This document shows positions 1 through 64,000 of a stretch of 64,000 nucleotides of DNA, piece by piece. Source of the DNA: Thermomicrobiales bacterium. GTDB lineage: Bacteria > Chloroflexota > Chloroflexia > Thermomicrobiales > UBA6265. The translations under genes and the position numbers were made by a program. The stretch lies in NCBI GenBank assembly GCA_023957015.1, contig JAMLHR010000012.1:1-64000 (forward strand), read 5' to 3'. The notes beneath the pieces are model-generated. The model saw only the letters and a program-made list of their open reading frames with translations. It was not told the origin of the DNA and made no database searches. How positions within the stretch are numbered: position 1 is the first letter of the stretch; every line of letters starts with the position of its first letter.

Positions 1-1
1 G

Positions 2-352
2 GTGTGGCAACGGTGGGAAGTGGAGGTAATGCATCGGGAACTGAAGAGTGGCTGGGGACTGGGTGACCAGCAACAGTGGTCGGCCCAGGGTGCGGCCACG
101 GTGACGCAGTGGGTGGTCTGGGTGTACGCGGTCCTCATCCTGACGGGCGTCCGCTGTCCACCGTCCCGCCATCGGCCCACCCGGTGGTATCGTCAGCGGC
201 GTTGGACCCCACGCGACCTGACGATGCAGCTGCGGGACGAACTGATGACGGCACCACCCCGGCAGTTAACCCCCCATTGTCCGTGGTTCCGGACCAACCC
301 CACGGAAAATACCGCCTTGAAGGTGCTGTTGGCGGTCGCTGATGCCATCTAG
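2..352 (+). mobile_element. Transposase, 3' fragment (IS4/IS701-like DDE family)
   Basis: The open frame enters from the left edge and ends at 352, so only the C-terminal 116 residues are visible. The segment around residues 6-24 (RWEVEVMHRELKSGWGLG) matches the region around the last catalytic Glu of IS4-superfamily DDE transposases (Glu followed by HRELK). It is followed by a hydrophobic Trp/Tyr-rich helix (QWVVWVYAVLIL) also usual there. The rest of the element lies outside the window. A long palindrome at 444-488 may mark its end. The family is inferred from motif shape only. Confidence 0.6.
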
Positions 353-443
353 CACCCCCGACACGCCGCAGACCCCCGGAATCCAGCCATCTTCACCACT
401 CCCGAGGACGTCCACGACACTCCCCGCATCGTGAGAGTGCCAA

Positions 444-488
444 AGTTAAGGCCGAGGCGGCCGATTGGCCGCCTCGGCCCTCTTAACT
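444..488. repeat. Long near-perfect palindrome (terminator or IS end)
   Basis: The left arm AGTTAAGGCCGAGGCGGCC (444-462) pairs with GGCCGCCTCGGCC plus CTCTTAACT on the right, with only a two-base bulge and a four-base GATT loop. It lies about 90 bp after the transposase remnant and just before the minus-strand DUF805-like fragment. It could be a bidirectional terminator between convergent genes or an insertion-sequence end. Confidence 0.6.
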
Positions 489-523
489 AGGAACAGGTCC
501 CTCTACTATCCCAGAATCGCGCT

Positions 524-682
524 CTACTTCTTGAGTGGGCCGTGTCTGTTCGAGCTTGGATCGCCAGCCATAATGCCCAGCATTACCAGCGAGTAGATCC
601 AGCCAAGAACGGGAATGAGGTTGATGAGGATCCACCAACCGCAGGTGTTGAGGTTATGCGAGTGGAAATCGCTCTTTAGCAT
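524..682 (-). CDS. DUF805-like small membrane protein, probable C-terminal fragment
   Basis: A 52-residue frame from an ATG at 682 contains CGWWILINLIPVLGWIY followed by a hydrophobic segment and GDPSSNRHGP. This is the typical end of DUF805 inner-membrane proteins (GWW-x-LI-x-x-IPL-x-G-W ... G-x-x-G-x-N-x-x-G-x-x). Normal DUF805 proteins have about 110-150 residues and two further N-terminal helices, which are absent. The frame stays open upstream for about 30 codons but offers no start and no helix. It is most likely a truncated remnant next to the transposase fragment, though a short functional protein is not excluded. Confidence 0.5.
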   Translation of the reverse strand: MLKSDFHSHNLNTCGWWILINLIPVLGWIYSLVMLGIMAGDPSSNRHGPLKK

Positions 683-892
683 GTAAGCCAAAAAGGCGCT
701 TCCAGTCTCGTGCTCACGTTGATGGTTGCCATTACCCGATTCGGTGCGTATGCCTTGTCGTCAACGGCGGGGTGCTGGGCACCTCACTCCTCATCGTCTC
801 GGGAAATTCCCGACACCCACTTCCCGCATCTGGCGCTATGCTAGTTGGTAGGTAATCCGACTGATTAAGTCGTATATGCATCAGGTGTCTCC
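683..892. promoter_or_regulatory. Leader of the DUF59/DUF2249 operon with a small palindrome
   Basis: This 210-bp gap precedes the plus-strand operon starting at 893. It contains an imperfectly spaced inverted repeat CGACT-GATTA-AGTCG at 858-872, about 20 bp before the start codon, in AT-richer DNA. The site could bind a dimeric regulator. No promoter hexamers were assigned with confidence. Confidence 0.25.
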
Positions 893-1513
893 ATGGTTTC
901 GCCACAACATATCCTCACGTCCCTCACCCGCATCGTGCATCCGGCGTTCGGTATCGATGTCGTCAATCTCGGCACGATCTATGGCATCGAGATGGATGGC
1001 GATGTCGTCACGATCACGATGGCGCATGCGATCGACGATCCCGGCGTCCGCGGCCAGGTCGAGACCGCGATCCGCGATGGTCTGCGGCGGCGACATCCCG
1101 AGTTAGCGGCGGTCCATTTCGATCTCTCCAATGATCCACCCTGGCGGGAGGACTTCATCACCCCCGAAGGGTTACTGCAGCAGCAAAACCCGCTGCCGGC
1201 GGATGCCGCGGAGTCCGTGACAGCGGACGAGATCATGGACACACTGAAGTTCGTCATCGATCCGGAGGTCGGCGTGAATGTCGTCGATCTCGGACTGATC
1301 TACGATGTCGACCTCCACGGTACCGCCACCGTGATCACGATGACACTGACCACACCCGGTTGTCCGCTCCACGCCACCATCGAGGAAGCGGCGCGGCGCG
1401 TGATCGAAACCAGACACCCCGCCATTACAGACATCCGCATCGACCTCGTCTGGGAACCTGCCTGGAACACGGACATGATCACGGATGCAGGAAAGGAGCA
1501 ACTGGGATGGTAA
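893..1513 (+). CDS. Tandem MIP18/DUF59-domain protein (SufT/PaaD-like)
   Basis: This 206-residue protein has two DUF59 (MIP18) domains, which usually occur singly in about 100-residue proteins that help Fe-S cluster assembly or transfer. Domain 1 covers residues 5-95 (VHPAFGIDVVNLGTIYGI, then PPWREDFIT). Domain 2 covers 110-206 (DPEVGVNVVDLGLIYDV, then TTPGCPL with Cys157, then VWEPAWNTDMIT). The conserved TPGCP cysteine is present only in domain 2; domain 1 has AIDDPGV in its place. It is first in a three-gene operon whose members overlap (next ATG at 1507), so its role is probably tied to metal or Fe-S handling for the downstream proteins. The product class is certain, the substrate is not. 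Confidence 0.8.
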   Translation: MVSPQHILTSLTRIVHPAFGIDVVNLGTIYGIEMDGDVVTITMAHAIDDPGVRGQVETAIRDGLRRRHPELAAVHFDLSNDPPWREDFITPEGLLQQQNPLPADAAESVTADEIMDTLKFVIDPEVGVNVVDLGLIYDVDLHGTATVITMTLTTPGCPLHATIEEAARRVIETRHPAITDIRIDLVWEPAWNTDMITDAGKEQLGW

Positions 1514-2316
1514 CGAACCGACCACCGATCGAGGCCGACTGGAAGATCAACAAGGTGTTGGAGACGTATCCGGAACTGTTGGAGGTGCTGGCGGAGATGA
1601 GTCCGGCATTTGCCAAGCTCCGCAATCCCATGATTCGCAAGGTGCAATCGCGGCTGGTGACCGTCACGCAGGCCGCCGGTGTGGCCGGTATCAATCCGGC
1701 GGAGATGTTGACCAGGTTGAATGGTGCGGTCGGACATGAGACCGAGAACACCACCACCATCACCCCAGAACTAGTCCCCTCTGCCGTGCCGGATTGGGTC
1801 GCCGATGCCATCATTGCCGTCGAACTCGATGTCCGCCCCATCCTCGCTCGCGGCGAGGAGCCGTTCGGTGTGATCACCGAGGCGACAAAGGGAGTACCGG
1901 TGGGCCAGGCGCTGTCGCTGCGATCACCGTTCGATCCGGTACCGCTGCGGGATGTGCTGGGGAAGCAGGGATTCGAGGCCTACTCCTCCGGTGCTGGCGA
2001 CGACTGGACGACGTTTTTCCTGCGCACGCGAGAAATTAAACCACCCGCTGCACCGACGGTGGTTCCAGCAGAAGAGGCGGCCGTGACAGCCGAAATCACG
2101 ATCGATGTCTCCGAGCTGGTCCCACCCGAACCCATGATACGGATTCTGGCGGCATTGGAGGAACTGCCGGACGGCGGCAGACTGATCGTTCACCACGTTC
2201 GCCGACCGATGCATCTCTATCCGCGTCTGGATGAACTCGGCTACGGCCATCAGACCATCGAATTGGCACCTGATCAGATCGAAGTCGTCATCGACAAATC
2301 CCACGCGCAACCATGA
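1507..2316 (+). CDS. DUF1858 + double DUF2249 domain protein
   Basis: The ATG at 1507 overlaps the end of the previous gene and gives 269 residues. Residues about 10-75 form a DUF1858 helical domain (LETYPELLEVLAEMSPAFAKL and VTVTQAAGVAGINPAEML). Two DUF2249 (TusA/SirA-fold) domains follow: LDVRPILARGEEPF...FDPVPL and IDVSELVPPEPMIRIL...RRPMHLYPRLDELG. DUF2249 and DUF1858 often accompany haemerythrin-like RIC/YtfE and NnrS genes in nitrosative-stress or denitrification loci. No haemerythrin gene is present here. It is translationally coupled to both neighbours. The exact biochemical role is unknown. Confidence 0.75.
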   Translation: MVTNRPPIEADWKINKVLETYPELLEVLAEMSPAFAKLRNPMIRKVQSRLVTVTQAAGVAGINPAEMLTRLNGAVGHETENTTTITPELVPSAVPDWVADAIIAVELDVRPILARGEEPFGVITEATKGVPVGQALSLRSPFDPVPLRDVLGKQGFEAYSSGAGDDWTTFFLRTREIKPPAAPTVVPAEEAAVTAEITIDVSELVPPEPMIRILAALEELPDGGRLIVHHVRRPMHLYPRLDELGYGHQTIELAPDQIEVVIDKSHAQP

Positions 2317-3608
2317 TGCCCGTCGCCGGCGGCAACGCTGCTCCCTTCCACATTCCGGCGCGATACATGCTGACCTCCATTCTCTGTCTGGTGGGTTGGG
2401 CGATTCTGCTGCCGTGGATGCTGCCGAAACTGGTATCCGCACCGCTCTCGTATCCGGTGATCGCCTGGGTCCATCTCCTCACCATCGGTTGCATTGGCTC
2501 GATGATCCTCGGTGCCAGCATTCAACTGGTACCGGTGGCGTTGCAGACACCCTTCCCGGCACCGAGAGTCGCGGAGTGGTCCTGGGTTGTCTGGATGCTC
2601 GGTATCATCCTCTTCGAAATCGGATTCAGCCGCGAGATACTGCCGCTACTCGGACCGGGTGCCACCCTCCTCGGTACCGTTCTCGTCGGCTATGCGATAG
2701 CAGTCACGGCGATGTTCATAGCAGCACCGCACCGGGATGCGGTTGCCTGGCACCTTCTGGCGGCTGCGTGGTTGGCGATTATCGGTTTCGTGCTCGGGTG
2801 GTTGCTCGCCTTGACCAACGTCAACGGTGTGCTTGGCGGACGCCTACTTCCGATTCTGGCGGCCCATATCGTCTGTATGATCGTTGGCTGGATCGGGATG
2901 ACACTACTCGGTGTCGGCTACAAACTCATCGGTATGTTCACTCTCGCTGAACGCCACCTGGATCAGCAACGCGCCCTCGCCTCCGGTTTCTTCGTCACGA
3001 CCGGCACACTGCTGATCCTGCTCGCCATCGTAGCCTCCTGGCCGCGCGGTTGGGTCACGGGTGGTGCTGTCATGATCACCTGGGGTGTGATCATCGCGTT
3101 CATTGAGGTGGAGCGCATGTATCGCAAGCGGATGCGCAAGGCCATCGATATCCACATGCCGTTCGCCATTGCCTCGCTGGTGGCCATGCTGATCGCTGTC
3201 TCGGCTTTTGTGATCGTGAGTACGGAATCCACACCACTCTCGCAGCCATTGACGATAACCGCTGTCTGGATCGCGCTCATCGGCTGCTTCCTGGTCGCCA
3301 TCCAGGGGTTCTTCCACAAGATCTCGACGTTCCTGATCTGGCTCCATACCTATGCGCCGTTCGCTGGCAAGCAACCCGTGCCGCAGCTGGATAGCATGTA
3401 CGATCGTCGACTCGCCTATGCCGGACTAATCTCGTGGCTGTTCGGTACGGTGACGATCGCCGCGGCGTTGATGGAGTGGCTGCCGCTGTGGTGGGGATGG
3501 AGTATCGGCATCTGGCTCGGGACGGGGCTCTTCGTGGTCAATGTGGTGCGGATCGGTCGACACTGGTTCGCGCCGATGCTCTCACAACCTGCAGGTACCC
3601 GATGCTAG
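2313..3608 (+). CDS. Polytopic membrane protein, NnrS / haem-copper-oxidase subunit I-like
   Basis: A 431-residue protein with about 12 hydrophobic segments. It starts at an ATG overlapping the preceding stop (ATGA). Two motifs resemble haem-copper-oxidase-type membrane helices: WVHLLTIGCIGSMILGA with His54, and LAAHIVCMIVGWIGMTLLG with His185. The full set of haem and copper histidines of a true oxidase is not evident. The family resembles the small subunit-I-like and NnrS proteins found with DUF2249 genes. Together with the tandem DUF59 and DUF2249 partners, a role in NO or respiratory-metal handling is inferred but not proven. A strong hairpin follows at 3671. Confidence 0.6.
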   Translation: MMPVAGGNAAPFHIPARYMLTSILCLVGWAILLPWMLPKLVSAPLSYPVIAWVHLLTIGCIGSMILGASIQLVPVALQTPFPAPRVAEWSWVVWMLGIILFEIGFSREILPLLGPGATLLGTVLVGYAIAVTAMFIAAPHRDAVAWHLLAAAWLAIIGFVLGWLLALTNVNGVLGGRLLPILAAHIVCMIVGWIGMTLLGVGYKLIGMFTLAERHLDQQRALASGFFVTTGTLLILLAIVASWPRGWVTGGAVMITWGVIIAFIEVERMYRKRMRKAIDIHMPFAIASLVAMLIAVSAFVIVSTESTPLSQPLTITAVWIALIGCFLVAIQGFFHKISTFLIWLHTYAPFAGKQPVPQLDSMYDRRLAYAGLISWLFGTVTIAAALMEWLPLWWGWSIGIWLGTGLFVVNVVRIGRHWFAPMLSQPAGTRC

Positions 3609-3670
3609 AGCGGGTTCGCGTGTATGGTCGGTAGCAGGGGAGCTAGTCTCCCCTTTGAGCCGCATCGCCG

Positions 3671-3706
3671 CACAGATAACCCCGGACTCAGCCGGGGTTA
3701 TCTGTG
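3671..3706. terminator. Bidirectional terminator between convergent genes
   Basis: A perfect 15-bp inverted repeat (CACAGATAACCCCGG, six-base loop, complementary arm) sits between the plus-strand operon ending at 3608 and the minus-strand ndh stop at 3713. It is followed by CTCTTCTATTCC on the plus strand. This fits a shared intrinsic terminator. Confidence 0.8.
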
Positions 3707-3712
3707 TCTCTT

Positions 3713-5035
3713 CTATTCCTGGCTCTTCGATTGCTCTACGGTGTGATGTGGATGGCTGTAGTTCCGGATCAACCGACCACTGCGGTTGTAGTCAACGTAA
3801 TCCCACATCCACTTGAAGAAGACGTAGATCTTGTTGCGGAAGTTGATCAGCCGCAGGATATGGATGAACGCCCACACCGCCCAGGCAGGATAGCCACTGA
3901 ACTTCATACCGCCAATGGAAGCGACGGCACTATTGCGACCGATCGTCGCCATCGAACCGTAATCCTTATAGACGAAGGGCTCATATGGCTCACCAGCGAT
4001 ACCGTGGAGGATATTGACCGCAGCGTGTTTGCCACCCTGCTGAGCAACCTGGGCAACACCAGGCAGCGGTCGCCCTTCCGGACCCGGTATATGCGCGGTA
4101 TCGCCGATAACAAAGATCTCCGGATGACCCGGTATATGCAACTCCGGTGTGACGATGATTCGCCTGGCGCGATCAAGCTCCGCCACATCGGCGACACCCT
4201 GGTTGATCGAGGCACCCTGAATACCGGCCGCCCAGACCACCAGACCAGCCTCGATCCGCTCGTCCTTGTTGACCTCGACACCGCGGGCATCAACACCCGT
4301 CACCATCGCGTTGGTGTGGACTTCGACACCGAGCTTCTCCAACGATTTCCGCGCTGCTGCGGAGAGTTCGGGATCAAACGGCGGCAGAATGCGATCCATA
4401 CCCTCCAGCAACACAACCCGCGTGTGTCGGGTATCGACGTTCTTGAACTCTCTGGTCAGCGTATAGCGCGAGAGTTCGGCGATTGCGCCGGCCATCTCAA
4501 CACCGGTTGGTCCACCACCAACAAGGACGTAGGTGAGCAGCCGATTGCGCTCTGCCGGATCCTCGGCGACCTCCGCCAACTCGAAGTTAAGCAGGATCCG
4601 CTGCTGGATACGTTCAGCGTCTTCCAGGCTCTTGAGACCCCAGGCGTATTCGGACCACTGATCGTTACCGAAATAGGCATCGCGCGCACCGGCGGCAATG
4701 ATCAGATAGTCGTAATGGATGGGCTCACCCGCGGCCACGATCACCTGCTTGTTGGCTTCGTCGATATCCACGGCTTCGTCGAATACGATCGTCAGGTTCT
4801 TTTGGCGTCGGAACAAGCGGCGCAGCGGCTGGGCGATGTGCTCCGGGGAAAGCTGGCTGGATGCAACCTGATAGAGAAGCGGGACGAACAGGTTGTAGTT
4901 CCTGCGGTCGATGAGTGTGACTTTGACCTGCTCGCCGGCAAACGCCCTGGCAGCATCAACGCCACCGAATCCACCGCCGATGATGACGACCTCCGCTGCT
5001 CTCGGGACATTCCATTTCTGTGTGGTATCTACCAC
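3713..5035 (-). CDS. ndh: Type II NADH:quinone dehydrogenase (NDH-2)
   Basis: This 440-residue flavoprotein passes electrons from NADH to the quinone pool without pumping protons. The FAD-binding GGGFGG is at residues 20-25 and the NADH-binding GGGPTG at 173-178. The FAD-contact EIFVIGD is at 306-312, and the quinone-site AQQGG is at 331-335. A C-terminal amphipathic stretch rich in aromatic residues (about 383-412) is the expected membrane anchor. Translation starts at GTG 5035 with GGAG six bases upstream. It lies directly downstream of the transhydrogenase operon on the same strand, but a hairpin at 5090-5127 separates them, so it may have its own promoter. Length and motifs are normal for the family. 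Confidence 0.93.
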   Translation of the reverse strand: MVDTTQKWNVPRAAEVVIIGGGFGGVDAARAFAGEQVKVTLIDRRNYNLFVPLLYQVASSQLSPEHIAQPLRRLFRRQKNLTIVFDEAVDIDEANKQVIVAAGEPIHYDYLIIAAGARDAYFGNDQWSEYAWGLKSLEDAERIQQRILLNFELAEVAEDPAERNRLLTYVLVGGGPTGVEMAGAIAELSRYTLTREFKNVDTRHTRVVLLEGMDRILPPFDPELSAAARKSLEKLGVEVHTNAMVTGVDARGVEVNKDERIEAGLVVWAAGIQGASINQGVADVAELDRARRIIVTPELHIPGHPEIFVIGDTAHIPGPEGRPLPGVAQVAQQGGKHAAVNILHGIAGEPYEPFVYKDYGSMATIGRNSAVASIGGMKFSGYPAWAVWAFIHILRLINFRNKIYVFFKWMWDYVDYNRSGRLIRNYSHPHHTVEQSKSQE

Positions 5036-5089
5036 CGTGTACTCCAGTGCAGCGCTGGTCGCGCCGCTATCAACGAGGTCGAAAACTGA

Positions 5090-5127
5090 TATCCGGGTGA
5101 AACCGAACCTCGGTCATCACCCGGATA
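5090..5127 (-). terminator. Intrinsic terminator after pntB
   Basis: TATCCGGGTGA (5090-5100) pairs perfectly with TCACCCGGATA (5117-5127), and an inner ACCGA/TCGGT pair extends the stem. On the minus strand the hairpin is followed by TCAGTTTTCG, a short U-tract. It would end transcripts of the pnt operon before ndh. Confidence 0.7.
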
Positions 5128-5179
5128 AAAGTACCGCCGCACCGGGAAGAAATCCAGTGGGCTGTTTATATTCGTTTCG

Positions 5180-6586
5180 CTAGGCTTCGCGCACCGCGCC
5201 AACCAGTTTCTGGAGCGAATCCTTGGCATCGCCGAAGAGCATATTCGTCTGCGGCTTGTGGAACAGCTCGTTCTCCACACCGGCGAACCCGGGGCTCATA
5301 CCACGCTTGAGCACGATGACGCGTTCGGCGTCATCCACCTTCAGAATCGGCATACCGTAAATCGGGCTGGACGGATCGTCCCGTGCGGCCGGATTGGTAA
5401 CATCATTCGCACCAATGACAAGCGCCACATCCGTGCGCTGGAAGTCATCATTGATGGCATCCATTTCATAGAGATCCTCGTAGGGCACGTTTGCTTCCGC
5501 CAGCAACACATTCATATGCCCCGGCATACGACCAGCTACCGGGTGAATGGCGTAGCGGACATTGACGCCTCGTGCCTGAAGCACCGTCGCCAATTCCTGG
5601 ACCGCGTGCTGCGCCTGCGCCACCGCAAGTCCATAACCCGGCACTACGATCACGCGCTTGGCATACCCAAGCGAGATACCAGCATCCTCAACGGTGGTCT
5701 CGCGAATCGGCTTGGCCTCACCGGATGACTCGATCCCACCCTTCACTGCAGCAGCACCGAAGCTGCCGAAGATGACATTGACGAGGCTGCGGTTCATCGC
5801 CTTCGCCATCAGCAACGAGAGGAAGAGACCACTGGCACCGACCAACGTACCCGCCACAATCAGCGGCTGCAGGTTGAGCGCAAAACCGGTGAGGATACCG
5901 GCGATACCAGAGAAGGCATTCAAGATCGCGATAACCACGGGCATATCTGCGCCACCGATTGGCACGACAAGCAGGAAGCCCGCAACCAGCGCCACGATAA
6001 ACGCAATCACCAGCAGCGTATCACCAAGTCCCCCGGAACCCGCGAGGATCGAGGCAATGATGAGCACGATCATGCTGCCAACGCTGGCGAACGCAACCAG
6101 ATTGCGCTCAACTGGCAACTTGAAGCTCGTGACGCTCTTGATACCCTGGAGCTTGGCATAGGCAACCAGGCTACCGGTGAAGGTCAGCGAGCCGATGACC
6201 GCACCAAGCACGATGGTCGCAAAGGTACCTGTGGCGATATTGGACTTCCCGAGCGCTTCGGAAACACCGATAAACGCCGACGCCAAACCGCCGAGACCAT
6301 TGAACATGGCGACCATCTGCGGCATGGCGGTCATCTTGACCCGCATGGCGATGACGTACCCCGGCGCACCGCCCACGACCATCGCCAGAACCATCCAGAT
6401 GTAGTTCTTGTCGATGCTTTCGTGGAAGAAGGTTGCCAGAATCGCCAAACCCATACCGGCCACGGCGAACGTATTACCCTGACGAGCAGTTCTCGGTGAG
6501 CTCAGCCGCCAGATAGCCACGACAAACAACGCCGCTGACAAAAGGTAGATCAAATCGACGATGGCTCGTCCCCAGTTATCGATCAT
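5180..6586 (-). CDS. pntB: NAD(P) transhydrogenase subunit beta
   Basis: This 468-residue protein carries the membrane domain and the NADP(H)-binding domain III of proton-translocating transhydrogenase, which drives NADPH formation from NADH with the proton gradient. About nine hydrophobic helices fill residues 1-270. Domain III begins near residue 312 (VIVVPGYGLAVAQAQ, the NADP GYG motif at 317-319) and continues with GRMPGHMNVLLAEA, ALVIGANDVTNPAA and KRGMSPGFAGVENELF, all diagnostic. Its ATG overlaps the pntA2 stop by four bases (ATGA), with GAGGAGAAGGG upstream. It is the last gene of the three-gene operon. Confidence 0.95.
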   Translation of the reverse strand: MIDNWGRAIVDLIYLLSAALFVVAIWRLSSPRTARQGNTFAVAGMGLAILATFFHESIDKNYIWMVLAMVVGGAPGYVIAMRVKMTAMPQMVAMFNGLGGLASAFIGVSEALGKSNIATGTFATIVLGAVIGSLTFTGSLVAYAKLQGIKSVTSFKLPVERNLVAFASVGSMIVLIIASILAGSGGLGDTLLVIAFIVALVAGFLLVVPIGGADMPVVIAILNAFSGIAGILTGFALNLQPLIVAGTLVGASGLFLSLLMAKAMNRSLVNVIFGSFGAAAVKGGIESSGEAKPIRETTVEDAGISLGYAKRVIVVPGYGLAVAQAQHAVQELATVLQARGVNVRYAIHPVAGRMPGHMNVLLAEANVPYEDLYEMDAINDDFQRTDVALVIGANDVTNPAARDDPSSPIYGMPILKVDDAERVIVLKRGMSPGFAGVENELFHKPQTNMLFGDAKDSLQKLVGAVREA

Positions 6587-6897
6587 GAACCCTTCTCCTC
6601 GCGACTGGAGTCCTTTTCACGTCCCTTGAACATTCCCAACATGCGGTCTGTCACAAGGTACCCACCGACAACATTCGCCATGGCCGCGGCAATGGCAATG
6701 AATGCCAGCGCCTGCAAAATGAATCCGTCAACCGAACCGAGCACCAACATACCGCCAAGCACAATGGTGCCGGAAATCATGTTGGTACCACTCATCAAGG
6801 GCGTATGAAGTGTGGGTGGAACGCGCTGAATCAACACGGTACCCAAAAAGGAGGCCAACACCAACACATAAATGGCCGCCAGGAATGTCTCATCCAT
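6583..6897 (-). CDS. pntA2: NAD(P) transhydrogenase subunit alpha, part 2 (membrane part)
   Basis: This is the small membrane subunit of split-alpha transhydrogenases, about 104 residues from the ATG at 6897 (MDETFLAAIYVLVLASFLG). The frame is open back to 6918, but the ATG at 6897 overlaps the pntA1 stop by eight bases and gives the usual family length. It has three hydrophobic helices; RVPPTLHTPLMSGTNMISG is the conserved loop between helices. A charged C-terminal tail (FKGREKDSSREEKGS) ends at the pntB start. It assembles with pntA1 and pntB in the membrane. Confidence 0.9.
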   Translation of the reverse strand: MDETFLAAIYVLVLASFLGTVLIQRVPPTLHTPLMSGTNMISGTIVLGGMLVLGSVDGFILQALAFIAIAAAMANVVGGYLVTDRMLGMFKGREKDSSREEKGS

Positions 6898-8233
6898 TAC
6901 TCGTCGTCTCCTCGTCATCGACTACGGCGGGGTGACTGTCTTCCGCCACCTCTACGATCTCATCGACCACTTCCTCGATATCCGCATCCGCAACAATGAC
7001 TTCGGCTACTTCCTCGACTATCTCCTCCGCTGGCTCTTCGACCACCGTCGGTGCGGAAGCAGCGTCAAGACCCATCATTGAACGGGTCTGGGCCTGAACG
7101 ATTTCACCGTTGTGGGTGATGCACATGCTGGAGATGATCTCGTCCGCGAAGTTGAGATCAATCCGACCATCCTTGACCAGAAGATCGAGGAAGTTGGTGA
7201 TGACCTTGGCGTACATCTGGCTGGCATGCACGGGAAGCGTCGCCGGCAGATTCAAGAGACCAATAATGGTAATGCCATTGTGATTGGCGATCTCGCCAGG
7301 TTGCGTGAGCTCGCAGTTACCACCAGTCTCGGCGGCGAGATCCACAATCACGCTACCATGGCGCATACGCTCAACCGCTTCAGCCGGGATCAGCTTCGGT
7401 GCCGGACGCCCGGGAACGAGCGCGGTCGTGACGACGACATCGGCCTTGGCGATGAAGTCATTCAGACCCTCCTGCTGACGGCGGAGTTCTTCCGGTGTGG
7501 CTTCGCGGGCGTAGCCGCCCTTGGTCTCGGTATCACTGGAACCAGTGTCGATAACGACGAAGTTGGCACCAAGACTTTCGACCTGCTCCTTCACCACCGG
7601 ACGCGTATCGTAGGCATCCACAACGGCACCGAGGCGCCGCGCGGTGGCGATCGCCTGCAAACCCGCAACACCAGCGCCGAGCACCAGCACACGCGCCGGT
7701 CGAATAGTACCGGCGGCAGTCATCAGCAATGGGAAGAACTTGGGGAGGTGATCAGCCGCCAACAACACCGCCTTATAACCGGCGATGGTGCTCATGGCGC
7801 TGAGCGCATCCATACTCTGGGCGCGCGTGATACGCGGTACGGCATCAACTGCCATCGCCGTCACACCGGACGCCGCGAGTTGCCGATTCAAATCATGGCT
7901 GACAAGCGGAGCCAGATAGCTCACCATCACTTGACCTGGTCTGATATCGCCAAGCTCTCCCCGTTCAGGGGAGGGTGCTTGCACACGCACCAACACGTCA
8001 GCGGCGGCATGTACATCCGCGGCACTACCGACGATGGTTGCGCCCTTGTCGCGATACTCGTCATCCGCAATCGAGGAGCCCATACCGGCATTTGACTCCA
8101 CGACAACCGTCAATCCCTTACCCACCAAATGGGCAACGGAATCCGGCACCAATCCAACTCTGGTCTCTCCAGGAGCGGATTCCTTCACCACGCCGATGGT
8201 GACACCGGCGCCTCTTTCCGGGTTCTCGGCCAT
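6890..8233 (-). CDS. pntA1: NAD(P) transhydrogenase subunit alpha, part 1, with acidic tail
   Basis: The soluble NAD(H)-binding domain I subunit, related to alanine dehydrogenase. Substrate-lobe motifs near the N-terminus (KESAPGETRVGLVPD) lead to the NAD Rossmann motif GAGVAG at 186-191 and the RQQEGLNDFIAKADVVVTTALVPGR region. Family members have about 370-390 residues. This one has 447 because of a strongly acidic, Val/Glu/Asp-rich tail (398-447, for example EEIVEEVAEVIVADADIEE). Such a tail is unusual and could be a linker to the membrane part or an interaction surface. It is first in the operon and is read divergently from the ABC importer. Confidence 0.92.
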   Translation of the reverse strand: MAENPERGAGVTIGVVKESAPGETRVGLVPDSVAHLVGKGLTVVVESNAGMGSSIADDEYRDKGATIVGSAADVHAAADVLVRVQAPSPERGELGDIRPGQVMVSYLAPLVSHDLNRQLAASGVTAMAVDAVPRITRAQSMDALSAMSTIAGYKAVLLAADHLPKFFPLLMTAAGTIRPARVLVLGAGVAGLQAIATARRLGAVVDAYDTRPVVKEQVESLGANFVVIDTGSSDTETKGGYAREATPEELRRQQEGLNDFIAKADVVVTTALVPGRPAPKLIPAEAVERMRHGSVIVDLAAETGGNCELTQPGEIANHNGITIIGLLNLPATLPVHASQMYAKVITNFLDLLVKDGRIDLNFADEIISSMCITHNGEIVQAQTRSMMGLDAASAPTVVEEPAEEIVEEVAEVIVADADIEEVVDEIVEVAEDSHPAVVDDEETTSNG

Positions 8234-8674
8234 TCAGCCCTCCTCCAACACACGACTCGTCCAGATCGATTCACCGTATCCGGATACGCCACTAGACCGG
8301 ATTACTGCCTTCCTCACCAGAAAGCCACATTCTCCGGGCGATTACGCGTAGTTCTGTCTCCGTCGAGTATCAACGTATTTAGTAGAAAACGCTAGGCATC
8401 GATGCCTCTTCCCCAGAGGAACCAGGCGAATAAGCGTTGCGAGCATCGCGTCATCAACTTGTGGAATCTATTGCACGAATGCCACTGGTTACCGGTGGAG
8501 AAGCTGTCGCTCGATCGCGAACCGATATATAGTGGTGTTAATCATTGCGGAAGACGGTCGCATCTATACTGGTGTTGACCGATTTAGGGGGATTCGGGTG
8601 AGTTCCCTGTGACCATTGCTGGATGAGTGACGGTCACGCGTCTTCGGCAACTAGATCTTAGGGAGATGTAATCG
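8234..8674. promoter_or_regulatory. Divergent promoter region with spaced direct repeats
   Basis: This 441-bp gap separates the pnt operon (minus) from the ABC importer (plus), so it must hold both promoters. Two near-identical 12-mers, TATAGTGGTGTT (8528-8539) and TATACTGGTGTT (8565-8576), are spaced 37 bp apart and lie about 100-150 bp before the binding-protein start. They may be regulator sites for the importer. An AGGGAG ribosome site precedes the ATG at 8675. No gene was found in the gap. Confidence 0.35.
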
Positions 8675-10123
8675 ATGACACATCATCTTTCACGTCGATC
8701 GCTGGTGCAAGGTAGTGCACTTGGTGCCGCCGTTATGCTTGGCGGTAGCCGTCTGGTTTCGGCTCAGGATGTCGAACCCGATGCTGATTTCCTCGCAGCA
8801 CAGGATGCCGTTGTCGAACGCCTGAAGGAGTTCGAGGGCAGCAAGATCAAGGTCCTTTCCGCTGTGGTTGGTGGTAAGGATCCGGAAGAGGATCAGCTCT
8901 TCATGGATGAGTTCAAGCGCCTCACCGGTGTTGAACTCGAGCTCGTGCATCCAACTGCCGAGTACACGCAGAAGCTGCAGGCCGATCTCACCGCTGGTGT
9001 TGAGTACGATCTGATTTACACCAACAAGTCCATGATGGATATGTTGGTGGCTCAGGAGGTCCTGGTTGACCTCACCGATCAGATCGCTGGCTCAGCAGTC
9101 CTCAGCAACCCGACCGTGATCCCAACCGCCGAGTGGGACATGATCACCTATGACGGCCGCATCTACAGCGTCTTCAACAAGTTCGAAGGCAGCCGCATGA
9201 TGACTATGCGTGCTGACTGGCTGGAGACCCTGGGTCTCGAGGCGCCACGCACGCTGGACGAGTTCTACGACACGATGGTTGCCTTCCGGGATAACGATCC
9301 CGCTGGCGACGGTGGTTCGCCAATCGGCTTCAGTGCCACCGGCACCTATGACTTCCAGCCATTCTTCAGCGCCTGGGGTCTGCGCAACGGTTATCGCCAG
9401 ACCGATGACGGTAGCCGCGTTATCGATTACGCATCGGACGAGGCCGTTCCCGTCTACGAGTACCTGAACAAGCTCTACAGCGAGGGTCTGATCGACCCGA
9501 ACTTCGCTACCCAGGATATGGCAGCCGTCCGCAACCAGTTCATGACGGACAAGGTATCCAGCCTCTGCTACTGGGATACGTGGGTTGGTCTGTTCAACGC
9601 CCAGATGCAGGCTGCGAATCCTGACACCGCGTTCCGCGCCGTCGGCGTGGCCGGTATCGCTGATGAGAATGACAACATCACCATCACCCGCGGTCAGCCG
9701 AGTGTCTGGTTCGTGCCGATCAACGCGCCGAATCCTGATCTCTCCTTCCTGATCCTGGAGTGGTGGCACACGTTTGATGCCATTCGCTTGGCGTCGCTCG
9801 GTATCGAGGGTCACGACTTCACCGTCACTGATGGTGTCTATGAGCTGACCGAGATCGGTGCCCAGCACGCGATGGACCATGGCGTGCCGACCCCGTACAA
9901 CACCAACTGGGTCAATCCAGTTGGCGAGCTGCCGGGTCTGCGTGAAGCACAGGCGATCACCAAGGAATACGCCTCGCTTGATTACGACGGTCCGGACTGG
10001 GACGCCACAATCAAGCCACTGGTGGACGAAGCGATCATTCGCATGATCCTCGGCGATCTCGCACCGGCTGATGGTGTGGCTGCACTTCAGGCCGAATTGC
10101 GCGACGGTGGCTTCATCGACTAG
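8675..10123 (+). CDS. ABC transporter extracellular solute-binding protein, family 1
   Basis: This 482-residue protein has an N-terminal Tat-type signal (SRRSLVQGS at residues 6-14, hydrophobic stretch, cleavage likely after VSA near residue 30). The mature part (from QDVEPDADF) has the features of cluster-1 sugar or oligosaccharide binding proteins: an early VVGGKDPEEDQLFMDEF, then EYTQKLQADLTAGVEYDLIYTNKSMMDML, and a late MILGDLAPADGVAALQAEL. The two genes that follow encode LplB/YtcP-type permeases, so it is the receptor of that importer. The ligand is unknown; oligosaccharides are typical for the family. Confidence 0.88.
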   Translation: MTHHLSRRSLVQGSALGAAVMLGGSRLVSAQDVEPDADFLAAQDAVVERLKEFEGSKIKVLSAVVGGKDPEEDQLFMDEFKRLTGVELELVHPTAEYTQKLQADLTAGVEYDLIYTNKSMMDMLVAQEVLVDLTDQIAGSAVLSNPTVIPTAEWDMITYDGRIYSVFNKFEGSRMMTMRADWLETLGLEAPRTLDEFYDTMVAFRDNDPAGDGGSPIGFSATGTYDFQPFFSAWGLRNGYRQTDDGSRVIDYASDEAVPVYEYLNKLYSEGLIDPNFATQDMAAVRNQFMTDKVSSLCYWDTWVGLFNAQMQAANPDTAFRAVGVAGIADENDNITITRGQPSVWFVPINAPNPDLSFLILEWWHTFDAIRLASLGIEGHDFTVTDGVYELTEIGAQHAMDHGVPTPYNTNWVNPVGELPGLREAQAITKEYASLDYDGPDWDATIKPLVDEAIIRMILGDLAPADGVAALQAELRDGGFID

Positions 10124-10145
10124 GCGCATCGTCAAACAGGTGTTT

Positions 10146-10179
10146 GTGTGGGGATGGCGGCATTTCGCCATCCCCACAC
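10146..10179 (+). terminator. Strong hairpin between binding-protein and permease genes
   Basis: A 14-bp perfect stem (GTGTGGGGATGGCG, loop GCATTT, complementary arm) lies between the binding-protein stop at 10123 and the permease start at 10201. There is no clear U-tract. Hairpins at this position in importer operons usually attenuate readthrough or protect the upstream mRNA, so that the binding protein is made in excess. Confidence 0.6.
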
Positions 10180-10200
10180 GGTGCCGGGGGCGGAGACGAT

Positions 10201-11085
10201 ATGCAGATAACAGGAAATATGCGCCGGTACGCATGGCTGTATGTCATGATCCTCCCGGTGCTCGCCTATCTGGCGCTATTCGTGTATTACCCATTGGTTC
10301 AGGGTGTGATCTCCAGTTTTCAGGAGACCAAGCTCCTGGGGGGCACCACTTGGGTAGGCACACAAAACTACGAAACAGCTATCAACACCAAGCAATTCTG
10401 GCAGGTCGTACGAAACACCGTCCTGATTGGTGGCGGCATTATCGTGCTGGGCTTTTTCCCACCGATAATGGTTGCCCTGGCGCTCAACGAACTCGTAAGC
10501 CTGGCATTCAAGAAGATGGCCCAGACCACGGTCTACATCCCCCATCTGTTCAGTTGGGTCGTGATCGCTGGTATGTGGATGTACATCCTCGCCCCCAACG
10601 GCGGTATCGTCAACGAGACGATCAAGGCGCTGGGTGGTGAACCGATCAGTTTCTTCACGAGTATCCCGTGGTCTCGATTCCTGATGATCGCGCTGCCAAT
10701 CTGGCGCGATATGGGCTACTACGCCATCATCTATCTCGCCGCGATCACAAGCATCAATCCGTCACTCTATGAAGCTGCCCGGGTTGATGGCGCCAGTCGA
10801 TTCCAGCAGACATGGCAAATTACTCTCCCACTCCTGAAACCCACCATGTTGGTGGTGTTCATGCTGAACACACTGGGTATGCTCCGAATTTTCGACCAGA
10901 TCTTCATCATGCGGAATCCGGTCACCAAGCGCTATGTGGATGTGCTGATGACCTACGTCTATGACCTCGGTATTCTGCAAGGAAAGATTGGCCTTGCGAG
11001 CGCGATCTCGGTGATGGTACTCGGTGCCACGCTGATCATGACCGCAATCGTTTGGACCGTTACCGGTTTTGGGAAGGAGGATTAG
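10201..11085 (+). CDS. ABC transporter permease, LplB/MalF type
   Basis: I take the start at the ATG at 10201 (MQITGNMRRYAWLY), preceded by GGGGGCGGAGA, giving 294 residues; the frame is open further upstream but through the hairpin. The protein has about six transmembrane helices. The ATPase-contact loop (EAA motif) is YEAARVDGASRFQQTWQITLP, which ends in the family form with a conserved Gly. It is the first of two permeases of a carbohydrate-type importer. The next start lies one base after this stop, so the genes are translationally coupled. Confidence 0.9.
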   Translation: MQITGNMRRYAWLYVMILPVLAYLALFVYYPLVQGVISSFQETKLLGGTTWVGTQNYETAINTKQFWQVVRNTVLIGGGIIVLGFFPPIMVALALNELVSLAFKKMAQTTVYIPHLFSWVVIAGMWMYILAPNGGIVNETIKALGGEPISFFTSIPWSRFLMIALPIWRDMGYYAIIYLAAITSINPSLYEAARVDGASRFQQTWQITLPLLKPTMLVVFMLNTLGMLRIFDQIFIMRNPVTKRYVDVLMTYVYDLGILQGKIGLASAISVMVLGATLIMTAIVWTVTGFGKED

Positions 11086-11086
11086 C

Positions 11087-11968
11087 ATGTCTCAGTCCCA
11101 GGACTCAGCTCGAATGCACAAGACCATCGGAGATCGCATCTACCAGGCCGGTGTCATCATCTTCCTCGTGGTAGCTATGAGCCTGATGATCATTCCATTC
11201 TGGAATGTGGTGGCCGTAGCGTTCTCGTCCGCGATCGGATCGATGTCCTCCGGTATCATCCTGTGGCCGCGCGATTTCACCGTGAACGGTTTCGAGATCA
11301 TCTGGAAGAACCTTGGTCTGGAACGCGCGTTCATGAACAGCGTGATCGTGACGTTCTTCGGCACGATCGCACACGTTCTCCTCGCCTGCCTCGCCGGTTA
11401 CGTGTTGATTCAGAAAGATCTACCCGGTAAACGACTGCTGGTTGGATTCATTCTGGCGACAATGGCGATTCCGGGCGAGCTGATCATCATCCCGCTGTTC
11501 GTCGTCTACAAGAGTCTGGGCCTGCTGGATTCGCTGTTCGCGCTCATCCTGAGCGGCATGGTCAGCGGGTTCAGTATCCTGCTCATGCGGAACTTCTTCA
11601 GCGGTGTACCATTCGACCTGGCTGAATCGGCACGCATTGATGGCGCATCCGATTTCCGCATCTTCGCCTCGATCTATATGCCATTGGCCAAGGCCGGTAT
11701 CGCCACCATCGCGTTGTTCGAGATGGTCGGTCGCTGGAATATGTTCTTGCCGGTGATCCTGTATATCAATGACTCCAGCAAGTACACACTTCAGGTGGTA
11801 CTGCGCAGCCTGGTTACAGAAAACCAGGGCAATAGCGGAACCAGCATGATCACACCAAATGTGCAGATGGCGGGTATCCTGATCGCGGTGCTGCCGCTGT
11901 TGCTGCTCTACCCGATCATGCAACGCTACTTCGTCAAGGGCATCTCACTGGGTGCTGTAAAGGAATAA
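11087..11968 (+). CDS. ABC transporter permease, YtcP/MalG type
   Basis: The ATG at 11087 follows a strong GGAAGGAGG site placed within the end of the previous gene, giving 293 residues. It has six predicted helices. The EAA loop is DLAESARIDGASDFRIFASIYMP, as in MalG-type subunits of oligosaccharide importers. It forms the heterodimeric channel with the preceding permease. No ATPase gene lies in the operon; importers of this class often share an MsmK/UgpC-like ATPase encoded elsewhere. Confidence 0.9.
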   Translation: MSQSQDSARMHKTIGDRIYQAGVIIFLVVAMSLMIIPFWNVVAVAFSSAIGSMSSGIILWPRDFTVNGFEIIWKNLGLERAFMNSVIVTFFGTIAHVLLACLAGYVLIQKDLPGKRLLVGFILATMAIPGELIIIPLFVVYKSLGLLDSLFALILSGMVSGFSILLMRNFFSGVPFDLAESARIDGASDFRIFASIYMPLAKAGIATIALFEMVGRWNMFLPVILYINDSSKYTLQVVLRSLVTENQGNSGTSMITPNVQMAGILIAVLPLLLLYPIMQRYFVKGISLGAVKE

Positions 11969-11972
11969 CCGC

Positions 11973-13343
11973 ATGGGGACGATGATCCCGCTGATCGCCC
12001 GATTTGAACCCACCGAAGAAAAGGTGTGGAAGCATATTCCGTTTACAGTTCCAGAGGGGGTCAAGCAGTTTCATATCTCGGTTACCTACAACGACCGTAT
12101 CGATTCCAGCCCCACCCTCACGGGTGGGAACACACTCGATATCGGGCTTTTCGATGCCCAGGGTATTGAGAGTGGCAGCCCGGGACTAAGGGGCTGGAGC
12201 GGTAGCAACAAAACCGAGATCACCATCGGGGAGGCGTGGTCAACCCCTCCCTACCGGGCCGGAGCACTCCAACCCGGTGAGTGGCACCTCCTCCTGGGTG
12301 CGTACAAAACCAGTGTGAACGGACTCACCGCAGAGGTGACGATCGAGCTCGACTCCACGCGTGAAGCATGGGAGACGCCCCCAACTCCGGAAATCGGTAG
12401 TCTGACAAAGGGGCAATTGCCCGCACCGGTTGAACCCAATTGGGTTCGCGGCGATCTGCACATGCACACCATCTATTCCGATGGCGATAGCTATCCCCAC
12501 GAGTTGACGGTGAGGGCATATGAGCTCGGTCTGGACTTCTACGGTATCACCGATCACAACCGGGCTCAGAGTCCGGTACCGCTCGTACCACACGGGCATG
12601 GTTGGCCGGTCTTGGTGCCAGGTGTTGAGGTGACGAGTTACGCCGGGCACTTCAATGTCTGGGGTGGACCGGATACCTGGTATGACTTCCGCGATTACTC
12701 GGCAGCGGGGCAGCAGGCAGCGGTGAATGCGGCCCGCGCCGATGGCGCGCTCGTCTCCATGAACCACCCCAAACCGTACGGTCCGATGTGGGATCACCCT
12801 GATATCACCGGATTCGAGTGCACCGAGCCCTGGAACGGTTGGTGGGCGGGTCTCAATAGCCTGGCCACCGAGTTCTGGGTGAATCAGTTGAACAGCGATA
12901 CCACCGGGTCCTGGCATATTGGTATCTGCGGTAGCGACACCCACTATCTCAAAAGGTCAGGCGATCCCCGCATTCCCCTCAGTCCGGCCCGAATGGGAAC
13001 ACCCACGCTATGGCTCCATATCGAAGATGAACTCACACCCGCGACGATCATCGCGGCGATTCGCGCTGGCACCGGATTCATGAGCGAGTCTCCGGAAGGT
13101 CCGCAATTGATCGTCAGTGCGAACGACGATGTTGTGCGGGTTCATGTCGCGGGTGCGGTTGGCGATGCGCTCATCGGTCTCGGCAACAATGGCGCCGTGC
13201 TGGCGGAACCGATTACCGCCGATGACGAAATCTTCCAGTGGCACATCGGTACCGCCATTCCGGCAGGGAACAGCTACATTCGCTTCGAGATCCACAAACC
13301 AGGTGGGAATGTGCGGGCGCTCAGCAATCCCGTCTGGAGATAA
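11973..13343 (+). CDS. PHP-domain metallohydrolase, CehA/McbA family
   Basis: This 456-residue protein has an N-terminal beta-sandwich-like region (1-150) and a PHP metal-dependent hydrolase domain. Its ligands are visible as GDLHMHTIYSDG (His163, His165, Asp170), GITDHN (192-196), GVEVT (217-221), MNHP (263-266) and GSDTH (320-324). CehA/McbA proteins hydrolyse phosphoesters or carbamates. It starts four bases after the last permease gene, so it belongs to the importer operon and probably acts on the imported substrate or a derivative. It has no signal peptide. A terminator follows at 13358. Confidence 0.85.
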   Translation: MGTMIPLIARFEPTEEKVWKHIPFTVPEGVKQFHISVTYNDRIDSSPTLTGGNTLDIGLFDAQGIESGSPGLRGWSGSNKTEITIGEAWSTPPYRAGALQPGEWHLLLGAYKTSVNGLTAEVTIELDSTREAWETPPTPEIGSLTKGQLPAPVEPNWVRGDLHMHTIYSDGDSYPHELTVRAYELGLDFYGITDHNRAQSPVPLVPHGHGWPVLVPGVEVTSYAGHFNVWGGPDTWYDFRDYSAAGQQAAVNAARADGALVSMNHPKPYGPMWDHPDITGFECTEPWNGWWAGLNSLATEFWVNQLNSDTTGSWHIGICGSDTHYLKRSGDPRIPLSPARMGTPTLWLHIEDELTPATIIAAIRAGTGFMSESPEGPQLIVSANDDVVRVHVAGAVGDALIGLGNNGAVLAEPITADDEIFQWHIGTAIPAGNSYIRFEIHKPGGNVRALSNPVWR

Positions 13344-13357
13344 GGTCACAAACGAAA

Positions 13358-13386
13358 AACCGGGGTGGCCATCATCCACCCCGGTT
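13358..13386. terminator. Terminator between convergent genes
   Basis: AACCGGGGTGG (13358-13368) pairs perfectly with CCACCCCGGTT (13376-13386) around a seven-base loop. A-rich DNA precedes the stem on the plus strand. It lies between the PHP hydrolase and the oppositely oriented secreted-protein gene. Confidence 0.75.
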
Positions 13387-13401
13387 CTGGTGTTTACGGG
13401 A

Positions 13402-14097
13402 TCACGGGTCAAAAACACGAATCTGAACGTAGCTTTCCTGATCTGAATAGACATCCACCCACGGTGTGAACTCCACGTAGAGGTCATCAGCAACCGCGTC
13501 GACCCAGTAGCCACCATCGGGAAGATTTATTCGCCAGAGACCGTCTCCAAGATACTCACCATCTATAGTGAGGATATAGACAGCAGGTACCTCGTCGCTC
13601 GTGAAGTAAACCTCCCAGGTGTTCTGCGAGGCAGAGCAACCGGGGTCGTTCTGGGTTGGCGAACACTCGAGTTGTTCCACCACCACGGAACCGGTACCGC
13701 TCGGAGGGGGTTCTACAACCCACTCGTTTGCTTGAAGCACAACCAACACCGCCTGCGGAGTGTGCTCGATCACCTCAACCCAGTACTCACCTTCCTCATA
13801 CCAGGCGTCCCAGCCGAAAACCGTGTTGTCTTCGGTCCAGTCACCGTAGAAATCGAAGTACAGGCGGTAGAGTCCTTCCGGCATATCGTAGATCTGGTAG
13901 ATACCTGGTTCATCGGTAACACCATCCCAATCGATACTGAAGACGACGTCATCATCGTAAACGGCGATGAACTCGAGATACGGTGGCTCGGCTACCAGGA
14001 AGCAATCCCCGAGACCGTCATCCGCGGTCCACCATGACGGACATTCCGCGAAGACCACCGAGAGACTGGCATCCTCTATCGCGAAGTTCAGCAGCAC
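13402..14097 (-). CDS. C-terminal open segment of secreted protein A
   Basis: This is the longest uninterrupted piece (231 residues) of broken gene A and would be called alone by a gene finder. It is very acidic and rich in Trp and Tyr. It carries two repeated beta-type modules: one around VFAECPSWWTADDGLGDCF, and a second around SVVVEQLECSPTQ ... TIDGEYLGDGLWRINLPDGGYWVD. Paired cysteines suggest an exported protein. The apparent ATG is internal to the ancestral frame. Confidence 0.5.
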   Translation of the reverse strand: MLLNFAIEDASLSVVFAECPSWWTADDGLGDCFLVAEPPYLEFIAVYDDDVVFSIDWDGVTDEPGIYQIYDMPEGLYRLYFDFYGDWTEDNTVFGWDAWYEEGEYWVEVIEHTPQAVLVVLQANEWVVEPPPSGTGSVVVEQLECSPTQNDPGCSASQNTWEVYFTSDEVPAVYILTIDGEYLGDGLWRINLPDGGYWVDAVADDLYVEFTPWVDVYSDQESYVQIRVFDP

Positions 14098-15146
14098 GTG
14101 CGCCTCAGCATCCTGTCCTGACCTTTACCTCCATCCACCATTCGTCGTTGAACCTGCTCGCATCACCGACAACGGCGATATTTGCACCTTCGGCGTACGA
14201 CTCGTCCGCCAGGAGAGAAGCGCCAGTCTCCTAACTGGAGATCGGTGAACTCCCAACCATTGTCGTCAGTGATATTTGCCTGGATATCCGTACTGATCAT
14301 GGTGACATCGGCACCCATCGTCAGCGTCAATGTGCCGTTGAGGGACTCACGAATCTGGTAGCAATCCTCATAGCTGAGCGCCGAGAAGGATGCGCCATCG
14401 CACTCGTAGTAGTACACGGTCAGGTTGCCGGTCCCCTTGGGCAGATCGGGAGGACATCGCCGACGGAGGCGATGAGGTAACGCGTCTCACCGGGTGCGTT
14501 AGCGGTTATCTCGATGGCATCCGTCCACTCCATAAACTCTCCGGCCTCAACCGGTGTGGCAGCCGTACTCCTGTCCTGCGTGATACTTGACCTGTCCTTC
14601 CGCCAACATGAACAGGTAGTAGGCATCGTTCTGCGGTCGAAGGTATTGACTTCACCTTCAGCCATGATGCCGCTAGTGAACTGGAGGTTATAGGATCCGG
14701 CGCCAGCGTGAACGGTGTGGTCAGTGCACCTGTATCCGTTGAGCCTACCGGCACGAGTGCGACCGTCATCAACCGGCTCTCGACATCAGCAGCGGAGTAA
14801 ACCAGGTGATCAACTCTGGCCGATGCGAACATCGCCTGCCCCAACGAGAGCAGACTGGCCTCGATACCATCACGGGCTACCAACAACTGCTTGTCCGGAG
14901 CAAACACGAACCCGCCGTTGAAGATGTACGGCATGTTCCTGGTGACCGAATCAACCGTAGCGAATCTCACCTGCCACTGCATCGGCTGATCGATGATGTC
15001 CTGGCTTCCCTGCGCGATGACCTGGCTCGGGAAGGGAAGGACGACGAAATCTGGGAGGCGACATGCATGCCGCCCAGCGTGAAGATCAGCAACATGCCAA
15101 TCACGAAACTGCGGAACCATCTGCGACGTGTGCTAAGCGCTGTCAC
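13402..15146 (-). pseudogene. Secreted protein A, frame-disrupted (paralogue of B)
   Basis: One ancestral gene appears split over several frames. It begins at a GTG at 15146 with GGAGGCTGAG upstream and a signal peptide rich in Arg then Leu/Ile/Phe. The frame changes near 15070 into SQVIAQGSQDIIDQPMQWQVRF, and again near 14620, 14420 and 14120. It ends in the 13402-14097 segment. Order and motifs (VIAQG-x-QD, LLSLGQAMFAS, VFAECPSWWTADDGLGDCF, and a terminal GDGLWRINLPDGGYWVD domain) match protein B just upstream on the same strand. No known family was recognised. At least four shifts would be needed to restore it, so it is either a decayed gene or poor consensus sequence. Confidence 0.6.
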
Positions 15147-15283
15147 CTCAGCCTCCTCTCCGCCAACCGCGGACAGGCGATCAAGGTGCCTGCCGCTGCA
15201 GACGTCTTGCCTTCATTGTCGACAATACACAGACGTGGGTGAGAGGAATATCCCGACCAGTGGTGCAGGGCTGCACCACCGGA

Positions 15284-16792
15284 TCAGAGGGAGAACCAAC
15301 GCGATTGCGCATCTTTGGGTTGGCTGACGGGCACACTCACGGTGCAAAACCCCGTAATGTGGAGATAACTCTCGCTACCGGAGAACACCTCCATCTGGGG
15401 ACTGTATTCCACGTACCAACCGGCGTCATCGACATCCACCCAATAAACCCCGGCGGGAACAATGAGCATCCAGGTGCCATCGCCCATCGGCGTACCTTCC
15501 ACCGACAGCATGTAGACCTCGCCAGTGGCTGCGTGGGTCAGGTAGACCTCCCACGGTGTGACCGCCGGGGAACAGTTGCATCAAACTGTCCCGGATGACA
15601 TTCCTCCTCCTGCACGATCATGGCATACCCCATACTGCCTGGAGCCCAGATCGCGTCGTCTTCACCATCGGTACTGTTGTCAGTCTCACTGGAGGATCCG
15701 TCACCTACCCAACCCAGGACGACGGTCACAACAGGATGCGGATTCGCAGGGGTCACATCGACGAACCAGTCGAGGCCATCTGAGTAGGCATCCGAGAACC
15801 AATGTGTCTTGGCCAGATCCCATACGGGATCGTAGTCCAGTGCGAGGAAGTACGTACCCTGGGGGAGGTTAGGGAAGTGATAGCGGCCAGGGGCAGTACT
15901 GACCGCCTCCCAGTCCGTGCTTAGGACCACGGGTTCTCCAAGAATACTGCTGATCGTCAGGTTCGGATGATCACTGGACGCAAAACAATCGCCCAGCCCA
16001 TCGGTAACAACCCAACCGGATGCGCATTCCATGAACACGATATCCAACGAAAAATCCCGTGGATGGAACGGTGGTCGGAACTGTGGTGCCTGGCGCGTCA
16101 ATCCGATCCCCGATTGACCATGTAACAAAGACTGAAACGTCGGTGGACTCGTTCCGTAGCTCAATATCCCATTCGGATTCGAGCGTATCTCCGGGGTAGA
16201 AGATCTCGCTGTCAGTGGTCCCGGATCGTGTGACCACCAACTCGCCGGAAGGTACCCACATCACATAACGAAGACCGCTCTGGGCGGAGAAGAAATCACT
16301 TTCGCCCGGATTGAGCATCCCACGCGTCAATTGCAGATTGTAGGCACCTGATTCCATCGAGATGGGATCGGATCTGGCCCCATCAGTTTCACTCGACAGT
16401 GGCTCAAGCGAAACAACCAATAGATCGATTGGTTGATCGGATAGGCTGATAACGGTAACGGGATTCAACCGGGAGGCATAGGTGGCTTGTCCGGGTGAAA
16501 GCAGTTGACGATCCCCCATTGAGTCCGTGATCAATACTTGGCCATCTTCCGTGAACACGAACGCGTTCGTCACCACGGTCGAGCGGGTATCATCCGCCGG
16601 GAACGCGGTGACTAACCTCAGATACCACTGCGTGTCGCCAGCGGGGACATCCTGAACTCCCTGGGCAATCACCTGTGCATGAGCCGATGCAGGATTGGAC
16701 ACCTGCGCCAGAGAGGAAAACTGGGTGGGGACAAAGATCAAAAGGAGTATGAGTGTCAAGAACCGACGAAAGAAGCCATGCCTGATGTTCAC
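15284..16792 (-). pseudogene. Secreted protein B, frame-disrupted (paralogue of A)
   Basis: The gene starts at a GTG at 16792 preceded by GGAGGAACCACC. A signal peptide (RRFLTLILLLIFVPTQFSSLA) leads into AQVIAQGVQDVPAGDTQWYL. The first frame runs to about 16110, where the second takes over (RDFSLDIVFMECASGWVVTDGLGDCF) to about 15560. A third carries the end (GDGTWMLIVPAGVYWVDVDD ... FSGSESYLHITGF) to the stop at 15284. At least two shifts break it. The architecture is collinear with protein A: VIAQG-x-QD start, LLSPGQATYAS, two cysteine-containing beta modules. The function is unknown; it is probably exported and surface or matrix associated. Confidence 0.6.
15971..16792 (-). CDS. N-terminal open segment of secreted protein B
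   Basis: The signal peptide and first domain of protein B (about 273 residues including out-of-frame tail). Residues after about 230 (TTVPTTVPSTGFFVGYRVHGM onward) read out of the ancestral frame, so only the first part is meaningful. No family was recognised; the SPGQA and FVFTEDGQVLITD pieces recur in protein A. Confidence 0.45.
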   Translation of the reverse strand: MNIRHGFFRRFLTLILLLIFVPTQFSSLAQVSNPASAHAQVIAQGVQDVPAGDTQWYLRLVTAFPADDTRSTVVTNAFVFTEDGQVLITDSMGDRQLLSPGQATYASRLNPVTVISLSDQPIDLLVVSLEPLSSETDGARSDPISMESGAYNLQLTRGMLNPGESDFFSAQSGLRYVMWVPSGELVVTRSGTTDSEIFYPGDTLESEWDIELRNESTDVSVFVTWSIGDRIDAPGTTVPTTVPSTGFFVGYRVHGMRIRLGCYRWAGRLFCVQ

Positions 16793-17250
16793 GGTGGTTC
16801 CTCCCTTGTGAAGAATCCATTCGTTAGGGAGGGTCACGGAACGAGGCGCGTCAGTGACACGCTCCTTACGCGTAGTGTATGCAGTCCGATTCAGGGTTTG
16901 GCTTGTAACTACGAGCGACTCGGGCAGTGCTGCCCATATGTAGTGTGGAAAGGCCTCGATCTAACGACGTGGGGCCTCCCAGCAACGCCGTTAGTGTATC
17001 TCGCACACGCTGATCTAGCATGCAACTATGTCTAGGCGGCCAACATGAGCACAACTGTCGATACATCGCGATGTTATGTCTCAGGTCTTGTCCTGAGTCC
17101 CCTAGAATGAGTTAACTCGATGTAGCAATCACCGCATCGACTCCCTTCGGTAAGGAGGCCTCCCATGGACAGGTTTGCGTCGGTTCCACTCGTGAGCCGA
17201 TTTCACTGACTTTGTCACGAGCATCCCCCGCTCTCCCCAAGGAGTCCATC
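16793..17250. promoter_or_regulatory. Intergenic region with a 12-bp perfect palindrome
   Basis: This 458-bp region lies between divergent secreted-protein genes. It holds a perfect palindrome ACATCGCGATGT (17063-17074) and, just after it, a small hairpin CTCAGG-TCTTGT-CCTGAG (17080-17097). Either could be an operator for the gene at 17251. A short reading frame at 17165 has its own strong ribosome site. Nothing else was recognised. Confidence 0.35.
17165..17209 (+). CDS. Possible 14-codon leader peptide
   Basis: An ATG at 17165 is preceded by AAGGAGG six bases upstream, the best ribosome site in this region, and opens a 14-codon frame (MDRFASVPLVSRFH) ending 41 bp before the secreted-protein gene. 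It may be a translated leader that affects expression of that gene, or chance. There is no attenuator-like codon run. Confidence 0.25.
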   Translation: MDRFASVPLVSRFH

Positions 17251-17964
17251 ATGATCAAACGATTCTCACTCCTAGTAGCGCTCCTGATGACACTTAGCCT
17301 GGCCGTCACACCTGTTGCCGCTCAGGGGGTTGATCTCGATGACCCAGAATCGATGGGCATTGTTGGCGGCTATGGCCGCTTATACTTCGCCGCCTCTGTC
17401 ATGGATTTGATGATGAGTGGAGAAGCGCCAGAAGCAGAGACACTCGACGGCCTGGCCGATGTCTACATGATCATGGTGCTGGGGCTTGAGTTCGCATCCG
17501 CCGACATCGCCGATGAGAACCTTGACGGCTTTCTCTGTTCGATGCTGGCAAGCTACCTTGAGCTCGAAACCGACGTGAACTCCGCCTGTGACGATGTCAT
17601 GGAAGAAGGTCTTGAACTCATCGATGTCGAAGGTCTCGGAGACCGAGCGATCGAATCCACCGTCGTGATGGATGAAGATCCCGTACTTGGCTTTGCGGGT
17701 AAACTAAACCTGCTCCTCGTTCGAGATGGCTCCACCGTGTACGTATTCCTCCATATCGGCCCAGGGGCCGAGGCAGGCACAGCTGATCCACTGGCGGCTT
17801 TCCTGTTCAGTGCTGATCCGAGTGATACTGAGGTTGTATTTGACGAGGACGGCGGTTCAACTGGCGGTTTCTTCGATATGCTCCCACCTGCGGACGGTCC
17901 ACTTCTGGCCGATTTCATACCGGTAGCCGATATGGATATGGGCGCAGAACTCTCTGCTGAATAA
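17251..17964 (+). CDS. Secreted acidic protein of unknown function
   Basis: The ATG at 17251 follows AAGGAG and gives 237 residues with a clear Sec signal (MIKRFSLLVALLMTLSLAVTPVAAQG, cleavage likely after AQ or VAA). The mature protein is strongly acidic and has two cysteines (in FLCSML and SACDDV), which could form one disulfide. GLGDRAIESTVVMDEDPVLG and LLLVRDGSTVYVFL look like a beta-sheet domain such as those in lipoprotein-like ligand binders, but no family was recognised. It is followed by a hairpin at 18003. It lies beside the broken secreted paralogues but does not share their motifs. Confidence 0.7.
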   Translation: MIKRFSLLVALLMTLSLAVTPVAAQGVDLDDPESMGIVGGYGRLYFAASVMDLMMSGEAPEAETLDGLADVYMIMVLGLEFASADIADENLDGFLCSMLASYLELETDVNSACDDVMEEGLELIDVEGLGDRAIESTVVMDEDPVLGFAGKLNLLLVRDGSTVYVFLHIGPGAEAGTADPLAAFLFSADPSDTEVVFDEDGGSTGGFFDMLPPADGPLLADFIPVADMDMGAELSAE

Positions 17965-18002
17965 CCGCTGCAGCAGTACTCCCTCGCATGTTCCTCTGTA
18001 AG

Positions 18003-18028
18003 AGGAGTCCGGTCGCCGCCGGGCTCCT
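18003..18028. terminator. Terminator between convergent genes
   Basis: AGGAGTCCGG pairs with CCGGGCTCCT (one G-U pair) around a six-base loop, immediately before the stop of the minus-strand gene at 18034 and 39 bp after the secreted-protein stop. Confidence 0.55.
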
Positions 18029-18033
18029 CCTCG

Positions 18034-18471
18034 CTACCAATTCTCCTCTTCCTCTTCCCAGCTGACGGTCCAGTTCGCGCGCCAGGGATTGTCGCCTTCT
18101 ACCTGAGCCCCGCCCCAGAGACCCATCTCCTCGACGTCCCGCTCGGCGAAGCTCACCATGGCCGCGACAAACGATTCGATCTCTTGCTCGGCGTCGTGAA
18201 AACGAAAACGCCCCAGTTCGGTGAGCAACATCGCGCCCGGAGAGAACACCTCTCCGGAGAACGCCAGCCGCTCCAGCGCGACGATACGCTCGTCGTCGTC
18301 AGCTAATGCTGCCATGACATCGGCGAGCTCTCTCAAGCCATCGGCGGATCGTCGACTGCGTTGCGCAGCCTCCGGACCGAGTCCCAACATGTCCTGCAAC
18401 TCGCGTTCCCGCCGCCACTCCGCGATCGCCTGAATGCGTTCCACGATTGCTCGTTTGCCGATAGCCGTCAT
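18034..18471 (-). CDS. Hypothetical protein, helical, acidic C-terminus
   Basis: A 145-residue protein with no signal peptide or membrane segment. It is predicted mostly helical, with a basic N-terminus (GKRAIVERIQAIAEWRRERELQDML) and a Trp/Glu-rich tail (NPWRANWTVSWEEEEENW). No known family was recognised. It is read divergently from the DMT permease gene 100 bp away. Codon use looks like that of its neighbours, so it is probably a real gene. Confidence 0.55.
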   Translation of the reverse strand: MTAIGKRAIVERIQAIAEWRRERELQDMLGLGPEAAQRSRRSADGLRELADVMAALADDDERIVALERLAFSGEVFSPGAMLLTELGRFRFHDAEQEIESFVAAMVSFAERDVEEMGLWGGAQVEGDNPWRANWTVSWEEEEENW

Positions 18472-18571
18472 CCATCTCCCCTTCTCGCGCTGACATTATC
18501 CGCGATGAACCGCATTCTCGCATTGGCACTACCGGGCAAATCAACGAAGATTCCTGCAGCAACTCCGTTTG

Positions 18572-19522
18572 ATGATGGGGAACACCGTGCGTCCATCCGC
18601 CACACCCACGAACCTGCTCCCCTATGCCGCCCTCGCACTCAGCATGGCGTTTGTTGGCACCAGCATGACCGCCAACAAGTTCATCGTCGGCGAGGTGCCT
18701 GTTATGGTGGCGGGACTCATCCGCTTCCTTGCCGCGACGATCTTCATCGTAGCCATCACGTTGCTGATCGATGGCAAACTGCCACGCTTGCACCGACGCA
18801 CCAGCCTCATCCTGGCGGCGCAAACCTTTTTCGGATCATTCCTGTTTACGGTGCTGACGTTGTACGGCGTCAACATGACGACGGCGATGGTCAGTGGCAT
18901 CGTGCTGGCCGCAACACCTGCCGTTGTGGCGATGATGTCCTGGGTGTTGGGCGATCGGCTCTCGCGGGTAGCCTGGATCGGTGTCCTGATCACGATCGGT
19001 GGCGTCCTTGTCGTCAACATCCTTGATTCGCCCGGGGAGGATGTCGCCCGCCGCCCGATTCTCGGGGCAACGCTGATTTTCCTCGCGGTCGTCTGCGAGG
19101 CGCTCTACACGATGTTCGCGCGCCTCATCGCGGGCGAGGGTTCCGCGCTCGGTGTCACCAGCTGGTACTCGATCTACGGAGCACTGATGTTTCTGCCACC
19201 CGCACTGTGGGTGGCGCGAGATTTCCCGATCTCCACTATTCCACAGAGTGCGTGGTTGGCGATGATCTATATGGGTGCCGTGCCCGGCTCACTGGCGGTA
19301 TTGCTCTGGTTCTACGGTCTCCGCAGCGTGCCAGCCAGCATCGCTGGGGCATTCACGGGTGTCATGCCGATCACAGCGGTCATTAGCGCATCCGTGATCC
19401 TGGATGAACCATTCGGATGGGCACATCTGCTCGGTATGGCGCTCATCCTCGTCGGGATCGTGCTGGTGGCACGATCCCGCGGTCGAGATGTCGAGGAGAA
19501 GATCGAGCTACTCAGCGGGTAG
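18572..19522 (+). CDS. EamA/DMT-family permease
   Basis: From the ATG at 18572 (or 18575) it has about 316 residues and ten hydrophobic helices arranged as two EamA repeats: the first around FVGTSMTANKFIVGEVPVMVAGLIR, the second starting near ILGATLIFLAVVCEALYTMF. The motif LRSVPASIAGAFTGVMPITAVISASVILDEPF in the second half is typical. Members move small metabolites across the inner membrane, often as exporters. The substrate cannot be told. Its 3' end overlaps the convergent phosphatase gene by 15 bp. Confidence 0.88.
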   Translation: MMGNTVRPSATPTNLLPYAALALSMAFVGTSMTANKFIVGEVPVMVAGLIRFLAATIFIVAITLLIDGKLPRLHRRTSLILAAQTFFGSFLFTVLTLYGVNMTTAMVSGIVLAATPAVVAMMSWVLGDRLSRVAWIGVLITIGGVLVVNILDSPGEDVARRPILGATLIFLAVVCEALYTMFARLIAGEGSALGVTSWYSIYGALMFLPPALWVARDFPISTIPQSAWLAMIYMGAVPGSLAVLLWFYGLRSVPASIAGAFTGVMPITAVISASVILDEPFGWAHLLGMALILVGIVLVARSRGRDVEEKIELLSG

Positions 19523-20416
19523 ATCGTCGGCCGGTTCGGAACTCGGCGGTGTTTCCAGCAGGAACGGTCGCATCGCCTTCAGGACCTGAGCGTGGATACC
19601 CGGGTCGGCACTGACCAGCAACCCACCGCTGAAGTGCGTGTTCTTCTTGTTGTAGAGGTGCTGACGACCGTAGAGATCGCTATAGACACCACCGGCCTCG
19701 TTGATGATCAGATCCGGTGCGCAGAGATCCCACTCCTGGCCTGGCGATGTTCCCGGCGCCTGGGGGAATCCGATAAAGACATCGTAAAACCGCTCGACTT
19801 CGTCCCAGGCACGCGCATGGGTGCCAACTTTCATTTCTTCCGGATCGGCGGCACCGAACTGCTTCGTAACGGCTCTCACCGCCGCCTCCGATCCCTCGGC
19901 GATGTAGTAGACACTGGTCACCATTCGCGGTGGTGTCTGCGACGGCGTGATCCGGAACGGTGCCCAGACACCGTTCTCCCTGCGCCAGGCCCCCTCGCCA
20001 GCGATGGCGGCATGCATCAGTCCCGTTGTCGGCTGGAGCGAAACCGCGACCTGCGGTCGTTTACTCACGGCCAGGGCAATAAGGACATCAAACCGACCAT
20101 TGGCGGCGATGTACTGTGCCGTACCGTCGATCGGATCGACGATCCAAACACGGTCGTTGCCAAGCCTGGCATTATCCTTGGCCCCCTCCTCTGTCAGCAA
20201 TGCATCCGCAGGGAAGGCAGCGGTGAGGTGCTCCCGGATGAGGTTATCCGCGGCGATATCGGCGTCGGTCACCGGGCTGCCATCGGACTTCTCATATTCA
20301 CCTGCGGAATGGGCATTGTAGAAGACCAGGATGGCTTCAGCTGCGGCATCAGCGGTATCGATAGCGATGGAAAGCTCGCGATACCAGGGGTGGTCTGAGG
20401 GGACAGGATAGGTCAT
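19508..20416 (-). CDS. Inositol monophosphatase-family phosphatase (CysQ/SuhB-like)
   Basis: A 302-residue protein of the lithium-sensitive phosphatase family, which needs Mg2+. The motifs are EKSDGSPVTDADIAAD (N-terminal), LLTEEG (metal-binding Glu), WIVDPIDGTAQYI (metal-binding Asp residues) and WDLCAPDLIINEAGGVYSDL (late metal motif). These suit 3'(2'),5'-bisphosphate nucleotidase, inositol phosphatase or histidinol-phosphatase activity. The exact substrate cannot be assigned from sequence, although the WDLCAPDLIINEAGG form resembles histidinol-phosphatase and CysQ subgroups. It is not in an operon with any amino-acid or sulfur gene. Confidence 0.85.
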   Translation of the reverse strand: MTYPVPSDHPWYRELSIAIDTADAAAEAILVFYNAHSAGEYEKSDGSPVTDADIAADNLIREHLTAAFPADALLTEEGAKDNARLGNDRVWIVDPIDGTAQYIAANGRFDVLIALAVSKRPQVAVSLQPTTGLMHAAIAGEGAWRRENGVWAPFRITPSQTPPRMVTSVYYIAEGSEAAVRAVTKQFGAADPEEMKVGTHARAWDEVERFYDVFIGFPQAPGTSPGQEWDLCAPDLIINEAGGVYSDLYGRQHLYNKKNTHFSGGLLVSADPGIHAQVLKAMRPFLLETPPSSEPADDLPAE

Positions 20417-20652
20417 GTGATGTCGATCCTTGAGGCGAAACGATACTTCTGGAACGCTAGTATCGCCTCATTCATCCGCGCCGTACAGTCGCCACTATGT
20501 TCAGTTGCGCAGAATGGACCCGAAAAGGAGTAGAGAATCGTCCGTAATTCCGGTACTCTGGTGGGAGACAAACATTATCAGCCCGCCCCCCGCAGGGCGT
20601 GTATGGAAACCGGATGCCAGGCATGCGGTTCAACCACAGGACGGAACCCGTA

Positions 20653-21439
20653 ATGAAGACCCCCCGCAATCGCAGGCTAACTCTCCTGGGAGGATTGGCA
20701 CTGTCTGCGACGTTAATCCTGAGCGCGTGCGGTAGCGACGAGACCCCCACGCCAACCGCCACCACCGTGCCACCGACAACCGTCCCGACGGAAATCGCGC
20801 CAGAGCCAACCGAGACTCCGGCTCCGACCAATACACCGGAACCAACAGCGACAAACACACCGGAGCCAACTCCGACCAACACGCCGGAACCAACGCCGAC
20901 CAATACGCCGGAACCAACCCCGACGAACACGCCGGAACCAACACCGACGAACACGCCGGAGCCAACACCGACGAATACGCCGGAACCAACGCCGACCAAT
21001 ACACCGGAACCAACCCCGACGAACACGCCGGAGCCAACACCGACGAATACGCCGGAACCAACCCCGACGAACACACCGGAGCCGACTCCGACGAACACGC
21101 CGGAACCAACCCCGACGAATACGCCGGAGCCGACTCCGACCAATACACCTGGAACCAACGCCGACGAACACGCCGGAGCCGACACCGACCAATACGCCGG
21201 AACCAACGCCGACGAACACGCCGGAGCCGACACCGACGAACACGCCGGAGCCAACACCGACGAACACGCCGGAGCCAACACCGACGAACACGCCGGAGCC
21301 AACACCGACGAACACGCCGGAGCCAACACCGACTCAGCCGGTCATCGCCACTCCGGAAGCGACGCGAGAGCCGGTGAATGTCGAGTTCTACACCGCTGGT
21401 ACGGATCTGGGTGCGTGGCTTCGGTCACTGGTTCCGTAA
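20653..21439 (+). pseudogene. Repeat-rich lipoprotein, frame-broken by one extra base
   Basis: The ATG at 20653 (MKTPRNRRLTLLGG) opens a lipoprotein signal ending in ILSACGSD (lipobox LSAC). A very long Pro/Thr spacer follows, made of about 22 copies of an eight-residue unit (TPTNTPEP). At 21150 one repeat reads ACACCTGG instead of ACACCGG; this extra T shifts the frame, and the remainder is read as ADTDEHAG-like repeats to a stop near 21468. In the original frame the repeats continue and finish with PVIATPEATREPVNVEFYTAGTDLG..., ending at 21439. Such spacers hold a lipoprotein domain away from the membrane; here the terminal domain is only about 30 residues. The shift may be a real phase change or a sequencing error in the repeat. 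Confidence 0.65.
20823..21345 (+). repeat. About 22 tandem 24-bp repeats (Pro/Thr spacer)
   Basis: The 24-bp unit has the form ACNCCGGANCCAACNCCGACNA, with third-position variation only, which shows selection on the protein (TNTPEPTP). It is not a CRISPR: there are no unique spacers and no palindromic repeat. Such arrays expand and contract by slippage. Confidence 0.85.
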
Positions 21440-21500
21440 TAATCCTGACGCGAGCGGAATCACATTAACGTGGCTCACTCGTTACATCAGCAAAACAAAC

Positions 21501-21530
21501 AAGGGAGCGGATCGCCTGATCCGCTCCCTT
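21501..21530 (+). terminator. Intrinsic terminator after the repeat lipoprotein
   Basis: AAGGGAGCGGATC pairs perfectly with GATCCGCTCCCTT around a GCCT loop, followed by TTCGC. It is a textbook rho-independent terminator ending the lipoprotein transcript. Confidence 0.88.
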
Positions 21531-21638
21531 TTCGCAATTGCATATGCGAAAGTGCGCGATACTGATGTCTGTAGAAATGTCACGGGCGACCGATAGCCAA
21601 CGACCCGTGTGATCAGCGCATTGGGCGGAGAGGAACTG

Positions 21639-24196
21639 ATGACGACAGCAAATACCGATGTTGGACTTGAGATTCGGAATTACGATGAGGGACTGATTTC
21701 CGTCGTCGTTACCGCGGCCTCATCGGTGTCAGCAGCAAGCTCCCGATTCGTGACCGCTCGATCCTCTCCCTTGTCTACACACCGGGTGTGGCCGCCGCTT
21801 GTACCGCGATCGAGCACGATCCCGTGCGCAGCTACGATCTCACCTGTCGCGGTAACACCGTCGCCTTGATCTCGGATGGCTCCGATCTCTTCGGTTCCAC
21901 CGGTGCCGCCGATCCCAATCCGTTGGCGGAACTACCGGCAGCTGAGGGCAAATCCGTCATCTTTAAGACCTTCGCTGGCGTCGATGCCTTCCCGGTCATG
22001 CTCAATACCACCCGCATCGATGAGATCGTCGAAACCGGCGTCGCCCTGGCCCCAACTTTTGGGGCCATTTGTCTGGACGATATCGCCTCGCCACGCGCGT
22101 TCACGATCGCAGAGACGCTGGAGCGTGCCGCAAACATCCCCGTATTCAGTAATCAACACCACGGCACCGGCGTAATGGTGCTCGGTGCACTCTATAACGC
22201 GCTCAAGGTAGTTGGTAAACGCCTGGAAGATGTCCATATCGTTCTTAGCGGCGCGGGTATCGCCGGTATCGGTGCCGCCTGCCTGCTCACCTGGGCCGGT
22301 GCCCGCAATCTCGTGGTCTGCGATCGGGCCGGTGCGATCTACAACTATCGACCGGATCGAATGAACTGGGCCAAGGCCTGTCGCAAAAGAGACCAATCAC
22401 GAGGAACGCAAGGGTTCGTTGGCCGAGATGATGGTCGGCGCCGATGTCTTATTGGTCTCACCCGGCGATATCGTCACCGAAGCGATGGTGCGCTCAATGG
22501 CGCCGGACGCTATCGTGCTGGCACTGGCGATCCCGACACCGGAGATCAATCCAGAAGCCGCGCGCGCCGGTGGTGCCCGCGTAATCGCTACCGGTCGTAG
22601 CGACTTCGCCAATATGCTCGATACCAGTATCGTCTTCCCGGGCTTCTTCCGCGGACTGCTGGACTCCGGTGCCCGCAATATCCGTCTACGGATGCTACTA
22701 AACGCCGCCCGCGCGGTTGCCGACATGGTGCCGGATAGCGAGCTCCACGCCGATCATATCGTGCCCCACATCTTCGATTTCCGGGTCGCACCGCAGATCG
22801 CTGCGTCGGTGGTGCGCACTGGGTTATTGAGACCGGCGAAGCAACCCGCGAGATCACACCGGAAGAAGTGGCGGAGAAGACGCTGCGCTACGTCTATGAG
22901 GGTCGGCTGGAAAGACCCCGACCGAGTCTGCGCAAGAATGGCGATAATGCTGGCCACAGCTTCAATGACGAAGCGATCGATCTTCGTGAACGCCATCACG
23001 GTATCATCGAGATCGAGAGCAAGGTGCCGATTAGGGATCACCACATCCTCAATATGCTCTACCTGCCGCCTGCTGCACTTGCACCGAGCTACGCCGCCCG
23101 TGAGGATCCAAATCAGGTCTTCGAGCTTACCAGTAAGGGCAACCTGGTCGGTATCATCACCGATGGTTCCGCGGTGTTGGGTCTCGGCGATATCGGACCG
23201 CAGGCAGCCATGCCAGTAATGGAGGGCAAGGCGGCATTGTTCCGCTCGTTGGCTGGCGTTGAAGCCTTCCCCATCTGCCTGGCCGAGCGCGATCCAGACG
23301 AGATCGTGAAGCGCGCCGTGGCCATCTCGCCGTCGCTCGGTGGTATCAATCTGGAGGATATCGCGGCGCCGCGCTGTTTCGAGATCGAAGAGAAGCTCAA
23401 GGCGGCGCTCGACATGCCGGTGTTCCACGACGATCAACACGGCACAGCCATCGTCGTCCTGGCAGCGATGTTGAACGCCGCCAAGCTGATCCGCCGTGAT
23501 CTGAGCGAACTCAGCATTGTCGTCAACGGTGCCGGTTCGGCCGGTATGGCCGTGACCAAACTACTCGCGAAGTCCGGTGTTAAGGATGTGATCCTCTGCG
23601 ATCGCACCGGAGCTATCTATGCTGGTCGCAAGGAAAGCATGTCTCGCTATAAAGACGAGATCGCGCAGACAACGAATCTCCAGGGCAAGCAGGGATCGAT
23701 AGCCGATGTGCTGGTAGGTGCCGATGTCTTCATCGGCCTTTCCGCACCCAACACCCTCACCACCGAGATACGAGCGCACGTTCAGAATCTTCGTCCTTCG
23801 CGCTTCACAACTCGACAACCTCAGAGATTTGTCTTGATGCTGAGCGCCTTCCGAGGCATGGCGTCTTCGCTGTCACCGGTCGCCCGAACGCTGAACGAGG
23901 TAACGCACAGATCCGCTGGCGCTCCGGATTGCCCAAAAACGATACGATACGCTGACAGAGATCTTATTGCAGGTCGGTAATATCACACGCGAAGCACCAC
24001 GATCTGCTGCCAAAACGCCAAGCTCTCACCGGACTTCCTGATTCCGGATAGCCTCGATCTGCGGGTTGCGCCACGAGTGGCGGCAGCCGTCGCGGCAAAG
24101 GCGTACGAACAGGGACTCGGACGAGCCACAATCACACCGGAGGAGATCGAAGCACGCACACGTGATATGGTCTATGAAGGTGTTGTGTTCAACTAG
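21639..24196 (+). pseudogene. Double (fused) malic enzyme, frame-disrupted
   Basis: The ATG at 21639 follows GGAGAGG. Reading across frames gives two malic-enzyme domains in one chain. Domain 1: RGLIGVSSKLPIRDRS, VYTPGVAAAC, IFKTFAGVDAFP, ICLDDIASPRAF, VFSNQHHGTGVMV, LSGAGIAGIGAA. Domain 2: IESKVPIRDHHI, LFRSLAGVEAFP, INLEDIAAPRCFEIEEKL, VFHDDQHGTAIVV, VNGAGSAGMAV. The frame is open across the domain junction (about 22812-23230), which argues for a fusion. Shifts occur near 21697, 22385 and 22815, and the stretch 23790-24040 is badly damaged. The end (PDFLIPDSLDLRVAPRVAAAVAAKAYEQGLG) is normal. Domain 1 lacks the metal Asp pair (NQ for DD); domain 2 has Arg/Ser where the catalytic Lys is usual. 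The stop overlaps the ribosome site of the next gene. Confidence 0.7.
22868..23980 (+). CDS. Longest open piece of the double malic enzyme (domain 2)
   Basis: This 370-residue frame (in fact open from about 22812) carries the end of malic-enzyme domain 1 (EKTLRYVYEGRLERP), a linker, and most of domain 2 including the metal-binding LEDIAAPRCFE, the VFHDDQHGT signature and the NAD-binding GAGSAG. The last 60 residues (after HVQNLRP) are out of the ancestral frame. NAD(P)-malic enzymes convert malate to pyruvate and CO2. Confidence 0.6.
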   Translation: MAEKTLRYVYEGRLERPRPSLRKNGDNAGHSFNDEAIDLRERHHGIIEIESKVPIRDHHILNMLYLPPAALAPSYAAREDPNQVFELTSKGNLVGIITDGSAVLGLGDIGPQAAMPVMEGKAALFRSLAGVEAFPICLAERDPDEIVKRAVAISPSLGGINLEDIAAPRCFEIEEKLKAALDMPVFHDDQHGTAIVVLAAMLNAAKLIRRDLSELSIVVNGAGSAGMAVTKLLAKSGVKDVILCDRTGAIYAGRKESMSRYKDEIAQTTNLQGKQGSIADVLVGADVFIGLSAPNTLTTEIRAHVQNLRPSRFTTRQPQRFVLMLSAFRGMASSLSPVARTLNEVTHRSAGAPDCPKTIRYADRDLIAGR

Positions 24197-24207
24197 GAGT
24201 ATCACGC

Positions 24208-24669
24208 GTGACGGATGACGCCCAATTCGAGTGGCACCCAATCTACGCCGGCAGAACGTACGAGAGCGTGCAGCGCGAGCTTGCCGACAGTATTCGTAGC
24301 GATCAGCGCGCCTACCACGGCGCGCTGGACAACGCCGAACGCGAGGAGTTTGGCGCGTTTGCGGCCGTTCGGGATATCGAGAAGCGCTGGAGCAGCTACG
24401 ATCTCGGTTGGGCGGAGATGGATGCCGATACCCTCGCGCAGCGCATCACAGCGTTCGAACGCGCACGTGAGGATCAACAGGCGATGATCAGTTGGGACGA
24501 ATGGCGCGGCATGTCGCTCACACCGTCGGCAACTGCTTCCACCGAGAAGACGGACTGGCGTAGAACCCAAACCGATGAACAGAGACGCAAGCTCGCATCA
24601 GTGATTGCCATCACCATCCTGGTGATGTTCTTCGTCCTGGTGGTGATCATTCTGACTGTGGTGTTCTAG
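24208..24669 (+). CDS. Hypothetical C-tail-anchored membrane protein
   Basis: The GTG at 24208 with AGGAG overlapping the malic-enzyme stop gives 153 residues. The protein has a soluble, charged N-terminal part (EWHPIYAGRTYESVQRELADSI...AEREEFGAF) and one transmembrane helix near the C-terminus (about 130-152, SVIAITILVMFFVLVVIIL) with no positive tail after it. That arrangement places the soluble part in the cytoplasm. No family was recognised. It is probably co-transcribed with the malic-enzyme gene. Confidence 0.65.
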   Translation: MTDDAQFEWHPIYAGRTYESVQRELADSIRSDQRAYHGALDNAEREEFGAFAAVRDIEKRWSSYDLGWAEMDADTLAQRITAFERAREDQQAMISWDEWRGMSLTPSATASTEKTDWRRTQTDEQRRKLASVIAITILVMFFVLVVIILTVVF

Positions 24670-24692
24670 CGAGCCCGCAACGGCATCCCGTC

Positions 24693-25438
24693 CTACGCCA
24701 GATTCAACTCCGCAGCGGCCCCGGCTTCAACGATCAGTTCGGCCCGGGAACCAGCCAGCCCCATCCACGATCCCGGCAGATCGCTGGTCATCGGTCCCTC
24801 GACCATCTCCTTGACGACACCCGCCTTGGAGGCGCCGTTGACGATCATGACGACCTTCTCCGCCTCCATGATGGTGCCGATACCCATGCTCATGGCACGT
24901 TCGGGGATGGTTGCACCTCGTAGTAGGCAGCATTCTGATCGCGACTCTCGCGCGTCAGATCGACCACACGCGTGCGCGTCTCCGCACTCGACCCCGGCTC
25001 GTTGAATCCGATGTGTCCATTCGGACCGAGCCCGATCACCGCCAGCTTCAGACCACCGGCAGCAACGATCTCCGCCTCGTAGTCCTTTGCGGCCTGATCG
25101 GGATCATCCGCAGTGGAAGGGATGAAGTGGACGTTATCGAGATTGATATTGGCGGGAATCAGGAAATCGCGAAGCAGCAGCTTGGTCAGCGCCGCAGCGT
25201 CATCGGGAGTAACACCGAGGTACTCATCCAGACAGAAGATCTGCACGCGAGAGAAATCCAGCTCGCCGGCGTTGATTCTGCGCGCCAACTCGGTGTACAT
25301 CCCAACCGGGGTCGATCCGGTGGGAATCGTGATCGCGCCATCCGGGTAACGCTGCACTACCGCAGCCACACGCTCGGCGGCGGCAATGCTCATGGCATCG
25401 TAATCCGACACGACAGTAATCGACGGTTTGACAGACAT
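24693..25438 (-). pseudogene. nagB: Glucosamine-6-phosphate deaminase, one frameshift
   Basis: The ATG at 25438 opens MSVKPSITVVSDYDAMSIAA. NagB motifs are all present: TIPTGSTPVGMY, VQIFCLDEYLGV (catalytic Asp), IGLGPNGHIGFNEPGS (catalytic His and phosphate loop), and TRESRDQNAAYYE. Near 24912 the frame breaks: GAGGTGCAACC must be GAGGGTGCAACC to read GATIPERAMSMGIGTIM-A, which continues in another frame to the stop at 24693 (KVVMIVNGASKAGVV). A single missing G in a short G-run explains it, so the enzyme may be intact in the real genome. NagB converts glucosamine-6-phosphate to fructose-6-phosphate and ammonia. Confidence 0.78.
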
Positions 25439-25570
25439 GCTTCCCTACTCCACCCCAGATCAGGACAGGACCAATTCGTCCCTCGATTGTACCCCGGAAC
25501 CCACCAAAGGTCGGCGCATTCTGGCCCAAATCCCCTGATCACGCCACAATACGTGAGAAGGAGGACGCGG

Positions 25571-26687
25571 ATGACATTTGAGTCAGTTGCGAAGTCAATC
25601 AGCACCTGGGTGAATGACGGCGTGATCGCCGGAGCCAGTATCGCGGTGGAACACCGCGGAGAGTTGGTGGCGCTATACCATGTCGGCGAAGCGACACCGG
25701 GTGTGAGCGTGGATGACCAGACGCTCTTCGGGTTAGCCTCGCTCTCCAAGCCAGTCACCGCCGCAGCCTTCATGACGCTGGTCGATGATGGTCTGGTTGA
25801 ACTCGATACACCGGTCGTCGATGTACTTCCCGATTTCGGGGCCGACGTCGATCCACTCAACGCCAACGCGATACTCGAAGCCCAGCGGGATGAGATCACC
25901 TTCCCGCATGTTGTTGGCGCATACCAGCGGTTTACCTGAGAATCCTGGACCGGAACTCTACAATCCCTCCACGCTCCCCACGCGTGAGCAGCAAACCGAT
26001 GCCATGCTGAAGACACCACTCGTCTCGGCACCTCACGAAATCCTTCGCTATAGCAACGTTGGACCCGGAATCGCGGCACGTGCCGCCGAGGAGTTGCTGG
26101 GTAGTGATTTCCTGGACATCACCCGCGAGCGTTTCCTGGAACCAATGGGATTGGGCGGTATCGTCCTGAATCCGGATCGGAATCAGGCTCAACGCATCGT
26201 CACGCTGCAGGACCCAGCCAATCCCGGCACAGCCTGGGAGACGTACAACTCGGCCTGGTGGCGCGAGTGTGCGGTGCCATGGGGAGGCTATTACGGTACC
26301 ACTGCAGACATGCTGCGCTTCGCGACATCGTTTCTTCCTGGCCGGGAGTCTGTGCTTTAGCACCGGCGCGCGGTGAGATGACAATCGATCAGGTGCGAGG
26401 ACTCGAAGGGGAGTGAATAGCATGCATGCCCATTGGGTGCCCGGATATTGGGGACTTGGCTGGGAGGTAAAGGGCACCAAGCAGCGCCACTGGACTGGTG
26501 CCCGAACGTCCGAGCATACCTGGGTGCATTGGGGATTCGCGGGAACGCTGTGCTGGGTGGATCCCGCCGCGCGAACTCGGTGTGGCGGTCTTCGCCAATC
26601 GATCGGTGAGCAGTGGTTGGATGTTTAAACCACAACGCTGGGCTCACCAGCGATGCCTTGTGTGATGTAGCGGATGGACTGATATGA
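25571..26687 (+). pseudogene. Beta-lactamase-fold serine hydrolase, several frameshifts
   Basis: The ATG at 25571 after GAAGGAGG opens a class-C beta-lactamase-like protein. The nucleophile motif is SLSKPV (Ser-x-x-Lys) near residue 55 and the Tyr motif is YSN in LRYSNVGPG. LLAHTSGLPENPGPELY is also typical. The frame shifts near 25925, 26355 and 26570; the last piece reads RELGVAVFANRSVSSGW and then SDALCDVADGLI, ending in a TGA at 26685-26687 that overlaps the ATG of the next gene. That intact ATGA overlap shows the original frame was whole. Proteins of this fold include esterases and D-peptidases; the substrate is unknown. Confidence 0.7.
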
Positions 26688-27019
26688 GCAAGAACGCATT
26701 CTCGATTCACGATATCGACACGGAGACGGCCCGTATCGCCTGGTCACCAGATACCGATGAGCCTCCACATGAATGTGATCGTCCTGCGCCCATATGAGGG
26801 CATACCAGCTCACATCAACCAGACACTCGATGTCGTCGTTACCTGCCTGCAGGGAACCGGTGTCCTCACCATCGATGAGGAACCGATCGCGATCGAGGCT
26901 GGCAGCATCGCGCTTATCCCCCGCGGAGCGAGCGCCAGATCACTGCGAATGATGAGACGCTCGTCTACACCACCGTCCATCGCAAACGCGACGGCTTGAT
27001 GCCGACCGTGGGGCGATAA
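26684..27019 (+). pseudogene. Small cupin-domain protein, frameshifted
   Basis: The ATG at 26684 overlaps the stop of the serine hydrolase. The protein would read MSKNAFSIHDIDTETARIAWSPD, then after a shift near 26765 HMNVIVLRPYEGIPAHINQTLDVVV, a cupin fold (GIPAH, TGVLTIDEE, GSIALIPRGA). A second shift near 26935 gives TANDETLVYTTVHRKRDGLMPTVGR and the stop at 27019. With both corrected it is a roughly 110-residue single-domain cupin. The predicted binding residues are fewer than usual. Confidence 0.6.
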
Positions 27020-27069
27020 CGTATGCTACGGTCATCACAATAGCCGAACGGTGGAGAGGATCGAGTGAG

Positions 27070-28236
27070 ATGATCGCACATCGACGATTTGGTTGGGCCG
27101 CATTCGCCATCATGTTGATGCTGAGTACATTAACGATGCCGATGAGTGCGTCTGCCAGCACATTTGCCAGTGGATACAACGTCGAGAAATCCGGTGCCAA
27201 AATCAACGACGATCTCTATGTAGCGGCATTTCAGGCGAAGGTGACGGCGGACGTGGCTGGCGATGTCACTTTTGCCGTTGTCAGCGGCACGCTGGATAGC
27301 ACCGTTGAGGGCAGCGTGCACGTCATCGCTGGTCGCGTCACCATCAGGGGCACGATCAACGGAACCCTCTACGTCGCCGCTGGCATCGTTCAACTCGAAG
27401 GCCAGGTCGGTGGCAATGTCGTCGTCACGGGCGGACGACTGGAGCTCCATGATTCCGCCCGAATTGGCGGCGACCTAATGGTATTTGGCGGTCAATCGAT
27501 CGTCGATGGCGATGTGGCCGGCACGCTCTATGGCAGCGTGCTGTTGTACGAGCAAGACGGAAGTGTTGCCGGAGATGTCGAACTCCAGGCCGATCGCATC
27601 CAGATCGGAAACGATGCCAGGATCGGCGACGACTTCCGTTACCAAAGCCAGACCAGCGCGAATATCGCGGGTTCAGCCACTGTCGGGGGAGAAACGGTTC
27701 ATACGGACAAGACCCCCTGGAACGGCATTGAAGGCGGTGCGCTGGCACCATACGGTGGTCTGACACGCCTTCTCTGGAGCCTGTTGGTCGGTGCCGTGCT
27801 GATCGCCATGGCGCCGAGGTTCTTCTATCGCGTCAGCAGAAACGCCGCCAACGTTGTCCCGGCGGGTATCTGGGGTGCGGTCGGAATGATCCTCATCCCG
27901 TTCCTGGCGATCGCCGCTTTGCTCAGCGTTCTCCTCATTCCGATCGGATTGATGCTCTTCGCGGTCTACGCGGTTGCGATGTACCTCTCACAGGTTGTTG
28001 TAGGTCTTGCGATCGGTCGGGCGATCCTGCCACGCAAATGGCGTGATGGGAGTCGCGGCTACCTACTCCTCGCAATGACGATCGGTGTGCTCATCATCGG
28101 CATTCTGAAGCTGGCTCCGGTACCGTTCCTCGGTGCCATCACGATGGCAATCGTGACCATCTGGGGTCTCGGCGCCACGCTGATGCTACTGACCGATCTC
28201 TCCTCCCGCCGCATCCGTCAAGATGGTGCGTACTAG
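27070..28236 (+). CDS. Bactofilin-like (polymer-forming) repeat protein with membrane domain
   Basis: A 388-residue protein with an N-terminal signal peptide (RFGWAAFAIMLMLSTLTMPMSASA). The first part is a right-handed beta-helix-like region (about 30-210) with hexad or octad Val/Gly repeats such as VAGDVTFAVVSGTLD, VEGSVHVIAGRVTIRGTINGTLYV and GGNVVVTGGRLELHDSARIGGDL. This is the polymer-forming (bactofilin, DUF583) style. About four transmembrane helices follow from residue 230 (LLWSLLVGAVLIAM and LIPFLAIAALLSVLLIPIGLMLF). The layout suggests an outside beta-helix anchored in the membrane. Its partners and function are not known. Confidence 0.75.
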   Translation: MIAHRRFGWAAFAIMLMLSTLTMPMSASASTFASGYNVEKSGAKINDDLYVAAFQAKVTADVAGDVTFAVVSGTLDSTVEGSVHVIAGRVTIRGTINGTLYVAAGIVQLEGQVGGNVVVTGGRLELHDSARIGGDLMVFGGQSIVDGDVAGTLYGSVLLYEQDGSVAGDVELQADRIQIGNDARIGDDFRYQSQTSANIAGSATVGGETVHTDKTPWNGIEGGALAPYGGLTRLLWSLLVGAVLIAMAPRFFYRVSRNAANVVPAGIWGAVGMILIPFLAIAALLSVLLIPIGLMLFAVYAVAMYLSQVVVGLAIGRAILPRKWRDGSRGYLLLAMTIGVLIIGILKLAPVPFLGAITMAIVTIWGLGATLMLLTDLSSRRIRQDGAY

Positions 28237-28255
28237 GAGGAGAGCATCTTTACAC

Positions 28256-30778
28256 CTATTGAATCGTCAGCACATCCGATTCATAGCCGGCCCTCAGGAT
28301 CGCGTTGAAAAGCACCCGGTAGCTGCCACGTGTTTGGGCACGGAAGTATGGTCGGAAGCCGATGAGTACCACGGTGCCGTCACCGTAGCGGACATCGACC
28401 AGCGCGCTCTTGCGCTCGAGATGCCGCGCACCCAGAATCCAACCACTCATCAAGGGATCGGTGCTCGGATAGTGTGCGACCGTGGTCGCGTCCTTGCTGG
28501 CGGTATCGAAGGCGACACTGCTCATAAACAAGACCGGAAGATCACGCGGCAGACCGTAGCCAAGCGGATGATGATTATCGACAACGATCCTGACCAGCGA
28601 ACCCGGGCAGTAAAACTCATCGTTCTTATACCGGGAGAGCGCATTGCTGGCTGGGAGTGCCAGATCCTGCACGAGCGCCTCGGTGCCAGCATCGATACCA
28701 ATGAGTGTGCCACCATCGGTAACGAACTCCCGCAGCGAATCCATACCCAACTGCCCGAGACCACCGACGTACTCAGGGACATTCTTTGAGCCATCCGGAT
28801 TCTTCTCCGGCTGTCCCTCACGCATCGCCTTGGCGGTGATGTGGGGGATCAGGATGCAATCGAAACGATCACGGAGATCACCCTGCTTGATGTCGTTCGT
28901 CAGTAGCGTGGTGTAGCCAAAGCCGTACTCCTCCAGCACCCATCGTGCCCATCCCTCGTCCATGCTGGAGACATTGGGTCGATAGACGCCGAGACGCACA
29001 GGTGTCTGGCGGTGAACCGCGAGGTCCGAGACATCACTGACGTGCGAGGTGGATGCACCCGAGTCTGCGATGACCTGCGATATGCTGGCGACTGTTTCCG
29101 GTGTAATCGGCACGATGATCGCGCCGGTACGGATATCCGCATCCGGGCGCGATTCGCGAGCGCGATAGATCGCAATCCCCTGGGCCGTTAGCGCCGTGAT
29201 CGCCTTCACCGAGGCATTCTCGCGTTCGTTGATGACGAACGCACCCGTCGCCAGGCCGGTTGTCGCTGTCCATCCCGAGCCTCCGGTTTCCTCTCGACTG
29301 ATAGCGAGACCTCCGGGAATCGGTTGCTCGATCGGGAAGACGCGCACACCCATCTGCATCGGCAGGGTATGGCCAACGATGTCGTAGGGTGGCAGTGGCG
29401 GGCCTCCCTTCCACTTGCGCAGATCGGGGTACTCCTGGATCTCCAGCAGCGTTTTGGCGAAATCGCCTGCTGGCTGAGAGAGGGAAACAATGCGCGTGCC
29501 CGAGGGCCAGACGACGCCATCGAGGGTGACTTCCTCGGTGGCAATATCGACATCCACCAACCCAAGCTGGAGGATATCGATCAGTTCCTGGGCGGCACCG
29601 GCATCACGCTGATCCTGCGGAATGATGAAACCATACGGCTTCTCCTCCGTGGTCAGTCGACCAGCATTGACCTTTTGGTAATCGCGCAGCCACTGCTTGC
29701 GGAAGACGCTGAGATGCTGGAAGAACGCGCGAGCAGCGATCAAGTCATACTCAACGATCTCGGCCAGCGTCCACGCACCACCCAGCCAGGGTAGCGGGTG
29801 ATTCCAGGTGCGCTTGCGCGGATCAAAGTCGCTCCCCGATTCCAGTTCGGACTCTTTGATCTCCACGGATGTCGCCAGCTTGACGCTGGCCGCCTCACTC
29901 AACAGATCAACGCTGCCGTGGTAGTTGCCATAGGCCAGCGATGGCGAGAAGTTATCGAAGATCGCGTTGGTGACCACACCGCCCTTGCCGGACGAGGTCA
30001 ATCGCTGGGCGATATGCGTGCCGAGGCTGGCGAATCCCTGTTGGATAATCGGATCCTGGTTGGGATCGAGAGGATCGATAAACGGCGGCACCATGAAGCG
30101 GGCACCGTTTCGCCCCATTTGGTGCATATCGAACACCGCCTGGGGATGTTCGCGGTTGTGGATATCGACGTAGTTCCTGGTCTCGATCTGGGTCAGCATG
30201 AACCAGTCGCGGTTGTTATCGTGACCGGTGTAGGGATGGTAGAGATATGGCAAGTCGGCATCATCGTATTCCGTATCCTTGATGCGATCGTACCAATCGT
30301 GAATGATGTTGATGCCATCCGGATTGTGGCTCGGGATGAGGACGTGGATTGTCTCGTTGAGCTGCTGTAGCGTCTCGGCATCCGTGGTCGTAGCGAGCTC
30401 ATAGGCGAGCTGCATCGTCATCAACGCAGCACCGATCTCGCTGGAGTGCTGGGTTGCGAGGATGAATCCGACCGTGCGCGCGTTCTCCAACGCGTCCTGC
30501 TGCTGATCCTGGGTGCTAACCCGCGCATCCCAAAGCGCTTCCAGTCGGGCGCGATTCTCAATACGAGCGGTATCGGTGAGGTTCTCGGGAGCAGAAACGG
30601 TCACCATCAAATACGGCAGACCGGTGGTGCTGACCCCCTGGCGCTCTACCAGCACGCGATCGGATGCGGCGGCGAGCGCGTCAAAGTAACTCACCATCTC
30701 GTCCCAGGTGGGCAGCCAACCGGCCTCGCCGGGAACATGGCCGAGTATGTCTACGGGTGCGGGGATTCCTTCGGGCAC
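28256..30778 (-). CDS. M14-family zinc carboxypeptidase, 840 residues
   Basis: The GTG at 30778 follows GAGGAG six bases upstream. The N-terminal domain (about 20-340) has the M14 zinc site: HSSE (His111, Glu114) and a third His in FDMHQMG (near 219). IPSHNPDG and HDNNRDW belong to the substrate pocket. No signal peptide is obvious. The remaining 500 residues hold alpha/beta domains of the kind seen in large secreted carboxypeptidases (VRVFPIEQPIPGG; a GATase1-like segment FDCILIPHITAK with LVTDGGTLIGIDAGTEAL). It probably cleaves C-terminal residues or peptide-like amides. It is 79 bp downstream of the cytidine deaminase gene. Confidence 0.82.
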   Translation of the reverse strand: MPEGIPAPVDILGHVPGEAGWLPTWDEMVSYFDALAAASDRVLVERQGVSTTGLPYLMVTVSAPENLTDTARIENRARLEALWDARVSTQDQQQDALENARTVGFILATQHSSEIGAALMTMQLAYELATTTDAETLQQLNETIHVLIPSHNPDGINIIHDWYDRIKDTEYDDADLPYLYHPYTGHDNNRDWFMLTQIETRNYVDIHNREHPQAVFDMHQMGRNGARFMVPPFIDPLDPNQDPIIQQGFASLGTHIAQRLTSSGKGGVVTNAIFDNFSPSLAYGNYHGSVDLLSEAASVKLATSVEIKESELESGSDFDPRKRTWNHPLPWLGGAWTLAEIVEYDLIAARAFFQHLSVFRKQWLRDYQKVNAGRLTTEEKPYGFIIPQDQRDAGAAQELIDILQLGLVDVDIATEEVTLDGVVWPSGTRIVSLSQPAGDFAKTLLEIQEYPDLRKWKGGPPLPPYDIVGHTLPMQMGVRVFPIEQPIPGGLAISREETGGSGWTATTGLATGAFVINERENASVKAITALTAQGIAIYRARESRPDADIRTGAIIVPITPETVASISQVIADSGASTSHVSDVSDLAVHRQTPVRLGVYRPNVSSMDEGWARWVLEEYGFGYTTLLTNDIKQGDLRDRFDCILIPHITAKAMREGQPEKNPDGSKNVPEYVGGLGQLGMDSLREFVTDGGTLIGIDAGTEALVQDLALPASNALSRYKNDEFYCPGSLVRIVVDNHHPLGYGLPRDLPVLFMSSVAFDTASKDATTVAHYPSTDPLMSGWILGARHLERKSALVDVRYGDGTVVLIGFRPYFRAQTRGSYRVLFNAILRAGYESDVLTIQ

Positions 30779-30857
30779 AGTCTACTCCTCATTGCTGGTA
30801 ATCGCACCATCGAGATGCATGGTCATGGTCGCCGTGAGCACGGCGCATGTCAACGAT

Positions 30858-31295
30858 CTACGCGTCGTCCGCCCGCTCCAGATCACGCGGACCAAACGCG
30901 GCCGGGAGCAGCGCTGAAAGCGTCGTCTCCTGCCACGTATCGCCCTCGTCCAGCAGCACAAGCATCTCGGCATCAGTGGGCTTGAACTCGTTCAGTACCT
31001 GCCGACAGGCGCCACAGGGCGTGGTGGCTGGTGCCTTCGGCGCCGAAACCGCGACTGCAAAGATCGTGCGATGTCCACGTGATGCTGCGGTGACGACGGC
31101 GGAGCGCTCGCCACAGATCGTCAGTGGGTAGCTGGCATTCTCGATATTGACGCCACCGATGACGGAACCATCCTCCACCAGAATCGCGGCTCCCACCGGA
31201 AAGTGGGAGTACGGTACATAGGCGCGGGTAGCGAAATCGCGCGCGGTATCAAGCAGTGTCCGCTTCTGTTCGATCGTGATATCCGTCATCTCCAC
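30858..31295 (-). CDS. cdd: Cytidine deaminase
   Basis: I choose the GTG at 31295 because AGGAG lies six bases upstream; ATG at 31289 or 31301 would also be possible. The protein (about 145 residues) has the zinc motifs NIENASYPLTICGERSAV (Cys and the catalytic Glu) and PCGACRQVLNEF (two Cys), and the normal length of the homotetrameric family. It converts cytidine and deoxycytidine to uridine forms for pyrimidine salvage. A further unusual C-terminal extension (ALLPAAFGPRDLERADDA) is typical of bacterial Cdd. Confidence 0.95.
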   Translation of the reverse strand: MEMTDITIEQKRTLLDTARDFATRAYVPYSHFPVGAAILVEDGSVIGGVNIENASYPLTICGERSAVVTAASRGHRTIFAVAVSAPKAPATTPCGACRQVLNEFKPTDAEMLVLLDEGDTWQETTLSALLPAAFGPRDLERADDA

Positions 31296-31378
31296 CATCA
31301 TCTCCTGGCGCGAAACTGGTATGCTCAGATTGCTATATGCACTTGTACCACCCGCCGCCGATATGTGCAGGACGACTC

Positions 31379-32116
31379 ATGAGCACCACCCCGCCGAACG
31401 ATGACGATTTGATGCTTGCCACCGCGCAATTTCTGGTGCAGGCGCTCGATTTGACCGATCGGGCGGAGGATATCGCTGCCGATCTCTCGCCGATGAAGCG
31501 GGATGCGAACGCCGCCATCAGCTCGATCCAGTTGGATACCAGCATCGGACTCGCAGGATTCCTGGTCTACACCTATATCCTGAATCGGGTCGGTGGCGAG
31601 GGGAAGACGGGTCAGGAACTGTTCGATTCCGGCCTGGAGACGCTCCAGCTTGCGGCATCCCGCAATACACCCGGTCCGCGACCGGTCGCGCATGCAGCCA
31701 CGGACGACCACGGCTTCATTCTGGCGACGGCCCCCGGCACCTGGCGCGCGTTGATGGGCCACACACCGACAAGCAACATCGAGGCACAACCAGACGACGC
31801 GCTAACAACCGCGAACACGGAGCAGATTCGGGAGGAAGCAGCTAGTCAACTCTTCGATCTCCTGCGCCAGGCGAACGCGCAGGCGACAACCTGGTTGAAC
31901 GCGCTCCAAGCGGCCTCCCGCCAGGCACATGAGGATGGCACCGACCCCATGATCGCATTCACGGATGCGGAGACGGAGCTGGCGCTCTTTCTGCTGGATG
32001 AGGATTCGGTTGGTGCGCTGCTACGAACGATGAATCTGATGGTAGCCACGGCTCAGGAGCAAGCCGCCGAAGCGATGGGCGCTGATGATCCGGAAGCGAC
32101 CTGGCCTACGGCGTAG
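31379..32116 (+). CDS. Hypothetical helical protein
   Basis: The ATG at 31379 (MSTTPPNDDDLML) gives 245 residues with no signal or transmembrane segment. It is acidic, Ala-rich and predicted helical, with a central stretch DTSIGLAGFLVYTYILNRVGGEGKTGQELFDSGLETLQLA. The C-terminal half has repeated helices rich in Gln and Ala (LFDLLRQANAQATTWLNALQAASRQAHEDG). No known family was recognised. It is read divergently from cdd, 80 bp apart, and followed by a hairpin. Confidence 0.65.
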   Translation: MSTTPPNDDDLMLATAQFLVQALDLTDRAEDIAADLSPMKRDANAAISSIQLDTSIGLAGFLVYTYILNRVGGEGKTGQELFDSGLETLQLAASRNTPGPRPVAHAATDDHGFILATAPGTWRALMGHTPTSNIEAQPDDALTTANTEQIREEAASQLFDLLRQANAQATTWLNALQAASRQAHEDGTDPMIAFTDAETELALFLLDEDSVGALLRTMNLMVATAQEQAAEAMGADDPEATWPTA

Positions 32117-32141
32117 GCATTGCGTCTCACGGTCAGTCAGA

Positions 32142-32169
32142 GGGCGGACACCCTACGGGGTCCGCGCCC
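32142..32169. terminator. Hairpin between convergent genes
   Basis: GCGGAC (32144-32149) pairs with GTCCGC (32160-32165), extended by outer AGG/CCT pairs, between the stop at 32116 and the thioesterase stop at 32177. Confidence 0.45.
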
Positions 32170-32176
32170 TACCGCA

Positions 32177-32653
32177 TCATGTCGCGCTTTCGATCAGATA
32201 CCTCTCGGTCCATTCATCGGCTTGAGATTCCGGCACGCGAATGAAGGTGGCATCCGCATCCGCGAGGAGCACGTCATCGGCTTCCGATCTGATCTCGCCG
32301 TGTACTTCCAGAATACGACCGCGCACACGGGTGACCGTACCAATCAATCGCACCGGCTGCCCGACCACCACTGGTTTGCGGAAACTGGTCTGCATCTTGG
32401 CGGTGACCGCCCACAGGTTCTTGCTGTACAGCGACCACGTCATGATCTCGTCCAACAGCGTGCAAATAATACCGCCGTGAATCATGCCACCATAGCCCTC
32501 AAAGGCAACGGTCGGTAGCCACGATGCCCAGATCGTATCTGGCTTATCGGTGGCATAGAACTGGAGATGGAGTCCCGCCGGATTAAGTGCTCCACAACCG
32601 AAACAGTTGTGATCGTTGACGGCCCGAATCGGTTGTGCTTCAGTGAATCTCAT
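32177..32653 (-). CDS. PaaI/YiiD-type hotdog thioesterase
   Basis: A 158-residue single hotdog domain with the usual start for this subfamily: NCFGCGALNPAGLHLQF. The active-site loop MIHGGIICTLLDEIMTW has the HGG motif and a Glu that could act in acyl-CoA hydrolysis. It overlaps the sirtuin gene by four bases (ATGA), so the two are translated together. A link to acyl-CoA or deacylation chemistry with the sirtuin is possible, but only by proximity. The substrate is unknown. Confidence 0.85.
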   Translation of the reverse strand: MRFTEAQPIRAVNDHNCFGCGALNPAGLHLQFYATDKPDTIWASWLPTVAFEGYGGMIHGGIICTLLDEIMTWSLYSKNLWAVTAKMQTSFRKPVVVGQPVRLIGTVTRVRGRILEVHGEIRSEADDVLLADADATFIRVPESQADEWTERYLIESAT

Positions 32654-33420
32654 GCGTTCTCCATCATCCCGGCGGCGAGGATCGCCATCTCATGACCAGC
32701 CTCACCCCGTATCACCACATCAGCGAGGTCATCCAGCGCCGTCTCGGCGCGATCGATGATGATCAACTTCGCGCCGCGATCCTTGGCAACCTGCGGCAAC
32801 TGCGCCGCCGGATAGACAACGAGTGAGCTCCCGACAACGATCATCAGATCGGACACTGCGGCCGCCCGCACAGCGGTCTCCAGTGCGGTTTTGGGCAACG
32901 ACTCGCCGAAGAGAATTGTATCCGACCGCAAGATGCTGCCACAGACCGGACAACTAGGGTCAAGGTCGCCTGCCTCGAGCATCTGCTGCACGACTGCGCC
33001 ATCGATCAGATGCCCGTTATCCACACAGCGGAGTCGATGGGTGGAACCATGCAACTCGATCACGCGATCGGCGGGCACACCCGATTTCTGGTGGAGACCA
33101 TCGATGTTCTGGGTGATAACAGCCAGCGCATGACCACCGGTGATCAGCCGCGCAATGGCGAGGTGGCCCTCATTCGGCTGACGCGACTGCATGAAAGGAT
33201 AGTGCTGCTTCCTCATCTGCCAAAACTCGCGGCGGGCCTCATCGGACATGGGGGCATCGCCGATACTCGGTATCTTGCCGGTGGTCCAAACACCATCCGG
33301 TCCGCGGTAGTCCGGCAGTCCACTCTCAGTGCTGATACCCGCACCGGTAAAGAACACCAGCCGCTCGGCGGCGCGCATCATCGCTATCGCGAGTTGTTCC
33401 TGATCCGTACGTTCGTTCAC
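32650..33420 (-). CDS. cobB: Sir2-family NAD-dependent protein deacylase
   Basis: A 256-residue sirtuin. GAGIS (26-30), TQNIDGLH (103-110) and the catalytic His in ELHGSTH (124) are intact, with the NAD-binding VVGSSLVVYPAAQLP near residue 215. The zinc module is reduced: Cys132 (RCVDNGH), Cys157 and Cys160 (CPVCG) are visible, but the second Cys of the first pair is replaced, perhaps by His137. Such variants are known in bacteria. It removes acyl groups from lysine using NAD+. It is transcribed upstream of the thioesterase. Confidence 0.9.
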   Translation of the reverse strand: MNERTDQEQLAIAMMRAAERLVFFTGAGISTESGLPDYRGPDGVWTTGKIPSIGDAPMSDEARREFWQMRKQHYPFMQSRQPNEGHLAIARLITGGHALAVITQNIDGLHQKSGVPADRVIELHGSTHRLRCVDNGHLIDGAVVQQMLEAGDLDPSCPVCGSILRSDTILFGESLPKTALETAVRAAAVSDLMIVVGSSLVVYPAAQLPQVAKDRGAKLIIIDRAETALDDLADVVIRGEAGHEMAILAAGMMENA

Positions 33421-33581
33421 CTGGGTTATTGTCTCCTGCCGGTCAGTACATTTACGAGCACAACTGCCTCACCAATTTGCGTACGTACGGCCTTCATGGT
33501 AGCATCGCCATCAGAGTTGGTGACAATTGGTCACACAAACGAGAGGCCGTCCGTAGCGGCTCGCATCAGAAGGCTGTGCAA

Positions 33582-34103
33582 GTGCTCCGTCGCGTTGCTA
33601 CCGCTATCGCATCGTACATCGGATTCGGTCCCGAAGATGACGTCGTTGCGCCTCCCCAAGCTGTGCGTGTCGCCCCATCCCATTCATCACCACAACCACA
33701 TGTGCATCCGGTTGTAGCTCCCGCTCCCATGCCTAGACAGCATAAGTGGCAGCGCCATACGCAACTGCGTGCTTATACGCCACCGATTACACCGGATGTG
33801 CGTGAGGCTCGCCGATGCGCCGTACGTGGAATCTATGCCGTGCGCGAGGGTGCAACAGAGGTTGCACTGGATCACTTTATCCAGGCGGCACGATGCCGCG
33901 AGGTAGATCTCACCGCTGTTCCGGGATTCTGGGAACTCACCCGCGGACAGATGATGGTGGCTGTCGATGCCTACGAACGCGTCGAGCGGTATCGCGAAGC
34001 CGCCTCCCTGGATGCCCAGATCAGCACGATCTTCCGCCCACAGCTGATTGGGGAAGATTCTCCCATCGTCTTACCGAAACGCGTTCGCCTTAGCGGGGAT
34101 TAA
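33582..34103 (+). CDS. Hypothetical protein
   Basis: The frame is open from 33429, but I favour the GTG at 33582 (LRRVATAIASYIGFG), eight bases after AGAAGG, which gives about 173 residues. A Pro/His-rich linker (HSSPQPHVHPVVAPAPMP) separates the N-terminal helix from a helical C-terminal domain (DVREARRCAVRGIYAVREGATEVALDHFIQAARCREVDL), which has a TPR-like look. No family was recognised. It overlaps the convergent gene at 34090 by 14 bp. Confidence 0.45.
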   Translation: MLRRVATAIASYIGFGPEDDVVAPPQAVRVAPSHSSPQPHVHPVVAPAPMPRQHKWQRHTQLRAYTPPITPDVREARRCAVRGIYAVREGATEVALDHFIQAARCREVDLTAVPGFWELTRGQMMVAVDAYERVERYREAASLDAQISTIFRPQLIGEDSPIVLPKRVRLSGD

Positions 34104-35187
34104 GCGCCACGCTAAACAGGTAAGCCGTGCCGTTTTCGGCACCGTCAAGGAAGACCTCCGCGGTCCAGTACTTACCCGGATATGGAATGCACACCCCCTC
34201 ACCAAGGATGATGTTTCGGGTGACATCGTACATGGCATCGCTATCGTAGCCCTCACGTTCGTGCATCGCGTCGATATCGCCGGAAAACGTCGCCAGGGCA
34301 AACTGCGAAAGGTATGGTGGCCCAACCGCGTCATCCTCGTTTTCGACGAAATTGAAATAGAGGAATCCCTCAGGCACGGGGCTCTCCGCCTGCATGAAGC
34401 GTCCCCAAACACCGTGCCACGGCTCTACATCCACGCCCAGCCCGTAGTGATGCATGAACAGGATATCGTGGTCGAAGCCAGACGCATGCTCGCTCATGGC
34501 ATTGAGGGCAGCGAAGCACTCCTCTCGTTCCAGGCCATCACCGGAGAAATCCGCCTCCAGTCCGATGAAACGCATGGCGGGTAATGTCCTGTATTCGAAG
34601 CTCTCCACTTTGAAGCCGCGCTGCTGCTGCTCAACCAACCCTGGCATAAACAAGGTCCACTGAACCTGCGCATCGCAGTTCTTCAGATAGTTGATGTAAC
34701 CATAGATATCCGCACTATCGGTACCGGTGGGACCGGTCCGCTCACCCGCGATCTTTGCCCGAACGGTGGAGTCCCGCATGATCGAGAAATCAGCAAACAC
34801 CTGGGCAACCGTGTCATTGAGATCGGGATCATGAGTATTCCCGGATAGCTCCTCGTCGAACCGATCCAACACCGCAAATACCGGTGCATTGACGATACCC
34901 GTTGATTCCAGCTGCTCCAATAGGGCGCGGAGGCGGGAATTCTGGTGCCGGAAGCGTGCAATCACATCCTGCATCAGTAACCGCTCGTTGACACCGAGCA
35001 GGTGATCGCTCCATAGCGTATCGTCGCCTAGCCAGTCGGTGAGGGCATCGAATGCATTGGGATTGCATCCTCGCGCTCTTCTCGCCCAATCGACGATCCA
35101 CGCATATCTCTGGACATCGGTGAAGGACGTATCCTCGACCTCATTCCAGTCAATGAAGCAGAACTCGCCAACGAAATCGTGTGTCAT
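34090..35187 (-). CDS. Hypothetical protein with a possible effector-binding (GyrI-like) C-terminus
   Basis: A 365-residue soluble protein. The N-terminal half (1-190) is helical with no recognised family (LLGVNERLLMQDVIARFRHQNSRLRALLEQL looks like an amphipathic helix). The C-terminal half (about 205-365) resembles GyrI/AraC-type effector-binding domains: FRTLPAMRFIGLEADFSGDG, HHYGLGVDVEPWHG, and the terminal PGKYWTAEVFLDGAENGTAYLFSVAL. Such domains bind small ligands in regulators or scaffold proteins. There is no DNA-binding domain, so it may be a stand-alone ligand binder. Confidence 0.6.
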   Translation of the reverse strand: MTHDFVGEFCFIDWNEVEDTSFTDVQRYAWIVDWARRARGCNPNAFDALTDWLGDDTLWSDHLLGVNERLLMQDVIARFRHQNSRLRALLEQLESTGIVNAPVFAVLDRFDEELSGNTHDPDLNDTVAQVFADFSIMRDSTVRAKIAGERTGPTGTDSADIYGYINYLKNCDAQVQWTLFMPGLVEQQQRGFKVESFEYRTLPAMRFIGLEADFSGDGLEREECFAALNAMSEHASGFDHDILFMHHYGLGVDVEPWHGVWGRFMQAESPVPEGFLYFNFVENEDDAVGPPYLSQFALATFSGDIDAMHEREGYDSDAMYDVTRNIILGEGVCIPYPGKYWTAEVFLDGAENGTAYLFSVALNPR

Positions 35188-35826
35188 CTCTTACCCTCCT
35201 GCTCCATTTACAGTAGCGGTCACCGATGGGAGATGCGAGGAGTTGTGGTCCGGATATCACCAGTCTTGCCATCAATTCCGGCACGTGATCCGTTGGACGA
35301 ACAGGTATCTCGGTCAGGATATCGAACAGGAGATATCTCCTCCCGGCGATATCGCGAAAAAAGGAGAAGCCCGGCGCTATATATGCACCGGGCGTCAACT
35401 TCTGTCGATCGCTGCCGAGGAATACCTGCCGTATCGCGATCAGATACAGCGTCGGAGAGGAAAGTTGTGAAGTGATGATCTGTCATCATTGACTGATCAC
35501 ACTAAAGAAGGAAGAAGAGGTTGTAAATATGCCTCGCGACAGGCTAGCGTCGCATTTGGCGGCGAGTGTTAGGACGATGCATCGGCAGTGATGATGAAGC
35601 CTGTATGAGCCTGATGCCTCGTTGGTACTCTGCGTCATGCGCCTCTACGCATGGCGAGCCGGATGATTTGTAAAGGTGCATTCGCCTTCGTCCCTGTGCT
35701 TCCGGCGACTCAATTTCTTGTTTCTGGCATTATCTTATCATCGCGATATCGCGTTGGCAAGCCCCTTTGCCGGTTAATTCACAAACTTCAATCCGAGAGA
35801 GGCAGAATCGACGTATATGCGTGCAA
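35188..35826. other. Gene-free stretch with a small inverted repeat
   Basis: This 639-bp region lies between two minus-strand genes. Short open frames here have no ribosome sites or family features. A hairpin TGATGA-TCTG-TCATCA (35473-35488) sits in AT-richer DNA and could be an operator or weak terminator. Nothing else was recognised. Confidence 0.4.
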
Positions 35827-36957
35827 TTACTGGACGCGGAACAGGATTCCCTCGGCGATGGAGCGCATTTGCTGGCGATCCAGCACGTAATACTTGAGAC
35901 CGCGGCGTGGTTCCACCCGCACGATCCCCGCACGCTCCAATTGGGACAGATGCCGCGAGACGGCAGATTGGGCGATACCCAGGCGACCGACGATCTCCTG
36001 CGCGTAGAGCTCACCCGTGCTGAGGAGATCGATGATACGCATGCGATTGCCATCGCTCAGCGCGCGCAGACTCTCCATCAACTCCGTTGTCGGCATCGGC
36101 TGACCGCTGGCGACAAACTCATCGGGCAAGATCTCGCCGTTAACCTGATGCTCGGCATGCTTCAGCTGATTGCCCGTCATGTGCTGGGCAGAGAAGAAGA
36201 TCACCAACTCCGGCGGATAACTGATGTAACTCACGAAATCGCCGAGATGCCCGGATGGGATGAACGTCACACTGCTGGCCATATTCAGGGCGGCGGTCAA
36301 CGTCGCCGGCAGCCGATTCCCGGTGAGCTCGGCAAACGCCATACCGAATCCCTTGCTGGCAGACGAGCGGGCTGCGGTCTCCGCTTCCCGCAGGGTTTCC
36401 TGCCGGCTCTCGTACGCCTCGCGGTAGAACTCGTTCCAGATACCGGAGATCAGGCGAATCGTCCGCTGCTTGAGCAACTCGGGATCGAGCATCATCGCCA
36501 ACACATCGTTCGCATCGGCGGTGGTTAACACCGGTTCGAGATAGCGTCGCCACTCGTTCTCATCATCGCCACTGGGGGCGGCAAGCTCGGTACCGAGATC
36601 GCGATGCGCGCGATCAATCGCCCGAATTGCCAGCGTGCGGAAGTGTTCCGGTGTGAGGCCATCCAGGAAATCCAGCAGGTCCTCGATCGTGGCATTCGCT
36701 CGTTCTTCGCTCAGCGGCTGGAAGGCCATAACCGGCTCTTCCATGTAGTAGAGCAATCGACCCGAGAAGCCGTGGAGGAGATCGAGATCCTCCTGCAGGT
36801 CCCAGGAGAGCGCCCGACGCACACCGATCAGCCATGGATCAAGACCACTACCCGGCACGGCACGATACAGAAGTGACATCATGCTCATCAGATCAAGCGG
36901 CACCGAAAGTGCAGTCCGAACCTGAAGCGCCGGTCGCCCGACTACGAGCTCACCCAT
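35827..36957 (-). CDS. ArsR-type HTH regulator with a large N-terminal domain
   Basis: A 376-residue protein. The winged helix-turn-helix of ArsR type is at the C-terminus (about 292-376): LMESLRALSDGNRMRIIDLLSTGELYAQEIVGRLGIAQSAVSRHLSQLERAGIVRVEPRRGLKYYVL. The 290-residue N-terminal part resembles the DUF5937-style domain often fused to ArsR HTHs and may sense a ligand. The usual ArsR metal cysteines are absent. It may regulate the divergently placed recombinase region, its own gene, or more distant genes; the 218-bp gap to the next gene would hold its promoter. Confidence 0.8.
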   Translation of the reverse strand: MGELVVGRPALQVRTALSVPLDLMSMMSLLYRAVPGSGLDPWLIGVRRALSWDLQEDLDLLHGFSGRLLYYMEEPVMAFQPLSEERANATIEDLLDFLDGLTPEHFRTLAIRAIDRAHRDLGTELAAPSGDDENEWRRYLEPVLTTADANDVLAMMLDPELLKQRTIRLISGIWNEFYREAYESRQETLREAETAARSSASKGFGMAFAELTGNRLPATLTAALNMASSVTFIPSGHLGDFVSYISYPPELVIFFSAQHMTGNQLKHAEHQVNGEILPDEFVASGQPMPTTELMESLRALSDGNRMRIIDLLSTGELYAQEIVGRLGIAQSAVSRHLSQLERAGIVRVEPRRGLKYYVLDRQQMRSIAEGILFRVQ

Positions 36958-37175
36958 TTTCTCAACCTACCCACTCACCGACGGAATTCAGGATGCGTTC
37001 CACAACGACCCGTCAGCAACCCAGTACCAAGCTATCCTATCATGACGATAATAGCATAACCTCCCACATAATCGGGAAATTTGGGCAGGTGTTCCTGTTT
37101 CCAACTCCGAAATCGAAGGATTCCGGTATGCTCAGATCTGATGATTGTGCATTCGTACGCAGTGAGGTCTGAACC

Positions 37176-38108
37176 ATGCACCATCCCAAGACCCAGCAAC
37201 TCCCCCTCTTCGCGGCGGACGCTGCAGCAACGCCACCAGCACCTTCGAACGATCCAGCACCGGTGACCTCAACCACACCTCTTTCGGTGGCGCGCATGTG
37301 GTTCCGAGATCATCTGGAGACCTCCGACCGTCCAGCGAACACGGTGGAAAGCTACACCTATGATCTGGTGGTCCTGGAACACCGCATCACCGACAAACCG
37401 ATCATGCACATCACGGAAACCGATGTCGCCATGTACCTGGCCGAGGCAAGCAGCAAGGTCACCCGGAAACGTCGGCTCACAAGTGCGAAAGCGTTCTTTC
37501 AGTGGCTAACGGATGACCTGAAGGTGCTGAAAGCGAATCCGACCGCCAGCTTCTCGCCGCACCCGTTGGAGCACAGTCTCCCGCAAACCCTGAGTGAACT
37601 CGAGCAGGCGGAGCTCCTCCAGGCGGCATACGCGGATGAACACTGGAGCGCGCCGGCAATTATGCTGATGATGCGGCTTGGACTCGGTCGGACAGAACTG
37701 CTGGCGCTACGACGCACGCATATCGATCGCACTACCGATGAGGGAGCCGAAATCCTCGTGGCCTACGACACACCCGGAAAGCACAACAAGCAGCGCACAT
37801 TGCACGCGGACGCGGAGTTCGCCATTGCCTACGCTACCTATATCGAGGCCAGGAATCCGCAAGACGTGGTCTTCCCGTTCGGACCCCAGGCTGTGAACGG
37901 CATGGTCGAGCGCGTCGCTGAGGCCGCAGGTATTCAGCGCAAGGTCACACCCCAGCTCCTCCGCCACACTGCGGCAGTCACGATGGCGAGGAATGACAAC
38001 GAGGTCAACTCGTTGCTGATGAAGCTTGGACTCGCCAACGACGCCCGCAACCGCGAGACGGTGCGTCTCTATATCGCGGCTGCGGGCGGAGATGATAAGA
38101 GGAACTAG
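37176..38108 (+). CDS. Tyrosine recombinase (phage integrase/XerD fold), divergent catalytic site
   Basis: A 310-residue protein with an N-terminal SAM-like core-binding domain (about 38-118, RPANTVESYTYDLVVLEHRI) and a C-terminal catalytic domain (about 135-300). The catalytic Arg (R172 in GLGRTELLALR), Lys (K202 or K205, GKHNKQRT), Arg (R263 in LLRHTAAV) and nucleophile Tyr (Y299, VRLYIAA) are present. The first conserved His (HxxR) is Gln260, and the usual LGH is LGLANDA. It is not next to att-like repeats or phage genes and its stop overlaps manA by four bases. Altered catalysis or a different role is possible. Confidence 0.8.
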   Translation: MHHPKTQQLPLFAADAAATPPAPSNDPAPVTSTTPLSVARMWFRDHLETSDRPANTVESYTYDLVVLEHRITDKPIMHITETDVAMYLAEASSKVTRKRRLTSAKAFFQWLTDDLKVLKANPTASFSPHPLEHSLPQTLSELEQAELLQAAYADEHWSAPAIMLMMRLGLGRTELLALRRTHIDRTTDEGAEILVAYDTPGKHNKQRTLHADAEFAIAYATYIEARNPQDVVFPFGPQAVNGMVERVAEAAGIQRKVTPQLLRHTAAVTMARNDNEVNSLLMKLGLANDARNRETVRLYIAAAGGDDKRN

Positions 38109-39175
38109 GCTAACAACGCGGCCAAATCGCCGGTCATACCACCCAACGCGGCGATATCACTATCCAGCGCCCCGGCGGTGCGAGCAGGTTCGATGATATC
38201 TGCCACCAGATCAGGCACCCAGGATCGCAAAGCGATCGTCTCGGTAGCAGCGCGACACGCGACTGGTTCCGTTCCCGGCCAGATCACCGCCGATTCTCCC
38301 GGCTTGAGCTGATGCCCATGAACCTCGAGCTGACCGCTGAGGACGGTAACGACGTTCGGTGTCGACTCCTGTCCGATACGCACTGTCGTACCGGCGGGTA
38401 GCGCAAGTCGCTCCAATGCAAAGTAACGACAGGCCGTCAGCAGCATGCGCTGACCGGCAACATCGAGTCGGATGGACGGGATCTCGTTGGGGCGCAGCTC
38501 CGGACGTGTGGCGATCTCCCCCTGCTCCAGATGCATTTCCCGCGGGTTCCCCTCCGCATCCACCCGACCCCAATCATCGAGACGGAAGGTGACATCACTG
38601 GGTTGCTGGATTTCATAGACCATCACACCTGCACCGAGCGCGTGCACCGTTCCGGCCGGAATCATGATCGTCTCACCAGGAATCGCATCCAGCTTGCGCA
38701 GATCGGTGGCGGAGGTGCCATCGAGCAAGTGAGCGTGTGCCATGAAGGTCTCGGCATCCACATCCGGTTTCAGACCAACATAGATACCACCATCGTCCTC
38801 GCGCGCCAGGATGTGCCACGCCTCGGTCTTACCCAATTTGTCTAGCGGCGCGGCAAGTACATCATCTGGATGCACCTGAATCGAGAGATTCTCAGCGGCA
38901 TCGATAAGCTTCACCAGCAGCGGGAAGATCGCCTTGCCGCTGACCGCGGCGATTGCATGGCGGCCAAGCCGCTGATCGGGATTCTCAGTCACGAGATCGC
39001 CCAGCGTGCTTCCTGCTCCCACACCAGCGGTGATGACAGCACCGTCCGCGGTGACCAATGCCTCACCGATCTTCTCGCCCTCGGGCAAGGGAAGATCGAA
39101 CTGCGCCAGTTTGCGCCCACCCCACGGCTTCGCATCCAATCGCGGTGCCACCACCGATACATCGCAGACAGTCAC
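38105..39175 (-). CDS. manA: Mannose-6-phosphate isomerase, class I
   Basis: A 356-residue zinc enzyme that interconverts fructose-6-phosphate and mannose-6-phosphate. The metal ligands are Gln100 and His102 (IQVHPDD), Glu118 (KTEAWH) and His178 (IPAGTVHAL). VYEIQQPSDVTFRLDDWGR is the family signature near residue 187. It is read divergently from manC, 86 bp away, so a shared regulatory region is likely, and the two enzymes supply GDP-mannose. All motifs are normal. Confidence 0.94.
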   Translation of the reverse strand: MTVCDVSVVAPRLDAKPWGGRKLAQFDLPLPEGEKIGEALVTADGAVITAGVGAGSTLGDLVTENPDQRLGRHAIAAVSGKAIFPLLVKLIDAAENLSIQVHPDDVLAAPLDKLGKTEAWHILAREDDGGIYVGLKPDVDAETFMAHAHLLDGTSATDLRKLDAIPGETIMIPAGTVHALGAGVMVYEIQQPSDVTFRLDDWGRVDAEGNPREMHLEQGEIATRPELRPNEIPSIRLDVAGQRMLLTACRYFALERLALPAGTTVRIGQESTPNVVTVLSGQLEVHGHQLKPGESAVIWPGTEPVACRAATETIALRSWVPDLVADIIEPARTAGALDSDIAALGGMTGDLAALLA

Positions 39176-39261
39176 TCGTCACTCCTTGCACATCCACCCA
39201 ACTCCACCTACACCCTATAATGACCGTCATACATGGGGTTCGCAATGTGGAGCAACGAGAG

Positions 39262-40365
39262 ATGAGCGAAAGGTCGACATACATCGATCACCTGTGGGCG
39301 GTGATCCCGGCCGGTGGATCAGGCACCCGTCTTTGGCCGCTGAGCCGCGCCGCACGCCCGAAGTTCCTCCTGCCGCTACTCGGCGAGCGCTCCCTGATCC
39401 AACAGACATTCGATCGCGTCGCCAGATTGACGCCACCAGATCAGATTCTGATCGTCTGCGGTCCGGCTCACGCAGCCGCAATCGCGCGTCAGTTGCCGGA
39501 ACTCCCAGACGACAACATCATCATCGAACCAACTCCGAACGGCACCGCACCCGCATTGGCGCTTGCTAATGCGCTTATCCAACAAGCCGATCCGCGAGCA
39601 ATTCTGGCCAGCTTCGCGTCTGACCACGACATCAGCGACATCGACGCCTTCAAGTCATCGGTTCGCACCGCCGTGGCAGCAGCGCAGCTCGGCGATCTGG
39701 TCACCATCGGACTCTCACCCACCCGCCCCGAGACGGGATACGGCTATATCGAGCGCTCGGACGATATTCGGGTTCAGGTCCCGTCGGGCACTGCCTATCG
39801 GGCAACCCGCTTCGTGGAGAAGCCGAACGCCGAAACAGCGGAACGCTACATCGAGACCGGTCGATTCCTCTGGAACGCATCCATGTTCATCTGGCGGGTG
39901 GATTCGTTCGCGACAGAGCTACGACGTCTGCAACCGATGATCCTGGCTGGCACCACGGACATCGCCGAATCGTGGAATACGCGGGAGCGAGAGCGCGTGT
40001 TGGCTCAGGTTTGGAGCACATTACCAAATGTCACTATCGATACCGCCGTCATGGAGCAGGCGGAACGCGTAGCCGTGGTGCCATCGCAGATGGGCTGGAG
40101 CGATGTCGGAGACTGGCATGGTCTCGGCGAGCTTCTGGAGAAGGACGATCAGGGCAACGCTATCCATGGCGATCTGGTGCAAATCGATACGACGAACAGC
40201 GTTGTCTGGTCCAGCGGCCATCGAAAAATCGCGACCATCGGGGTGAGCAATGTCGTGATCGTGGATACACCGGATGCGCTGTTGGTGGTGGACAGGACCC
40301 GCGGTCAGGACGTGCGCATGGTTGTTGACACCCTCAAGGGTGAACCCAATCCTCGCCTCGTCTAG
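39262..40365 (+). CDS. manC: Mannose-1-phosphate guanylyltransferase
   Basis: I take the ATG at 39262 (MSERSTYIDHLWAVIPAG), giving 367 residues; the longer frame upstream is weak. The nucleotidyltransferase loop is AGGSGTRLWPLSR (17-29), with the catalytic Lys in RPKFLLPLLG. FVEKPNAETAERYIETGRFLWNASMFIW, SQMGWSDVGDWHGL and VVDTPDALLVVDR are further GMP-family motifs. It makes GDP-mannose from mannose-1-phosphate and GTP; no isomerase domain is fused. It converges on the M28 gene three bases away. Confidence 0.92.
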   Translation: MSERSTYIDHLWAVIPAGGSGTRLWPLSRAARPKFLLPLLGERSLIQQTFDRVARLTPPDQILIVCGPAHAAAIARQLPELPDDNIIIEPTPNGTAPALALANALIQQADPRAILASFASDHDISDIDAFKSSVRTAVAAAQLGDLVTIGLSPTRPETGYGYIERSDDIRVQVPSGTAYRATRFVEKPNAETAERYIETGRFLWNASMFIWRVDSFATELRRLQPMILAGTTDIAESWNTRERERVLAQVWSTLPNVTIDTAVMEQAERVAVVPSQMGWSDVGDWHGLGELLEKDDQGNAIHGDLVQIDTTNSVVWSSGHRKIATIGVSNVVIVDTPDALLVVDRTRGQDVRMVVDTLKGEPNPRLV

Positions 40366-40368
40366 CGG

Positions 40369-42297
40369 TTACTTCACTAACTCCCATACCGATAGCATCA
40401 CAATATGGGTGGTATCGACAATCGCACCGATACTGAAGTTCGCAGGGATATCATTCGCCGTGTGGTGGAATTCGCTCTTCCCGTAGAGCTCTCTGGCGAT
40501 CATAATCGCGGGGATTCCTTCGGCGCGAACCATATTGTCGTCGGCCACAATCGCTTCCGACTGGCGGTTCATCATATCCTCATGCAGTTCGTAGTTCGCG
40601 TTAACGCGGTTCATGTGATCCTGCATCCACTGCGAACCAGCATCGACATTCGTGATCAGAGTCGGTCGATTTCTGACCGATGCCACGGAGTCGACATTGA
40701 AGACTCCCGCGATCGGTGCACCGTCGTGATTTGCCTGACGTGCCCAGGCGGCTGATCCGAGGATACCCACCTCTTCGGCATTGACAAAGGAAACCCTTAC
40801 CGGGTGGTTCAACTCGTAGCCCGAGAGGATGCGAACTGTCTCGAGCGTAACGGCGATGCCGGACGCGTTGTCATCGGCACCAGGTGCGATCCGTGGGTTC
40901 TCCAGGTTAATTGTGTCGAAGTGGGCCATGATGGCATAGATCTCACTGGAATCCGTACCGGGGATCTCCGCCACCACATTCACCAACAGATAGCCATCCC
41001 AGGTGATGAAATCCTCATACCAGACCGTCATCCCGTAGGATTCCAGTTCCTGATAGAGGTAATCCGCCGCGATTTGGTTGCCAGCGAACTCGTAATAGCG
41101 CGTTCCCCAGCCACTGTTATCCAACTCACCGATATGGACCAGATCATCCGTGATCCGTTCGATGTTGCCGGTATCCACCTGCTCCATCAGTTCCCATCCG
41201 GAGGTATTGCGAGCGGGACCGTTGACACCGATCTCGGCGATAAACTCAGGTGGTGCCGGGGCGATTTTGTAGACGGCGTAACCCCAATCCGTCACGGGCT
41301 TGACCACGGCAGGAACCCATCCCCACCGGACAAGGTAGACACCCTCGCCCTCATCGACGATCTCGCCGTGGGGAGTGATATCACTTGCCTGATTGCGATC
41401 ATCTGGAGCCACAACCACGTAGAGGTTATAGGTGCGAGGATCGTTCTCGACCAGCGAGAGGGTCAACGACTCGCTCAACATCTGCGCCTGCGTCGGATTC
41501 ACCACCACCCAGCTCACGGCACCATTCGTCCACGAGGCACGGGCACCGGCCTCGGCGAAGGCCTCCTCCTGATTGTTCCCCTCGACCCGGATAAGACAAA
41601 GCCCGGTGCAAGTCCGGGCGATATCATCGGTTATGTCAATCTGGGCGACCTCCGTCTCCGAAGGTCCAGGCGAACTGCCACGCTGGTTATCGCCTCCTCG
41701 CTTGATCTCCGGCTCCTCGGTCGCCGGTAGGGTTGCTGGTGGTGTTTCCTCCTGTCCCGATCCCGGAGTAGATGTGGGAGGTATCGATACAACCTCGGTC
41801 GGTGTCGGCGTAGGTCCACCATCACCGCCATCGCCACCGGAGAAGAGACGAAGCAATCCCCAGATGATCGCCAGTACCAGGAGAACGAGGAGAATCGCGG
41901 CAATGATGCGATTACGATTTCCATCATCACCATTGAAATAGTGATTCACGGTTTCGCCGAAGCCATCACCGTTGTCGTCGAACTCATGCTCGTCATGGAA
42001 TTCGTCGTACTCTTCTTCCGGCGGAGCCAGATAGCGATTCCGACGCGGTGGCGGTGGCGGAGCATCATCTTCAATATCGGTGGGGATACCGGCGTCCGCG
42101 GCTTTCTTTCGCCAGTAACTCTGGTCACGGGCACGATCAACCTTGCGCTCGCCACCGGGTCGCGATGGTGGTGCAGTTGATGGAGTCTCACCCTTGAGGG
42201 CATCGGATGTGCGCTGAACATTCTGCTCCACGAAAGCACCGAAATCGATGCTCTCATCGCGGCGGGGGTCATTCGGTTTGTCGTTTCTGGATGGCAT
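40369..42297 (-). CDS. Membrane-anchored M28-family zinc peptidase
   Basis: A 642-residue protein. Residues 1-130 are cytoplasmic, charged and Pro/Asp/Glu rich. One transmembrane helix is at about 131-152, followed by a Gly/Pro/Thr linker (about 155-200), so the rest is outside. The C-terminal M28 domain has MAHFDTI, APGADDNASGIAV (first metal Asp), VNAEEVGILGS (catalytic Glu) and FHHTANDIPANFS (metal His). A two-cysteine region precedes it (RTCTGLCLIRVEG). It probably trims peptides or amino sugars outside the cell. The unusual acidic cytoplasmic head may recruit partners. Confidence 0.85.
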   Translation of the reverse strand: MPSRNDKPNDPRRDESIDFGAFVEQNVQRTSDALKGETPSTAPPSRPGGERKVDRARDQSYWRKKAADAGIPTDIEDDAPPPPPRRNRYLAPPEEEYDEFHDEHEFDDNGDGFGETVNHYFNGDDGNRNRIIAAILLVLLVLAIIWGLLRLFSGGDGGDGGPTPTPTEVVSIPPTSTPGSGQEETPPATLPATEEPEIKRGGDNQRGSSPGPSETEVAQIDITDDIARTCTGLCLIRVEGNNQEEAFAEAGARASWTNGAVSWVVVNPTQAQMLSESLTLSLVENDPRTYNLYVVVAPDDRNQASDITPHGEIVDEGEGVYLVRWGWVPAVVKPVTDWGYAVYKIAPAPPEFIAEIGVNGPARNTSGWELMEQVDTGNIERITDDLVHIGELDNSGWGTRYYEFAGNQIAADYLYQELESYGMTVWYEDFITWDGYLLVNVVAEIPGTDSSEIYAIMAHFDTINLENPRIAPGADDNASGIAVTLETVRILSGYELNHPVRVSFVNAEEVGILGSAAWARQANHDGAPIAGVFNVDSVASVRNRPTLITNVDAGSQWMQDHMNRVNANYELHEDMMNRQSEAIVADDNMVRAEGIPAIMIARELYGKSEFHHTANDIPANFSIGAIVDTTHIVMLSVWELVK

Positions 42298-42420
42298 GAA
42301 CGCCCGATCTCGTTAGGCACACAATATGCCCGACCGCCCGATAGAGTTGCACTGAGACTACCAAATCTCCGTAGACTCCGGCCAGATGTACGTACGTTTG
42401 TTCGTTCACCCTATACAAAT

Positions 42421-43224
42421 CTAGAGGATAGCAAGGTCCAGTTCCAAAAGCTCCTCACAGATCGCCCGGATCTGACCAACCGCCTGGCCAAGTATCTCGG
42501 TACCAGACTGGGCGTTGGCTCCGCTGGCATCGCCAGTGGCCCCGGAGGTACTCACTTTATGCATCATCACGGGCAGAACACCACCTGCTGCCTGAACGAT
42601 CATTTTGGCGCGAGAGAGCTCCGGGTTCAGATGTGCCGCTGAGAGCGCCGCTGTTGTCACCAGATCGGATCGCACCGCCAATATGACCGATGCCTCATCG
42701 CCACCGGCGTGACCGATAGAGTCCGCACCTAACACCTCGCGCGCGGCATTGGCGATCAGCGAGTAGGCATAGATCGAAGCGACCAAGGGCACACCCAAAT
42801 CCCGCTTTGCCCTCTCGGCGGCCGTCGCCAGGGCGGAGTTATTGCCACCATGCATGTTCATGATCACGAATCGCTTCACTCCCTGGCGATAGAGCGAATC
42901 GATCTGATCCATCACCACCGCGATCAGTGTGTCGTCCTTCAGGGAGATCGTGCCTGGTCGACCAAAGTGATGCCAGCTGACACCCCAGGGAATGGTGGGA
43001 GCGATGGCGACCCGAGGCGTAAGCAATGCACCCGCCATTTGCGCCAGCACCGTGGCCGTCAAGGTGTCCGTGCTGACGGGCAAGGCAGGACCGTGCTGCT
43101 CATGAGCACCAACCGGAATGATGACCATCTCGATCTGCGACAGGGCGTCTCCTGTCTGCGGCGAGGTCAAATTCGCGAGGAGCAATGGTTGTGGGGCGTG
43201 CTCCTGATCCGGGTTGGTCGTCAT
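42421..43224 (-). CDS. Creatininase-family amidohydrolase
   Basis: The ATG at 43224 follows AAGGAGAATT and gives 267 residues; the open frame extends to 43308 without a ribosome site. The family motif VIIPVGAHEQHGPALPVSTDT carries the metal ligands Glu and His, with a further Asp in STD. FVIMNMHGGNN and GHAGGDEASVILA complete the active site. Members hydrolyse creatinine or formamidopyrimidine-type ring amides, and MftE and FAPy deformylase belong here; the substrate cannot be told. The DNA to the universal stress gene on the other side is 104 bp. Confidence 0.88.
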   Translation of the reverse strand: MTTNPDQEHAPQPLLLANLTSPQTGDALSQIEMVIIPVGAHEQHGPALPVSTDTLTATVLAQMAGALLTPRVAIAPTIPWGVSWHHFGRPGTISLKDDTLIAVVMDQIDSLYRQGVKRFVIMNMHGGNNSALATAAERAKRDLGVPLVASIYAYSLIANAAREVLGADSIGHAGGDEASVILAVRSDLVTTAALSAAHLNPELSRAKMIVQAAGGVLPVMMHKVSTSGATGDASGANAQSGTEILGQAVGQIRAICEELLELDLAIL

Positions 43225-43328
43225 GGGAATTCTCCTTTCACAGAGTCTATTGCATACAAAACGGGAGTATACTTGGGGTATGAGATCAGGAAGGCAATCC
43301 GCCTTCACCCAAGCGATAGGAGGTCACG

Positions 43329-43787
43329 ATGTACAAGCAGATTGTAGTTCCTCTGGATGGTAGCGAACTGGCAGAAGAGGCACTGGAGGAGGCGAAATCG
43401 CTCTCCAAGGCGATCGGCTCTCCGCTCAAGTTGCTGCGAGTTGTGGACACTTACCGAACCCAGACACTCCCCGCAACGGGTATGGCTCTCGATTACTCGA
43501 TGCTGAGTGAGCTCGCGGAGGAGGAGATCGAGGACGCCAAGACCTACCTGACGGCGATGGTCGACAAGATTCGAGGCGAGGGATTCACCGTTAGTGGCGA
43601 CGTGTTGCATGGTCCCATCGCTCGCCAGATCTGCTCCGCTGCCAAGCCTGAGGATGTGATCGTCATGTCCTCGCATGGTCGCACGGGCATCAAGCGATGG
43701 TTCCTGGGCTCAGTTGCTGAAGAGGTGATGCGCAATGCGGATTGCCCGGTGTTGCTGCATAAATCGAAGAACCTGAATGACGCGTAG
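43329..43787 (+). CDS. Universal stress protein (UspA family)
   Basis: A 152-residue single USP domain. It has the N-terminal IVVPLDGSELAEEAL and the ATP-binding signature VMSSHGRTGIKRWFLGSVAEEVMRNADCPVLL (the Gly-x2-Gly-x9-Gly-Ser pattern), so it is predicted to bind ATP. Such proteins are induced in starvation or stress and modulate survival. AGGAGG lies seven bases before the ATG. A good terminator follows at 43815. Confidence 0.93.
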   Translation: MYKQIVVPLDGSELAEEALEEAKSLSKAIGSPLKLLRVVDTYRTQTLPATGMALDYSMLSELAEEEIEDAKTYLTAMVDKIRGEGFTVSGDVLHGPIARQICSAAKPEDVIVMSSHGRTGIKRWFLGSVAEEVMRNADCPVLLHKSKNLNDA

Positions 43788-43814
43788 TCCTTCCTTTCCT
43801 ACGTTCATTGCCTC

Positions 43815-43846
43815 AAACCGTCGGGTGTATTGACACCCGACGGTTT
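43815..43846 (+). terminator. Intrinsic terminator after uspA
   Basis: AAACCGTCGGGTGT pairs perfectly with ACACCCGACGGTTT around an ATTG loop, followed by TTCATTC. It is a textbook terminator 28 bp after the stop. Confidence 0.9.
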
Positions 43847-43918
43847 TCATTCTAAGAAGTATGAACGACCAACCGCGACCGCGATTCCGAGGCACCGTCC
43901 TTCGGTATATGGAGACTC

Positions 43919-45232
43919 ATGTCAGTTACGGACCCCTCTACCATCCATGACAATGCATCTCCGGAAGAGATGGAGGAGTTGGAAAAGCGGGCACGTGGCT
44001 TTGGGGTGCTGCGTTTCCGCAACTATCGTCTGTTCTTCACCGGTCAGTTCATCTCCACCACCGGTATGTGGATGCAATCGTTGGCACAGAGCTGGTTGGT
44101 TGTGGAGACCCTCAACGCCTCCGCATTCCAACTCGGACTCGTCCCCCTCTTCCAGTTTGGGCCATCGCTCATCTTCGGTATTCCAGCCGGCACCCTGATC
44201 GACCGGTTCCCCCGACGGTATATTCTGGCAGCGACACAGACCCTGTATATGTCCCTCGCCATTTTGCTGGCAATGCTGACCTGGACGGGAGCGATCCAGC
44301 TTTGGCATGTCTACGCCACCGGTTTTGTCTTCGGCATCACCGGCGCCATCGATATGCCAGCCCGTCACGCGTTCGTCTCTGAACTCGTACCCAAATATGC
44401 GCTAAAAAACGCCATCGCCATCAATGCCGCCACATTCAACATGGGGCGTATTTTGGGTCCGGCAATTGCGGGAGTCGTGTTGGCCTGGGTTGGTCCGGCA
44501 TGGTGCTTCTTCCTGAATGGCATCAGTTACATTGGTCCGATTTGTGCCATGTTCATGATGAACCTTCTCCCGTTCGTGAAGTCAACCGCCGGTTCCGGTT
44601 GGGAGCAGATGAAGGAGGGTATCTCCTACGTCCGCCGTACCAGCGCCATCCGGCAGCCGATGCTCCTGGTGCTCATCGTCGGCAGCTTCGGGATGGTCTA
44701 TACCGTCTGGATTCCGCTAATTGCCACGCAAAGCTTCAACACCAGCGAGGGTATGTTTGGCGTCATGTTCAGTTCGATGGGGTTGGGTTCGCTCCTTGGA
44801 GCGCTGTCAGTTGCCTACATGCGCTCGGGCAGGGGTCGCACGCGGATGATCATCACCGGCGTCCTCCAGGGGTCGGCTACACTTTCTATCGGGCTGATCG
44901 CTGCCGTGCCGCTGAATGCCTGGATAGCCACCGCCGCGATCACATTTAGCGGTATCTGCGCCGCCAATACCATGTCGCTGGCAAACACCCTCGTGCAGAC
45001 AACCGCACCAGACGAGTTGCGGGGTCGGGTCATGGCGGTCTACAGCACGGTATTTACGGGAACGCTCCCATTCGGAGGCCTTCTGGCCGGAACGATCTCC
45101 AATCGATGGGGAGTGGAGGCATCGATGATCTTCGGAGGTAGCGTGGTAGTCATCGCAGCCACGACAATGTTGGTGCGACACATCATGTCGCCCGAAGAAG
45201 CATCCGATACCGCACCGATCCCGGTCGGTTAG
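43919..45232 (+). CDS. MFS transporter, MFS_3 (EntS-like) type
   Basis: A 437-residue protein with a long charged N-terminus and 12 predicted helices. NYRLFFTGQFISTTGMWMQSLAQSWLVVETLNASAFQLGL and IPAGTLIDRFPRR are typical of the MFS_3 group (DUF894 or enterobactin-exporter-like), whose members export drugs, siderophores or small metabolites by proton antiport. The start is the ATG at 43919 with GGAG upstream. A second gene follows 23 bp later. The substrate is unknown. Confidence 0.88.
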   Translation: MSVTDPSTIHDNASPEEMEELEKRARGFGVLRFRNYRLFFTGQFISTTGMWMQSLAQSWLVVETLNASAFQLGLVPLFQFGPSLIFGIPAGTLIDRFPRRYILAATQTLYMSLAILLAMLTWTGAIQLWHVYATGFVFGITGAIDMPARHAFVSELVPKYALKNAIAINAATFNMGRILGPAIAGVVLAWVGPAWCFFLNGISYIGPICAMFMMNLLPFVKSTAGSGWEQMKEGISYVRRTSAIRQPMLLVLIVGSFGMVYTVWIPLIATQSFNTSEGMFGVMFSSMGLGSLLGALSVAYMRSGRGRTRMIITGVLQGSATLSIGLIAAVPLNAWIATAAITFSGICAANTMSLANTLVQTTAPDELRGRVMAVYSTVFTGTLPFGGLLAGTISNRWGVEASMIFGGSVVVIAATTMLVRHIMSPEEASDTAPIPVG

Positions 45233-45255
45233 CAACCGAAACGGACAACATACTT

Positions 45256-46260
45256 ATGGGTGGATTCTCGATACTAAGCCTGCTGTACGTCGCCATGGGC
45301 GCACGTGTGCTGTGGATGATGGCGCAGAATTGGCGCGGCGTGTGGGATCGCAACTTCACCGGCCAGGATCGTATGCTGGTCAATCAGGCATCGTTCTTCT
45401 TCCTGGTGCCGATCTCCGTGATTCTGCATGAACTCGGACATGCGGTGATGGTCTGGAGCTACGGCAAAGAGGTCGTGGATTGGGGTTTCTATGGCTTCGC
45501 GGGATATGTCGCTTTCTATCCCTACGGTCTGACAGACGTGCAGCAAACGATCATCGCTGCCGCGGGTACGTTCGTGAACCTCGTGCTGTGTCTGTTGGCG
45601 CTGGCCGTGGTGCTGTACTGGAAACCGCCGCTACGCGCATCGATCAACGAACTTCTGATCGGATTCATCTTCATTTCGGGTCTGAACGCATTCGTCGTCT
45701 ATCCCCTGCTCGATCTCGTCAGTGGCATGAACGGCGACTGGCGACAAATGTACGACAGCGGTGTCCCCTGGCTGACGACTATCATCGTGATCGTGCAGGT
45801 TGCGGTATTGGCTGGCGGTTACTGGCTGTTCACGAATCCGGGAATGAAGGCACGCTTCGCCCGGCTCACCGATGTCCCACCCGGATTCGAGCGCGGCATG
45901 TTCGGCGGTATCCAGCCCGCGAAAATCAAGACGATGAATATGGATCCGAACGAGATTCACCTGCGCGATGCGGTGAATCGTGTGGCCAGCGGCTGGCACA
46001 CACGGGTGGATTCCCAGGTGCAACGCTTCCAGGGTGGCAGCGCAATTCTGGTGCAGTGGACCACCAACCGCGAGATGCATGTAGCTGCGGTACGATCACT
46101 GCAAGCGGGGAGCTTCGATATCGTCGAGATTCCGACGAATCAGCAGGGTTCACAGGATGGCCGACCGCGAATAATCCAGCGCTGGAACCGCAAGCCGGGT
46201 ATCGAGGAACTCACCATCGCCTTACGTATGGCGATGGAGCAGATCGATCTCGGAGCGTAA
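45256..46260 (+). CDS. Site-2-protease-like (M50) membrane protein
   Basis: A 334-residue protein. VILHELGHAVMVWSYGKEV has the HExxH-type motif (His-Glu-Leu-Gly-His) in a transmembrane helix, as in M50 zinc metalloproteases. A second conserved segment GLNAFVVYPLLDLVSGMNGDW contains N-x-x-P-x-L-D-L, close to the family NPxxDG motif and containing the third metal ligand, Asp. The C-terminal 120 residues (from about 215) form a soluble domain (RGMFGGIQPAKIKTMNMDPNEIHL). It follows the MFS gene closely and may belong to its operon. Confidence 0.75.
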   Translation: MGGFSILSLLYVAMGARVLWMMAQNWRGVWDRNFTGQDRMLVNQASFFFLVPISVILHELGHAVMVWSYGKEVVDWGFYGFAGYVAFYPYGLTDVQQTIIAAAGTFVNLVLCLLALAVVLYWKPPLRASINELLIGFIFISGLNAFVVYPLLDLVSGMNGDWRQMYDSGVPWLTTIIVIVQVAVLAGGYWLFTNPGMKARFARLTDVPPGFERGMFGGIQPAKIKTMNMDPNEIHLRDAVNRVASGWHTRVDSQVQRFQGGSAILVQWTTNREMHVAAVRSLQAGSFDIVEIPTNQQGSQDGRPRIIQRWNRKPGIEELTIALRMAMEQIDLGA

Positions 46261-46296
46261 GGCACATAGGGCAACGGCTATGAGCCCTGCGCCAGC

Positions 46297-47166
46297 TTAT
46301 CCACGCGGTGCCGGAGACGCTTCGGGCGGACGGGGTGGACCGACAGCGATGGCATCGTTACCCTGGGCGGCAATCACCTCCAGGAAGCGATCCCAGCGGG
46401 TACGCCACTGCCATGGTCGATCCCAGTTGGTCGAGGTCGGTCCGAGCGGATCGCGGATGATGACCTGTTCCGCATTGAATCCCATTACGATCAGCGCGTG
46501 GTCGTTCGTCAGCACCACCGGCCAATCCTCACCCGTGTTGCTGTGCCAAACAGCTGGCCTCCACGGCATCATATCGACTGTGGACTTGAAGTAGACCGGC
46601 TCTCCGCGCAGGAGCGCCGCCTCGATTGACGGACGATCCGGCGTCACGGTCACGCTCAGCCCCTTGGCCTCGAAGAGCTTGCGCATGGCGTTGCAGCGCG
46701 CTCGGGCGAGGATGTTCTCGTTGATGTGGCCACAGTAATAGTTGTGAACATCTCCACCCCAGACCTCGAAGCCGTTGGCGGTCTCCTCGTAATAGGGTTC
46801 GAGAGACTCGTCCTTCCCGACGATGGCGAGCTGCTCATCGAGTCCGACATCCAGACCGAACGCCTTCAGCACGATCCAGGCGGAATCGAACTCACAGGTA
46901 TAGTGGAAATCCTGCCCCTGCTTGATCGGCATCTGCAGGTAGGCATCCCAATACCACTCCTGATCGGGAATGGGATCACCGGCGGTCTGTCCGACCGGTG
47001 TACCGAACTCCGGTTTGGCGACCATGGAGGAAATGTAGTCCCAGGGGTTGTAGCTCTGGGCAGCGGCGTGGTTGAGGCGCGTGTAGGCGGCTAATGCTGC
47101 AGCGCCCGTCAGGAACGTACGACGTGAGAATGCTGGAGCGACGAATCGTGTGGATGGTGCTGACAT
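46297..47166 (-). CDS. Tat-exported C39-like (papain-fold) peptidase
   Basis: I take the ATG at 47166 (MSAPSTRFVAPAFSRRTFLTGAAALAAYTRL), which places a twin-arginine signal (SRRTFLTG) at the N-terminus; the open frame extends to 47232. About 289 residues. The peptidase core has QGQDFHYTCEFDSAWIVLKAFG (Cys), a DGFE-like segment GGDVHNYYCGH, and NDHALIVMGFNAEQVIIRDPLG (His and the following Asp). It resembles C39_2 domains that cleave or process secreted proteins. It is divergent from the VOC gene 104 bp away. Confidence 0.75.
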   Translation of the reverse strand: MSAPSTRFVAPAFSRRTFLTGAAALAAYTRLNHAAAQSYNPWDYISSMVAKPEFGTPVGQTAGDPIPDQEWYWDAYLQMPIKQGQDFHYTCEFDSAWIVLKAFGLDVGLDEQLAIVGKDESLEPYYEETANGFEVWGGDVHNYYCGHINENILARARCNAMRKLFEAKGLSVTVTPDRPSIEAALLRGEPVYFKSTVDMMPWRPAVWHSNTGEDWPVVLTNDHALIVMGFNAEQVIIRDPLGPTSTNWDRPWQWRTRWDRFLEVIAAQGNDAIAVGPPRPPEASPAPRG

Positions 47167-47269
47167 GAATGGTATCCCCCGAGAGCGGGTGGTTAACTGA
47201 ACGAACGGGGTAGACAACGCATAGTTTACCATGAGGGCATACGTACGACTGAAGAAAGCAGGTTTTCCG

Positions 47270-48073
47270 ATGATTCACGGTATCGATCACATCGTCATCA
47301 TCTCGGCGGATCTTGAAACCGCGGTCGCCAATGCCAGTCAGGCTGGATTCACGATAGTACCCGGCGGCATACACGCGGACGGGGCCACCCATAATGCGCT
47401 GATCGCGTTTGCGGATGGTTCCTATATCGAGCTGATCTCGCCGACGGCCAATGCCGAGGGCAAGCAGCATCGCTGGTTCCCGCGCCTGGCAAAGGGTGGC
47501 GGATTCGTGGATATGTGTCTCTTCAGCGATGACCTCGCTGCCGATGTTGCCCGCATTTCAGCATCCAGACGCGACTATGTCGGACCGGTCGACAACGGTC
47601 GGGCGAGACCGGATGGCGAGATCCTCAAGTGGAAGGGCGCATTTCCACCGGGTGCCGTTGGCGAGACAGGCTGGCCGTTTCTGATTGAGGATGTGACACC
47701 GCGGAGTCTGCGCGTACCGGAGGAACCGGATCAGGTACAGCACCCGAATGGCGCGCTCGGTATCGCTGGTGTGACCGTCGTCACCAATGATCTGCAGGCC
47801 ACCATCGCTGACTACGAGGCGATTACCGGTACAACGGCACAGATGATGACCTCACCACTGGACGAGACACCGATCGCGGCTTTCATCTACTTTGAGAGGA
47901 ACTGGATCATGGTCACCCAGCCGAGCGCGGGTGCCGCACTCCACCACCTGGAGGCGTTCGGTCCGGGTCCATATGCGGCGACATTGCGCACGCACACCGG
48001 ACCGATCACACCCGGAGAGGGGAGGCGATTGCCGCTCGAGTTGTTCTCCGGTGCGCATCTGGAGCTGGTATAG
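47270..48073 (+). CDS. VOC/glyoxalase-like domain protein
   Basis: The ATG at 47270 (MIHGIDHIVIISADLETAV) after GAAAGCAGG gives 267 residues. The first VOC module is HIVIISADLETAVANASQAGFTIVPGGIHADGATHNALIAFADGSYIELI, and a second begins at IAGVTVVTNDLQATIADYEAITG. The pattern fits the large Glyoxalase_3-like enzymes, with metal-binding His and Glu near the N-terminal strands. It may be a dioxygenase, isomerase or resistance protein; the substrate is unknown. Confidence 0.82.
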   Translation: MIHGIDHIVIISADLETAVANASQAGFTIVPGGIHADGATHNALIAFADGSYIELISPTANAEGKQHRWFPRLAKGGGFVDMCLFSDDLAADVARISASRRDYVGPVDNGRARPDGEILKWKGAFPPGAVGETGWPFLIEDVTPRSLRVPEEPDQVQHPNGALGIAGVTVVTNDLQATIADYEAITGTTAQMMTSPLDETPIAAFIYFERNWIMVTQPSAGAALHHLEAFGPGPYAATLRTHTGPITPGEGRRLPLELFSGAHLELV

Positions 48074-48167
48074 ACAGCTTCCAGAGGTGTTGCCATAGAC
48101 CTGTCTGGAACGAAGGGGAGACGAGCTGCCCCTTTACCGATACCTCCCGTGATGACACATAGGAAGA

Positions 48168-48191
48168 GAGCCGGGCGAATGTGCCTGGCTC
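48168..48191. terminator. Hairpin between convergent genes
   Basis: GAGCCGGGC pairs with GCCTGGCTC (one G-U pair) around a six-base loop, followed by CTTCGTTG, between the VOC gene and the minus-strand repeat protein. Confidence 0.55.
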
Positions 48192-48240
48192 CTTCGTTGA
48201 GATCACGCTCTCCTGGAGATGAATATCACCCTGATGGTGA

Positions 48241-48807
48241 CTACTCGTTCTCGTGGATGTCGCTGACGTCGCGATAGTGCGACTTGTGATGATCGTCATG
48301 ATCGGGGTCATCCTCCGGATGCACAACCGTATCAGCGACATCGCGGTAGTGTGACTTGTGATGGTCGTCGTGATCGGGGTCATCCTCCGGATGCACAACC
48401 GTATCAGCGACATCGCGGTAATGCGACTTGTGATGGTCGTCGTGATCGGGGTCATCCTCGGGATGGACAACCGTATCGGGGATATCGCGGTAGTGCGACT
48501 TGTGATGATCATCGTGATCGGGATCATCTTCCGGATGGACAACCGTATCGGCAATATCGCGGTAGTGCGACTTGTGATGATCGTCGTGATCGGGATCGTC
48601 CTCGGGATGGACAACCGTATCGGCGACATCACGATAATGCACCTTATCATCCTCGGTTTCGGGTGTGGTCACGGTACTCTCCTTATGGTTTCTCTGCTCA
48701 AACAAATCTTCAACGATCTTCACCGTAATCAGCGCCACCCAAACGATCGTGCTCGCGATCACCTTGAGGATCTGCCAGATAGTTCTGATCACCGGATTCT
48801 CATTCAT
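48241..48807 (-). CDS. Membrane protein with His/Asp-rich 24-residue repeats
   Basis: I take the ATG at 48807 (MNENPVIRTIWQILKVIAST) with AAGGAG upstream, giving 188 residues. One transmembrane helix (about 8-30) is followed by a linker (RNHKESTVTTPETEDD) and then five near-identical 24-residue repeats plus a partial copy. Each carries a clustered metal-binding-like stretch: HPEDDPDHDDHHKSHYRD. Four or five His and six or seven Asp/Glu per unit suggest binding of Zn, Ni or another divalent metal, or calcium. The topology would put the repeats on one side of the membrane. No family was recognised. Confidence 0.75.
   Translation of the reverse strand: MNENPVIRTIWQILKVIASTIVWVALITVKIVEDLFEQRNHKESTVTTPETEDDKVHYRDVADTVVHPEDDPDHDDHHKSHYRDIADTVVHPEDDPDHDDHHKSHYRDIPDTVVHPEDDPDHDDHHKSHYRDVADTVVHPEDDPDHDDHHKSHYRDVADTVVHPEDDPDHDDHHKSHYRDVSDIHENE
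48271..48630 (-). repeat. Five tandem 72-bp units encoding HPEDDPDHDDHHK
   Basis: Units start at 48271, 48343, 48415, 48487 and 48559 with exact 72-bp spacing, and a partial sixth begins at 48631. Differences between units are mostly third-position changes plus a few Ile/Val and Ala/Pro substitutions, so the repeat is kept as protein. It is a slippage-prone array, not a CRISPR. Confidence 0.9.
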
Positions 48808-48862
48808 CACTCTCGCTCCTTGATCGTCGCGTGAATCCAATTGTATCCGCTGGTACCCACCG

Positions 48863-49939
48863 CTATCTGGCAACGCTGCCAGCTTTTGTGACTTCCGCAT
48901 CGCGGCGAACCAGCACAGCCACGATCATCGAATCCTCAACGCAGGTCACCCGCAGATCGTGTGGCGAACGCACAAGCGCCAGCCGCGAGTCCGGTATGTG
49001 TACGCCATCGATCTCAATCGTCCCTGCCAGCACATAGAGGCAGGTATCGCAACCATCGATCGTGGGAACCTGCAGAACCGCACTGGCGGCGGCCATACAT
49101 GTCCACACCGCGGCACCAGTGCCGAGTGTGGTCTCATCGGCGAGTCGGAACCAGCGGTGCTCCTCCTCGACCTCCGGGATGATCACCGCAGGTTCACCAC
49201 CAAGCTCCACAGGTCGAAAGTAGAGCGAGAGCAGCACACCATCGCCCTGGGCCGTGCGTCCGATGTCGATACCCGTCCCTGCTTGCACCAGCACCGGAGA
49301 CCACGGATCGGCGGTGAACCCGGCGGACCAGTCCATGGCGGTGCTGGCGATATCCAACACGATCTCGTTGGAATAGCGGATGGACTTCAGAGCGATACCG
49401 ACCTGCAAGCCGCGCTCGTCAATGGCACCGAAGGCGTGGTACCCCTTGTCGCTGTATCCGGGCACCAATGTACCCGGTCGCACGGCACCCGGTAACGGGT
49501 CCTTGTCATCCTGCTCGTTTCCCGCCGAGAGGAAGAGATCAACGGTTGGAGCTGGCGGTAGTGATCGCATGAGCGCGCCGTGCGCCAACATGATATCGGG
49601 ATCCTCATCGCGGGCAACGTTGTACTGCTGCTGGAATTCGGTCGGATTCCCGTTCGTGACCACCAATGCCCGCAAGCGCGTTCCCAGTAGCCGCACCGAT
49701 TCCGGCGTAATACCGTTGCGATCCAGGCGCACATCATCCAGATGCGCCATCTCTCCACTCAACGCTCGCAGCCAGGCAAACTGGGGATCATTCATCGCCA
49801 GATTCAGCAGCTGGTAGGGATTATCCAGCCGACCGTTGTCCTTTTCATAGATCCGCTTCTCACGATCGAGGAGCAGTTTGTGCAGGGATCGGAGGCTGGA
49901 GGCGATTGCATCAAGTTGTTCACGCGCGGCTGTGGTCAT
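48863..49939 (-). CDS. Hypothetical protein with a cupin-like C-terminus
   Basis: A 358-residue soluble protein in two parts. The N-terminal half (1-125) has helical segments (AAREQLDAIASSLRSLHKLLLDREKRIYEKDNGRLDNPYQLLNLAMNDPQFAWLRALSGEMAHLDDV). The C-terminal half (about 265-340) is cupin-like: WTCMAAASAVLQVPTIDGCDTCLYVLAGTIEIDGVHIPDSRLALVRSPHDLRV. It starts with GAAGG upstream of the ATG at 49939 and may be co-transcribed with the repeat protein 55 bp downstream. No function could be assigned. Confidence 0.6.
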   Translation of the reverse strand: MTTAAREQLDAIASSLRSLHKLLLDREKRIYEKDNGRLDNPYQLLNLAMNDPQFAWLRALSGEMAHLDDVRLDRNGITPESVRLLGTRLRALVVTNGNPTEFQQQYNVARDEDPDIMLAHGALMRSLPPAPTVDLFLSAGNEQDDKDPLPGAVRPGTLVPGYSDKGYHAFGAIDERGLQVGIALKSIRYSNEIVLDIASTAMDWSAGFTADPWSPVLVQAGTGIDIGRTAQGDGVLLSLYFRPVELGGEPAVIIPEVEEEHRWFRLADETTLGTGAAVWTCMAAASAVLQVPTIDGCDTCLYVLAGTIEIDGVHIPDSRLALVRSPHDLRVTCVEDSMIVAVLVRRDAEVTKAGSVAR

Positions 49940-50008
49940 GGTCTTCCTTCGGTAACTTCGCTAATCTGGTGACATCGTACATTGTTCGCTTCCTCCGAGG
50001 TTGTCATC

Positions 50009-50416
50009 ATGCTCTTCGCCCCACTCAGGGATCACGCTGCTGTCCTGTCCGGTGCCGATCTCGTGCTCACCACAGGCGAGATACCCGGAGCCACTGCTCC
50101 CGATGAACGCCTGCTGATCGCGCCGTATCACATCCACCACGAGGATGATGAGGGCTTCTACATCCTCGCTGGCCGGATCGCCTTCGAGGTCGATGATCAG
50201 ACATTCACCGCGAGAACGGGAGATGCCGTGCTCGTCCCACGGGGTGCGATCCACACCTGGTGGAATCCCGACCCCTCTCCTGCTCACTACCTCATCGCCA
50301 TGCCGAAGCGGGTCAATGATCTCATCGTCGCCCTTCACTCCGGACCGCGAAGCCAGGAGGAGATGGAGGCGTTGTTCCGGGAACACGCCGCCACCTACAT
50401 CGGCTGGACGCGCTAA
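50009..50416 (+). CDS. Cupin-domain protein
   Basis: I take the ATG at 50009 (MLFAPLRDHAAVLSGAD) over an upstream TTG. The 135-residue single cupin has both motifs: APYHIHHEDDEGFYILAGRIAFEVDD (two His and Glu, metal ligands) and TARTGDAVLVPRGAIHTWWNPDPSPAHYL (third His). The C-terminal helix PRSQEEMEALFREHAATYIGW is common in this family. A metal-dependent oxidase, isomerase or sensor role is possible. It overlaps the convergent MFS gene by four bases. Confidence 0.85.
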   Translation: MLFAPLRDHAAVLSGADLVLTTGEIPGATAPDERLLIAPYHIHHEDDEGFYILAGRIAFEVDDQTFTARTGDAVLVPRGAIHTWWNPDPSPAHYLIAMPKRVNDLIVALHSGPRSQEEMEALFREHAATYIGWTR

Positions 50417-51657
50417 TCCAAACCACGCGCCTTGCGGTTGGCCCGTTTGATGACATCGTCCAGCTTCAACGCCCGCGCTCCGATCATGAAGAGCATGAGC
50501 GTACCCGCGAGCATGGCCGTGACAATGTAGAACAGGTTCTGGGTGCCAACGGAGTCCAGCAGGGCGCCGCCACCAACCGAGCCAATGATATTGCCGAAAC
50601 CAAACGAGGTGGTGGTCAGCAACGCCTGGGTCGTAGCCGGATGCACGCCGCCATCCAGCTTGTGTGCCAGCGGCACACTCACTACCAGGAAGAGCGCAAA
50701 GGTCACCATGTGCAACAACTGCACCGGAATGATCAACGCCGCCGATGGCATCAACGCAGTCAACAGGAAGCGAATAGCATACATCGCGATGACGAAGATG
50801 ATGAGCTTGCGCTCACCGAACTTGCGGATGAGACGGCTGCCATAGACGAACGCAGGCAGTTCGGCGGCGGCACCGACGGCGAAGGCGATACCGACCTGGT
50901 TCGCACTCCCACCCAACGTATCGCGCATATGAATACCCAGCGCGAGATAGACGGTGGCATAGGCGATCATGAGCAGAAACGCGGTGACATACAACAGAAT
51001 CAGCGGTTTGTTGGTGGAGACGTCCTTGAGACCATCGATGATGTGGGACGGCTGTCTCGGTGCGAGATCCGGTAGACCCCACATCGAAAACAACGTCAGC
51101 ACCAGGAATCCGGCGTAGGCATAGAGGAAGAGATTGGAGACATCCTTCCCCATCAACTGTCCGAGACCGAGCACCGCCACGAAGTACCCGATCGAGCCCC
51201 ACGAGCGGATGGTGCCGAAGTTTGAGCGGGTTCGCTGCGCCACTGCCATGGCGTAGCTATCCAGCAACGCTCGTAATGGCACCAGACTGAACGCCAGGGC
51301 GGTCACAAACACGAACATGGCGGTGAACCCGTTCGCGTTCGCCACGGCCAAGGCGAAGATGGCGGTCAGCAGCAACGCCAATCGCAGTACCAGGCGATGG
51401 ATGCCCAACACATCCATAATCGAGCCCCAGAACGGACCGGACATCGCCAGACCCACCGCGGGCATCGCGGTCAGGATACCGACCTGAAGACCGGAGAATC
51501 CCTGCGAGCGGTAGTACATCGCGATGTAGGGATTGAAGGCGGCGATGGCACCAAAGAACCAGAGATACCCAAAGCCGGACATCAGGGTCGCCGATCGCCA
51601 TTTCGACTTGGGGAGATCAGCAATCGTTGCCTTGGGGGTGGGCAGAGCTACAGCCAT
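50413..51657 (-). CDS. MFS carrier, MFS_1_like family, copy 1 of 3
   Basis: A 414-residue protein with 12 helices. Its start region GYLWFFGAIAAFNPYIAMYYRSQGFSGLQVGILTAMPAVGLAMSGPFWGSIMDVLGIHR is shared by the two neighbours. This MFS_1_like (LacY/nucleoside-symporter related) group is often annotated as 3-phenylpropionic acid or sugar/nucleoside transporter. It lies 107 bp downstream of copy 2. The three copies are separate genes, so they may carry different substrates or combine as complexes. No substrate can be assigned. Confidence 0.85.
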   Translation of the reverse strand: MAVALPTPKATIADLPKSKWRSATLMSGFGYLWFFGAIAAFNPYIAMYYRSQGFSGLQVGILTAMPAVGLAMSGPFWGSIMDVLGIHRLVLRLALLLTAIFALAVANANGFTAMFVFVTALAFSLVPLRALLDSYAMAVAQRTRSNFGTIRSWGSIGYFVAVLGLGQLMGKDVSNLFLYAYAGFLVLTLFSMWGLPDLAPRQPSHIIDGLKDVSTNKPLILLYVTAFLLMIAYATVYLALGIHMRDTLGGSANQVGIAFAVGAAAELPAFVYGSRLIRKFGERKLIIFVIAMYAIRFLLTALMPSAALIIPVQLLHMVTFALFLVVSVPLAHKLDGGVHPATTQALLTTTSFGFGNIIGSVGGGALLDSVGTQNLFYIVTAMLAGTLMLFMIGARALKLDDVIKRANRKARGLD

Positions 51658-51764
51658 AGAGACACGTCCTCACTGCGCTGCTGTGTGGTCGGCGCCCCAT
51701 CGTGTCACCCGGTGGTGCGAGGATCACTCGACACCTGTATTGTGCAGAAAATCACAATCTAGAT

Positions 51765-52976
51765 TCAATGTGCAGACGTTACAGAATCATGCGATCCCAT
51801 CCACCGCAGGGCCACCGTGTACGTGAGAACCATGACAAGCATGAGGAATGCTGTAGCGAAATACATTTCGTGGGTGAAATCCAGCAGCGCACCCCCAAGA
51901 AATGCCCCGACGACATTCCCAAGACCGAATCCGGCCATGGTGATCATCGCCTGCACGGTGGCCGGGTACTTACCGCCACCCAGCTCGTGCGCACGGGGAA
52001 CGCTAACGACGAGGAAGCCGCCGAAGGTGAGTCCGTGCAACGCTTGCAGCAGGATCACCTGACCTGGTGCATCCGCAAAACCCAAAAGCATCATGCGGAT
52101 GGCGTAGAACACCAGAATGATCGCGATCAGGCGATCCGGTCCGAAACGACGGTAGAACCACGCCCCGGCCATGAAGAACGGTAGCTCACTGACGGCGGCA
52201 ACGGCGAACGCCACCCCCACCTGGCTCGCATTTCCGCCCAGACTGGTGATGTGATAGCCGAGCGATGCCACGATCATGAACGCCGCTACGGCCTGGGCAA
52301 ACGCCATCAGCAACAGCAACATCAATCGCCGATTGCGCACCAGTTCCCCGACGCCTTCAAAGAGCGGTCGGCGCTGTTGACGTGGCAACTGTGGCAACAT
52401 GAAGGTGGAAACCAACGTCAAGAACAAGCTGACACCGTAGGCGACGAGAAAGAGTGAGGTCACTTCCTTGTTCATGGCGCGACCGAGCGTCAGCGCAAAC
52501 GTGCTATAGCCAAACGCACCCCACATGCGGATCAGGCCGAAGGGGCGATCCACCTTGCCACCGATGAGCACGGCGAAGTGATCCATCAGACTGCGCAGCG
52601 GCACGATGGAGAACGAGAGCAGCGCGATCCAGGTGAACATCAGCGGGAAGCCATCGGCGCGACTGGCGAGCAGTGCCAACAACGCGCCGATAGTGAGTGA
52701 AACACGCAACATGGTCCGATGTGCGCCGAGCGTATCGGCAACGGCACCCCAATAGGCACCAGTCAGGGAGAGCGCGATCGCGGGCATGGCGGTCAGGATG
52801 CCAACCTGGAATCCGTTGAAGCCAAGCGAGCGATAGAAGATCGCGGCAAACGGAGTAAAGGCCGCGATTCCGGCAAAGAACCAGACGTATCCGAAACTGA
52901 TCATCCAGTTCGCCGCACGCCAGTTGGGCGCGGCATGCTCTTGAGTTGGTGTTGTCACCGCAATCATCCTCACCAT
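51765..52976 (-). CDS. MFS carrier, MFS_1_like family, copy 2 of 3
   Basis: A 403-residue, 12-helix protein similar to its neighbours (GYVWFFAGIAAFTPFAAIFYRSLGFNGFQVGILTAMPAIALSLTGAYWGAVADTLGAHR). It begins 12 bp after copy 3 in the transcription direction, so copies 2 and 3 are tightly coupled. Differences between copies are spread along the protein, including helix faces, as expected for older duplications that have diverged in substrate. Confidence 0.85.
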   Translation of the reverse strand: MVRMIAVTTPTQEHAAPNWRAANWMISFGYVWFFAGIAAFTPFAAIFYRSLGFNGFQVGILTAMPAIALSLTGAYWGAVADTLGAHRTMLRVSLTIGALLALLASRADGFPLMFTWIALLSFSIVPLRSLMDHFAVLIGGKVDRPFGLIRMWGAFGYSTFALTLGRAMNKEVTSLFLVAYGVSLFLTLVSTFMLPQLPRQQRRPLFEGVGELVRNRRLMLLLLMAFAQAVAAFMIVASLGYHITSLGGNASQVGVAFAVAAVSELPFFMAGAWFYRRFGPDRLIAIILVFYAIRMMLLGFADAPGQVILLQALHGLTFGGFLVVSVPRAHELGGGKYPATVQAMITMAGFGLGNVVGAFLGGALLDFTHEMYFATAFLMLVMVLTYTVALRWMGSHDSVTSAH

Positions 52977-52988
52977 TGAGAACTCGTG

Positions 52989-54218
52989 TCAGGCGACGTT
53001 GCCTGACGCTTCGGGATCGAACGCATCTCGACCCAACAACCTTGTGCCTACCACGAACACGATCGCTGCCAGGATCATGGTGGTCATTACCCCGCGATAC
53101 ATGATCGTTGTGGTGGTGTGTTCAATAACGACACCACCGATAAACGAACCAACAATGCTACCCAGGCCCATCCCCATCATCGCCAGAAGCGCCTGCGCCG
53201 TCGCAGCGTTCTCCCGACCCACTAATCGGTGCGCGAGCGTCACCGAGGCCATCAGGAACATACCGAATGAAAGGCCGTGCACCATCTGCCCCACGATCAC
53301 CGCGGTGGTCGTCGACAGGAAACCAAGCAAGGCAAACCTGAACACGTAGAACGCGAGCGAGACATAGATCATGTTGCGAGGGCCGATCTTGCGAAGGATG
53401 ACGGCACCGAACACGAACACCGGCAGCTCGCTCATCGCACTGGTGGCGAAGGCGTAGCTGGCGATACGCGTATTCCCGCCAATCGATTCCACATGCATGT
53501 GCAGGTAGATATTAAGCAATGCATAGCCGGTGCTGATGATGAAGGCAACGATGAGGATAAGGACGTAACTGCGTTGGCGAAGTACAACCCTGAGACCATC
53601 CGTGAGATTCCGTCGCCGGCGTTCGGAGAGTGGTGGCAAACGGAACGTAACCAGAAGCGTGATGATGTGCCAGATAGCATAGATATAGATAAAGGTGACG
53701 GTGAGACCACCCGCCATTATCCAGCCCATGATCAACACCATAACGGTGAACCCAATCGAGCCGAAGACGCGCAGTAACCCATATGAGGCACCGCCACGCT
53801 CCACCGCGGACACAGCGTAGCTATCCCAGAGACTCGGTATGGGAACCAGCGCGAAGGCCAGGATACCGAAGGTAATCAGGAAGGGAACAAAACTGGTCAC
53901 CTGCGCCAGGATGAGGGCCATGATGGCCGCCACCAGCAGCACGCCGCGCATGATCTGGCGGTGAATACCAAACGAATCGGCCAGTGCACCCCAAAACGGC
54001 CCGGTGAGGGCGATGCCGATAGCCGTCATGGCGGTGAGGAGCCCTAGATGCCAGCCGGTGAATCCAAGGCTGTGATAGTAGACCGCGCTAAACGGCGTGA
54101 AGGAGCCAACACCGGCATAGTACGTGAAGTACCCGGCGCCGATGGTGACACTTTCCGATCGCGCCTCCAGCCGCAGCTGCGGTGTGGCCTTGGTGAACCG
54201 CATCGAGTGATCCTGCAC
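52989..54218 (-). CDS. MFS carrier, MFS_1_like family, copy 3 of 3
   Basis: A 409-residue, 12-helix protein and the most upstream of the tandem set (SVTIGAGYFTYYAGVGSFTPFSAVYYHSLGFTGWHLGLLTAMTAIGIALTGPFWGALADSFGIHR). The core motif is the same as in copies 1 and 2. It is preceded by the DASS gene, which has a hairpin at 54311, so this trio probably has its own promoter in the 54219-54361 gap. Confidence 0.85.
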   Translation of the reverse strand: MQDHSMRFTKATPQLRLEARSESVTIGAGYFTYYAGVGSFTPFSAVYYHSLGFTGWHLGLLTAMTAIGIALTGPFWGALADSFGIHRQIMRGVLLVAAIMALILAQVTSFVPFLITFGILAFALVPIPSLWDSYAVSAVERGGASYGLLRVFGSIGFTVMVLIMGWIMAGGLTVTFIYIYAIWHIITLLVTFRLPPLSERRRRNLTDGLRVVLRQRSYVLILIVAFIISTGYALLNIYLHMHVESIGGNTRIASYAFATSAMSELPVFVFGAVILRKIGPRNMIYVSLAFYVFRFALLGFLSTTTAVIVGQMVHGLSFGMFLMASVTLAHRLVGRENAATAQALLAMMGMGLGSIVGSFIGGVVIEHTTTTIMYRGVMTTMILAAIVFVVGTRLLGRDAFDPEASGNVA

Positions 54219-54310
54219 AAGGGAATGTCGCTGCCGCGTCCGGCCGCGAACGATGCATCATCATACCGCGAAAACATTGCAGAGTCGTGACAATTCGGCA
54301 GCCAACATAC

Positions 54311-54341
54311 AGAGGGCGATGCGGAATGTGCATCGCCCTCT
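54311..54341 (-). terminator. Hairpin after the DASS symporter gene
   Basis: AGAGGGCGATGC (54311-54322) pairs perfectly with GCATCGCCCTCT (54330-54341) around a seven-base loop. It lies downstream of the DASS stop at 54362 on the minus strand. No strong U-tract follows. Confidence 0.65.
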
Positions 54342-54361
54342 CAACTCCTCAGATGTCGTAC

Positions 54362-55861
54362 CTAAATCACACCGATCCACTGCCAATAGGTGGCGCTGAA
54401 CAGGAGAATGAGGAGGTAGCCAACTATCGTCAGCGGCACACCGGCCTTGAAGTACTCCTTGATCTGGAAGGTGCCGGTGCCGTAGGCCAACATGCCTTGC
54501 GGTGAGGAGATCGGCAGCAGGAACCCGATGCTGATGACGAACTGCTGAATCAACACAAATCCAAGTGCCTGATCGTCGTTCAGACCCATACTCATGCTGA
54601 GCGCGATGAAGACCGGGATCAATGCCGAGGCCAGCGACGTGGCCGATGCAAACCCGAGGTGGATGACGATATTGAAGATCGAAACCAGCGCGATGGCACC
54701 GAGCAACGAGTAGTTCTCCAGGCCAAGCCGACCGAAGGTACTATCGCTAATCCAGGCCGCACCACCACTGTTCAGAAGCACGGTTCCCAACGAGATACCG
54801 ATACCGAACACGATAACGGTGCCCCAGTTGATCAACGGTTCAGCGGTCTTCCAGCTGAAGACACCGATACCAGGAGTCAGCATAACCGCGACGGCGATGA
54901 GCGTGATGGTGGAAGAATCGAACGAGTGCAATTGATCCTCCGTTGACCAGAAGAGGAGGAGTGCGGCGGAGATCGCCATCAGCTTCTTTTCGTTGATGGT
55001 CACCGGACCCAAATCGGCGAGTTGCTTGTCGATCACCGCCCGACCACCGTCGATGTGATCAACCTCGGGTTTGATGATCATCCGCATAACGAAGAAGAGC
55101 ACAACACACATGATGATCGACCACGGTGCCGCGATCATGAACCACCGACCCCAGGCGACATCCTTGCCGAAGGCCTCCTGCATGAATCCAACCGCAACCA
55201 GGTTCTGAGCGGCGGCGGTTTTGATACCGATATTCCAAATGGATACGGCATGAACAGCCGTGATCACCATCAACGCACCGAGCCGGCTTTCCTTGGGGAG
55301 ACCGAATGCGGCCACCATACCGAGGAGAATCGGGATCACTGCACCAGCGCGGGCAGTCGCCGAGGGCACGAAGAACGCCAGGATCGTGGCCACCAGAATC
55401 GCCCCGACCAACACGGCATTGGTCGATTCGCCGACCAGACGCAACACCCAGAGCGCGAGGCGTCGGTGCAGGTTCGTCGCTTGCATGGCGGCAGCCAGGA
55501 AGAGCGCCATCAATACGAGCGTATTGGCGTTATTGGAGAGTCCAGCCATTGCCTGCCGCAGACCAGCCGCAGTACCAATGTTCTCCGCACTCTCCACCCC
55601 AGGCGCGGGAGCAAACCCCAACCCGACGGCGATGAGCGAGGCAATGATCAGGGCCGAGACAGGATAGCTGACGGCTTCCGTCACCCAGACGATGACGGCG
55701 AAAGCAAGGATGCCGACTGCTCGCTGCCCTGCCACACTGAGACCGTCAGGAGTTGGCATCATCCATATCGCTGCCAGCACGACAAAGGCCGCCGCAAGGA
55801 TGATGTAGTTGACGTCGAACGCCCCCTTCTTCGCCGCCGGTGGTGAAGTGACCTGAGACAT
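54362..55861 (-). CDS. Divalent anion:sodium symporter (DASS/SLC13 family)
   Basis: A 499-residue polytopic protein with about 11-13 helices. It has the family features: SVAGQRAVGILAFAVIVWVTEAVSYPVSALIIASLIAVGLG in the N-terminal repeat, and a Ser-Asn-Thr-type motif (GLSNNANTLVLMALFLAAAM) in place of the classical SNT. In the second repeat HLGFASATSLASALIPVFIALSM and LLPISSPQGMLAYGTGTFQIKEYFKAG form the carboxylate-binding loop. Members carry succinate, malate, citrate, sulfate or tartrate with Na+. A palindromic operator-like site lies 18-35 bp upstream of the start. Confidence 0.88.
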   Translation of the reverse strand: MSQVTSPPAAKKGAFDVNYIILAAAFVVLAAIWMMPTPDGLSVAGQRAVGILAFAVIVWVTEAVSYPVSALIIASLIAVGLGFAPAPGVESAENIGTAAGLRQAMAGLSNNANTLVLMALFLAAAMQATNLHRRLALWVLRLVGESTNAVLVGAILVATILAFFVPSATARAGAVIPILLGMVAAFGLPKESRLGALMVITAVHAVSIWNIGIKTAAAQNLVAVGFMQEAFGKDVAWGRWFMIAAPWSIIMCVVLFFVMRMIIKPEVDHIDGGRAVIDKQLADLGPVTINEKKLMAISAALLLFWSTEDQLHSFDSSTITLIAVAVMLTPGIGVFSWKTAEPLINWGTVIVFGIGISLGTVLLNSGGAAWISDSTFGRLGLENYSLLGAIALVSIFNIVIHLGFASATSLASALIPVFIALSMSMGLNDDQALGFVLIQQFVISIGFLLPISSPQGMLAYGTGTFQIKEYFKAGVPLTIVGYLLILLFSATYWQWIGVI

Positions 55862-55878
55862 TGCTATCCTCCTCCCAT

Positions 55879-55896
55879 TGAGTCAGAACTGACTCA
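55879..55896. promoter_or_regulatory. Operator-like palindrome upstream of the DASS gene
   Basis: TGAGTCAG-AA-CTGACTCA is a perfect 8-bp inverted repeat with a two-base spacer, 18 bp before the DASS start codon in the divergent region between DASS and the MFS gene at 56099. Its size and symmetry suit a dimeric regulator (GntR-, TetR- or MarR-type). No regulator gene is adjacent. Confidence 0.55.
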
Positions 55897-56098
55897 CTTA
55901 GTTAAGTATGGGTGAGGGAACAACACCCCACAAGCACCGTATGGTCCCTAATGACAGTTCCGAAACGATGCTTTCCCGATCCACATCAAGTGAATCCCTA
56001 CTCGGTAATCCGAAACCCTTACCTGTTTCCGGAGATTGAGGGCGCGCATATACTCAAGTGCATAGCGATACGACGATTACGGGGAGTCAATTCAGAAC

Positions 56099-57337
56099 AT
56101 GCCAAGAGTAAGTTTGCGCCCGGAAGGGCGCGTCGCACCGCCGCATGTACAGCAGGCGTTCATGTTGCTGGGCTCGGCAACGATTGCGTTCGGGTTCTCC
56201 ATGGCCGCGCAACAGAATATCGTCAGTAACTTCTTCGAGAACGAGCTCGGACTGAAGGGGCCGCAGTTCGGCTACATCACCGCAATCCGGGAGATCCCCG
56301 GCTTCCTCCTCATCTTTCTGACCGCATTGCTCTATCGACTCTCGCTGCCTCATCTCACCGCCTTCGCGATGGTGCTTCTGGCCATCGGCTTCGGATTCTT
56401 CGGCTTCGCCACCAGCTTCTGGACGGTTGCACCCTGGGTCATCATCTCCTCGATGGGGTATCACACCTGGCTGCAAACCCAAACCGCGCTGGGGATGAGC
56501 ATGGCCGAGGAGTCGAAATCCGGCACGGTCCTGGGCAAACTTACCGCGTTGAATCAGGCCGGTGCACTGGTGGCGATGGGATTCGTGTTCCTGGCGTTCC
56601 AGTTCGATCTGATCGGCTTCAAAGGGATGTTCATCATCTGCGGATTGCTGGCACTCGTCGCGGCGGCGCTCGTTTTCCGCTTCCCCAATATGCACAACGG
56701 CGAGCTGCTGGAAGTCAAACCCGAACGCGAGCGCATGGTCCTCAAGCGCGATTACGACCTCTACTACAAGCTCAGCCTGCTTGATGGCGCGCGCCAGCAG
56801 ATCTTCTTCTCGTTTGGCTTGTGGGTGCTGGTGGATCACTTCCGCCTGGATGTGCCCGCGATCTCGCTGATCATGTTGGCGACAGCGGGGTTGGCGATGG
56901 TGAGTGGACCCTGGATCGGACGCATGCTCGACAAGCATGGCGAGCGCCAGATGCTTGGCGTCGTCAATATCGCCTACATCGTGGCCCTACTGGGTTACGC
57001 GTTGATCGATAACACCCAGATCGCGGTTGGCTGCTATGTCATTTACTCGCTGATCATGCCGCTGAGCGCGATGGGTGCTGCGGTCTATTTGCGCAAGATC
57101 GCGCCGACACGTGATGTAGCACCGTCGCTGGCGATGGGTGTCACCATGCAGCACGCCGCCGCCATCGTGATCCCGGTGGTTACCGGATTCGTACTGAACT
57201 TCGTTGGGTACCAGATCCCGTTCCTGGTGGCGAGCGGATTCGCGCTCATCACCGTGTTCGTCACTCGTAAGCTGGATGTGACCATGCAGAAGACCAACGC
57301 CAAGCGGGATGAAGAGTTGGCACGCGCGACGGTGTGA
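56099..57337 (+). CDS. MFS transporter
   Basis: A 412-residue protein with 12 predicted helices. QQNIVSNFFENELGLKGPQFGYITAIREIPGFLLIFLTALLYRLS shows a family signature unlike the tandem trio. SGPWIGRMLDKHGERQ is the helix 8-9 loop. It has no clear transport class; YfcJ- or NarK-like carriers look similar. It is divergent from the DASS gene, with 237 bp between them, so both could be controlled by the palindrome at 55879. Confidence 0.82.
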   Translation: MPRVSLRPEGRVAPPHVQQAFMLLGSATIAFGFSMAAQQNIVSNFFENELGLKGPQFGYITAIREIPGFLLIFLTALLYRLSLPHLTAFAMVLLAIGFGFFGFATSFWTVAPWVIISSMGYHTWLQTQTALGMSMAEESKSGTVLGKLTALNQAGALVAMGFVFLAFQFDLIGFKGMFIICGLLALVAAALVFRFPNMHNGELLEVKPERERMVLKRDYDLYYKLSLLDGARQQIFFSFGLWVLVDHFRLDVPAISLIMLATAGLAMVSGPWIGRMLDKHGERQMLGVVNIAYIVALLGYALIDNTQIAVGCYVIYSLIMPLSAMGAAVYLRKIAPTRDVAPSLAMGVTMQHAAAIVIPVVTGFVLNFVGYQIPFLVASGFALITVFVTRKLDVTMQKTNAKRDEELARATV

Positions 57338-57509
57338 GGCTCCCTTTTTCTGAGGGAAACAACCCCTTGCTTTATTCCGATCCACCAAGTATGCTTTGAT
57401 TATCCGATTTGTTGGGTCGGATATGAAAACTCGATTCCCGCAAGATGTGATGCGTGTCCTCTCCCACCCAATGCACACGCATCACGCACAACTTCCCGGG
57501 AATCCCGCA

Positions 57510-57602
57510 TACATCCGACGGGTGTCACCTCCCGTTCGCACTCGGGTCACTTCTGCCTCTACCCACGGCCCGGGATCGCGAATCTGACACCTGTCGGATG
57601 TA
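57510..57602. repeat. 18-bp inverted repeat pair (17/18 match)
   Basis: TACATCCGACGGGTGTCA (57510-57527) and TGACACCTGTCGGATGTA (57585-57602) form an inverted pair with one mismatch and a 57-bp interior that has CCCGGG-containing hairpins. It lies between two convergent genes (stops at 57337 and 57616). It may be a long terminator stem, a small mobile-element remnant (MITE-like) or a binding site. The interior carries no reading frame of note. Confidence 0.6.
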
Positions 57603-57615
57603 CGCTCTTAACCGG

Positions 57616-58752
57616 CTATGCCAGGCGAGGTGCTTCCCACAGGTTCAGGCTGGTGCCAATCCCCTTCTCGATCGCATTGCGATAGATCTCAGTGGCCCAG
57701 GCCACATCCTCGATCGGCATACCACCAGCCGAATAAAGGATGATCTCCTCGTCGCTCGTCCGCGCCGGTGTGGCACCGACGGCGATATTCGCGATCTCCT
57801 CGATCTTACTGGCGGGCATGACCCCCTGCGCGGTCAGCTCGTGCCAACGATTCCCGACAATACCGATTTTCTCGTAGCACTGGTCGCCATATTCCTCGGC
57901 CCAGGCCTCGTAGAGCTTCCAGGCATCCACTACCAGGCGGGTAGCGGGATCAGCCACAAACGCATCATCGAACCGTACGGCCGCCGGAAGGAGCATCAAC
58001 GCACCCGGCTTGATCCATTCACGTTTGAAGTACGGATAGCCAATTGATCCAGCCGGATCAGTGGTCACCGTGACGATGATGATGTCGGCTTCGCGGGCGA
58101 CCTCCTCCTCGGAGGCAACCCCCTCGATGGTGATGTGGGGGAAGTGCGGTTTCATGTAATCGGCGTAGCGTTGAACATCGGCCTCATCCACACCCTTGAC
58201 CACAATCCGGTCGATGTCGGGTCGCTGGCTCAATGTGGCTTCGGTTGTCACCCGACCGATCACACCGGGACCAACGATACCCAGGACGCGAGCATCCTTG
58301 CGGGCCAAATGCTTCACCGCGACGCCGGGAATGGCACCGGTACGATAGGCCGAGATGAGGTTACCGCTCATCACCGCGAGCGGCACGCAGGTGTCAGCAT
58401 CGTTGAGAACAAAGAGGTGGATCGAGCGCGGCAAACCCCTGGTGCGATTCTCCAGATTGGACCCATACCATTTCACACCGGTCGTCCCAAATCGTCCGCC
58501 GAGATAGGCCGGCATCGCCATAAAACGTCGGTCTGGACCATCCGCAGGCATACCCGGAAACTCCGGTTCCTTGGGGAATCCGAACATCGCCCCGTGAGAC
58601 ATGCCATTTGCACCTGGCATGCGGAAATCACCCTTCTGCAGCAGGATCAGCGCCTCCTCCATGACATCCACGCAGCGAGCCATATCGGTGACACCGGCGG
58701 CAATCATATCTGGTTCATTGAGATAGATGAAATCGTGGTGCGTACTGGACAT
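57616..58752 (-). CDS. Ornithine cyclodeaminase/mu-crystallin-family protein
   Basis: A 378-residue protein with AAGGAG seven bases before the ATG. It has the family fold: substrate-binding N-terminus (GVTDMARCVDVMEEALILLQKGDFRMPG and MAMPAYLGGRFGTTGVKWYGSN), then the NAD-binding domain with VLGIVGPGVIGRVTTEATLSQ (Gly-x-Gly-x-x-Gly) and IIIVTVTTDP. Members include ornithine cyclodeaminase, alanine dehydrogenase, ketimine reductase and NCBI-named tyramine oxidase subunit B-like proteins. It is larger than typical (about 330). Proximity to MFS/DASS genes may mean amino-acid-derived metabolites. Confidence 0.85.
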   Translation of the reverse strand: MSSTHHDFIYLNEPDMIAAGVTDMARCVDVMEEALILLQKGDFRMPGANGMSHGAMFGFPKEPEFPGMPADGPDRRFMAMPAYLGGRFGTTGVKWYGSNLENRTRGLPRSIHLFVLNDADTCVPLAVMSGNLISAYRTGAIPGVAVKHLARKDARVLGIVGPGVIGRVTTEATLSQRPDIDRIVVKGVDEADVQRYADYMKPHFPHITIEGVASEEEVAREADIIIVTVTTDPAGSIGYPYFKREWIKPGALMLLPAAVRFDDAFVADPATRLVVDAWKLYEAWAEEYGDQCYEKIGIVGNRWHELTAQGVMPASKIEEIANIAVGATPARTSDEEIILYSAGGMPIEDVAWATEIYRNAIEKGIGTSLNLWEAPRLA

Positions 58753-58896
58753 GTTTTGTCACTCCTTCTTGTCAGAACGGAGGATTACCCAACCGTTCCC
58801 CGTGTTATCTCTTCGAACGTAAGGTTCCCACCATCGTAGCGAGCGGATATAACCTGAGCAAGCACCATTACGGCAGCCATGCTCAAATGCGATCCG

Positions 58897-59877
58897 TCAT
58901 GAACCTCGTTCGCCATCAACCGTCACTCGTCTGACCTGCGCGGGCGCGAGATCAAACCGAACCTCGTCATGCAGCTCATGTGCCTCCGGTGCTCCTGCCA
59001 AGGACCGTTGCCGCACCAGATCTCCATCGGCGGTGATGATCTCGCGTTCGATCACACCACCAAGCTCATGCATCCGTTCAATGCGGCCCGACCACTGCCC
59101 CTCACCGAGCACCACATGCTCCGGCGCAAAGACGAGCACTGACCTCGCATCCGCGGGATCGAGGAGAGCGTTATCCAATCCCAGCACCTTCGCCACCTGG
59201 ATATTGCCGGGAGCTTGTCGCAGTACGGCCGGCGAACCGTCACCGATCAGTCTGCCCTCCTGGAGCACCAGCAACTGATCCGCTAACGACAGCGCCTCTT
59301 CGCGATCATGCGAGATATGGAGAAATGTCACTCCACTCTCGCGCTGGATGCGATGCAGTTCCCGCCGCATCTGCTGGCGAAGCTCGGCATCCAGCGCCCC
59401 CAGCGGTTCGTCCAACAGCACCAACTGCGGTCGCACTGCCAGGGCGCGGGCCAACGCCACCCGCTGTTGCTGTCCGCCGGAAAGCGACGCTGGCATCCGC
59501 CGCTCCATGCCCGGTAATCCGACGATCTCCAGCATCGCACCCACGCGTTTCCGGATCTCAGATCCGGCCTGACCCTGCTGTTCCAGACCAAAGGCGATGT
59601 TTGCGGCAACCGTCATATGCGGGAAGAGCGCGTAATCCTGAAACACCGTGCTCACGGGACGCAGATGGGGTGGCAGTGGAGTGAGATCGATGTCGTTCAA
59701 CGTGATGCTGCCAGCATCGATCTCGATCAATCCAGCGATGGCACGCAGGAGCGTGGACTTACCACTACCGGAGGCGCCAACGAGGACAGCATACGATCCA
59801 GACGCGACCTCGAAGCTGACGTGATCCAGGACCAGATGCTGACCGAACCACCTGGTAATGTCATGCGCCTCTATCAC
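58897..59877 (-). CDS. ABC transporter ATP-binding protein with TOBE-like tail (PotA/FbpC type)
   Basis: The GTG at 59877 gives 326 residues. Walker A is GASGSGKST (34-42), the Q-loop VFQDYALFPHMTVAANIAFGL, the signature LSGGQQQR (132-139), Walker B LVLLDEP (152-158) and the switch His190 (ISHDREEA). The C-terminal 90 residues form a TOBE-like domain. It resembles polyamine, iron or molybdate importer ATPases. No permease or binding protein gene is next to it, so it is an orphan; it could in principle power the ATPase-less importer at 8.7 kb, but that class usually needs an MsmK-type partner. Confidence 0.9.
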   Translation of the reverse strand: MIEAHDITRWFGQHLVLDHVSFEVASGSYAVLVGASGSGKSTLLRAIAGLIEIDAGSITLNDIDLTPLPPHLRPVSTVFQDYALFPHMTVAANIAFGLEQQGQAGSEIRKRVGAMLEIVGLPGMERRMPASLSGGQQQRVALARALAVRPQLVLLDEPLGALDAELRQQMRRELHRIQRESGVTFLHISHDREEALSLADQLLVLQEGRLIGDGSPAVLRQAPGNIQVAKVLGLDNALLDPADARSVLVFAPEHVVLGEGQWSGRIERMHELGGVIEREIITADGDLVRQRSLAGAPEAHELHDEVRFDLAPAQVRRVTVDGERGS

Positions 59878-59883
59878 ACTCGC

Positions 59884-62211
59884 TTACCTCCAACACGCCA
59901 GGAACCGTTTCCCTGAGCTACCACTCGATATCCACCAACGTCTCCGGATGCTCAATCGCGTTGCGATACAGCTCCATACGTACACGATCAGTTGATTGCT
60001 CGAACCAATAGGCTGCATCGGACATCCATTTCCGCCTATCCTCATCCATGCCTTCAACGTACGCCAATCGACCAAGCCTCGCCATGGCGTCAGCCATGCA
60101 GTGGACATCCCCAGCTGATCGCGCCATTTCCCGAGCGCTTCATGCGCACACGCCTTCGCTTCGGTCAGATCACCGCGCAAGCGAGCGACATTGCTCCGGT
60201 CCATCCATATGACGGGTAGATCACGATACGACCTGAGCTCAAGCAAATGGAACCAGGCAGCATCCAGGTGAGCTTCCGTAACATCCAGGTCATCCGCTTG
60301 CCAGGCAAGATTCGCCTCAGCAACACCCATGAGCCATACATCACCCAGGGTGTTGGCCAGATCGCGGCCGAACACCGTCTCTCTATGAGCCAGATCCAGC
60401 TGCCCTCGCTGTCCGGCTATCGCACCCAGATTCACGGCTGCGGAGGCAATCAACCAGCTATCGTCGATCGTTTCGGCAATCTGCCTCGCCTCCACGACCA
60501 GCGCTTCAGCCTCCATCATGTCTCCGAGCAGCCAGGCAGTAATACCCCTGGTCATGAGTGCGAACGCCTCATATCTGAGGTTCCCGTTGCTACGTGATAA
60601 CGTGGTCGCTTCCTCCAAAGGTGCCTTGGCGGCGTGGCCATCTGACAGATGATTACAGAGAATCCCGTAGAAGATCAGGCCACGAGTTCTCACCAGGCTC
60701 GGTTCTGCGCAGGCAGGGTGGTTGAGCAGAAGCCCAAGCTGGTCGCGACCTTCCTGGCACTTCCCCCGAATACCCTGGTATGAGGCCATGGCACTGGCCA
60801 CATCCAGGGCATCCTCATAACGATCCAGTGAGATCAATCGACGAATGTGCGCAGACAGATTCTGGTATTCCGCCTCAACCCGATTGAGCCAATACGGCGC
60901 TTGTGGACGCGAAAGCAAGAACTCGATCCTCCGCGCGAACGGCTCACACCATGCCTCGTGGATCACGCTGATCGCTTCGACTCGCTCACGATACTCATCC
61001 AACTGTTCAAGACCGTACTCACGCACGATCTGCAACATCACGTAGCGCTCGATACCATCGACACCGGAACGCTGAATCAGCAGGCTGCTATCGATCAACT
61101 CTGTCACGACATTTAGTCCGTACGAAGCCCCAAACAAGGCTTCAGCAGTCTCCAGAGATACGCCGGAAGGGAGCAGCGCCAGCCATCGCAATGCCCTCCT
61201 CGCGTCCTCGGTGAGTAGTCCGTAACTCCAGGCGATCGTGTTCCGCATGGTCTGGTGGCGAGCAGGCGTGTCAACGTGACCCTCAGAGAGGAAGTTCAAC
61301 TGCTGATCGAGTTGCTGTAACAACGCGGAACGCGACAGATGGCGCACTCGTGCAGCTGCGAGCTCGATGCCTAGCGGCAAACCTTCCAGCCTCCTGACAA
61401 TGGCTACATCGAGTTCAGGTACTGCCACGAAGCCGGGATCGACGGTGCGCGCCCGGCTCACGAAAAGTGTCACGGCATCGCTATCTGCATCCACATCCAT
61501 TGGCCAAACAGGATACACATGTTCCGCCGCTACCCGCAGCAATGCGCGACTTGTCGCCAGAATCGTGAGATCCGGGCATCCGCCGATTAACTCGCCCACG
61601 ATAATCCCGGCGTCCGGAATCTGCTCGAGATTATCCAGCACCATAAGCATCCGTTTGGATCGCAGTGCGAGGATCACACCATCAGACAGCGTGCGATGCG
61701 GTTGATCTGGAACACCCAAGCGTCCTGCAATCGCAGAGATCATGTCGGAGGCATTGCTGATGGTGGCGACATAGAAAAAGACAGCGCCATCGTCGAAATG
61801 GGGCACCAGTGCTTCCGCAACACGGAGAGCAACTCTGGTCTTCCCCACCCCTCCGGGACCGGTCAATGTCACCAGACGAACGTTCGGGTCAGTCAGTAGC
61901 TGCCCGATCTCCTCAATCTCGGTGACTCGACCGATAAAGGAGGTAGCCGGGTTAGGCAATCGGGGAGCATCGGTGGGGGCGATGTTACGCACCGCCAGCA
62001 ACTCGGCCAGATCAGCCTCATCGAGCGCCAATCCATCCGCGAGCATGCGCACCGTTTCGAGTCGTGGGGTGGTACGGACGCCTCGCTCGAGATCGCTGAT
62101 CCCGCGCGCACTTAGTCCGGAACGCTGAGCGAGCTCCTCCTGCGAGTATCCCGCTTGCTCCCGCAACCGTCGAAGTGTTTCGCCAAATCCCTGCGACTCT
62201 CGCTGGTTCAT
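59884..62211 (-). CDS. XRE-HTH + NB-ARC ATPase + TPR-like regulator, frameshifted near the end
   Basis: An ATG at 62211 opens an XRE helix-turn-helix (about 8-65, LRRLREQAGYSQEELAQRSGL), then an NB-ARC ATPase with P-loop TGPGGVGKT (117-125) and Walker B LMVLDNLEQ (189-197). A TPR-like helical C-terminus covers about 480-700 (for example LLGDMMEAEALVVEARQIAETI). It resembles SARP/STAND-type regulators. Near 60110 the frame breaks: CTGGGGATG must be CTGGGGGATG to continue into GDVHCMADAMARLGRLAYVEGMDEDRR, which ends at 59918. So the true stop is probably 59918, and a G-tract indel (real or error) explains the odd Trp/Arg-rich tail. Confidence 0.85.
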   Translation of the reverse strand: MNQRESQGFGETLRRLREQAGYSQEELAQRSGLSARGISDLERGVRTTPRLETVRMLADGLALDEADLAELLAVRNIAPTDAPRLPNPATSFIGRVTEIEEIGQLLTDPNVRLVTLTGPGGVGKTRVALRVAEALVPHFDDGAVFFYVATISNASDMISAIAGRLGVPDQPHRTLSDGVILALRSKRMLMVLDNLEQIPDAGIIVGELIGGCPDLTILATSRALLRVAAEHVYPVWPMDVDADSDAVTLFVSRARTVDPGFVAVPELDVAIVRRLEGLPLGIELAAARVRHLSRSALLQQLDQQLNFLSEGHVDTPARHQTMRNTIAWSYGLLTEDARRALRWLALLPSGVSLETAEALFGASYGLNVVTELIDSSLLIQRSGVDGIERYVMLQIVREYGLEQLDEYRERVEAISVIHEAWCEPFARRIEFLLSRPQAPYWLNRVEAEYQNLSAHIRRLISLDRYEDALDVASAMASYQGIRGKCQEGRDQLGLLLNHPACAEPSLVRTRGLIFYGILCNHLSDGHAAKAPLEEATTLSRSNGNLRYEAFALMTRGITAWLLGDMMEAEALVVEARQIAETIDDSWLIASAAVNLGAIAGQRGQLDLAHRETVFGRDLANTLGDVWLMGVAEANLAWQADDLDVTEAHLDAAWFHLLELRSYRDLPVIWMDRSNVARLRGDLTEAKACAHEALGKWRDQLGMSTAWLTPWRGLVDWRTLKAWMRIGGNGCPMQPIGSSNQLIVYVWSCIATRLSIRRRWWISSGSSGKRFLACWR

Positions 62212-62382
62212 ACGATCCTCTGATATTGGACCACTCCCCTAGCCTATCACGCACCTTTCCGTAAGAGACGAATGCATGAGTCATTGCGTGGGGAATGCGT
62301 GGGATGCGCGTGTGTCACTCCTCTGCCCATGACCGCACCATGGTTACGGGTCACTACCAAGCAGACCTAAAGGAGGACAACG

Positions 62383-62904
62383 ATGAGTGAGACTGGAATC
62401 AACCGACGTCAAGCCGTAACAACCGTGACCGCGTCTGCTATCGCTATGGCGATTCTCCGGATGAACACCGCAGCTGGCCCTGCCGCCGCCGATACCGGTG
62501 GTGATGTCGGTGGACCGGATGGCCCCGTGCGCATCACCTTCCTGTTCGGTCAACCCGACGACCAAAGCGTGTTCGAGCAACACTATCAGTCCGTCCACTT
62601 GCCATTAGTGGTTGGTGTACCCGGTCTGGTGCATATGGAGAGCTGCATGGGTACGGGGAGTCTGGATGGAACCTCCAGCGCGTTCTATCGGGCCAACACG
62701 CTAACCTTCCAGAGCCGACGCGACATGATACTGGCGGCACAATCGGAAATCGGTGCCGCGGCGCTCGCCGATCTGGACGTATTCGCGACAGGTGGTGTCA
62801 CGGCAACGATCGTGGCGAATATCGACGATTACGAGCCACAGCCACCACCTGTTGCGGATACAGATAGCCGTTTCCGCAATGGAGTGGATCCGCGGACACC
62901 ATGA
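62383..62904 (+). CDS. Tat-exported EthD-domain protein
   Basis: A very strong AAAGGAGG lies nine bases before the ATG at 62383. The 173-residue protein begins with a Tat-like signal (MSETGINRRQAVTTVTASAIAMAIL) and then has an EthD domain: VRITFLFGQPDDQSVFEQHYQSVHLPLV with the His/Tyr pattern of the family, and GVPGLVHMESCMGTGSLDG. EthD proteins are small alpha+beta dimers linked to degradation of ethers or lactones. Export of such a domain is unusual. It is followed by a terminator hairpin. Confidence 0.82.
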   Translation: MSETGINRRQAVTTVTASAIAMAILRMNTAAGPAAADTGGDVGGPDGPVRITFLFGQPDDQSVFEQHYQSVHLPLVVGVPGLVHMESCMGTGSLDGTSSAFYRANTLTFQSRRDMILAAQSEIGAAALADLDVFATGGVTATIVANIDDYEPQPPPVADTDSRFRNGVDPRTP

Positions 62905-62973
62905 TCCATAGATCAATCCGCCAGATCAAGGGTGCAGCAGACCCCCGCGCCCCTGATCGACACCTTTCTGGCT

Positions 62974-62993
62974 CGCCTGGCTTCGGCCAGGCG
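62974..62993. terminator. Terminator after the EthD protein
   Basis: CGCCTGGC pairs with GCCAGGCG around a TTCG loop, followed by GGTCTTTG. The UUCG loop and stem are typical of an intrinsic terminator. It lies between the convergent EthD and epimerase genes. Confidence 0.8.
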
Positions 62994-63010
62994 GGTCTTT
63001 GTGATGTTAC

Positions 63011-63859
63011 CTAGCCCTCAACCATGCCTCTCCAACTGTATTCCGGGACATAGCCCAGCACCCGTTTCGCCTTCTCGATGGAGAGCAATGTCTCATATCC
63101 GGAGACATCGCGGCGGAACTCCAACCCAGGGAAGATGCGTTCCGCCAACGACCGCGATGGTTCATCGATAATCGTGTCGGCGGCAGCGATGATTATCGCC
63201 TCGGCCCCACGCACATCGGTCTGGAGCGCCAACTCGCATGCCCGGGCGCAGTCACGCACATCGACATACCCGAAGAGATTCCAGGATCGGCTTGCCGGAT
63301 CGCGATGGTATTCCGGCACGCGGGCATAATCTTCCGGAGCGAAGATGTTGGTGAATCGCAGACCGATAAACGGTATCACTCACCACCGGGCGTGATGGAC
63401 GGCCATCTCCTCGGTTACCACCTTGCTCAGGGCATAAGTGCTGGTGGGATGGGGAAAGTGGTCCTCGTCCACCGGCGCATAGAGCGGCGGATCAAACGGC
63501 AATCCCAGCGTGGTTTCGCTACTCGCCCAGACCACACGACTCACCCCCACGGCTCCTGCCGCCTGAAACACATTGGCGTTCATCACGATATTGGTGTTGA
63601 AGGTGTGCGATTCGGTGAAGATGCCACTGGCAGCGATATTCGCCATGTGTACCACCGCATCCTGACCACCAAGAATCTCGATGGCCTCACCGTACTCGGT
63701 GAGATCTGCTCGCAGGAATCTCGCCTTCAGTCCAGGGCGCGGTGGGGCAACATCGGTCGCGAGAACATCATAGCCCTTCTCGACGAGATGGTTGGCGATC
63801 CAGAAACCAGCTTTCCCGCTTGCCCCGGTGACGGCGATCCTCTTGCCTGTATCGACCAT
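63011..63859 (-). pseudogene. NAD-dependent epimerase/dehydratase interrupted by an in-frame TGA
   Basis: The ATG at 63859 (MVDTGKRIAVTGASGKAGFWIANHL) has the SDR NAD motif GASGKAG, ASSETTLGLP and the catalytic YALSK (Tyr-x-x-x-Lys). The frame is broken at 63380-63382 by TGA (reads ...HHARW, stop) and continues in the same frame with VIPFIGLRFTNIFAPEDYARVPEY to the stop at 63011. Relatives have ARW-S/T-G-I-P-F, so the TGA replaces Ser or Thr, probably TCA to TGA by substitution. The rest (YVDVRDCARACELAL, SIEKAKRVLGYVPEYSW) looks normal. It is a recent nonsense mutation or a base-call error. Confidence 0.82.
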
Positions 63860-63878
63860 GGTGATACCCCTCCCGACG

Positions 63879-64000
63879 TTATGATCGTTCGATTCTCTCG
63901 ATTCCCAGTACACGAGCATGCTGCACCAATGCCTCCTGCACGTGCGTGTCCCAATAGTTCCACTCGTGATCGCCGGGATGCTCGTTGTAGGTATGCTCCA
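63879..64000 (-). CDS. Esterase C-terminal end, runs off the window
   Basis: The minus-strand frame enters from the right edge and ends with TAA at 63879-63881. It encodes about 40 residues: EHTYNEHPGDHEWNYWDTHVQEALVQHARVLG. The PGDHEWNYWDTHVQEAL part matches the C-terminal catalytic-His region of esterase D-like alpha/beta hydrolases (PF00756), in which the form H-x-W-x-Y-W is typical. The rest lies outside. It may be co-transcribed with the epimerase, whose ATG is 20 bp downstream. Confidence 0.65.
   Translation of the reverse strand, partial: EHTYNEHPGDHEWNYWDTHVQEALVQHARVLGIERIERS

Follow-up and report, generated by a model that had tools for sequence, protein, structure and literature searches.

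The closest described relatives of the protein analysed here are the small (group 1, MaeB-type) malic enzymes (MEs), such as those of AYWB Candidatus Phytoplasma (PDB 5cee), Thermotoga maritima (1vl6), Pyrococcus horikoshii (2dvm) and Entamoeba histolytica (3nv9), which have the same fold and the same motifs as each of its two halves. In small MEs the tyrosine of the YTPG motif is supplied to the active site by the partner subunit (PMC7902834, PMC11944484): Y52 of BbMaeB is donated in trans (PMC7902834), and in EhME Tyr65 of YTPGV lies beside Asp193 and Lys120 of VMEGKA, the motif in which the catalytic lysine of a small ME is located (PMC11944484). A review of the PEP-pyruvate-oxaloacetate node covers small, phosphotransacetylase (PTA)-hybrid and large MEs, with no tandem ME among them (PMC8100219), and our search of the open-licence literature for MEs in tandem, double, fused or duplicated form brought up no such description, though one may exist elsewhere.

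Here we describe a tandem (double) ME gene that very probably encodes a fused ME dimer with one remaining active site, a composite of both halves. This reading is supported by the conserved fusion, the reciprocal motif losses and the single origin of the architecture, and structural models are consistent with placement of the tyrosine of the first half in the second. Small MEs are homodimers with two identical sites, whereas the tandem joins two unequal halves in one chain and would hold one site between them. The gene lies on the + strand at 21639..24196 of the window, i.e. the 64,000-nucleotide stretch from a Thermomicrobiales bacterium (contig JAMLHR010000012.1) that was analysed as a whole, and runs from an ATG at 21639 to a TAG stop at 24194-24196. 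As a reference we used an intact 852-codon orthologue from a Thermomicrobiales MAG of the same genus (L029:1768-4323). Pfam families PF00390 and PF03949 each match the tandem in two stretches, its PDB sequence matches are headed by 5cee, 2a9f and 1vl6, and both halves are small MEs of ~410 amino acids per domain. Two other identities were rejected, namely an ME-PTA hybrid, as the Pfam scan contained no PTA family and a second ME makes up the C-terminal half, and a large (group 2) ME, a single-domain protein of ~550 amino acids, as two domains are present and the closest structures are those of small MEs. An earlier sequence-only reading of this stretch had proposed two joined ME domains, and the intact fusion found in relatives bears this out.

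The first half of the gene (D1) spans 21639..22826 and the second (D2) 22961..24196, and the junction between them (22827..22960) is continuously open in frame 2; in relatives, D2 starts at a constant spacing of 420-427 residues from D1. D1, the proposed Tyr donor, retains the YTPGV loop (21776..21790, Tyr codon at 21776-21778) that is proposed to enter the active site of D2, together with an EGK motif (Lys codon at 21950-21952) and an LDD motif (22073-22081). Its metal and NAD(P) site is degenerate, with SNQHHGT at 22148..22168 instead of HDDQHGT, such that the aspartate which tunes the lysine and the metal-binding aspartate are both lost to the NQ at 22151-22156. D2 harbors a complete Lys, metal and NAD(P) site, with MEGKA at 23219..23233 (catalytic Lys codon at 23228-23230, assigned after PMC11944484), the metal ligands of LED at 23351..23359 and HDDQHGT at 23426..23446, which carries the Asp pair for lysine tuning and metal binding. 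The degenerate part of D2 is its Tyr loop, where LYLPPAAL replaces LYTPGVA (23057..23080): the tyrosine itself is still there and the YTPGV context is gone. The catalytic lysine of the VMEGKA region is retained by both halves of the window gene.

To place these differences in the family as a whole, we aligned between 68 and 73 tandems per site with 56 single MEs. YTPG was present in D1 of 68/68 tandems and in D2 of none of 73. The tyrosine of the altered D2 loop was kept in 69/73 and replaced by His, Cys or Phe in the other four proteins, and D2's own tyrosine therefore seems dispensable. D1 had lost the first Asp of DDQ, the one that tunes the lysine, in 69/69 proteins, the Asn of ANP in 68 of 71, the Lys in 15 of 68 and usually the malate and NADP residues. 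D2 had kept the catalytic Lys of VMEGKA in 73/73 proteins, the LED Glu and Asp as well as the two DDQ Asp residues in 72/72 each, and the ANP Asn and the NN pair in 70/70 each. The sequence-only reading had correctly assigned YTPGV and an altered DDQHGT to D1, and DDQHGT and LED to D2. It had further compared IFK in D1 with LFR in D2 as the position of the catalytic lysine and concluded that D2 lacks this residue, an assignment we reject since the catalytic lysine resides in VMEGKA (PMC11944484) and is present in D2. Its point on LYLPPAAL stood with regard to the YTPGV context; the tyrosine itself is still encoded in this genome.

The set of Tyr, Lys, Glu, Asp and Asp-Asp is thus incomplete in either domain and complete across the two halves together, so that, at the level of sequence, reciprocal loss has left one composite set. 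As this pattern recurs in every tandem relative examined, it is not due to chance. The complementary active-site losses suggested earlier are real, with the affected residues being not quite those first listed. Decay, which had been put forward as the alternative source of the motif changes, was rejected, as the same changes are found in intact genes of many genomes.

These counts also bear on whether the chain is still an ME. Although the Tyr loop and the whole of one half have changed, and although there are ME relatives whose activity was lost or altered, the oxaloacetate decarboxylases (PMC8100219), it is highly improbable that the chain has turned into a regulator, a pseudoenzyme or the catalyst of another reaction (oxaloacetate decarboxylation, or one on a related 2-hydroxyacid): D2 shows no variation at its Lys, metal, ANP and NN positions across two phyla, and the tandem gene is the sole ME found in the window's genome. 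A purely regulatory or moonlighting protein, as had been considered in the sequence-only reading, is unlikely for the same reason, namely the invariant catalytic core of D2.

Since small-ME subunits exchange their tyrosines, this unusual distribution of motifs points to a specific mechanism. With D1 and D2 paired as two subunits are, the tyrosine of D1 would reach the D2 site and that of D2 the D1 site, and of these two sites one would be complete and the other stripped of its residues. Such pairing would also lead the exchanged segment to be kept in D1 and the core in D2, and every protein fits: the exchanged segment of D1 is nearer than that of D2 to single MEs in 68/68 proteins, and D2 is the nearer of the two both in the catalytic core (68/68) and in the NAD domain (69/69).

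We propose that the ancestor was a small ME forming an entangled dimer, in which the YTPGV tyrosine of each subunit would have resided in the active site of its partner, and that a head-to-tail duplication of its gene would have joined both copies into one chain. D1 would then have become the Tyr donor, losing the Lys-tuning Asp, the metal ligands and the malate- and NAD(P)-binding residues, and D2 the catalytic body, losing its own Tyr loop, which would have served only the dead D1 site. Each chain would be left with one composite site, to which D1 contributes the tyrosine and D2 the Lys, the Glu/Asp/Asp set and the NAD(P) site, and would catalyse the usual ME reaction, in which malate undergoes metal-dependent oxidative decarboxylation, yielding pyruvate, CO2 and NAD(P)H. 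Most likely, the protein would be a working ME that has a single site in each chain and provides pyruvate and NAD(P)H, and its halves would work only as a joined pair, as had been suggested and as the losses of the D1 metal site and the D2 Tyr loop indicate. The tyrosine that D2 has kept in 69/73 proteins may make a residual catalytic contribution. We infer that the enzyme is active, that D1 and D2 of the same chain pair with each other, and that the losses occurred in the order given; pairing of D1 with D2 between two chains would fit the sequence data equally well.

Structure predictions were made with AlphaFold2 for the same-genus orthologue (L029; pLDDT 90.9, pTM 0.90) and for a ~50% identical protein of another phylum (L050, the Desulfobacteraceae locus used for Desulfobacterota; pLDDT 88, pTM 0.89), and the arrangement of the two halves is confidently predicted in both models. 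Structures of small MEs each align to one half alone, with fold Z scores of 46-52 (5cee on D2: Z 52, 1.1 Å, 50% identity). Large MEs align as a composite in both models, starting in D1 before its tyrosine and ending at the C-terminus of D2; by the end points of the alignments, human ME2 (1pj4_A) extends over 34-848 of the L029 model (376 residues, 2.4 Å) and over 21-839 of the L050 model (381 residues, 2.4 Å). In the models, these large-ME alignments, known by their end points, support placement of the D1 Tyr region with the D2 core, and the entangled pairing with a tyrosine from the other domain is predicted within one chain in both. A structure search of viral proteins returned nothing relevant.

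The models also weigh on a simpler reading, in which D2 alone is the enzyme, as a D2-D2 homodimer possibly made from an internal start and using its own tyrosine in the LY(L/V)PP loop, and D1 is a regulatory or structural appendage. We consider this improbable. The catalytic core of D2 is complete, its tyrosine is kept in most proteins and the record of Thermomicrobium roseum annotates a D2-only CDS, all of which agree with it, but both AlphaFold2 models put the D1 Tyr region with the D2 core, four D2 domains have His, Cys or Phe instead of the tyrosine, the T. roseum frame is open across both halves, and nothing in this reading requires that YTPG be lost from every D2 and kept in every D1.

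In this type strain (DSM 5159), the tandem comprises 841 codons with no inner stop (L167:4789-7314; NC_011961.1 292666-295191). The CDS WP_041437577.1, as listed in the PLSDB gene table, spans the second half only (293956-295191) and as annotated would be without the YTPGV Tyr donor; the open frame covers both halves.

The fused architecture is ancient and has been conserved in two bacterial groups. In 44 of 60 relatives, a single open frame of 767 codons or more covers both halves, and a match was obtained in 53 among these relatives and the window's genome; the frames of several remaining relatives are shorter, apparently interrupted by contig ends. A search of Chloroflexota genomes for the same fused architecture, which the sequence-only reading had named as a check, found the tandem to be the rule within the window's order. 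That reading had also allowed for relatives with two separate genes or a single intact ME instead, and within the order this was not the case. Across 400 genomes of the phylum, full-length matches to a junction-spanning query were limited to the window's order and two genomes from a different family (G268 and G307); in the other Chloroflexota, the MEs are of the ordinary single kind or the frames are ~760 codons long. One genome (G010) carries a separate single ME (C1:9115-9870, in a 490-codon frame) beside its tandem (L008). The tandems of G268 and G307 (L121 and L122) represent a second, very divergent Chloroflexota lineage, in which D2 reads LYLYPGLS and the D1 Lys motif is changed as well (LEDAC, seen in L121). 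In the phylum Desulfobacterota, the same architecture was found in 36/297 genomes.

In a tree built from 41 tandems together with 28 single MEs (a quick search with SH-aLRT support and no bootstrap), all D1 domains formed one clade (SH-aLRT 100) and all D2 domains another (94), with the single MEs apart. This topology is most simply explained by one duplication-fusion, with labour divided early between the halves; the presence of the tandem in two phyla may reflect either descent or transfer.

The window copy of the gene is broken in this assembly. Compared with the intact same-genus protein, it falls into four frame pieces, in frames 3 (21639-21695), 2 (21689-22399), 3 (22380-22826) and 2 (22766-24193), with frame changes at ~21695, 22379-22400 and ~22820. 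It further contains a scrambled stretch (23767..24026) with ~25 small indels relative to the same-genus gene, which hides the ANP and SDYPNQ motifs of D2 and in which differences are not concentrated at third codon positions (43%). The sequence-only reading had already noted three or more frameshifts and a damaged stretch, and both were recovered in this comparison. In four clean stretches, the share of third-position differences is 83%, 68%, 74% and 93%, the last being that of the C-terminal part directly after the scramble, and since 68-93% of the differences fall at these positions, the clean parts are under purifying selection. The frame breaks are peculiar to this assembly and cluster at ~21.6-26.7 kb, and the other window genes compared read in one frame.

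Judging from these patterns, the breaks are probably a local sequence error, the alternative being recent decay. That the window copy is decaying or dead, with the family functional elsewhere, seems unlikely to us: its three frame breaks and 260-base scramble would agree with decay, as would the breaks in two downstream genes, one nagB-like (24705-25441, - strand) and one serine-hydrolase-like (25568-26681, + strand), but the damage is confined to this region, the clean parts, including the 3' end behind the scramble, differ mainly at third positions, and a scramble of near-equal length between clean parts resembles a noisy consensus.

Just upstream of the ME gene, a lipoprotein-like frame (20599-21468, + strand) contains a long TPEPTPTN-type repeat, and its first 29 residues alone match the same-genus homologue at the threshold used. 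Right behind the ME gene begins a small protein whose C-terminal segment is hydrophobic (24208-24669, + strand); it occupies the same position in the same-genus genome (56% identity) and perhaps forms one operon with the ME gene.

As for the inactivated half, the motifs of the D1 pocket are clade-specific (SNQHHG, HHEFHA, DSDQHA and NNHGLG), being nearly constant within clades and different between them. Such clade-wise constancy in sequence suggests a new ligand or a structural role. We tentatively raise the possibility that, throughout a widespread class of such tandems, the dead D1 pocket, rebuilt with these motifs and capped by the altered Tyr loop of D2, binds an allosteric effector and thereby controls the live composite site via the shared entangled segment.

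If the fused-dimer reading is true, the tandem is a natural half-of-sites ME, with one live and one dead site, that was fixed in two bacterial groups, and, after monomeric isocitrate dehydrogenase (IDH), a second central carbon enzyme to have become monomeric by duplication. It offers a clean natural setting in which to test the trans donation of Tyr by small MEs, and it illustrates that an automatic annotation may pick up the C-terminal half and nothing else, giving a product without the catalytic Tyr loop. The small-ME fold, the trans-donated tyrosine and monomerisation by duplication (in monomeric IDH, PMC5979607) are already known; a tandem ME with reciprocal half-site losses does not feature in the ME review and structure papers (PMC8100219, PMC7902834, PMC11944484).

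Among known systems, the entangled small-ME dimer with its trans tyrosine is the presumed ancestor of the tandem. The hybrid ME-PTA enzymes (MaeB of E. coli and Bdellovibrio bacteriovorus) resemble it in having an ME domain of the same group, a length of ~760-850 amino acids and a partner-domain tyrosine, but their second domain is a phosphotransacetylase-like sensor and that of the tandem is an ME. The large (group 2, eukaryotic-type) MEs, such as human ME2, take the tyrosine and the Lys/metal site from one chain, as we propose for the tandem, yet they achieve this with one ME domain carrying Tyr and Lys insertions (PMC11944484) rather than with two fused small domains. In the plant mitochondrial NAD-ME heterodimers, two unequal ME paralogues cooperate as the two halves of the tandem would, but as separate chains of the large type, fusion and reciprocal small-type motif loss being absent from that account (PMC8100219). 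The nearest parallel in history is the monomeric NADP-isocitrate dehydrogenase of the Azotobacter/Corynebacterium type, in which, according to PMC5979607 (citing Yasutake 2002), a dimer became one chain by duplication and one catalytic site was lost; it belongs to an unrelated enzyme family, and in the tandem both complete ME domains are still recognisable.
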